In this document: positions 1-34,015 of the stretch, piece after piece
How positions within the stretch are numbered: the first letter of the stretch is position 1
Layout of the letters: each line of letters begins with the position of its first letter
Origin: a virus
Reading direction: 5' to 3' (one strand)
DNA: 34,015 nt
IMG/VR virus record: IMGVR_UViG_3300029923_000068
Location: 1-34,015 of that record
Position numbers and translations under genes: made by a program
Notes under the pieces: generated by a model
Seen by the model: only the letters and a program-made list of their open reading frames with translations
The model's database searches: none
What the model was told of the DNA's origin: nothing

Positions 1-12
1 TGCTCTTATGAG

Positions 13-21
13 TGTTATAAT
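13..21 (+). promoter_or_regulatory. Extended -10 promoter element
   Basis: The sequence TGTTATAAT is a perfect extended -10 (TGN-TATAAT). A start about 6-7 nt downstream would fall at the first base pair of the structured leader (26-33). Any -35 box would lie outside the window. The identical 9-mer occurs at 2013-2021 before the next gene. Confidence 0.55.
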
Positions 22-25
22 ATAT

Positions 26-144
26 ATAGGAACAAGTTAGTTAATGGGGTTGCAAACCTGTTAATTTAATTAAAGGAGATTTTACTAACCGTCTCCGTTC
101 CTATTTTTTAATATGGTTAGTAAATAAATTAAAGCGAGGTTAGT
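26..144 (+). promoter_or_regulatory. Structured leader RNA with loop-to-RBS pseudoknot (element 1)
   Basis: Seen: P1 ATAGGAAC (26-33) pairs with GTTCCTAT (97-104). P2 is 47-51 with 55-59. P3 is GGAGAT (75-80) with GTCTCC (91-96), and its whole 10-nt loop TTTACTAACC (81-90) is perfectly complementary to GGTTAGTAAA (115-124). Seven loop bases also match GGTTAGT (138-144), which overlaps the GAGG ribosome binding site (136-139) of the gene at 148. The two pairings exclude each other, so a translational switch is inferred. The six T residues after P1 (104-109) mean P1 could instead work as an intrinsic terminator, which would make 26-109 a short terminated RNA. No known riboswitch class was recognised. 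Confidence 0.55.
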
Positions 145-147
145 GTT

Positions 148-1986
148 ATGAGCAATGAAGAATATCATAGAATTATAGAAAAATTCAAAGATGAAAATAA
201 GGAATTAATTGAAAGTGGTAAATATAAAAAAATGTTTACTGAGAATTTACCAAAATGGAATAATGGGTGTTATATAGGTAAAATAAATTGGGAAAAAAGT
301 ATTGGATATAAAGTATTTTTTATATACGATAATTTAATAGGATGGATAAATATTATTAAATATATTAAAGGAAAACAGCCAAAAGTAAAAATTTTATACA
401 AAAGTAAGGAAGCTATGTTATTAACAAGTTGCTTTAGTAATTGCATAATAGGTGAGATACTAGGAAAGAAAACAAAAGATTTTAAAATAGAAATCGGAAC
501 TCATTATAAAGATAGTCAAAGGGATATAACTATTACGGATATGAAGAGAGAACAAAATGAAAATGGTAAATGGAGTAAATTATATAAATACACTTGCAAT
601 GTTTGTGGGTTTGACTGTGGAGAACACTACTATCCTAGAGATAAAAAATACAAAGACGAATTATGGATAGGGGAAAGTAATTTATTAAAACATAAACAAG
701 GTTGTTCGTGTTGTCATAGTGTTATAGTAGTAAATGGAATAAACGACGTTATAACAACCGATCCTTGGATGATACCATATATAGGTAAAGAATGTGCTAA
801 GACTCATACGCATGGGAGTAATGACAAAGTTCAAGTAACTTGCACTGACTGCGGAAGAATTAGAGATAAGAAAATAGAAATAAATAAGATATACACTTAC
901 AAATCTATCGGGTGTTCTTGTAGCGATTCAGTTAGTTACCCAAACAAAATCGCATATTCTTTACTAGAACAATTAAATCAAATATATAAGTTTGATTATT
1001 TAGAACATGAATATTCGCCTGAATGGATAGGATTAAAAAGATATGATAATTATTTTATTTATCAAAAAAAACAATATATACTTGAAATGGATGGCAAGTG
1101 GCATTCTAAAGACAATAAAATGAGTGGACAAACCAAATATAAATCCAAAGCTATAGATGATTATAAAGATGAACAAGCTAGATTACATGGTATTGAAGTT
1201 ATTAGAATTGATTGTACGATAAGCGATTTAAATTTTATTAAACAAAACGTATTGAGTAACAATAATATAAATAATTTATTTGATTTACGCAAAATAGATT
1301 GGCAAAAGTGTGAAGATTTTGCTTTATCTAACTTAGTCAAAGTGGTTTGTGAATACAAAAGAAACAATTCTAATATAACTGCTTTTAAAATTGCAAAAAT
1401 AATGAAATTATCTCAAGGAACAATAAGAACCTATCTCAAAAAAGGCAGAGAATTATATTGGTGTGATTATGATGCTAAAGAAGAGCAAAGAAAGAGTATA
1501 GAAAAATATAGATTAGATAAAAGTAAAGAAGTAAAAATATTTAAAGACGGAGTTTATTTAGGGAAATTTATTTCATGTTCAGATTTAGCTAGAAAGTCAG
1601 AAAAATTATTTGGTGTTAAATTAAAAGGTGGAGGAATTATTAGAGTTTGTAATGGCAAAGCAATACATTATAAAGGATATAAATTTGAATATGCAAATAT
1701 AACAGACAAGGAACATATAATTATAGAACAAAATAAGTCTATTTTAAAGACAAAACATGTTATATGTTTAAATAATAGAATTATAACATATAATGTAACA
1801 CAATGTGCTAAGAATAGTTTACAATTATTTGGGATTAAAATATCATATTCATCAATATATAATATTTGTAATAATAAACAAAAAGAGATAAAAGGCTTTA
1901 TGTTTAAATATATTCAAGATTTAACAGAAGAAGACTATATAACATATGATATAACTAATAAGCTAAAAGAATTAAAAGCTATATAA
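148..1986 (+). CDS. Homing endonuclease, Vsr-like/EDxHD type, with zinc ribbons and NUMOD-like DNA-binding repeats
   Basis: The 612-residue protein probably cuts DNA and spreads its own gene. Two zinc-ribbon-like clusters are visible: C150/C153 with C186/C188, and C232/C235 with C256/C258. A PD-(D/E)xK-like nuclease core follows at about 263-360: E313-x-D315-G-x-x-H319, then a D/K-rich helix (337-341) and HGIEVIRIDC (347-356). This layout matches the Vsr-like EDxHD homing enzymes typified by I-Bth0305I. A helix-turn-helix-like segment lies at about 395-430. Two NUMOD1-like repeats lie at about 455-515 and 535-605. The C-terminal repeat resembles that of the GIY-YIG enzyme at 20271. The ATG follows GAGG with 8-nt spacing. 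The gene lies upstream of the chaperone and tape measure genes and is probably a free-standing insertion. Fold class is fairly sure; target site is unknown. Confidence 0.82.
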   Translation: MSNEEYHRIIEKFKDENKELIESGKYKKMFTENLPKWNNGCYIGKINWEKSIGYKVFFIYDNLIGWINIIKYIKGKQPKVKILYKSKEAMLLTSCFSNCIIGEILGKKTKDFKIEIGTHYKDSQRDITITDMKREQNENGKWSKLYKYTCNVCGFDCGEHYYPRDKKYKDELWIGESNLLKHKQGCSCCHSVIVVNGINDVITTDPWMIPYIGKECAKTHTHGSNDKVQVTCTDCGRIRDKKIEINKIYTYKSIGCSCSDSVSYPNKIAYSLLEQLNQIYKFDYLEHEYSPEWIGLKRYDNYFIYQKKQYILEMDGKWHSKDNKMSGQTKYKSKAIDDYKDEQARLHGIEVIRIDCTISDLNFIKQNVLSNNNINNLFDLRKIDWQKCEDFALSNLVKVVCEYKRNNSNITAFKIAKIMKLSQGTIRTYLKKGRELYWCDYDAKEEQRKSIEKYRLDKSKEVKIFKDGVYLGKFISCSDLARKSEKLFGVKLKGGGIIRVCNGKAIHYKGYKFEYANITDKEHIIIEQNKSILKTKHVICLNNRIITYNVTQCAKNSLQLFGIKISYSSIYNICNNKQKEIKGFMFKYIQDLTEEDYITYDITNKLKELKAI

Positions 1987-1991
1987 AATAA

Positions 1992-2021
1992 TTGGAATAA
2001 TTAACTAAATCATGTTATAAT
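1992..2021 (+). promoter_or_regulatory. Promoter of the membrane-anchored moron-like gene
   Basis: TTGGAA (1992-1997) serves as a -35-like box. After an 18-nt spacer comes the extended -10 TGTTATAAT (2013-2021). It lies in the short gap between the endonuclease stop and the gene at 2047, so that gene can be transcribed on its own. Confidence 0.6.
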
Positions 2022-2046
2022 CTTCTTATAAAGGGGTGATTGTAAC

Positions 2047-2598
2047 ATGAAAGAAAAATTATATCTTTATAAGAAGAAAATTATTTTAACCATACTTAGT
2101 ATAATGATATGTATAAGTATTGGATTTGGTGGATTATATATTAAAAGTGTTAATAGTGTAAAAGATTACAAATCATTTTGCAATAGTTATTTTGAAATAG
2201 ATAAAAATATTTCAAAGAATGAAGAAGCATATTTAATGTATGTTAAGGCGATAAAAAATTATGTAACCGTATTTACCAAATATGAAGGTCATGCGAAGCT
2301 TTCTGATGATAATAAAGTTAATATAGAAAAAGAAACTGAAGAGTATAATGGTTATATTAATGAATTGAAAAAATTAAATCCACCACAAGAATTTAAAGAT
2401 GATTATAAAAAACTAATAGACTTATATGATAAAGATAGTATTCGTAAAGAAAATATTAATAGAGATTTTACAAATAACAATGCAAATAATATTAAAGATG
2501 ATTATTTGATCGATAATAAAGATTTAACTCAATTAAGAAATGATTTTCAAAGCAAAATAACTATAATATCAAAACAAAAAGACATAAAATTAAATTAA
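2047..2598 (+). CDS. Membrane-anchored extracytoplasmic protein, moron-like, function unknown
   Basis: 183 residues. A short lysine-rich N-terminus is followed by one hydrophobic helix (about 11-33). The hydrophilic, helix-rich, Lys/Asp/Asn-rich remainder is therefore predicted to sit outside the membrane. There is no lipobox cysteine, so a signal anchor is more likely than a lipoprotein. A short L-N-P-P-Q-E-F-K segment lies near residue 110. The start is supported by the strong site AAAGGGGTGAT before ATG. The gene has its own promoter (1992-2021) and a terminator directly after its stop (2609-2644), the standard signature of a moron expressed apart from the virion genes. Superinfection exclusion or another host-altering role is possible, but nothing in the sequence proves it. 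Confidence 0.72.
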   Translation: MKEKLYLYKKKIILTILSIMICISIGFGGLYIKSVNSVKDYKSFCNSYFEIDKNISKNEEAYLMYVKAIKNYVTVFTKYEGHAKLSDDNKVNIEKETEEYNGYINELKKLNPPQEFKDDYKKLIDLYDKDSIRKENINRDFTNNNANNIKDDYLIDNKDLTQLRNDFQSKITIISKQKDIKLN

Positions 2599-2608
2599 TA
2601 AAGCAAAA

Positions 2609-2644
2609 AAGAACAACATCTCACTATATTGTTGTTCTTTTTTT
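2609..2644 (+). terminator. Rho-independent terminator
   Basis: AAGAACAACA (2609-2618) pairs perfectly with TGTTGTTCTT (2630-2639), followed by a T run. It closes the moron unit just before the chaperone gene. Confidence 0.85.
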
Positions 2645-2666
2645 GTATAATGAAGGAGATAATGTA

Positions 2667-3260
2667 ATGGGAATTAAATTAAAAGAAAAATACATAAAAA
2701 ACAAATTAAAAGATAAGTTTGGAGAATTAGAAGTTTATAACCCACAACATAACAATAAAATACTGATAGAATTAACAAAACTGATTGCTGATAATTCAAA
2801 AGAAATTCAATTAGATAATAAACAATCTGATATAGAAGTAATAAATACAATTAAAATTATGCGTTTTTTAATTATTAACTGTACAAATTTAGAAAATGAA
2901 GAATATTGGAATAATATTGATGATATTAGATTAGAAGAAATGTTAAACTTTGCCGATGGTGATTTTAAAAAAGCAGTTAATTCATTATTAGATATAATGT
3001 TAGAAATAGGAAATGATGTTAGAATTCAAAGTATTAGAAAATTAGATATTTTACAGAATAAATTAAATGAACTAGTTGAATCGGTAAAGGCTGATAATAA
3101 TATTAATAAAACTTTAGCTAAGTTTGGATTGGATAAAGAGAAACTAATTAAATTACAAAATGGTGATGAACACATTGCGAAAGAATTTCAAGAAAATATG
3201 ATAAAAAGCATTGAAAGAGAAGTAAAACCCAAAAGACAATATAATAAAAAGAAAAAATAA
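2667..3260 (+). CDS. Probable tail assembly chaperone
   Basis: 197 residues from ATG 2667. That start has AAGGAG (2653-2658) at good spacing; the TTG at 2643 lies inside the preceding terminator and is rejected. The protein is acidic, helical and charged, with a lysine-rich tail (KPKRQYNKKKK). The role is inferred mainly from position: in siphophages the gene directly before the tape measure gene encodes the chaperone that coats the tape measure protein during tail assembly. Most such loci have two products made by a programmed frameshift. Here a -1 shift at the A-rich 3' end adds only four residues, so a fusion form is not evident. The residues show no recognisable motif. Confidence 0.62.
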   Translation: MGIKLKEKYIKNKLKDKFGELEVYNPQHNNKILIELTKLIADNSKEIQLDNKQSDIEVINTIKIMRFLIINCTNLENEEYWNNIDDIRLEEMLNFADGDFKKAVNSLLDIMLEIGNDVRIQSIRKLDILQNKLNELVESVKADNNINKTLAKFGLDKEKLIKLQNGDEHIAKEFQENMIKSIEREVKPKRQYNKKKK

Positions 3261-3262
3261 TG

Positions 3263-3292
3263 GAGAGTGATTTTATTTATTGCTCTCTTTTT
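3263..3292 (+). terminator. Hairpin with T tract between chaperone and tape measure genes
   Basis: GAGAGTGA (3263-3270) pairs with TTGCTCTC (3280-3287) through two G-U pairs, followed by TTTTTT. It is a moderate terminator, or an RNA-processing or pausing hairpin within the late operon. Confidence 0.6.
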
Positions 3293-3326
3293 TATGTGTA
3301 AATATGAAAGGAGAGAATAATAAGAT

Positions 3327-5412
3327 ATGGCTGGTGAATATAAAAGTTCGATACGTCTTGGCGTTCAGTTAGAAAGTGAAAAAGATGTTAGTGGAAGATT
3401 ACAAACTTTAATAAATACTTTACAAAAAGAAAAAATTAATTTAGATATAAATATTGCAAATTCAGATGTAGCTAAACAATTAGAAACTTTAACTACTTTA
3501 GCAAATAATTTTAAAAATAGTTTGGGTAGTAATGTTTCATTAGGTAACGTGAATGAGATTATTAATCAAGTTACCTCTGCAATGGTTAGTATGAATGACC
3601 AAGTATTAAAGACATCAAGAGTTGATATAGGTGATGGAATAACCAAACAATTAAAACAAACTGCTGAAGGTATTGGTGTAGTTAAAAGAGAATTACAATT
3701 ATTAGATAAAGATGATAATAACACTTCTAAAATAAAACCTACAACTACAACAGATTATAATAAAATAAGACAATCAATAGAAGATATAACAAAAGCACAA
3801 AAGCAATTAAATGCCTTAGAATCTAATGGATTTTCTGATATTAATAAGATTGCTTACTTAAAAACTATGCTAAGTAATCCAAATAGTATAGGTTCAGATA
3901 ATGAATTAAAAGGTTATTTAAATCAAGTTAAAGAATTGTTAGCAACTGAATCAAAAGTTATTGAATATTCAAATAAATTAAATTCTCTGAAGTCTAATAT
4001 GACTAATTTAACCGATGAGAAATATTCAAATGTTTTAAATACACAATCATTTGAACAAATAATTAATGAGATAAATAATGCTCAAAATGGATTGAAAAAC
4101 TTCGATGGTATAAATTTAAACGGCTTAAAACAACAATTTGATGAGTTGAGTGGAACTGTTTCTAAGTTTAGCACTGAAACTATAAGTTCTCAAAAAGCAG
4201 AACAAGATAATATAAAACAAAGAGAAAAATTAGAATCAGATAGGATATCTCAAATTCAGAAAGAAATAGATTTAAGCAATAAATTAGTTGAAAATGAACA
4301 AAAGAGACAAGTAAAAGATGATTCAGCTAATTTAAAGCAATTAGAACAAGAACAGACTCTGTTACAAAAACAAGCAGAAGCATACCAACATATAGACGCA
4401 TTAAAATCAAACGGAATAGTAAATGAATCAGATATATCTAAACTTGAACAAATGGTTAAGAATTCTAAATCACTTCAAGATGTACGTAATGCAATTAATT
4501 CTATTATGAATACATCAATGATGAAAGAATCGTCTATTGTTACTATGTCTAAACAATTAGATGATGCACAAATTAAATTGGATAAAATGAAGCAGAGTTT
4601 CGGAAATAAGTTGCCACAAGGCTTCGTAGAATCTACACAATCTGAAATTAATAAATTAAAAGAAGATTTAACTAAAGTAGATAGTATGGGATTCAATGGT
4701 CTTAAAAATAGCTTGAATCAAGTTAATACTAATATGAAAGTAACCACTAACGAAACTCAACAATTAGTTAATTCTTTGAAAGAAACTAACAATGGTTCAT
4801 TCTTTAGTGGAATCTCTAATTTTTTAGGTAAAGTTGGTATTTTTTATGGTGTTCAACAGGTAGTTCAAGAGATTAGTCAGCAGTTTAAAGATGCTAGTGA
4901 ATATACTCAATCTTTAGATAAAAATGTGACAAATATTGAAATGATCACCTCGAAGAGTAAGGAAGAAGTTATTGGATTAACTAATCAATTTAAGGAATTA
5001 GGTGCTCAATTACATATAACTAATCAAGAAATGTTAGCAGGGTCAGAAGAACTTTTAAGGGCAGGTTTTGACAATAACACTACCAATAAAATGCTGGAAG
5101 CAAGTTCGATGGCTAGTAAGATTTCAGGTCAAACTACACAGGCAACAACAGAACAATTAATTGCAATTAAGAATTCTTTCAATATGACTGGCGACCAAAT
5201 GCAACATGTAATTGATGTTATTTCTAAATTAGATAATTCTAGTGCTACAAGTTTCGCTGAAATTTCTTCAGCAATTATGAGAACTAGTTTTAGTGCCCAA
5301 CAAGCCGGAACAAGCTTTGATACGCTTTCAAGCTATGTAACTACAGTAAGTGAGAAGACTCGTAGATCGGCAGAGACTATTGGAGAAGCATTTAAGAGTA
5401 TTTATAGCAGAT
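3327..5412 (+). CDS. Tape measure protein, exon 1 (residues 1-695 plus one base)
   Basis: Start of the protein that sets tail length and passes down the tail tube during DNA ejection. ATG 3327 follows AAAGGAGAG. Residues 1-480 are almost entirely coiled coil (Leu, Gln, Lys, Asn, Glu). From about 510 comes the conserved TP901-type phage-minor-tail domain, with ANGxEELLRAGF-like and ETIGEAFKSIYSR-like segments. Unspliced translation would continue into the intron and stop after 12 foreign residues at 5450, giving 707 residues. The exon boundary is set after T5412: joining to A5726 gives codon TAT and the run S-R-Y-Y-N-I-K-L-G, the expected conserved motif. Family assignment is strong. Confidence 0.9.
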
Positions 5413-5725
5413 TAATGATAAAAATAGTCTGCCTATACAGTAATGTATAGATAAAAACTAGGTGAACCTGTAAATATAGGGTGTGCTATTAAATATAGTG
5501 CTAACGATGAAAGTCTAAGTTATTTAATAAAATAAATAATATGATAATATCGTGCCAAGTCTAAGTAATTAGAAAGGTGTAACGACTAAATTGGATTAAT
5601 AATCCTAAGAGGTTTGAGGTGAAATTCCTTATTCCGTAGTGCCTAGCCCTCATGTGAGGTGAAGAGATAGTCTACTCCCACTTTTTAATAAGTGTTAAAG
5701 TATAGTGAAAACTAGGGTAAAAAGG
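5413..5725 (+). ncRNA. Self-splicing group I intron (IA-like, no ORF) in the tape measure gene
   Basis: 313 nt. P1: exon bases GCAGAT (5407-5412) pair with the guide GTCTGC (5427-5432), leaving the required U-G pair at the 5' site. P2: CTATAC (5433-5438) with GTATAG (5445-5450). P3: AACCT (5465-5469) with AGGTT (5610-5614). P7: GACTA (5584-5588) with TAGTC (5668-5672), in the typical GAAGAGATAGTC context. A GGATT/AATCC hairpin between P7 and P3' fits the extra helices of subgroup IA. CCTCA/TGAGG is a P8 candidate, and CACTT/AAGTG (5679-5694) fits P9. The intron ends in G5725. There is no endonuclease inside. The two nearest homing enzymes (148 and 20271) could act in trans, but this is only a guess. 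Confidence 0.9.
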
Positions 5726-8700
5726 ATTATAACATAAAGTTAGGGAATATTGATGAGGATGGTAAAAACATAAATGACGTTGAGAAGGCAATGAATAACG
5801 TCGGTATTGCAATTCGTTCATCTAAGGGTGAGTTTAAGGATTTCGATGAGGTTTTAAATGAATTTGTGAATAAATATAAAAAAGGAACAATGAGTCAAGT
5901 TGATTTCTTAGCTGGAATAAACACGCTCGGTGGTTCTAGACAGAAAGAGACGATACTTAGTTTAGTCGAGAATTTCGACCAAGTTAAAAAACATCAAGAT
6001 GATTTAACAAAAGCTACTGGTTCAGCTAAACAAATGTATGATGTTTATTCTCAATCTTTAGAAGCAAGAATATCTGATCTAAAAAGAGCATTTGAAGGAT
6101 TGTATGAAAAAATAATGTCTTCGGATTCTTTAAAATGGCTAGTTTCAGAAGCTACTAATTTAATAACTGCACTATCAAATCTAGATGGAAAATCAATAAC
6201 ATATATAGCAACAATTGGAACATTAAGTTTAGCATTGTCAAAATTAGTTAAAATTAACAAAGAATTGATGCTATTAACTACAGAAGGTGGAATAGTAACT
6301 GGATTAACTAAATTTATTGGATTAGCTTCGGGAATGGTATCTTTAGAGAATGGGGCTACCGGTGTAGCAACTGCATTTGGTGTATTAGGAACTAGTATTA
6401 AAGGAGCTACTGCATCCGCTATGGGTTTTATAGCTACGCCAATTGGTTTAGCTATAACTTCAATCACTGCTGTTATAGGAGTTGCAATTTATGGATTTGT
6501 TTCGTATCAACAACATCAAGCTGAGTTAACAGAACAATCTAAGTCTCTTAAATCAGCACTCGATGGCGTTAATAATTCTCTAAAGGGTGGAGACACTACT
6601 AAGGCACAAGAAGAAGCTAACAAAATGAAATCAGCACAAGAAAAGTTACAACAATATATTGAGTTAAGAAAGAAAGCACAAGATACTGATTCTAAATCAT
6701 TAAATCCTACTGCAAGCGGTACAAACCAAACATCTGTAATAGAAGGGTTTAATCAAAAAATTAAAGAACAAATAAAAGTACTTACCGATGCTGGTTATAC
6801 AGTTGAAGAAACTACTGGGAAAATAAAAGAATTTACTGACGCACAAGATAAAATATATAATACTAAAATAATAAATAGTATTAAAGAACAAACAAAATCA
6901 CAATTAGAACATAGAGAAAATTTAGACAAAGTACAAGCTGAATATAATAATTATATTTCAACAGTTAAAAATTTGTATACAGAATATCAAAACTTATCTG
7001 CACAAGAAAATTTGTCGGCGGAACAAAAAACTAAACTACAGGGTACAGTAGAACAATTACAAGGTAAAATGAGTGGATTGAATGTCTCTATTGATGAAAA
7101 TGGAAAAGTATTAATTTCAAATTCACCATTAATAGAAGCAAATATTCAGAAATTAATATCAGAAGGACTTACAGTTGATAATTTATCAGCTATTCGTATA
7201 ACAGATTCTAAGGTAAATTCTCAATGGCAAGTAGGGAATTCTCAAGTTACATATAATGAAATAACAAATAGAATTGAAATGTATAAAGCTGAGATAAAAG
7301 CGATACAATCTGTTATTCAAGCAAGAATGGCTGGGGCATCTGATTATTCAACGATGAGTATAGGTAAAGCACAAAGTCTAGAAGCTGGTTCACCAGAATT
7401 TGATAAACTAAAAGAAGAAACTGACCAATTACATGCGTATGAGAAAGCGAAAAAAGAAGCAGATGATTTATATGCTGGGATAGGAAGTGTTGCATATTCT
7501 GCTCCTAGTGGAGGTGGTGTACAAACACCATCTAATGGAGATTATATGCCTTCTGGTGGGGATTCTAGCGAGAAAAAAAAGGCAGAAAAAGAACTTGAAG
7601 ATTCAGAAAAGAAAATGTTATCTAATATCACAGATGCTTATAAACAAGCAAAAGATACTATATCGAATAATATTGAAGAAATAGATGCAAAGATAACTGG
7701 ATTAGGTGATATAGATGATTCTAATTTTACTCAAAAAGTTTCACTTGTAAATGATAAAATAGGTGAACAAAAGCAAATAGTTGAAAAAGCACAAGAACAG
7801 TTAGACTCTTTAAAAAATACAACGGTAACAACGGCAGATGCACAAAAGGAACTTGAATCTGCAACTTTATCTGCATCGAAGGAATTACGACAAGAAAGTT
7901 TAGAAGTAGCAAAATTACAATCAGAAATTGAAAAAACTGATATTGATGAACTAAAGAAAATGTATGAAGATCAACAAAAGATTGAAACAGAAACTTTAGA
8001 AGCTAATCAAAAAGCACAAACAGATAAAATAGAATCTATTAAGAAAGCACAAGAAGATGCACATAATGAGATAATGGATGACTATGAGGATGAATTAGAT
8101 GCTTTAGATAAAAAATCTAAGAAATTAGATGAAGATAATGACAAGATAGATAGAGCTAATGAATTAGAAAAAGAGAAAAATGATTTAACAGAAAAACAAA
8201 AAGAGTTAAATAATGTTAAAAGTCAATTAACTAATCAAGTATATCAAAAGCAAGCAGATGGAACATGGCAATTTGAGTATGTTGCAGATACTCAAAAGAT
8301 TGCAGAAAAACAAAAAGAAGTTACAGAAGCACAAAAAACTCTTGATGATACAAATAGAAAAAATTCACTAGATGATGCTAAAAAAGAAATAGAAGATAAA
8401 AAAAGTGTTATTGAAGCTGATAAAAAAGCAGAAGATGAAGCATATACAAAGAAGAAAGCATATTTAGATGAGTATTCCTCTTATTTGAAAGAATCACAAG
8501 AGAGAGACACGAAACGTCTCGAGAATCATTATTCAGATATTGAAAAAATGGCAAAAGATACATTAAAGAAATTAGAAGAAGAGCATAACAATGATTGGAA
8601 TGCTATTTCAGATTCAATTTCAGCTACACTAACTAGAACTAAAAAAGCATTAGAAGACTTAACTACATTAAGAGCTAATTTTACAACTTCGGAAGCAAAT

Positions 8701-9645
8701 GATGCTATTAATAGTGGGGATGTATCAGGATATTTAACAAAAAATAAAGATAAAATGAATTTAAAAGCAAGTGTAGATGAAAGTGATATAGATTCTCATT
8801 TAAATTCTATTAGTGACAAAGCAGATAAGGCTAACAATTCAGTTACTATATTGAATAAAACTTATGACGAATTATTATCAAAGAAAAGCATTAATATAAC
8901 CGAAGCTGATATTAATAATAAGAAAGTTCAAGTTCAAAAGCAAGTAGATATAGATAATGAAGGTTTAACAACTACTTTGAATAATTTAAAAGCTATTAAT
9001 CTAGCAATTGAAACAGAAATAGACTCTCATTATTCAAAGGTAATTGACAAGCAAACTCAAGCACAACAAAATGAGATGACTAGCTTACAAAACTTTGCAA
9101 AAGAATATACTATTTATTATAATAAATTCCTAGAATTAGTACAAACAGTTAATGACTTTAGATTTAATAATATTGTAGTGAATGTACAAGCATCTGTAGA
9201 CAATGTATTACAAGGATTAGAAGTTATAGCAAAGGCTTATGAAAAATATGCTAAGGCATATAATAAAATGCACCCAGACGATACTATTTCTTCTAGTATT
9301 GATATATCAGATGTACAAAGTGCGAATACATCCTATAAAAAATCCGTAAGTGATTATCAAGCTAATGTATTGTCATCATATTCTGCCGAAGCTTTTGAAA
9401 AATATGCAAGTCAAATTGGAAGTGGAATAGGAGATAGTTTATTGAGTAAGTTAAATAATTATAGTAGTTCTACTAGTAATATTAATAACACAAATAACGC
9501 TTCCACAACTAATAATAGTAATAAATCTACAACATCTAATACAACTAATGTAAATATAAATCAACTTGATGTAAATACAAAGGACGCACAAAATTTATTA
9601 AATCAATTGTTAACAATAGTTAAAAATAAAACAAATTTGAGTTAG
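5726..9645 (+). CDS. Tape measure protein, exon 2 (residues 696-2001)
   Basis: Reading continues in the same frame from A5726 as Y-Y-N-I-K-L-G-N-I-D-E-D-G, the second half of the conserved TP901 motif. The ATG at 5791 is therefore internal, not a gene start. Hydrophobic stretches at about 850-870 and 890-955 are the membrane-active segments usual in tape measure proteins. A long Lys/Glu/Gln heptad region covers about 1310-1650. The C-terminus is Asn/Ser/Thr rich. With exon 1 the protein is 2001 residues, which by the usual rule of roughly 1.5 angstrom per residue implies a long flexible tail of about 300 nm. The stop codon lies in the 5' arm of the terminator at 9639. Confidence 0.9.
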
Positions 9646-9672
9646 GATGTTTATTTGTCCTAACTCCTTTTT
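9639..9672 (+). terminator. Terminator overlapping the tape measure stop codon
   Basis: GAGTTAGGA (9639-9647, containing the TAG stop) pairs perfectly with TCCTAACTC (9658-9666), followed by CTTTTT. Confidence 0.8.
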
Positions 9673-9691
9673 ATATGTGAGGTGATAATTA

Positions 9692-9979
9692 ATGAATATT
9701 AATTTAAATGAAGGTGCTGAAATTCTTATAAATGCAATGCAAACTCATTCAAAAAATGAAGTAAATAGAAACTCAATTCAAAGTATGAATAGACAAGGAT
9801 ATATAAAAACAGTATTAGGAAATGATTTATATACAGTAGTCATAGATGAAGAAGAATATACAATAGAAGCAAGGCAAGGTTTAACTTTATCTGTAAAAGA
9901 TTTAGTAGTAATAATGCTATACAATGGAGATATTAGTAGACCTTGGATAATAGATAAAAAACCGAAGAATTGGAAATAA
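9692..9979 (+). CDS. Small OB-fold-like tail/baseplate protein
   Basis: 95 residues, starting at ATG after GAGGTGATAATTA. The first 30 residues are helical. From about 36 a short beta-barrel pattern appears: GYIKTV, then YTVVIDEEEYTIEA, then LVVIMLYNGDISRPWII. This alternation of strands, with a glycine-rich turn and an ending like 'pWIId', is seen in small OB-fold proteins coded between tape measure and baseplate genes in Firmicute phages. It probably helps join the tail tip to the hub. The fold is a reading of the residue pattern rather than a database match. Confidence 0.6.
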   Translation: MNINLNEGAEILINAMQTHSKNEVNRNSIQSMNRQGYIKTVLGNDLYTVVIDEEEYTIEARQGLTLSVKDLVVIMLYNGDISRPWIIDKKPKNWK

Positions 9980-10014
9980 TAAATTAAAATAAAATTGAAA
10001 AGGAGATGCTTATA

Positions 10015-11202
10015 ATGGAAACTAATAATCAACAACTATGTGGGCTATCAAGAATTCGCAATCTCTCATGTAGAGTTGAATTACTAGATATAAATTATAA
10101 CATAGTAGATACATTACAAGGAGAAATTACAACAGGAAGTATAACATTGAATAATAATCATTCAAGTACAGATGATAATGATAATAGTAATTTTGCTAGA
10201 ATTACTGGAAGTATGGAGTTTATTCTAACATCTGATTTGGCAACAGATTATTTTAAATTGGACTTAAAACACTTGATACGTATATTTATGATAATTACGG
10301 ATAAGGCTAGTGGAGTATTTGCAGAATATAATATAGGTGTATGTTTAATCAATTCTCCAAACATTATTAGAGGAATAGACGGTAATAATAAAATAACGAT
10401 AAGCCTAAATGATTTAATGTCAAATTATAATGGAGATTTCAATGGAGAAATTGAAAAGAAAATTACAATAAAAACTAGTAAAGATTCAAGTTCAAACTTA
10501 TCTCAAACAATATATGATGTAGCTACTAATGCAAATTTAATGGGCTTAGATTCAAGTAGAGTAATGTTTGAATCTAATCCATATCAAATATTATCTGAAG
10601 TTACTTGTGAATCAGGAAATAAGATAACTGACTTATTAAAATCATTAATGGATTTATATAAAGGTTATGAATTATTTTTTAATCCTGATGGAATTCTTAT
10701 ATATCAAAGAATAAAAAATCATAATACTGATGCAATAATTCAAGAGTATGATAATAGCCCTAATATTGTAAGTTATTCTATCAAAAAAGAATATACAAAT
10801 GTAAGAAATCATATTGTCGTACTTGGTTGTACAGAGAGTGATACGACTAATAACAATGTGGGAATACAATATAGAGGTGAGGTAAAGCAAGAAAATATAA
10901 ATCATCCTTTAAGTATAATAAATATAGGTGATAAAAAAAAAGTTATTTCAGATGATAAACAGTTAACTAATGAATCATGTTTGTCAGAAGCTGAATATTG
11001 GTTAGACAAATATTCAAATTATGCTGATACACTTGAAATGCAAATGATACCAGATTTTAGATTAGTTCCTAATAGAGTTATTAAAGTTGTGTATTCAGAC
11101 GATAGTATTACTATTAATGGAAGATATCTAATAAATAGTATAACATTTGGGCTTAAAGCTTCAGATTTATCTACTGTAAGTTGTTCATTATTATATAATT
11201 AG
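10015..11202 (+). CDS. Baseplate / tail hub protein (DUF5048-like)
   Basis: 395 residues from ATG 10015, which has AAAAGGAG at good spacing; an ATG nine bases upstream overlaps that site and is not preferred. Beta-rich N-terminal segment (FARITGSMEFIL), then YQILSEVTCESG, followed by ITDLLKSLMDLYKGYELFFN and DGILIYQRI. The C-terminal part has LSEAEYWLDKYSNYADTLEM and INGRYLINSITFGLKASDLST. This order fits the hub proteins (gp27/DUF5048-like) that connect the tail tube to fibres. Its place after the tape measure gene agrees. Family level is fairly secure; exact name is not. Confidence 0.7.
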   Translation: METNNQQLCGLSRIRNLSCRVELLDINYNIVDTLQGEITTGSITLNNNHSSTDDNDNSNFARITGSMEFILTSDLATDYFKLDLKHLIRIFMIITDKASGVFAEYNIGVCLINSPNIIRGIDGNNKITISLNDLMSNYNGDFNGEIEKKITIKTSKDSSSNLSQTIYDVATNANLMGLDSSRVMFESNPYQILSEVTCESGNKITDLLKSLMDLYKGYELFFNPDGILIYQRIKNHNTDAIIQEYDNSPNIVSYSIKKEYTNVRNHIVVLGCTESDTTNNNVGIQYRGEVKQENINHPLSIINIGDKKKVISDDKQLTNESCLSEAEYWLDKYSNYADTLEMQMIPDFRLVPNRVIKVVYSDDSITINGRYLINSITFGLKASDLSTVSCSLLYN

Positions 11203-11236
11203 TTTTATAAATAAATATAAATAGTATATTAAACTG

Positions 11237-11262
11237 AGGCTTGGGTAAATCCAAGTCTTTTA
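11237..11262 (+). terminator. Terminator hairpin after hub gene
   Basis: AGGCTTGG (11237-11244) pairs with CCAAGTCT (11251-11258) with one G-U pair, then TTTTAT. The 3' arm and the following TCATGTA resemble the other intergenic hairpins of the window. Confidence 0.6.
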
Positions 11263-11332
11263 TCATGTATATAATATTAAATTAAAACAAAATAAATCAT
11301 AGATTTTAAAAGGAAGGTAGGTGAATAAATAT

Positions 11333-12250
11333 ATGGCTTTTATAACTCGTTTTGGTTTTAACGGTAGTCCATTCGTTGAAGCTTGTCATGTATCTCGAAA
11401 AGTTTCATACCTGATGGCTAGTAATGGTGTTTTTGATGAGATAAAAATAGATGAAACCTTAGATTCTACGAATTCCATCAAAAAAGAATCTTGGACGTTA
11501 GATACTACCTTTTTATCTAAATTTCAAAATTCACTTGAAGCAGGTAACATAATAGCTGGTGGAATTAAAATTCAAAAAATAAGATTCAAGAGAAGAAAAA
11601 TTGGGGAGTTATCTTGGCAAACAATGATAGATGTCCCTTTTAGTGATGATATAGAAAATTATGATACCCAAGATTTTTTTGTGGAGAATACTACAGATTA
11701 TGAATATTCTCTTGTACCAGTAATTCAAAATTTTGAGGGGGTAGGAGTTACTGAACAAATAACAACTGATTATCAATCTTTGTTTTTAACTGGCTTAAAT
11801 TCAAAAGGAGAATTATGCAATTATCCATTGCGTTTTGATTTACATACTACAGATATTAGTTTAAATTTTGACCAAACAATCCAAAAGACATTATCTTCTC
11901 AATATCCTGCTTTATTATGTGGAGAAAGCAAGTATTATAGCGGAAATATAGCAGTTAAATTAATATCTCCAACAACAGAAGCCAATGGTGGGAAAGTGGA
12001 CATGAAAGCTGAAAAAGCATATAGAGAAGCATTTGAAGATTTTATACATGGTGGTAAGCCTATGCTAATTAGAAATCATTCTATGTATATTTTGGGTGTC
12101 TTAACTGACCCTAAAAAGAATCCAGCTTTTGATGAAGAAGTTGCATTTGGTATATATGACTATAGTTTAGCTTTCAATGAGGTTAATAACGCAAAAGATA
12201 TGGAAGTATTAAAGCAATATGGACTAACCTATGATGTTAGTGCAAGTTAA
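11333..12250 (+). CDS. Baseplate/tail structural protein, FN3-like, function not known in detail
   Basis: 305 residues from ATG 11333. AGGTGA lies 8 nt before this ATG; an in-frame GTG at 11321 is possible but is part of the binding site. The protein is beta-rich and starts MAFITRFGFNGSPFVEA. The middle contains alternating strands typical of FN3-like phage baseplate modules (YDTQDFFVENTTDYEYSLVP). A later segment (about 245-285) has AFEDFIHGGKPMLIRNHSM. It lies between hub and adhesion genes, in the block where distal tail and upper baseplate proteins are coded. No enzyme motif was seen. A role in linking hub and fibres is inferred from place only. Confidence 0.6.
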   Translation: MAFITRFGFNGSPFVEACHVSRKVSYLMASNGVFDEIKIDETLDSTNSIKKESWTLDTTFLSKFQNSLEAGNIIAGGIKIQKIRFKRRKIGELSWQTMIDVPFSDDIENYDTQDFFVENTTDYEYSLVPVIQNFEGVGVTEQITTDYQSLFLTGLNSKGELCNYPLRFDLHTTDISLNFDQTIQKTLSSQYPALLCGESKYYSGNIAVKLISPTTEANGGKVDMKAEKAYREAFEDFIHGGKPMLIRNHSMYILGVLTDPKKNPAFDEEVAFGIYDYSLAFNEVNNAKDMEVLKQYGLTYDVSAS

Positions 12251-12317
12251 TCTATGAATATAAAATCTTATAATTTGAACTAAATTAAAAATATAAAAGA
12301 AAGGAGGGTGATATTTT

Positions 12318-14963
12318 ATGGCTGTTCAAAAAATAGTACAAGGAAGTTTGTATCAAAATGGTCAACAAATACAGTTCTCATCTGCACCTGCAACATATAC
12401 AAGCAATGCTGTTTTAGAATTAAGATCAAGTGGAACGGATATAGAATGGTTAGTTATAAAAAGTGGAGCACATGAATATTTATTATCCACTAAAAATTTA
12501 TTGAGTGGTATAAGTTATAATCAATTAAATATCCAAGGGTTCGTTAGTGGAAATTCATTGATTGCAATTGGAGATTCACAGTATAAGATTAGATTAATTA
12601 CTAGTCAAGAATGGGATAATTTTGTATTAAATCAAATAAATTTAAATTCATTATTAACACCGAATGCAGATGATTTAAGTGGAAATTATAATTCTATAAC
12701 TATTACTAGTTCTGATACAAACAACTTATTACATTGGTGGAACTCCCCTTCATTAACTAAAAATATCAGTGGAAGTAGTGTAATTGTAAGAGGTGGGAAT
12801 GCAATTGGAACATCTAATAATATATCAATAACAGATAATTCGAATTACAGAATTGTATTAGAAAAATATAATCTACCACCAGTTATTAGTGATAGTGATA
12901 GGTTTTTAGGTAATTTTACATCAAGTATTATACAAGAATATTCTATAGTAGACCCTGAAAATGATTTATTTAAAATAGAAGAAATTTTAGATGGAACAGT
13001 GACTAAAACTCTAGAAAATCAAACAAGTAAAACTAAATTTACATATAGTTTATCAGGAACTCCGTGGAACAACCTATTAGCTGGTCAACATAATGTAAAA
13101 ATAAGAGTTACGGATACATGTGATAACATTGTAATTAGAAATTGGACTTTTAATAAAATAGTAGATACATCAACTGGTACGTCTGCAAATCTAACTAGAC
13201 CAGTTATAACAACACCTATTAACTCCCTTTCTTTAAGTCCTATAAATGCTTTAGTAGATAATAAAATAAATTTCACAGTAACAGGTGGTGAACTTGTTTA
13301 CACAAATGAAATTAGTATAGTAGATAATTCTGATTCATCGGTAATTGTTTATAATAAAAAGTTACCTGAATTATTTGATTTTTATAATACTATTCCATTA
13401 AATACATTAATTAATGGAAAAACATATCAAATAAAAATTCGAACATATAACTCAAGTGGACAATATTCGGCATGGTCTGATACTGTACTGGTAAAATGTT
13501 TAACTCCACCAAATTTAATAATAACAACAATAATTGATGGAATGATAAAGAGTCCAAACCCTGTAATGATGGCAACTTACAATCAAAGTGACAATGATGA
13601 ATTGTATAGTTATGTCTATAATTTGTATAAAGATGGTGCTTTAATTTTATCTAGTGGTGTTCTATTAGATAAATTAAGACAATATCAATTTTCAAATTTA
13701 GATAATAAAACAAATTATACAATAGAATTAAAGGTTAGAACTGCAAGTGGAATGGAAACTAGTATTTCACAAGATTTTTATTGTGTATTTTTACAATCGA
13801 AATTACCAGCAGTTATAAAACTAGAAAATAGTCCAACCACTGGTAGTGTAAAAATAACGAGTTATGTAAGGCAGATACGAGGAAGGATTTATAGTGGCGA
13901 TAATATAAATTATATTGATGATGAGTGGGCAGATTTGCATAATACGGTAGTAATATGGGATAAAGATGGAGCATTTCGTATAGAAGGTGATTGGACTGCT
14001 AAAATATGGGCAAGAGACTTGGAAGACAATGATGTAATGTTAGTCAAATTTAGTTTAGACGATGGTACATATATTCAATTAACTAGGTTTGAAAATATGT
14101 TTTCATTAACAAAAATAGTTGCTGGAGTAAAACTATATGAATTACACTCATTTGTTTTAGGAGATATATTACTTACAGACCAACTATATTTCTTTATTCA
14201 AAATGATACAAATTTAGGATTAATGAATTTTGATGTAAAAAGAGTTACAGAAGGAAGAACTACTTGGTTTTCTAAAACATATAATGATGATACTATGCCA
14301 GATTACGCTAGTGAAAATGGATTTTTAAGTGGTATAAATGACAATTTAAAAAATTCACTACTTAATAATAATATTGATGGGAATGTAATTAAAGCTTACA
14401 TTCCAACACTTGACGAATTATTACAATTAGATAATAATGCAAAGCTGGGAGAAGCAATAGTAGGAGCAATGGTTTTAGGAAATAGTGCAAGTTCTATAGA
14501 TATTAATTCTGATGTAGATTATTTTACAAGAACGATTGATAGTATGAATAATAATAAATTAAAAGTAGTAAAAGCTGATGGGACTATTGGTAGTGATTAT
14601 CCTAGTAGTAAATTAGGAATAAGATTTATAATTAAAATTTCAAATATAACAAAAGTATCAACTTATAAAGATGTTGAAGATGATTGTTACAATTTAACTT
14701 TTAAAATATTAAAATTATTTAGTATACAAAATATTAGTAATTTAAAAGTAGGAGATAAAATAAAAACAAATTCAGTTAAATATAAAAACAAAATAATTAA
14801 GTTTACTATTTGTAAGAAAGATGATACATCAGTTTATTTGCTATCAGATGTCATAACTGAAAAGGAATTTGACAATTCAGAATCAGTATATACAAATGGA
14901 AATCCAAATTGGAGTTTATCAAATATAAATCAATGGCTAAATAGCAATATAAAAATAGGCTAG
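12318..14963 (+). CDS. Multidomain tail adhesion protein with FN3-like and DUF6273/C-type-lectin-like modules
   Basis: 881 residues, ATG after a near-perfect AAAGGAGGGTGAT. The N-terminus (about 20-190) has strand blocks with WLVI, YLLS, YKIRLITSQEW and HWWNSPS, like DUF6273 lectin-type modules of phage receptor-binding proteins. Residues about 190-500 hold several Ig/FN3-like repeats (YQIKIRTYNSSGQYSAWSD; YTIELKVRTASGMETSIS). Residues 510-660 form another beta domain with DKDGAFRIEGDW. At about 660-770 comes YIPTLDELLQ and YFTRTIDSM plus LGIRFII, again DUF6273-like. The last 80 residues look like only the first part of one more such module, ending at INQWLNSNIKIG. It probably binds the cell surface. 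Domain names are pattern-based. Confidence 0.7.
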   Translation: MAVQKIVQGSLYQNGQQIQFSSAPATYTSNAVLELRSSGTDIEWLVIKSGAHEYLLSTKNLLSGISYNQLNIQGFVSGNSLIAIGDSQYKIRLITSQEWDNFVLNQINLNSLLTPNADDLSGNYNSITITSSDTNNLLHWWNSPSLTKNISGSSVIVRGGNAIGTSNNISITDNSNYRIVLEKYNLPPVISDSDRFLGNFTSSIIQEYSIVDPENDLFKIEEILDGTVTKTLENQTSKTKFTYSLSGTPWNNLLAGQHNVKIRVTDTCDNIVIRNWTFNKIVDTSTGTSANLTRPVITTPINSLSLSPINALVDNKINFTVTGGELVYTNEISIVDNSDSSVIVYNKKLPELFDFYNTIPLNTLINGKTYQIKIRTYNSSGQYSAWSDTVLVKCLTPPNLIITTIIDGMIKSPNPVMMATYNQSDNDELYSYVYNLYKDGALILSSGVLLDKLRQYQFSNLDNKTNYTIELKVRTASGMETSISQDFYCVFLQSKLPAVIKLENSPTTGSVKITSYVRQIRGRIYSGDNINYIDDEWADLHNTVVIWDKDGAFRIEGDWTAKIWARDLEDNDVMLVKFSLDDGTYIQLTRFENMFSLTKIVAGVKLYELHSFVLGDILLTDQLYFFIQNDTNLGLMNFDVKRVTEGRTTWFSKTYNDDTMPDYASENGFLSGINDNLKNSLLNNNIDGNVIKAYIPTLDELLQLDNNAKLGEAIVGAMVLGNSASSIDINSDVDYFTRTIDSMNNNKLKVVKADGTIGSDYPSSKLGIRFIIKISNITKVSTYKDVEDDCYNLTFKILKLFSIQNISNLKVGDKIKTNSVKYKNKIIKFTICKKDDTSVYLLSDVITEKEFDNSESVYTNGNPNWSLSNINQWLNSNIKIG

Positions 14964-14986
14964 GAGAATTTCTCTTGGCTTATTTT
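14957..14986 (+). terminator. Terminator hairpin
   Basis: AGGCTAGGAGA (14957-14967) pairs with TCTCTTGGCTT (14971-14981) with some G-U pairs, followed by ATTTTATT. The stop codon of the preceding gene lies in the 5' arm. Confidence 0.55.
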
Positions 14987-15011
14987 ATTGAAAAAATAAG
15001 GAGGAAAAAGT

Positions 15012-17348
15012 ATGGCAACTTATATGACTGACGATTTAGTGCCAAGATGGTCAACTTTTACAACAGATAATGATTTAAACCCTGATACTTTTATAGTATT
15101 TCAAGATGTTGATAAATCACATTCTGATATGATTGAGAGATATTATACATTAAAGAATAAAACTTATACAACGGATGCTGAAAAAACTGAAATGACACAA
15201 TTGGCAGTAAATTTACAAGAATATCTACCAACGAGTGATACATGGAATAAATTATGTGCATGTATACGAGGAATGCAAATATATATGAGAGATGGTGTTG
15301 TAGTTTTTTATGAACAAAAAAAACAAGAGTTTGAAAATTTACTTAAACAATACAAAGATAGAGGCGATTGGAATGCAACTACAACTTTTGTTTTAGGTAA
15401 TTTAGTAAAACATAATGGATATGGGTTCATGAGTACATTTGATGGAAGCAATTTAAATCATGAACCAAATGAAAATGTGTCTAGTGATACATATTGGACA
15501 AGATATACCATCAAGGGAGATAAAGGAGACCCAAGTTTGAATATAAATTATAAAGGTGAATATTCATCAACTACAACTTATGCAATAGGAGATGCTTGTA
15601 GTTTAAATCAGATAATGTATTATGCGAAACAAAATGCAACAATAGGAATATCACCAACTGATAATACAAAATGGGCATGTGTTGATAAATTTATTGTTAG
15701 TGGGGCACAACCAACAGATATACATATTGTGTGGTGGGATACTACTGTTAATAAATTAAAAAGATATAATGGGAATGATTGGATAATTCCAACAATTAAT
15801 GCAAGTGATGTGTTAATAACTGATAGTGCTAATTATTTTATAAGTACAAATGTAGAAGGCGCATTAAGTGAATTAGGCTCAATTTATACAACAACAAATG
15901 TGGGTAATGTTTATTCAATAACTGTTCCTAATTTAATATCATTAACAGATGGATATCCAATAACGGTTAAATTTAATGTGGCTAGTACAGGCAGTATTGC
16001 GTTAAAAGTTAATAATTTAGTTTCTAGAAGTATAGTAGATTATTTTGGAAGTTCAGTTACAAATGTCCGTGCTAATTTAATAGTAAATTTAAGATATGAA
16101 ATTATAAGTAATTCTTTTATATTACAGGGTAAAGGAGGTGATGGGAACGCAACACCAAATCAATTGTTATTAAATGCAACTGCAACAACTAAAAATGGAC
16201 AAATTGTTGGTACAATGCCAAATAAGGGAGATATGATTATAACACCTACAAGTCAAAATATATCTATTCCTATGGGATTTCATGGGGGAAATGGATATGT
16301 TCAAGGTGTTACTCCCAAAAGTCTAGGAGGATATGGTGTCTCAGATTATATATTATCTAATAATATTGAAAGACAAATTATAGAAAAGTTCACTATTAAT
16401 ATTACCACTGGTACAGGGATTATTCGTACTCAAACAGATGGTTTAAACAATTGTTATATATTCAATACTTCCGGATTGATTAAGTATGATTTTATTGGTA
16501 ATCAGATATGGAAAAAAGATATATCAAACAACTATTACAAGAATTTATGTACCGATAATTCTAATAATGTTATTATATCAATTACTAATACAGTAACAAA
16601 GTATGATGCTAATGGTTCTCAGTTATGGACATACACACCTCCAACTTGTGAATCTATAGATAGAATGAAAACAGATGTTTTTGGTAATATTATATTAGCA
16701 GTATATAACTATACAAATCCATGCAGAATTGTTAAATTAAATACTAATGGCTCAGTGGTATGGGATATATCTATGACATATGCTAATGTTAGTTCTAGTG
16801 GAATCACTACAGATGAGTTCGGAAATGTATATTATATGGCTAGTATGCCACAGGATAAATACGGAAATTCATTCTATTATTTCACACGTAAGATTGGTTC
16901 TTCTGGTAATATAATAATTTCAACTAGTACATCATCTGCTCCTATTGACAATGCTAGTTTAGTCTATGTTAATAATTATTTGTATGAGGCTACAAATGGT
17001 ACTTACGATTATGGTACAGACCCAGCAGGCATTGGTAAATCACAAAATGATTTCACAGCTCTGCCTACTGATTCCTATACTTATCATGCGTATGATGGAT
17101 TTAATATATATATAGGTGCTTGTGCTAAAGATGGAAAATATCTTTATTTAATTAAGAGACCCGGAGAATTCACAATGACGGGTAATCAAATAATAAAAAT
17201 GAATGTTAGTGATCTTACAGAGTTATGGTCATATACTGTGCCTGATAATATACAGGATATAACTGTAGATAATAACGGGGAAGTATGGTATGTGACATCA
17301 TCAAATAAAATAGGAGTAATCTCAGAAAGATATCTTATATTAAAATAA
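15012..17348 (+). CDS. Tail fibre with carbohydrate-binding modules, collagen-like linker and C-terminal beta-propeller
   Basis: 778 residues, ATG after AAGGAGGAAAAAGT. An N-terminal helical part (1-115) probably attaches to the baseplate. Two carbohydrate-binding-like modules follow at about 116-168 (GDWNATTTFVLGNLVKHNG) and 179-232 (YKGEYSSTTTYAIGDAC), separated by the collagen-type linker IKGDKGDPS. Residues about 375-440 carry the phage-fibre pattern TKNGQIVGTMPNKG and GYVQGVTPKSLGG. From about 475 to the end, repeats of the form (I/V)xK(Y/L/M)xxxGxxxW occur (KYDFIGNQIW, KYDANGSQLW, KLNTNGSVVW, KMNVSDLTELW), like blades of a PQQ-type propeller. No catalytic site was seen. Receptor recognition is the likely role. 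Confidence 0.78.
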   Translation: MATYMTDDLVPRWSTFTTDNDLNPDTFIVFQDVDKSHSDMIERYYTLKNKTYTTDAEKTEMTQLAVNLQEYLPTSDTWNKLCACIRGMQIYMRDGVVVFYEQKKQEFENLLKQYKDRGDWNATTTFVLGNLVKHNGYGFMSTFDGSNLNHEPNENVSSDTYWTRYTIKGDKGDPSLNINYKGEYSSTTTYAIGDACSLNQIMYYAKQNATIGISPTDNTKWACVDKFIVSGAQPTDIHIVWWDTTVNKLKRYNGNDWIIPTINASDVLITDSANYFISTNVEGALSELGSIYTTTNVGNVYSITVPNLISLTDGYPITVKFNVASTGSIALKVNNLVSRSIVDYFGSSVTNVRANLIVNLRYEIISNSFILQGKGGDGNATPNQLLLNATATTKNGQIVGTMPNKGDMIITPTSQNISIPMGFHGGNGYVQGVTPKSLGGYGVSDYILSNNIERQIIEKFTINITTGTGIIRTQTDGLNNCYIFNTSGLIKYDFIGNQIWKKDISNNYYKNLCTDNSNNVIISITNTVTKYDANGSQLWTYTPPTCESIDRMKTDVFGNIILAVYNYTNPCRIVKLNTNGSVVWDISMTYANVSSSGITTDEFGNVYYMASMPQDKYGNSFYYFTRKIGSSGNIIISTSTSSAPIDNASLVYVNNYLYEATNGTYDYGTDPAGIGKSQNDFTALPTDSYTYHAYDGFNIYIGACAKDGKYLYLIKRPGEFTMTGNQIIKMNVSDLTELWSYTVPDNIQDITVDNNGEVWYVTSSNKIGVISERYLILK

Positions 17349-17614
17349 AGTTAAATTTATAATTAGTATATCACTAGTTAAGAGTTAGTTTTTTAGTTGT
17401 ATAAATATTTAACTCCATTATTAATACAAAGATAAGATAATAAAAATAAATTAAGACAAATAAAATTATCTATGAACTCAAGATGTTTAAGATAAGTGAT
17501 GTTTAAATTATCATTTATTGAATACAGATACACAAAAGATATAAGAGTATTAAATCAATGTTAATTAACTTATGATGTTAGCTTAGATTAAGTAAATTTA
17601 ATAATGAATTAATA
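17349..17614. other. Intergenic stretch without a recognised gene
   Basis: With the terminator that follows, the gap between the fibre genes is 345 bp. No ORF with a credible ribosome binding site was found. It is AT-rich with weak inverted repeats, such as ATAAGTGAT against ATCATTTAT near 17490-17520 and GAGTTAG against TTAACTC near 17385-17415. Direct repeats of GATGTTTAA occur at about 17480-17510. Possibly a decayed gene or an untranslated region. Confidence 0.4.
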
Positions 17615-17655
17615 AAAAGACTTAGAGTTAGATTTATTCTCTAGGTCTTTTATTA
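17615..17655 (+). terminator. Terminator, repeat family GACTTAG...CTAGGTCTTTT
   Basis: AAAAGACTTAGAG (17615-17627) pairs with CTCTAGGTCTTTT (17639-17651), 13 pairs with one G-U. It is nearly the same hairpin as at 20016 and 22396. Confidence 0.8.
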
Positions 17656-17693
17656 TGTAAAAAAAATACAATAAAGAAAGGAATGAGTTTAAA

Positions 17694-19655
17694 ATGGCAG
17701 ATATAATTTTAGACCAATTAGGACTTAAAGCAGGTGATATATTTAAACAAAGTGATGTCGAAAAAATTGATTCAAACGCAACTAAAACTCAAGATGCAAT
17801 TAATTTGAATTTTAATAAAATTGGAGTTTTAACTACTAACGGAATAACAGAACCAGACTTAGCTACTGCTATAAAAAATGACCGTACACAATTATCAGGT
17901 ATTCCGAACCAAACATATATAACCGAAAAGGCAAAAACAATAGATGTAAATAATGCACTTGCATTAAAAGCAGATAAAACATCATTGGATTCTACTAATG
18001 CTAATGTAACAAATAATACAAATTCTATAGCAACACATACATCACAAATAGCAAGTTTATCAAGTGGATCTCCAAAAGGTGTATATGCAACATTATCTGC
18101 ATTACAAACTGCTTATCCAACTGGAAATGCAAATACTTATATAGTAAATGGAGATATAAAAGAAGTTGATACATTAACAGTTACTGCTATTCCAACTGTG
18201 GCAGGAAATATCACTATTACTCTTAATGGAGTTGCTTTTACAGTAGCATTAACTTTAGCAATGACAACAACAGATTTAGTAGCTACAGCTATAAGAGGAA
18301 CTACTTTTAGTGGATGGACAACAGGTGGAAGTGGTTCAAATATTACATTTACAAAGGTAACTAGCGGAACAAATACATCACCTATTTTTAGTGGTGGTAC
18401 TACAACTTCAACGGCTACATTTACAATTACAACATCAGGTGTTAATGCAGATTATGGTTGGTATTATTGGAGTTTAAGTGCATGGAATAGAGGCAATACT
18501 TACCAAAGTACAAGTTTAGCAGATGGAGCAGTAACACCAGTAAAAACATCTTTTTTCGTACTCAATGCTATCAACCTTTTAGACCCAACTAAATTTGTCG
18601 CAGGAACATCAGTCAATTCAGTCAATGGTGCAGTAGTAAACGATGCAAACTATTGTGCAAGTGGCTGGAGAATAATTAGCCCAAGTACATCATATTGTGG
18701 ATATAAAACAAAATTTTATGCTTTTTTTGATTCGGCTTTTGCTTATATTTCTGGTGGTGCGACATTAGATTCATACGTTACGTCACCATCAAATGCTACA
18801 TATATGCGTGTGGCATTTTTAACCGCTGACACAAATAAGGCAATATTAGTGCAAGGTACGTCATGCCCTGAAAAAATAGTTTATAAATTTCAAATCGAAA
18901 CGGAAGTCAATGAAAATATTATTAAAATGCAATCAGATATTATTGGACTTAAAGGGAAATGGTATGGCAAAAACGCATTATGTATAGGTGATAGTTTAAC
19001 AGCCGCAGGGGTGTGGCAACAAAAACTGAATACCATACTTGGAATGACTGTAACAACTCACGCACTGGGTGGATTAGGATTAATAGAAATGGTTGATGGT
19101 GGTACAAATTCAAACGGTACTTTAGCACCTCTTACGAGTAGTGATGTAGCAAATAAAGACTTAATAATAGTTTATGGAGGATATAATAACCGAGGAACAG
19201 CAGATGGTATTATTGGAGATATTTATCCTACAAACAACACGATAGCAGGATTATTGCAGTATGTTGTTAATAAGATTTATAGCCTATTAACAACAGCAAA
19301 CAACTTAAAATGTAGAATTGCAATTGTAACACCACATTGTGCAGGTAAATATCAATTTATTGACGCTGACGGATATACTGAATATGCACCCGGTACAGGC
19401 AGAACAATGAAAACACTTGCAAAAAAGATTGAGGAAATTGCAAATCTCAACTCACTACCATGTTACAATGCTTGGGAAAACAGTGGTATTAATAAATTTA
19501 CTTGGAATGTATTTTCTGCATCTCCTAATGCTTATGATGCAAGTGGTAGCCAAGGTGGTACATATCCTAACAATTATGACCAGTTACATCTTAATTCTTC
19601 AGTTGGTTATCCACATTTAGGAGAAAGAATTACTAGTTTTATTGAAACAATATAA
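17694..19655 (+). CDS. Tail fibre/spike with C-terminal SGNH (GDSL) hydrolase domain
   Basis: 653 residues, ATG after GAAAGGAATGAG. N-terminal anchor starts MADIILDQLGLKAGDIF and is like the mini-gene at 33028. A helical, Thr/Asn-rich shaft (to about 130) and repetitive beta segments follow (130-300), then a linker. The C-terminal 230 residues are an SGNH/GDSL hydrolase: C-I-G432-D433-S434-L (nucleophile Ser434), G-G-Y-N498-N (block III) and D629-Q-L-H632 (Asp/His). Such domains in phage fibres usually deacetylate surface polysaccharide during adsorption; the real substrate is not visible. The gene from about 18550 on has more C and G at third codon positions than its neighbours by eye, suggesting transfer of this module. 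Confidence 0.82.
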   Translation: MADIILDQLGLKAGDIFKQSDVEKIDSNATKTQDAINLNFNKIGVLTTNGITEPDLATAIKNDRTQLSGIPNQTYITEKAKTIDVNNALALKADKTSLDSTNANVTNNTNSIATHTSQIASLSSGSPKGVYATLSALQTAYPTGNANTYIVNGDIKEVDTLTVTAIPTVAGNITITLNGVAFTVALTLAMTTTDLVATAIRGTTFSGWTTGGSGSNITFTKVTSGTNTSPIFSGGTTTSTATFTITTSGVNADYGWYYWSLSAWNRGNTYQSTSLADGAVTPVKTSFFVLNAINLLDPTKFVAGTSVNSVNGAVVNDANYCASGWRIISPSTSYCGYKTKFYAFFDSAFAYISGGATLDSYVTSPSNATYMRVAFLTADTNKAILVQGTSCPEKIVYKFQIETEVNENIIKMQSDIIGLKGKWYGKNALCIGDSLTAAGVWQQKLNTILGMTVTTHALGGLGLIEMVDGGTNSNGTLAPLTSSDVANKDLIIVYGGYNNRGTADGIIGDIYPTNNTIAGLLQYVVNKIYSLLTTANNLKCRIAIVTPHCAGKYQFIDADGYTEYAPGTGRTMKTLAKKIEEIANLNSLPCYNAWENSGINKFTWNVFSASPNAYDASGSQGGTYPNNYDQLHLNSSVGYPHLGERITSFIETI

Positions 19656-19667
19656 TTCGTAATATGA
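19654..19667 (+). other. Relic of the fibre C-terminal motif (EFVI-stop)
   Basis: Directly after the SGNH gene's stop comes AATTCGTAATATGA. In another frame this reads F-V-I-stop. The same 12 bases AATTCGTAATAT end the fibre gene at 32998-33009, where they code the end of SEFVI. Probably a scar left when the hydrolase module replaced an older C-terminus. Confidence 0.5.
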
Positions 19668-19686
19668 ATAAATGATGTACAAGCTT

Positions 19687-19722
19687 AATAAGAAGGTGAA
19701 GTAATTTTTACCTTCTTATTTT
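19687..19722 (+). terminator. Terminator after SGNH fibre gene
   Basis: AATAAGAAGGT (19687-19697) and ACCTTCTTATT (19710-19720) are perfect 11-bp arms, followed by TTATA. Confidence 0.8.
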
Positions 19723-19740
19723 ATACTCAAAAATTAAAAT

Positions 19741-19908
19741 AGTGAGTTGATAAATTGGACTTTTTATCAAGAGTTTATGCATTTAAAATAACCATTTTAA
19801 GTTAACTTTGACTTTTAAGAATGGCTCTATGACTAGGTTTGAAGATTTAGTTTCCGTAACAAATGTTATGTCACTCACTCAAGATAAGACTTAATTCGTA
19901 GTTTATCT
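19741..19908. other. Densely structured non-coding segment between two terminators
   Basis: The gap 19656-20075 has no clear protein gene. Within it, AGTGAGT (19741-19747) pairs with ACTCACT (19873-19879) and encloses three hairpins: TTGATAAA/TTTATCAA (19747-19754 with 19763-19770, sharing one base with the outer helix), CCATT...AATGG (19792-19801 with 19814-19824, one bulge) and CGTAAC/GTTATG (19855-19860 with 19865-19870). AGATAA/TTATCT (19882-19887 with 19903-19908) follows. Hairpins are common by chance in such AT-rich DNA, so this is only a candidate RNA. Confidence 0.35.
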
Positions 19909-19942
19909 ATTAACTCAAAAATCAATAAGAAAAGCTAATTTT

Positions 19943-19975
19943 AAAGGTTTGAATGAAAATTTCAAGCCTTTTTAT
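19943..19975 (+). terminator. Terminator hairpin
   Basis: AAAGGTTTGAA (19943-19953) pairs with TTCAAGCCTTT (19961-19971) with one G-U, followed by TTATT. Confidence 0.75.
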
Positions 19976-20015
19976 TATGTAAAAAATTAAAAAGGAAGCG
20001 ATGTATAAATGAATG

Positions 20016-20043
20016 AAGACTTAGGTGAAAATCTAGGTCTTTT
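20016..20043 (+). terminator. Terminator, repeat family GACTTAG...CTAGGTCTTTT
   Basis: AAGACTTAG (20016-20024) pairs with CTAGGTCTT (20033-20041). Second copy of the hairpin at 17615, placed before the ACG-start gene. Confidence 0.7.
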
Positions 20044-20075
20044 ACTATGTCCAAATTTAGAAAGGATGGTTAATT

Positions 20076-20255
20076 ACGAACAAATATTTTGCGATAAATC
20101 AAAGAAGTTTAGCTGACGCACTTGTATTTTTAGGATTCAATTACATGAAGTTTGATGATGAAAAATATGGAAAAGTTTATTCTTTTGTTAATTCTGAGAA
20201 GTTGCAATCATCAATTCATGAATTAAATAATTTAAAAAATATGACAAATAATTAA
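20076..20255 (+). CDS. Small phage protein (DUF5659-like), apparently with an ACG start codon
   Basis: 59 codons starting at ACG 20076 in the context AAAGGATGGTTAATT-ACG-AAC. Other genes here use nearly the same context with ATG (29146, 29372). The product would read (M)NKYFAINQRSLADALVFLGF, then YMKFDDEKYGKVYSFVNSEK, which fits a small phage family in which a KYFaI start, LAxxLxFLGF and a later YSF segment recur (DUF5659-like). The reading frame is intact to TAA 20253. Thus either ACG is used as a weak start or the gene has lost its start recently. It ends 3 nt before the GTG that precedes the GIY-YIG gene, whose binding site overlaps its stop. Role unknown. Confidence 0.6.
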   Translation, partial: TNKYFAINQRSLADALVFLGFNYMKFDDEKYGKVYSFVNSEKLQSSIHELNNLKNMTNN

Positions 20256-20270
20256 GGAGTGTGGATAATT

Positions 20271-21200
20271 ATGAAAATAGGAAACTTAGAAGTATATGGA
20301 GTTGTATATAAAATAACAAATTTAGTTAATGGAAAAGTTTATATTGGACAAACTATAAATGGATTTGATAAGAGATATGAAAGTAAAGGAATAGATATTG
20401 AAAGAGTTTATAACTATTATAATGGACGTGAAAGTAGAAAAAATGAAAATGAGTATATAAATATTCATCTATTAAAATCAATAAAAAGATATGGATTAAA
20501 TAAATTTAATGTAGATAAAGTTTTTGATATTGCTTTTTCTAGAAATGAATTAAATATAAAAGAACAATGTTGGATTAGTTTCTATAACTCCACTGATATA
20601 AATTTTGGTTATAATAGGGACAGTGGAGGAAATAATTTTAAACGTTTAAACGAAACCAAAAGAAAAATTAGTGAATATCAAAAAGGGGAAAGCAATGTAA
20701 ATTCTATAAAAGTCATTTGTTTAAATACAAAAGAATTATTTATATCTGCAAGTGATGCAGGAAGAAAATTAAAAATTATTCAAACAAATATTTGTAGATG
20801 TTGTATAGGAACATTGAATTATGTATCTTCTCAAAATGGTGAAAAATTAGTTTTTTGTTATTATAATAATTATTTAAAAATGAATGAATATGAAATAAAT
20901 AAATTAATATCAAAAGCTTCTAATGGCAATAGTTCTAGTAAACCTAAAATAGTTATTTGTGTAAATACTTTGAAAGTATATTATAGTATTGGAAAAGCCA
21001 GCAAACAAACAAATGTTAATAAAGGGCATATTGTTGATTGTTGTAAAGGTAAAAGACAATGTGCGGGAAAGCTTGAAGATGGTACTAAATTAGTGTGGAG
21101 ATATGTAGAAAATTTAAGTCCAGAAGAATACATAAAATATGATATAGAAAATAAATTAAAAGGAGGAAATAGCGATGAACCAGTGGAAATGGTGCGTTGA
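20271..21200 (+). CDS. GIY-YIG homing endonuclease with NUMOD3/NUMOD1-like domains
   Basis: 309 residues from ATG 20271; AAGGAG at 20254-20259 favours this start, although an in-frame GTG at 20259 exists. The nuclease domain shows G10-V-V-Y-K-I-T and V-Y-I-G-Q-T (23-28), Arg35, and a conserved Glu within ELNIKEQCWI. A NUMOD3-like segment follows (ETKRKISEYQKGE). Two C-terminal NUMOD1-like repeats start IKVICLNTKELF and IVICVNTLKVYY. The end LSPEEYIKYDIENKLK closely resembles LTEEDYITYDITNKLK of the unrelated nuclease at 148. The gene overlaps the endolysin start by 26 bp and carries the endolysin's ribosome binding site, so it probably inserted between the small gene and the lysin. Confidence 0.88.
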   Translation: MKIGNLEVYGVVYKITNLVNGKVYIGQTINGFDKRYESKGIDIERVYNYYNGRESRKNENEYINIHLLKSIKRYGLNKFNVDKVFDIAFSRNELNIKEQCWISFYNSTDINFGYNRDSGGNNFKRLNETKRKISEYQKGESNVNSIKVICLNTKELFISASDAGRKLKIIQTNICRCCIGTLNYVSSQNGEKLVFCYYNNYLKMNEYEINKLISKASNGNSSSKPKIVICVNTLKVYYSIGKASKQTNVNKGHIVDCCKGKRQCAGKLEDGTKLVWRYVENLSPEEYIKYDIENKLKGGNSDEPVEMVR

Positions 21201-21987
21201 AATTGATGGAAAAGTTATTAAAGGATGGTATCAAGATACTAATAACGATAAATGGTATCATTTAAATGAGTCAACTGGTGTTTTAGATACTGGATGGTTT
21301 CAAGATAAAGACTCTAGATGGTACTATCTTGATGAACAAAATGGAGATTTAAAAACAGGATGGATTCAATTAAAATCTGTATGGTTTTATCTTGAATCTT
21401 CTAGCAATGGCTATATGGGAGAGTGTTATATTAATAGAACTGCAATAATTGATAGTAGGTCTTACACATTTAATGAAAATGGACATATTATTGAAGATAG
21501 TAATGTTAGTGATTCTTTAGTTTCAGAAGATTGTATTTCATTCGTGAAATCTTTTGAAGGATTTTTCCCGAACAAATACTACGATTGCGTTGGTGTTTTG
21601 ACCCAAGGATATGGACTTACCGGAAAAGAAATTGCTAATTTGCCCGATGAAATTACAGAAGAACAAGCTAGTAATTTATTAAAAGAATTAATTAACTCTA
21701 ATTATGCTCAAGTAATAAAAGATGATTTAGATTCTAAAGGCATAACATTAACTCAAAATGAATTTGATGCATTATGTTCATTTGCATATAATTGTGGAAC
21801 GGATGCTCTTTTACATCAATCTACATTATATAGAAACGTGTGTAATGGAATTAAAGATGCAGATACTATTACTTCTAATTTTAAAGCATGGTCTAATGGT
21901 GGAGGTAAAAGAATAGAAGGTTTATATCGTAGAAGAACTAAAGAAGCTAACATTTTTAATAATGCAGATTATACAGGAAACAATTAA
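21175..21987 (+). CDS. Endolysin: N-terminal choline-binding-type repeats, C-terminal T4-type lysozyme (GH24)
   Basis: 270 residues, ATG after AAGGAGGAAATAGCG. Residues about 5-75 carry three tandem W/Y repeats of the CW_binding_1 type (GWYQDTNNDKWYHL, GWFQDKDSRWYYL, GWIQLKSVWFYL), which in known proteins bind choline on teichoic acids. Residues about 115-265 form a T4-lysozyme-like muramidase with the triad E128 (SFEG), D137 (YYDC) and T143 (LTQGYG), then FDALCSFAYNCG and EGLYRRRTKE. It cuts peptidoglycan at lysis; no signal peptide was seen, so release depends on the holin. Most Gram-positive lysins put the catalytic domain first, so the reversed order is notable. Confidence 0.88.
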   Translation: MNQWKWCVEIDGKVIKGWYQDTNNDKWYHLNESTGVLDTGWFQDKDSRWYYLDEQNGDLKTGWIQLKSVWFYLESSSNGYMGECYINRTAIIDSRSYTFNENGHIIEDSNVSDSLVSEDCISFVKSFEGFFPNKYYDCVGVLTQGYGLTGKEIANLPDEITEEQASNLLKELINSNYAQVIKDDLDSKGITLTQNEFDALCSFAYNCGTDALLHQSTLYRNVCNGIKDADTITSNFKAWSNGGGKRIEGLYRRRTKEANIFNNADYTGNN

Positions 21988-22022
21988 ATAAATTAAAACA
22001 AAATTTTAAGGAGGAATATATT

Positions 22023-22355
22023 ATGGACAGTTTTTTAACATGGGAATACGTTGCGACATTTGCAGGTGTGGTATTTGCTACAAATTTATTTGTTAATTTT
22101 ACAAAAGAACTACCTTATATTAAAAATATATCAACTAAATATTATACATCTTTAGTTGCTTTTGTATTAATAATATTATCTAGTTTGACATTATCTACTT
22201 TTAATTTCAAAGATTTACCTTTAGTAATATTAAACAGTATATTAGTTACTTTTACTGCCACTGGGGGATATGATTTTACATATAAGAAAGTTACTAATAC
22301 TGAAATTGTAAATGATAAAACTGCCACAGTTCAAGAAACTAAAACAGTAGAATAA
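22023..22355 (+). CDS. Putative holin
   Basis: 110 residues, ATG after AAGGAGGAATATATT. Three hydrophobic segments are visible at about 8-26, 41-59 and 65-83, with a charged tail (KKVTNTEIVNDKTATVQETK). Small size, membrane segments and position directly after the endolysin fit a holin that opens the membrane at lysis. No family-specific motif was recognised, so another small membrane protein is possible. Confidence 0.7.
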   Translation: MDSFLTWEYVATFAGVVFATNLFVNFTKELPYIKNISTKYYTSLVAFVLIILSSLTLSTFNFKDLPLVILNSILVTFTATGGYDFTYKKVTNTEIVNDKTATVQETKTVE

Positions 22356-22395
22356 TAAATTATAAGTAAGAAAAACACTTTAAATCAATTCTTTT

Positions 22396-22430
22396 AAAAG
22401 GACTTAGATGCAATATTCTAGGTCTTTTTA
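22396..22430 (+). terminator. Terminator, repeat family GACTTAG...CTAGGTCTTTT
   Basis: AAAAGGACTTAGA (22396-22408) pairs with TCTAGGTCTTTTT (22417-22429) with two G-U pairs, closing the lysis cassette. Third copy of the hairpin seen at 17615 and 20016. Confidence 0.8.
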
Positions 22431-22489
22431 TTATATTTATTTTTAATGGAGTTCATCTATATATGGTGAATTACTAAAAAATAAATCAA

Positions 22490-22589
22490 ATTGGATAGAT
22501 AGGAAGTCATGAGCCTATTGATAAGGGGTAAATTCCTACACCCTTTCCAATGTATTAAAAGTAGGAAAATAAATCAAGAAAGTAGGAAT
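22490..22589 (+). promoter_or_regulatory. Structured leader RNA with loop-to-RBS pseudoknot (element 2)
   Basis: Seen: P1 ATTGGA (22490-22495) with TCCAAT (22546-22551). P2 ATAGG (22499-22503) with CCTAT (22514-22518). P3 AAGGGGT (22523-22529) with ACCCTTT (22540-22546), sharing T22546 with P1. The 10-nt P3 loop AAATTCCTAC (22530-22539) is complementary over 8 nt to GTAGGAAT (22582-22589), which is itself the ribosome binding site of the primase-like gene, and over 7 nt to GTAGGAA (22561-22567). Layout and spacings match element 1 at 26-144, although the sequences differ. No known riboswitch class was recognised. Confidence 0.55.
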
Positions 22590-22593
22590 AAAC

Positions 22594-24261
22594 ATGTATA
22601 GTAAAGAAGAACTAAAAACAATGGATAAGGATATTAAAGTAAAGAAATTCCTTAAATTAATTTATAGGGGTTTTGATGAAGATGAAGAATATATAAGGAT
22701 ATTTCAAAATAATGAAACTAGAAATACTCCAGCAACAGAAACTAAAGTAAAATTCTATAATGATATTGATAGTGTTGTTAATTATGTTACAAGTGGTACT
22801 AAATACAATAAAAATACATATTTTCAACTAGCAACAGTTGATGATAGTGGTGAAGGTAAAATTGAAAATTTGCTTTATCGATATTGTATTGGACTTGATT
22901 TTGATAAAAAGGAATTAGGTGAAGATTTTGACCATTTAGATATATTAAACTTGTTCAAGCAATATAAAATTCATTTTCATTGTCTCATAGATTCAGGTAA
23001 TGGATTTCATGTATATATTTGTATTAATAAAACAAATAAACTTGATATGGTTAATGAAGTTCAAAAAGCATTATGTGAGAAGTTTGGAGCGGATAAATTT
23101 GCTATTAAGAAAACACAGATTTTGCGAATTCCATATTCATATAATATTAAAGATGAGGATAAAACAAAATTAGTAAAGATAGTTGCAATGGATAACAGAG
23201 ATGAAATTAGACCATATGATATAGAATTTTTATATGAAAAGAATTGTAAAAATACAGTTATAAATAATCCTAGTGAAAAGAAAATTACCTATATGATTAA
23301 TAATACTAATATTCCAAAATGTATAACTAAAATATTAGAAAATGGAACTATTGAAGGAGATAGATATTTAGATCTCCAAAAAATAGTTATTAATCTAAGA
23401 CAAAGAAATAAAACAGTTGAAGAAATAATATTAGTATGTAAATCATGGGCAGAAAAGAGTAGCTATAATGACAACTTAGAGTATAGAATCAAAAATATAT
23501 ATGACAATTTAAAATATGTACATATGGAATGCAAAGAATGTGATAATAAAAGTGAATGCTTTAATTTTACAGAATCGGAATTTGACTTTAATTCATTAGC
23601 TGATGAAGATGGAGTAATTTATGAAACTTATCAATTAGAAGATAAAATAACAAAGAAAATTAGAAATAAACAAAATGGAGGGATTAACATGTTAAATGGA
23701 AATGAAATTTTAATATTAAATGTATTAAGGTTAGAATATGATAATCCAAGACCACTTACCAAAAATGGTACAGATATGAAATTATTAATGAGAAGTATAA
23801 CTCATAAAAATAAATCTTGTTTATCTGAAAATACAGTAAGAGAAACTTTGATTAGTTTAATTGAGAAAAAATATGTATTAGAAGAGATTGGGTTAAGAAA
23901 TAAAAAACATTATAAATTTAATCCAATAAGAACTACTTTAGATAAAACAATAAAAATAAGTTATATGGCAACAGTATTATGTATTTGTAAACAAATTAGT
24001 ACAAATGAATTAGCATTATACATATTAATGAGATACTTACATAAGCAACAATTATTAGAAAATAAAACAAAAGGAAATCTATTCACAATGACTCAATCTG
24101 ATTTAGCTAAAGCATATTATGGAAATAGTACAACTGAAAATCAAACACATATAAGTAAAATGATAAAGAATTTATTAGATTGTCATATTATTGATATTTA
24201 TGATATTGAACAAAGTAAGAATAATGGATTTGAATATTATAGATATAGACTTAATAGCTAG
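22594..24261 (+). CDS. Archaeo-eukaryotic primase (AEP)-like protein with C-terminal winged-helix segment
   Basis: 555 residues, ATG after AGTAGGA. The N-terminal 220 residues show primase-superfamily motifs: I-G-L-D102-F-D104 (metal-binding DxD), D-S-G-N-G-F-H139-V-Y-I (SxH-type motif) and R178-I-P-Y-S-Y-N-I-K. A helical PriCT-like region with GDRYLDLQKIVINLRQRNKT lies at about 265-310. A cysteine cluster C313-x2-C316-x5-C322 is next, perhaps metal binding. The C-terminal third (about 370-555) is helical, with winged-helix-like segments (LSENTVRETLISLIEKKYV). It may prime or initiate DNA synthesis. An early-type gene in the middle of late tail genes, behind a structured leader, is unusual. 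Fold class likely; the substrate is unknown. Confidence 0.68.
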   Translation: MYSKEELKTMDKDIKVKKFLKLIYRGFDEDEEYIRIFQNNETRNTPATETKVKFYNDIDSVVNYVTSGTKYNKNTYFQLATVDDSGEGKIENLLYRYCIGLDFDKKELGEDFDHLDILNLFKQYKIHFHCLIDSGNGFHVYICINKTNKLDMVNEVQKALCEKFGADKFAIKKTQILRIPYSYNIKDEDKTKLVKIVAMDNRDEIRPYDIEFLYEKNCKNTVINNPSEKKITYMINNTNIPKCITKILENGTIEGDRYLDLQKIVINLRQRNKTVEEIILVCKSWAEKSSYNDNLEYRIKNIYDNLKYVHMECKECDNKSECFNFTESEFDFNSLADEDGVIYETYQLEDKITKKIRNKQNGGINMLNGNEILILNVLRLEYDNPRPLTKNGTDMKLLMRSITHKNKSCLSENTVRETLISLIEKKYVLEEIGLRNKKHYKFNPIRTTLDKTIKISYMATVLCICKQISTNELALYILMRYLHKQQLLENKTKGNLFTMTQSDLAKAYYGNSTTENQTHISKMIKNLLDCHIIDIYDIEQSKNNGFEYYRYRLNS

Positions 24262-24292
24262 TTAGTGTCAGTTGATTGTTAGCCAACTAATA

Positions 24293-24310
24293 TATAATGT
24301 ACTATATAAT
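24293..24310 (+). promoter_or_regulatory. Possible promoter region, two TATAAT boxes
   Basis: TATAAT occurs at 24293-24298 and 24305-24310 in the 180-bp gap after the primase-like gene. TTGATT (24272-24277) is a weak -35 with a short 15-nt spacer. In such AT-rich DNA this is weak evidence. Confidence 0.3.
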
Positions 24311-24441
24311 ATAGACCAAAGTTGAGGTGGTAAAGTTTAATAATGGCTATATCACTAGGTTTAAATAGTATCATAGAATGTAATTTATCTATACCAAAAA
24401 CATGAAACTGAATAAATTAATATAAATTAAGGGGTAATTAA

Positions 24442-24744
24442 ATGAGTGGAGTATATATTTTAAATAATGTTAATAAAAATAAATCAGACAAGCTATATGT
24501 AAAAATTGGATGTAGTAAAGACATTTTAAAAAGAATATCTCAGATAAGAAGTTCATTTAGGTTTAATGGTAACTTAGATGAACTTTATTTATATAAAACT
24601 ATAGAATGTACGGAATATAAACAACTTGAGAAAATTTTACATCAAATAATGAAGTCAAGAAAGATAACTAATGAGTGGTTTCTTACTGAGGAAAGCTTTT
24701 TACTGAATAGGTTAAATATGGTTGATTTAGGTAGATACAAGTAA
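24442..24744 (+). CDS. Small T5orf172/Mug113-type protein (GIY-YIG superfamily)
   Basis: 100 residues, ATG after TTAAGGGGTAATTAA. It starts SGVYILNNV, then YVKIGCSKDILKRISQIRSSF, a helix with ELYLYKTIEC, then LEKILHQIMKSRK and EWFLTEESF. This order (GVYIL, vKIGxSxDxxxR, E..lH....r...EWF) is typical of the T5orf172/Mug113 branch of the GIY-YIG superfamily. Such small proteins are common in phages; their role is poorly known, and DNA cleavage is not certain. It lies alone between its own possible promoter and a strong terminator. Confidence 0.75.
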   Translation: MSGVYILNNVNKNKSDKLYVKIGCSKDILKRISQIRSSFRFNGNLDELYLYKTIECTEYKQLEKILHQIMKSRKITNEWFLTEESFLLNRLNMVDLGRYK

Positions 24745-24760
24745 ATAAATTAAGAGAATG

Positions 24761-24799
24761 ATAAAAGGAGATTGAATAAGAAATCTAGTCTCCTTTTAT
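24761..24799 (+). terminator. Strong terminator
   Basis: ATAAAAGGAGA (24761-24771) pairs perfectly with TCTCCTTTTAT (24789-24799), 11 pairs, closing the primase/T5orf172 block. Confidence 0.8.
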
Positions 24800-24838
24800 T
24801 AAATGAAAAAATCCACTTCAAATTCATCTTTTAACAAC

Positions 24839-24887
24839 AGTTATTTTTATAAGATTTATTAAAATTAGTAAGTCTTATAAAATAACT
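24839..24887. repeat. Long inverted repeat before the second fibre block
   Basis: AGTTATTTTTATAAGA (24839-24854) and TCTTATAAAATAACT (24873-24887) form a 15-bp stem with one bulged T and an 18-nt loop. It is made almost only of A and T and has no T tract, so it is not a standard terminator. It could be an operator, a processing site or a recombination scar. Confidence 0.55.
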
Positions 24888-24946
24888 ATTGCAAATATTA
24901 TAAAAGAGTCAACTAAACGAATAAAAATATAAAGGAGGAATTAATT

Positions 24947-25756
24947 ATGGGATTTGATGAAGTACAATACGCTTTAGGTAAAAAAAATAGAAAAGTAACA
25001 TTGCCGAGTAATACAAATGTTCCAGTTGGTGGAATAGATATTAATACAAAAATTAAAGATGTAGATATCAATGATTTATTTACAAATATGCTAATAAGAA
25101 GTTTAGCCCCAAAAACAAATCTTAAATTTTATGATTCATTAGGTGATATTATAGATACTAGCTTAATAAGAACCACAGGAGTTCCACTATTAATAAAAAC
25201 AATAAAAGCAATATCAGAAAAGTCTACTGAATCCGATATTATAGTAAGTATGCAAACATATTCAAATCCCATAATAAATGATTTCTCTAAAATAGACATA
25301 GAACCAAATTCAAGTTTAAATGAATGGACTTTTAATAATATAACAATAGATGAAACAACAACATTTTCTGTTACAACAAGTAATGAAAAAGGTTTTATTG
25401 GAAAATATAATACAGTTTTTAATTTTGTAAATTGTTGTTATGTGGGACTAATGCCTATTGAAACTACAATAGAAACAATAACTCAAGAAGAAATAAAAAA
25501 TGGTACAACTATATTACAACAAAAAAATACTATAAACAATTTGTTTAATGGAATTGGTAAAATATTTTTTGCATATGACTCTACTTGGGGAAATGCTAAA
25601 ACAATAGTTGATGTGATGAACAACGTTAATATTATAAGTGCATTTGAAAAAAAGAATTTAGTGATTTCTAATGAAAGTGGAACTGTAACATATATCCTTT
25701 ATCTAGCCAATGTAAGAGGTAATTATAGTGATAGTGAAGTATCATTAAAATTTTAG
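24947..25756 (+). CDS. Phage tail/baseplate-associated protein, unrecognised family
   Basis: 269 residues, ATG after AAAGGAGGAATTAATT. It starts MGFDEVQYALGKKNRK. The middle is beta-rich with repeated strand-turn patterns (SLNEWTFNNITIDETTTFSV; GFIGKYNTVFNFVNCCYVGL), and FFAYDSTWGNAKTIVDV follows near 215. The C-terminus ends in further strands (YILYLANVRGNYSDSEVSLKF in two parts). No signal peptide, membrane helix or enzyme motif was seen. It heads the second block of fibre genes, so a structural role at the tail tip, perhaps an adaptor for the following fibres, is inferred from context only. Confidence 0.55.
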   Translation: MGFDEVQYALGKKNRKVTLPSNTNVPVGGIDINTKIKDVDINDLFTNMLIRSLAPKTNLKFYDSLGDIIDTSLIRTTGVPLLIKTIKAISEKSTESDIIVSMQTYSNPIINDFSKIDIEPNSSLNEWTFNNITIDETTTFSVTTSNEKGFIGKYNTVFNFVNCCYVGLMPIETTIETITQEEIKNGTTILQQKNTINNLFNGIGKIFFAYDSTWGNAKTIVDVMNNVNIISAFEKKNLVISNESGTVTYILYLANVRGNYSDSEVSLKF

Positions 25757-25783
25757 AAGATATTGAGAGGTGAATAATATTAG

Positions 25784-26335
25784 ATGAGAAGCATTAAAAA
25801 TTATATAAAAGAATACATTAAAAAATTTATATTACTTTTATTACATGATTATATTGAAAAAACTAAACGAGATATAAAAGAAGAGTTAATAGAAAATGGT
25901 AGAGTATATATTGAAGAAAATATATCTAATAAGATACAAAGCAACATAGAAGATATAAATAAAAATAAAAAGAGTATTGAAGAATTGAAAGAAAAAGAAT
26001 CTAACAACCACTATGTATCACTTCCTAATGAAAAAATTATAGGGAGTCAAGAAAATATAAAAGATGGAACTATTTCATACGATTATTTAGGTAGTAAAAT
26101 TATTGAAAATATATATTTGGACGGGAAATGGATACAACTGAACAACAATAATAATATAAAAGAAGTACAAACAGTGAAAAATTATGTGAATATAGATAAT
26201 GGTTTAAGAGAATTTGATAAAGATTTAATATTTTCTAAGGATAAATCTATCGTTATTACAGATAGTTTGAACCACGATGATAAATACAAAATAACAATAA
26301 AAAGTTCAAATCTATTTTTAGAAAAGATAACATAG
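25784..26335 (+). CDS. Small fibre-associated protein with N-terminal coiled coil, unrecognised
   Basis: 183 residues, ATG 25784 with GAGAGGTGA upstream at slightly long spacing. The N-terminus has an amphipathic, partly hydrophobic helix (about 10-28, KKFILLLLHDYIE) and a charged coiled coil to about 75. A segment GTISYDYLGSKIIENIYLDG with GKWIQL follows, resembling the short beta units at the end of phage fibre shafts. The end is beta-rich (SKDKSIVITDSLNHDDKYKI). It sits 17 bp before the large fibre gene at 26353 and is probably in the same transcript. It may trimerise or act with that fibre; this is inference. Confidence 0.5.
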   Translation: MRSIKNYIKEYIKKFILLLLHDYIEKTKRDIKEELIENGRVYIEENISNKIQSNIEDINKNKKSIEELKEKESNNHYVSLPNEKIIGSQENIKDGTISYDYLGSKIIENIYLDGKWIQLNNNNNIKEVQTVKNYVNIDNGLREFDKDLIFSKDKSIVITDSLNHDDKYKITIKSSNLFLEKIT

Positions 26336-26352
26336 AAAGGAGGTGTTTATAA

Positions 26353-29043
26353 ATGAGTGATTTTTTAAAAGGTAATCCGTTAATAATGCCAAATTATTTT
26401 CTCGGAGATGTACCAATGGACACAAAAACAAAAGCATCATCAGTATCAGAAGTTTTAACAACTCTTACAAAAGAAAATAGATATACAGGATTAAAAATAT
26501 ATTGTGAGTCGGAAAGAGAATTTTATTGTTTTAAATATGGAATCGAAGACACTGATTTTATAAAAATTAGCGAAGTAATTCCACATATTAAGGTTGATAA
26601 TTATGCGTCATTACCTACTATCAATCAAGATACAACAGTTGTATACATAACATCAGATACAATGATTGAATATACATGGGATGGTAGTGATTGGAGTACA
26701 TTTAAAAATATAGCAGATAATATATCGTTTAACAATAATCCAAATGGAACTGACATATACCCAAATGATTATCAAACTGTTCAAAAGGTATTGGAACAAA
26801 ATAAAAAAGAAGTTGATTCAAAAGTAGATAAAGAAATTGGTAAATCTTTAATACTAGATACCGAAATAGCAAGACTTCAAGGAATTTCAACAAATTCAAA
26901 TAAAGTTGAAATTTCTAATATAAATGGGAATATTAAAATAGATGGTGTAGAAAATATAGTTTATACTTTACCAAGTAATACTGAAACTGTAGAAGGTAGT
27001 AACTCTAAAGTAGATATAGCTATTAATAATATTAAAGATAATGTTACTAATGATGGTAATACCTTAGCTAAACTTAGAAACCTAATAGGTGGGATACAAA
27101 CATTATTAAATTCTGACGATATAAACTTAGATAGCTTACAGGAAATAGTAGGTTATATAAAAAATAACAAATCATTGATTGATGGTATTACTATTAATAA
27201 AATAAATTATACAGATATAGTAAATGTTTTAACAAGCATAGAAATAAATAAACCTTTATCAGCCAATCAAGGAAAGATTTTAAATGATTTAATTACAACT
27301 TTAGCTACTACTACTCAATCAGCTTTAAATTTAAAATCTGATATATCTTATGTAAATCAACAAGACGCCACAAAAGTAGATAAGGTTACAGGCAAGAGTT
27401 TAGTTTTAGATACAGAAATATCTAAGTTGGCTACTATTTCAACTGGGGCAGAAGTAAATGTACAATCTGATTGGAGTACTGATAGTGAAATAGATGACAG
27501 TTACATAAAGAATAAACCTGATTTAACCTTAAAACAAGATATAGTAGATAATCAATTAAATACTGCAAATAAATCTATAGTATATAGTATAAATGAAGTA
27601 AATAGTGACTTAATAAATAATGGCATAAAACCAATTTATCAATCAAATCCATTTGGATTCGATTCACCTGTCACAGAGTCACGAATCCAACAATGGTTTA
27701 GTGACAACGGTTCTCCTATTAATTGGCAAGGATATGATACTAATAATCCATATAAAGACTGCAAAATGACAATGGGAGTTAATGAGAGTTATGTTCTTTG
27801 GATAGGAACTAATTATTGGTACTACGGAAAATTCGAAAATGGTAACTATTGGGAGAATATGACACAAATGACTCCTAGTGATTTTACTCTAGGATATATT
27901 AGTATGATTGCAACAGGGAATAAGTTTTTATCTGATAAAGCTGATTTAATTCATACTCACACTAAAACTGATATCACTAATTTTACGCACACACATTTAA
28001 AATCAGATGTAACAGACTTTCCTCATATTCATGTTAAAACGGATATAACTAATTTCTCACACACGCATGTTAAAAATGATATAAGTGATTTAGCAAATGC
28101 AACTACTACTGTAAGTGGATTGATGAGCAATACTGATAAAACTAAACTAGATAATATTTACTCATCATCTTCTCCCAGTAGAGATTTTAAAACTGCATAT
28201 AGTGCTAGTGGCGTATATAGGATAACAAACCCACTTAGTAATATTCCCCCAGGTTATGAGCAAGTATACGGTGATTTTTGGGTAGATGTTAAATATCTTG
28301 ATGCTAATAATCAAAACCTGACTGCTTATGATATTAAATCTTCTGCTATTTGGAGATTATCTTGCGTTGCTGGAACATGGAGTGAATGGTCTAGATTAGA
28401 CTATGGTAATTCAGCTTCTTCTGATAAAATAAATTCACCTGATACTAGATCACTATCTGGGTATTCACTTCCATCTGAATACATATCAAAAGGAAAAGGT
28501 GTTATATATGAATTTAAAAACATTACAAATATAGCATTAAGTCCTACAACTTTTCCAGTAATAGGTACAATGTCATATTGTCAAGTAGAAACAAAAATAC
28601 CTTGGAATGACGCTAGTGGCGGTTATCCTACACAAACAGCTACTTGTTTAGGATATGTTTTCACAAGAACTGGTACTAGTAATTCAACTTGGAGTGCTTG
28701 GAGTCAATTTATGACAGTTCCATCTAGTATTGACTATGTTATAGAAACATGGCGTAGTGGAACAGAATGGAGAAGAACATATAAGAGTGGTTGGGTAGAA
28801 CAAGGTGGATATGTTACTATTAAATCAGATGATTGGACGTCGATTACTTTGCCTGTCACTATGATAGATGTTAACTATAGTGTTAGTGTATCTGTACGTG
28901 CTGACTCTGGTGTTGGCAGTAATGGTTCAGATACTTGCTACTATGGTAATATCGCTACTACAGGGTTTAATATAGCCAGTGACTATAGTGGTGCGTCATA
29001 TAAAAATGGAATAAGATGGGAAGTTAAAGGACAAAAAGCATAA
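26353..29043 (+). CDS. Long tail fibre, with HxH shaft repeats and C-terminal receptor-binding region
   Basis: 896 residues, ATG after AGAAAGGAGGTGTTTATAA. The shaft has a repeated unit KVDK..GKSLxLDTEIxxL (about 157-178 and 341-362). A common phage-fibre unit QSDWSTDSEIDDSYIKNKP lies at about 372-390 and is repeated in the last gene of the window. About 530-580 holds four H-x-H units (IHTHTKTDITNF, THTHLKSDVTDF, HIHVKTDITNF, SHTHVKNDISDL), as in fibres whose histidines bind metal inside a trimer. The C-terminal third has W-rich segments (WRLSCVAGTWSEWSRLDYG; SGTEWRRTYKSGWVEQGG) and the ending GFNIAS...WEVKGQKA, typical of fibre tips. Receptor binding is the likely role. Confidence 0.82.
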   Translation: MSDFLKGNPLIMPNYFLGDVPMDTKTKASSVSEVLTTLTKENRYTGLKIYCESEREFYCFKYGIEDTDFIKISEVIPHIKVDNYASLPTINQDTTVVYITSDTMIEYTWDGSDWSTFKNIADNISFNNNPNGTDIYPNDYQTVQKVLEQNKKEVDSKVDKEIGKSLILDTEIARLQGISTNSNKVEISNINGNIKIDGVENIVYTLPSNTETVEGSNSKVDIAINNIKDNVTNDGNTLAKLRNLIGGIQTLLNSDDINLDSLQEIVGYIKNNKSLIDGITINKINYTDIVNVLTSIEINKPLSANQGKILNDLITTLATTTQSALNLKSDISYVNQQDATKVDKVTGKSLVLDTEISKLATISTGAEVNVQSDWSTDSEIDDSYIKNKPDLTLKQDIVDNQLNTANKSIVYSINEVNSDLINNGIKPIYQSNPFGFDSPVTESRIQQWFSDNGSPINWQGYDTNNPYKDCKMTMGVNESYVLWIGTNYWYYGKFENGNYWENMTQMTPSDFTLGYISMIATGNKFLSDKADLIHTHTKTDITNFTHTHLKSDVTDFPHIHVKTDITNFSHTHVKNDISDLANATTTVSGLMSNTDKTKLDNIYSSSSPSRDFKTAYSASGVYRITNPLSNIPPGYEQVYGDFWVDVKYLDANNQNLTAYDIKSSAIWRLSCVAGTWSEWSRLDYGNSASSDKINSPDTRSLSGYSLPSEYISKGKGVIYEFKNITNIALSPTTFPVIGTMSYCQVETKIPWNDASGGYPTQTATCLGYVFTRTGTSNSTWSAWSQFMTVPSSIDYVIETWRSGTEWRRTYKSGWVEQGGYVTIKSDDWTSITLPVTMIDVNYSVSVSVRADSGVGSNGSDTCYYGNIATTGFNIASDYSGASYKNGIRWEVKGQKA

Positions 29044-29145
29044 CACCTATATTAACATAAATTAAAGACTTTAGTTTAAAATTAATTTACCACTATGATA
29101 AAAATGTATTTATTAAAAATTGAAAATAGAAAGGATTGATAATTA

Positions 29146-29343
29146 ATGGCATTAGATTTAAATCAACAAGGACACTTGATTAATTACCCAGTAAAGCAAT
29201 GGACAGCACATTCATTAGATGAGTTTCCAATAGAAAGTGACTCATTATCTATACCTCATGGAAGTTTTTGTACATTAGTAGCAAAGCCAGATTATATTGT
29301 GTATGTTTATGATTCGATATTAAAAGAATGGTATGAATTATAA
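29146..29343 (+). CDS. Small protein between fibre genes, unrecognised
   Basis: 65 residues, ATG after GAAAGGATTGATAATTA. The sequence (start MALDLNQQGHLINYPVKQW, end DSILKEWYEL) has no membrane helix or known motif. Strand-like segments CTLVAKPDYIVYVYD suggest a small beta fold. Its place between two fibre genes suggests a small fibre-associated or chaperone role, but this is only a guess. Confidence 0.55.
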   Translation: MALDLNQQGHLINYPVKQWTAHSLDEFPIESDSLSIPHGSFCTLVAKPDYIVYVYDSILKEWYEL

Positions 29344-29371
29344 AAAATAGCAAAGAAAGGAGTGATAATTA

Positions 29372-31513
29372 ATGGAGGGAATAGTTGTTTATGCTTTACT
29401 TAATAAAAAGTTAAAAGCACTTGCAAGTGGAATATCAAGCATTGTACCAATATCAAATGGATTAAGATTTACAACTACTAATGGTACGAATATAGATGTA
29501 ACATTGCCAACTCATACACATTCTAATTTAGATACCATTTTAGAGAAATTTACTTTAGATGGAAGTAATAAATTATTATTTGATGGACAATCTTTAGATA
29601 AGCAATTAGATTTAACAAATTATGTTCAAAAAGAAACTGGAAAAGGATTATTTACAGGAAATTATAATGATTTAATAAATAAACCAGCCTCACAACAACC
29701 TAATAAATCAATTTCTTTTACTTCAAGTGATTGGGTTCAAGATGCAGTTGATTTAGATAAATATACTTTAGAAATAACACATGGATTAAAAACCATTGAT
29801 ATTGTAGGAGTTATATATAATTCTTCAGGGGAAGAAGAAACAATAGGCTTTAAACCATTGGATATTGACAGAGTAAGATTAACAAATATCTCACCTACCG
29901 ATGGAAGGGCAGTTCTAAATTACACTAGCACAATAAATACTGGTACGAATACAGGAATTTCAGACTTATCAGGATTTACAAGTGATGATTTATCAGAAGG
30001 GACAAATAATAAATACTTAACACCTTCCGAAAAAACAATAGTTGGCTCAATAAATTTAACATCTCCTAGTGATAAACAGGTGTTATCTTATGATAGTGCT
30101 ACTGGAAATTTAGTTAATGAAACTATTAATGATGAAAAGGTTAAGTTAACTTCATCTAGTACAACGGCAGAATATATTGGAGATTTAATAGATAATTCAA
30201 CCATACAAATATCTGGAAATAAAATAGTTGCGAAGAGTTTACAAGGGCAAACGGTAACTTTAACAGAATTGAATTATATTAGTGGTCTTAATGAGAATAT
30301 TATGACTAAATTCTCTAACTTTCTAAATGGTGGGATTCAGGTTTATACAACTAAAACTTTTAGTTCTTATAGTGAATTATTAAGTTTTAATTATGCAACC
30401 TTGACAACAGGAAAAATATATTTAATGTATGTTTCAAAAGATGAAACACATAGCAATAATGGAACTACATATATGTGCCATTCTACTACTAACACTACAA
30501 CTAATCTACCATATTATTGTGGTTTATCTACAGCTACTCAAAGGGATTTCGGTGTTGATAAAGTTGATTTGACTAGTGAAGTAAAAAATCAACTTCCCCA
30601 AGCCAATATAGATATGATAGGAATTTTAAAGACAATTGATATAATTGATGATTTAACTCATACTGATACAGATAAGCCATCTAGTGCAAATCAAGTAAAA
30701 ATTTTAAAAGGATTAGTTGATAGTAAGACTCAAACTAATGATATTGGTATTGCCGGAAATTTAACTGATACATATTCTATTGATAAGATTATTGAATTGT
30801 TGAACAATAAACAAAATAAAATATATACACAAAGTACACAACCTAGTTCTCCAACTATAAATACAATATGGATTGATACAACAAATAGTACAAATTATAC
30901 GATTAAATGTTATAATGGCACAGGATTTATCCAAGTAGGTAGTTCTGGTGGAATTACAATTGAAAATTGGTCTAGTTTAACATCATATATAAGTAATTCA
31001 AGTTTTGTTATATACAATAGTAATTTATATAGATGTAAGACAACACATATAAGTACAATGACTTTTGAATCTGCAAATTGGGATTTAGTAGGTGGTGATG
31101 TTACTAAAACATATCTTGAAACAATAATTAATACAATATATCCAGTTGGGCATATATTAATGACAGAAAATAGTGCAAATCCAAATACATATTTAGGCGT
31201 AGGAACTTGGGTAGCTTATGGAGCTGGTAGAGTTCCGGTTGGTATAGATGGAACACAAACTGAATTTAATGCCATTGGTAAAACTGGTGGAACTACGAAA
31301 CATACGCTTTCTATTGAAGAACTTCCAAATCATACTCATGGTTATTATTATCCAAGTAACACTACAGTTGGGCGAGAAGGTGGTGTTGTAGCTGAGGATA
31401 CGGCAAAAGGTACAAGTTATACTACTTTACAAACAAGTGCCATAGGCTTAGGACAAGCACATAATAATTTATCTCCATATGTCGTATGTTATATGTGGAA
31501 ACGTACAGTATGA
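29372..31513 (+). CDS. Tail fibre with C-terminal tail-collar-type domain
   Basis: 713 residues, ATG after GAAAGGAGTGATAATTA. The N-terminus binds the tail; shaft units include VQKETGKGLFTGNYNDLINKP (about 88-108, split here by a short gap) and DKPSSANQVKILKGLVDSK (about 435). A carbohydrate-binding-like module (ENWSSLTSYISNSSFVIYN and LYRCKTTH) lies near 530-575. The last 130 residues have the phage tail-collar pattern: NTIYPVGHILM, NPNTYLGVGTWVAYGAGRVP, IGKTGGTTKHTLSIEELPNH-TH, and an end with NNLSPYVVCYMWKRT. Such domains form trimeric tips on fibres or short-tail spikes. Family assignment of the end is good; the receptor is unknown. Confidence 0.82.
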   Translation: MEGIVVYALLNKKLKALASGISSIVPISNGLRFTTTNGTNIDVTLPTHTHSNLDTILEKFTLDGSNKLLFDGQSLDKQLDLTNYVQKETGKGLFTGNYNDLINKPASQQPNKSISFTSSDWVQDAVDLDKYTLEITHGLKTIDIVGVIYNSSGEEETIGFKPLDIDRVRLTNISPTDGRAVLNYTSTINTGTNTGISDLSGFTSDDLSEGTNNKYLTPSEKTIVGSINLTSPSDKQVLSYDSATGNLVNETINDEKVKLTSSSTTAEYIGDLIDNSTIQISGNKIVAKSLQGQTVTLTELNYISGLNENIMTKFSNFLNGGIQVYTTKTFSSYSELLSFNYATLTTGKIYLMYVSKDETHSNNGTTYMCHSTTNTTTNLPYYCGLSTATQRDFGVDKVDLTSEVKNQLPQANIDMIGILKTIDIIDDLTHTDTDKPSSANQVKILKGLVDSKTQTNDIGIAGNLTDTYSIDKIIELLNNKQNKIYTQSTQPSSPTINTIWIDTTNSTNYTIKCYNGTGFIQVGSSGGITIENWSSLTSYISNSSFVIYNSNLYRCKTTHISTMTFESANWDLVGGDVTKTYLETIINTIYPVGHILMTENSANPNTYLGVGTWVAYGAGRVPVGIDGTQTEFNAIGKTGGTTKHTLSIEELPNHTHGYYYPSNTTVGREGGVVAEDTAKGTSYTTLQTSAIGLGQAHNNLSPYVVCYMWKRTV

Positions 31514-31595
31514 TAAAATATTACATAACAAATTAAAAGAAACAAAAACCCATTAAATGACTCATTTTAATAATTGCATAAACCAAAGATTAGAA

Positions 31596-31628
31596 GGAGG
31601 ATTCAGATGAAATATTTTGAGTCCTTTT
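31596..31628 (+). terminator. Terminator-like hairpin before the next fibre gene
   Basis: AGGATTCA (31598-31605) pairs with TGAGTCCT (31618-31625), followed by TTTT. The flanking AAGG and TTTT can extend the helix. The arm contains a perfect AGGAGG, which makes a 25-codon ORF (31607-31684) look translatable; see rejected items. Confidence 0.6.
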
Positions 31629-31665
31629 ATCTTATAAAAATAAAGATAGAAAGGAATGATGAATA

Positions 31666-33009
31666 TTGGAGAACTTTGAAATAAACAAACAAGTTCAGTT
31701 AGTAAAAGAAAAAGAAACTATATTATCTAAATTAACATTAGGTAATAATGAAAAGGTCTTAATAGATGGCGAAGCAATTTTAACTAGCAGTTCTAGTGAT
31801 TTAACTGAATATATAAAAACGGCAGATGCTGATTTAAAATATGAACTAAAAGATATAGCTGGGTATGTTCATACTGATAATAATTATAATGACGTAGAAA
31901 AGGCTAAGGTAGAAGCAATGACTAATGGTTCAAAATATATTGGATTATTTCCTACTTTAGCTGAAAGAGATATTGTTACAACTTTAAATATTGGCAATTG
32001 GTGTACAGTAGATGTAGATTCTAGTCATAGTAATAAAAAAACTAAATTTTATTATGATGGAACTCAGTGGATTTACGATGGAGAATATCAAGAAGATTCT
32101 TTTGGTATTGATGATAATTCCATAGACAGTACACAAAATGGGTGGTCTGCTTCAAAATTAAGGAATGAGTTAGCTTTAAAAGCAAATAAAGATGGAACAG
32201 ATATTGATTTAACAACATTCCAAGGAGATATAATTCCAATTACTAATGGAATACAAAATATTGGTTCTCCAACTAATAGGTTTGGTACTATATACGTAAA
32301 CGAAGCAAAATTAAGCACAAACACTTTATATATAGGTGATACGCCTGTAATCGGAACGAATCAAGATACTATAATGGTTAAAGCAGATTTAGATCAGAGT
32401 TTAACAGTTAAAACTACAGGAGTAGGAACTACAAAAGTCATATCAGCGAGTGGAGTTGAATTATCAACATCAGGAATGAATGCAAATATAAATGTACAAG
32501 CAACAGGACAAGGTGCTAATGCGAATTTAAGTGCAACCAATCAAGTTAATTTGAACTCACCAAATGTAAATATTCAAGGTTCTACAAATGTAACTGGTGG
32601 TATTTCAGTTGATAATTTAACGGTACGTGGAAATGTAGTAATGAATGGAGAAAGTTTTATATCTAATGCTACAACGGTTCAAATTGAAGATAATATAATA
32701 GAATTAAATAAAAATGAAGTTGGGTATGGAGTTACTTCTGGCAGGGCTGGTATAAAAATTAATAGGGGCGATGCTGACGATTATTTGTTAATATTTGATG
32801 AAACTGATGATAAAGCTAAAATAGGAACAGATTCAACATTGAAAGCAATTGCAACTGAAGACTATGTAAATGCATTATTAAATAACAAATTATCTTCTAG
32901 TAATATAAAAGCTGGTTCAAATATTACTATAACAACAAATGGTAATGATATAACGTTAAATGCTACAGGTGGTTCTGGATTATCTGCTTATTCTGAATTC
33001 GTAATATAA
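31666..33009 (+). CDS. Tail fibre ending in the shared motif AYSEFVI
   Basis: 447 residues from TTG 31666; no ATG in frame lies upstream, and the context GAAAGGAATGATGAATAT resembles neighbours that use ATG. The N-terminus is helical. FYYDGTQWIYDGEY near 125 is a short fibre unit, and a shaft with many I-x-N-x-G repeats follows (TLYIGDTPVIG; TVRGNVVMNGESFISNATT; ATTVQIEDNIIELNK), typical of knitted beta-prism fibres. GVTSGRAGIKINRGDADDY lies near 363. The end GSGLSAYSEFVI is shared with the mini-gene at 33028 and, as a relic, with the region after 19655. A tail fibre role is well supported; receptor unknown. Confidence 0.78.
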   Translation: MENFEINKQVQLVKEKETILSKLTLGNNEKVLIDGEAILTSSSSDLTEYIKTADADLKYELKDIAGYVHTDNNYNDVEKAKVEAMTNGSKYIGLFPTLAERDIVTTLNIGNWCTVDVDSSHSNKKTKFYYDGTQWIYDGEYQEDSFGIDDNSIDSTQNGWSASKLRNELALKANKDGTDIDLTTFQGDIIPITNGIQNIGSPTNRFGTIYVNEAKLSTNTLYIGDTPVIGTNQDTIMVKADLDQSLTVKTTGVGTTKVISASGVELSTSGMNANINVQATGQGANANLSATNQVNLNSPNVNIQGSTNVTGGISVDNLTVRGNVVMNGESFISNATTVQIEDNIIELNKNEVGYGVTSGRAGIKINRGDADDYLLIFDETDDKAKIGTDSTLKAIATEDYVNALLNNKLSSSNIKAGSNITITTNGNDITLNATGGSGLSAYSEFVI

Positions 33010-33027
33010 AAAGGGTGTGAGAATAAA

Positions 33028-33180
33028 ATGGCAGATATAACTTTAGATAAAATCGATAAAAAAGATGGGCAAGTAATTACACAAGAAGACATTGCAAAAA
33101 TAGATAAAAATATGTCAACCATAGAAACAGTAATTAAAGACATTGGAACGACGTTGACTTATTCGGAATTTGTAATATGA
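33028..33180 (+). CDS. Mini tail-fibre protein (N-terminal anchor joined to the shared EFVI end)
   Basis: 50 residues, ATG after AAAAAGGGTGTGAGAATAAA. It starts MADITLDKI and continues with ITQEDIAKIDKNMSTIE, close to MADIILDQL and FKQSDVEKIDSNATKTQ of the SGNH fibre at 17694. It ends TYSEFVI, like the fibre just upstream. Thus it has the start and the end of a fibre but no shaft or tip. It may be an 'empty' cassette left by deletion, a chaperone, or a small structural protein. The intact frame, binding site and spacing argue that it is expressed. Confidence 0.75.
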   Translation: MADITLDKIDKKDGQVITQEDIAKIDKNMSTIETVIKDIGTTLTYSEFVI

Positions 33181-33213
33181 AAAACAAAATAGATATAAAG
33201 GAGATGATGTATA

Positions 33214-34015
33214 ATGTCTAATACCCCAAATATTAATATAGGTGTTATAAATGAATCCTCAGTAGCATCTCAAACACAAGTCGGGAAAATCCTTTTTACG
33301 GAACAGGGAAATCAGTACATAGTTCGGTCTGATAATAGCAAGTTGAAAATTACCGATATCATAACAGTTTCAACGCTTCCAACAGTTGGACAAGCAAATA
33401 AAATATACATTTTATCAAGCCAAAATTATAGTTTAAATTATTATGATACTAGCTGGCATACATTATCGGGAAGCAACCAAATAATTGTGGGAACTATTGC
33501 CCCAATAGATACTTCGAAACTATTTTTAGACATAAGTTTAACAACGAAGCCAATTTTAAAATGGTTTGATTCCACAACTACAAGTTGGATAAATATTAGT
33601 AGTACCCAAATACAATCTGATTGGAATCAAACAGACAATACTAAAGCAGATTATATTAAGAACAAACCAAGTGGTTCTAATGCAACAAGCATTAATAATA
33701 TAACAATAGATGATAGTACAAGGTCTAATGGTACATCTATAGTATATAATTCTAGTACAGGAAAATACGAAAATGCAACAATTAATGTAGTAGGGACAAT
33801 TGGTAGTTCGACAATTACTACTGCTGGCGAAAATGTAACTATTGCAAGTGGAACAGAAAAGACCTTTTCACATCCAACATCAGATAAAATTGTAGTAAGT
33901 ATAGAAGAACAAATTGCTGGAAGTTCTGTTACAGATACTCATGTAGATTTTAGTGATAGTAGTAAATATACTTTACAAGATAGTAGTAAAATAACTGCTA
34001 ATACTGGATATTTAA
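33214..34015 (+). CDS. Tail fibre, 5' part (runs off the window)
   Basis: 267 codons are visible with no stop; ATG after AAAGGAGATGATGTATA. It starts MSNTPNINIGVINESSVASQ. The N-terminal region (about 25-125) has VGKILFTEQGNQYIVRS and strand-rich segments. The common fibre unit QSDWNQTDNTKADYIKNKP lies at about 136-154, close to the unit in the gene at 26353. A Ser/Thr/Asn/Ile-rich shaft follows (VVGTIGSSTITTAGENVTIA). It is the last member seen of the second fibre block. Confidence 0.75.
   Translation, partial: MSNTPNINIGVINESSVASQTQVGKILFTEQGNQYIVRSDNSKLKITDIITVSTLPTVGQANKIYILSSQNYSLNYYDTSWHTLSGSNQIIVGTIAPIDTSKLFLDISLTTKPILKWFDSTTTSWINISSTQIQSDWNQTDNTKADYIKNKPSGSNATSINNITIDDSTRSNGTSIVYNSSTGKYENATINVVGTIGSSTITTAGENVTIASGTEKTFSHPTSDKIVVSIEEQIAGSSVTDTHVDFSDSSKYTLQDSSKITANTGYL

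Follow-up and report, generated by a model that had tools for sequence, protein, structure and literature searches.

A predicted phage leader RNA with a self-complementary loop and a second loop that has two alternative downstream partners, found upstream of homing-endonuclease-like and other genes, as a candidate translational switch

The stretch analysed here (the window) comprises 34,015 nucleotides of the virus record IMGVR_UViG_3300029923_000068, and it carries two leader elements of the same layout, both on the + strand: element C (element 1) at the window start and element D (locus L131) at 22490-22594. Element D stands before a gene of 555 aa (22594-24261, +, ATG at 22594) that is "primase-like" by eye only. 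In the structure parse it opens with the P1 5' strand ATTGG (22490-22494), which pairs with CCAAT at 22547-22551 in a stem that covaries across the family. There follow junction J1/2 (AUA, 22495-22497), hairpin P2 with strands GATAGG (22498-22503) and CCTATT (22514-22519), junction J2/3 (GAY, 22520-22522) and hairpin P3 with strands AAGGGGT (22523-22529) and ACCCTTT (22540-22546), both junctions being assigned from the sequence together with the parse. The P2 loop AAGTCATGAG (22504-22513) holds the self-complementary TCATGA (22507-22512) and is a candidate kissing loop. The P3 loop, L3 (AAATTCCTAC, 22530-22539), is complementary to two downstream segments, the upstream site A (GTAGGAA, 22561-22567) and the start-proximal site B (GTAGGAAT, 22582-22589), which lies in the Shine-Dalgarno region. 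The initial annotation had described L3, the two copies starting at 22561 and 22582 and the ATG, and each of these parts was confirmed to the base. Its distances were also right (loop and copy 1 separated by 21 nt, a period of 21, and the ATG 12 nt beyond the first base of copy 2), and the sequence bears out its statement that the P1 3' strand follows P3 directly, with zero gap. Folded as a single sequence of 141 nt, D has an ordinary energy (z 0.13), so the support for the element is comparative.

Element C spans about 26-150, where the layout of D had been noted before and was found again. By eye, its P1 5' strand (26-33) pairs with 97-104, its P2 loop contains the palindrome TTGCAA (50-55), which recurs in other members, and P3 (75-79/92-96) encloses L3 at 80-91; sequence and pattern search place site A (GGTTAGT) at 115-121 and site B (GGTTAGT) at 138-144. 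The gene behind C (148-1986, +, 612 aa) is homing-endonuclease-like, with matches to phrog_4538 (unknown function) and phrog_9084 (homing endonuclease). A 218-kb contig, IMGVR_UViG_3300028864_000016, represents this phage or one very close to it: element D is unchanged there, the genes behind C and D are 100% identical, and the first 1000 bases of the window are present; the whole window and its last 1000 bases are absent from it. We scanned 218,000 bases of this contig for the reverse complement of a 7-nt word R followed by two copies of R. With at least three G/C in R, the scan gave four places, all on the + strand; the - strand gave none, and neither did 20 shuffles. Dropping the G/C requirement let AT-rich matches swamp the result (33 on +, 35 on -). 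When a stem and a start codon were required and R was shortened to 6 nt, the same four places were returned, and 12 shuffles gave 1 match in total.

These four places are C, D and two new elements, A near 31.6 kb and B near 42.9 kb, both of which precede paralogues of C's endonuclease-like gene. The contig holds six such paralogues; the three on the + strand all have an element, and for the three on the - strand none was seen by eye, in pattern searches or with the covariance model R1 described below, which misses B and C too. Elements B and C went undetected by the covariance models and were assigned by architecture alone. The repeat sequence differs in each of the four elements, and their junctions also vary (AUA then AA in element A, ACA in B, AA in C). 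A likeness between the linkers of C and D (AATAAATYAA), cited earlier as a shared feature, proved unspecific: AATAAATTAA occurs in 138 copies in the 218-kb contig, most of them oriented like the genes around them, where shuffles give 21.8, so that linker similarity as a sign of relatedness is ruled out. Some features had been overlooked in the initial annotation, namely the P2-loop palindrome, the narrow spacing of copy 1 from P1', its flush pairing at the L3 3' end and the ability of copy 2 to cover the start codon.

To collect further members, we fetched 47 viral-contig loci with homologues of C's endonuclease. After duplicates had been collapsed by hand, about 11 of 30 such loci were seen to carry the element, by triplet scan, upstream reading and covariance model combined. 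Degenerate patterns made from shared letters matched 47 and 35 stretches of viral contigs, 60 of them distinct. With the protein-derived ones included, 63 members were parsed, and L115, L124, L142 and L144 did not parse. Two later patterns, in which the six central P2-loop letters were left free, matched 72 and 65 stretches, partly overlapping and partly by chance. Covariance model R1, built from 8 sequences, gave 97 matches at E <= 0.1 in the 89 loci searched, and R2, built from R1 matches without further vetting, gave 56 at E <= 0.05 in 77 further loci; together they yielded 153 rows and 119 distinct core sequences, some of them alike. When four single members were compared with named phages by BLASTN, Polaribacter phage P12002L came up in two records and Sporosarcina phage Lietuvens at E 0.5, and R2 confirmed both (38.7 and 55.6 bits, respectively). 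The element lies between endolysin and HNH homing endonuclease in P12002L and between terminase and HNH endonuclease in Lietuvens, phages with hosts from the Bacteroidota and the Bacillota. The remaining BLASTN matches to named phages were taken as chance.

Rfam 15 gave no match at the gathering score in the window or in 20 loci fetched by pattern, and at relaxed thresholds D, L139 and L132 gave only weak matches to unrelated families. R2 found nothing in 391 Clostridia-class genomes, a sample without a positive control, so that its empty result is uninformative. No description of this RNA appeared among the literature matches listed, a scope that lies mostly outside subscription journals and preprints. 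A 2010 list (PMC2864571) and a human-microbiome list (PMC8040213) of candidate RNAs may each carry it as an unnamed entry.

The consensus fold, P1-AUA-P2-GAY-P3, is a three-way junction in which P3 runs straight into P1. P1 was modelled with 7 bp, of which the outer pairs are often absent (85% and 89% of P1 cells paired in the two sets). P2 has mostly 5-7 bp, usually ends GG/CC and carries a loop of mostly 9-10 nt (92/114), and P3 has 4-10 bp, usually starting AAG and ending YUU. In the first alignment set (70 distinct rows) 93.3% of cells were paired, and double-sided changes numbered 383 vs a shuffled mean of 119, with a covariation score of 0.727 vs 0.214; 0 of 500 shuffles reached any of five measures, and slid controls gave 32-60 cells. 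The second set (49 distinct rows) contains no core identical to a first-set core, as judged by counts, and it gave 252 double-sided changes vs 68.9 in shuffles and a score of 0.708 vs 0.209. Here 0 of 500 shuffles reached the observed value on four measures and 2 of 500 did so on the number of pairs changed on both sides. Both alignments were fitted to the structure, a bias in its favour that we consider minor in view of how large the effect is and how the slid controls behaved.

Most members share the junction letters, whereas their stems vary. That these letters hardly change is partly by construction, because the first patterns demanded GATAG, GG, CC and GAYAAG, and matches found by protein homology or by model only do vary there (B, C, L086:2159, L098:4870 and L164, the last with GAUAA...GAAAAG). 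Taken together, these comparisons suggest that the element almost certainly belongs to a real, structured phage RNA family.

We then scored the pairing of each L3 with its own tail vs L3 and tails swapped among members. In a first set of 62 members (L073 was left out for its short tail), a best score of >=16 was found for 53/62 own combinations vs 10.4% of swapped ones, and a second, separate site of >=16 for 35/62 vs 1.5% with swapped tails; lowering the threshold to a best score of >=12 brings a high background (own 62/62 vs 58% swapped). In a later set of 46 out of 49 (L235, L187 and L226 dropped), a second site of >=14 was present in 32/46 vs 2.6% swapped. Complementarity of the loop to both copies, which had been proposed from two elements as kept by covariation, is therefore kept in many other genomes, clearly better than swapped tails would allow. 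Placement of both sites succeeded for 59 of the 63 members (L069, L074, L125 and L141 are without a placed B and start); it used lenient scores without a separate control and a start codon within -8 to +14 nt of B, so the closeness of site B to the start is a requirement of placement and not a result.

Site A starts 13-20 nt after the first P1' base in 42/59 members and never less than 13 nt from it (59/59), with no minimum imposed. It reaches the last L3 base in 50/59, and two unpaired bases on the 5' side of the loop are the mode (21/59). Such spacing and flush pairing are the geometry of an H-type pseudoknot. Sites A and B usually end on the same L3 base (39/59), and because mostly the same loop bases are used, L3-A and L3-B largely exclude each other; alternative pairings as in a riboswitch expression platform are thus present. 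Where L3 is long (L070, L110, L127), B takes its 5' part and A its 3' part, with an overlap in mid-loop. By eye L082 shows this split as well, where the script picked another site. In L070 site B is ATGCCTGA, the AUG included, and no Shine-Dalgarno sequence was seen by eye. The A-B gap ranges over 0-88 nt (L121, 0 nt; L116, 1 nt; L122, 2 nt). Compared with site B, site A scored stronger in 18 members, equal in 24 and weaker in 17, and since it is not clearly the stronger, the default state is unreadable from the sequence.

The P2 loop showed a second conserved property. A 6-nt Watson-Crick palindrome occurs in 89/114 P2 loops (5 of the 119 were unparsed) vs 12.4 in shuffled loops (maximum 20), and with G.U allowed in 104/114 vs 26.7 (maximum 40). 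Among distinct P2 loops the count is 24/44 vs 4.2 (maximum 11). Related loops are not independent, and the stronger point is the number of different palindromes: TAATTA, TCATGA, TTATAA, TGATCA, TTGCAA, TAGCTA, TCGCGA, GTCGAC and ATTAAT, and by eye ATCGAT (L053:8463) and TGGCCA (L234). The two loop letters left free in the first two patterns were complementary in all 59 distinct matches (A-T 34, C-G 21, T-A 4). The commonest palindrome, UAAUUA (41/114), is weak as a free duplex, at -0.4 kcal/mol, with -5.0 for UCAUGA and -7.9 for the HIV-type GUGCAC. L041, L171, L088:430 and L157 have no 6-nt palindrome, and L193 has one only with G.U. Even with G.U allowed, ten loops are scored as misses, five of which were kept as such despite a visible parse error or GACG (L224, L202, L083, the main L088 element and L234:9782). 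The P2 of L224:5770 reads GCCC-GACG-GGGC, a GACG tetraloop, and GACG loops are described as kissing in MoMuSV SL2 in the accessible part of PMC7357161. L226 (E 0.035), which also lacks a 6-nt palindrome, may be a false match. A leader peptide starting from the AUG of TCATGA loops was considered and rejected by eye: the frame stops early in L132, L120 and L133, and TAATTA loops have no AUG. In D that frame stays open through the element (by eye). Being self-complementary, the P2 loop suggests that the RNA probably homodimerises, and we consider it reasonably likely to be a kissing loop for homodimers.

We scanned the proteins behind 58 of 63 first-set elements (L131, that is D, and four ORFs <40 aa were left out) and 43 of 47 second-set elements (four ORFs <40 aa left out); tallies are per family, and one protein may match several. 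Pfam assigned DUF4379 to 13 of the 58, HNH_3 to 11, NUMOD4 to 8, GIY-YIG to 5, I-HmuI NUMOD-like domains to 4, HNH to 3, and others, and PHROG assigned HNH endonuclease family 559 to 20, phrog_4538 to 20 and homing endonuclease family 9084 to 18. The 43 proteins of the second set gave DUF4379 11, HNH_3 9, NUMOD4 8 and phrog_559 18. The commonest downstream families are thus homing-endonuclease-like, and the further members anticipated upstream of phage endonuclease genes do exist. Ten proteins not endonuclease-like in appearance were scanned against PHROGs, which placed L109, L119, L183, L187, L199, L200 and L236 in replication-initiation or DnaD-like helicase-loader families, L206 weakly in a primosomal family and L111 as an integrase; L195 is an integrase by Pfam. 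A few ORFs were chosen by length and are possibly wrong (e.g. L224). D's 555-aa protein, which was among those ten, had no Pfam or NCBIfam match, a single weak PHROG match (phrog_3123, unknown function, E 1.5e-4), one weak match among PDB sequences (E 0.64) and a single-sequence fold with mean pLDDT 37.8. As the domain, PDB and fold results were uninformative, its label "primase-like" goes back to motifs recognised by eye and is presumptive.

From these patterns of conservation we propose that the leader would control, in cis, translation of the gene behind it. Pairing of L3 with site A would form an H-type pseudoknot that keeps the region where ribosomes start accessible; with site B as the partner, that region would be covered and initiation blocked. 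That L3-B acts on translation initiation is likely, and nearly as likely, in our view, is that the leader as a whole works as a translational switch, in which the choice between A and B would be set by homodimerisation through the P2 loop, by a ligand at the junction, or by both. As to which state is on, we lean only slightly towards the A-paired one. As its own antisense, the leader would make message concentration matter. A tentative extension, which we hold to be possible and somewhat doubtful, is that the leader senses the concentration of its own message, with messages kissing via P2 and the dimer flipping L3 between A and B. Such control would serve to cap the amount, or set the timing, of DNA-acting proteins: homing-endonuclease-like ones, initiators of replication, helicase loaders and integrases.

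Other readings explain parts of these data. Were the junction (AUA, GAY, AAG/YUU) to bind a small molecule, the element would be a metabolite riboswitch, with L3-A and L3-B as its expression platform and P2 self-pairing secondary. Junction letters that stay constant in most members while the stems vary freely agree with this, although partly by construction of the patterns, and so do two exclusive pairings like those of expression platforms. Yet most riboswitches are host-borne, the 391 Clostridia-class genomes (the sample without a positive control) held no match, a gene set of endonucleases, replication initiators and integrases suggests no metabolite, and the P2 palindromes are left unexplained, which makes a metabolite riboswitch rather unlikely. 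A timing device of the T4 type, in which the inhibitory structure is present on read-through transcripts and absent from those started at a promoter in the A-B linker, has precedents in I-TevI, segB and mobE (PMC2988022), and this phage's linkers hold AATAAATYAA, which resembles a motif strongly over-represented upstream of genes. But the A-B gaps of L121, L116 and L122 are too short for a promoter, and neither site A nor the palindrome would be explained; gaps down to 0-2 nt rule out a linker promoter as the general explanation, and we consider such timing improbable.

The same short gaps leave no segment to remove between A and B if L3 were to align splice or cleavage sites in a ribozyme or mini-intron. 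The splint-like way in which long L3 loops are divided (L070, L110, L127; L082 by eye) would suit that idea, but A and B lie mostly on the same loop bases, with the same end base in 39/59, and no Rfam ribozyme or intron matched, so that we give it very little credence. The initial annotation had also allowed for repeat operators in the DNA, bound by a protein, and most members do have direct repeats near the start codon. The repeat, however, differs between elements, even inside one phage, and what is conserved is the L3 pairing and the covariation of three stems. An operator is largely refuted since the repeated sequence changes while the pairing stays, and it is hardly credible now.

If the leader does sense its own message, a single device would serve homing endonucleases, initiators, helicase loaders and integrases across phages of two or more bacterial phyla, and phages would own a built-in copy-number control that needs no separate antisense RNA. 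In T4 relatives, leader control of phage homing endonucleases is documented for individual structures. In the present family one RNA architecture stands before unrelated endonuclease families as well as replication and integration genes, and such reuse would mean that phages deploy the leader as a module for DNA enzymes whose dose matters. A self-complementary loop conserved in an mRNA leader is unusual; the accessible part of PMC7357161 tabulates 6-nt palindromic kissing loops for HIV-1 and oskar. The RNA is short and easily synthesised, and dimerisation, pseudoknot exchange and translation are directly testable, two named phages included.

As a cis-acting leader that masks a start site, the element would belong to a known kind, and its architecture appears to be new. 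In T4-family leaders the ribosome-binding site is sequestered within stems; here the partner of site B is the hairpin loop L3, not a stem. In T4 relatives, RNA structure conceals the ribosome-binding sites of homing endonucleases, and a late promoter releases them (PMC2988022). The leaders of I-TevI, I-TevII, I-TevIII, segB and Aeh1 mobE resemble the present one as leader RNAs hiding such a site before a phage homing endonuclease, and differ from it in hiding that site in structure with late-promoter escape. Unlike them, the present RNA has a three-way junction, a loop with two alternative sites, covariation and a self-complementary second loop. PreQ1 and SAM-II riboswitches are compact folds in which a loop pairs at the ribosome-binding site; the present family departs from them in having the second site A, in being phage-borne in the collections searched, in tested members without an Rfam match and in a ligand that is hypothetical. 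Palindromic kissing loops are found in the HIV-1 dimerisation initiation site (DIS), the oskar 3'-UTR and the MoMuLV/MoMuSV GACG loop (PMC7357161). Shared with such loops are an apical 6-nt palindrome, which 89/114 members of the present family have, flanking purines and, in one member, GACG itself. The DIS loop has 9 nt. Unlike the DIS, these are phage mRNA leaders tied to a start-site pseudoknot, with many different palindromes and a predicted dimer. In ColIb-P9 repZ, translation is decided by kissing between loops together with a pseudoknot at the ribosome-binding site of the initiator, and, similarly, some members of the present family precede replication initiators. The partner in ColIb-P9 repZ is a separate antisense RNA, whereas the present loop would be its own partner.

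Replication-initiator or helicase-loader genes, rather than endonucleases, were found behind the same three-way-junction leader RNA at seven loci from viral contigs (L183, L187, L199, L200, L109, L119 and L236), and L184 was also placed in this class through its likeness to L183. These genes are a second gene class behind the leader RNA. One phage carries six paralogous homing-endonuclease-like genes (loci L010, L011, L012, L015 and L018), and the leader RNA precedes only three of them, namely those on the + strand, located among virion genes. In the member at L224:5770-5825, P2 is capped by a GACG tetraloop in place of the 6-nt palindrome.

Two short stretches resembling each other (aatggct..a..actaggttt) were observed in the window, one (19830-19870) 5' of a GIY-YIG-type ORF at 20259 and the other (24345-24395) 5' of a T5orf172 ORF at 24442. 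They perhaps represent a further leader element. The window also contains a group I intron match (RF00028, 5458-5695; 38.3 bits, E 2.4e-8), which scored below the gathering score of 50. On either side of it lie the ORFs at 3327-5450 and 5791-9645; judged by eye, these two ORFs resemble exons from a single tape-measure gene.

The motif AATAAATTAA, present in the window (e.g., 124-133 and 21987-21996) and at L009-L019, was counted 138 times across the 218-kb phage contig versus 21.8 in shuffles, and favored the gene strand there (41:0 in the + region, 87:10 elsewhere). Its longer form, AATAAATTAATAGAA, had 20 copies in that contig versus 0.08 in shuffles. An RBS or TTGAC box frequently follows the motif, which could be a piece of a promoter, an RNA processing signal or another gene-start mark.
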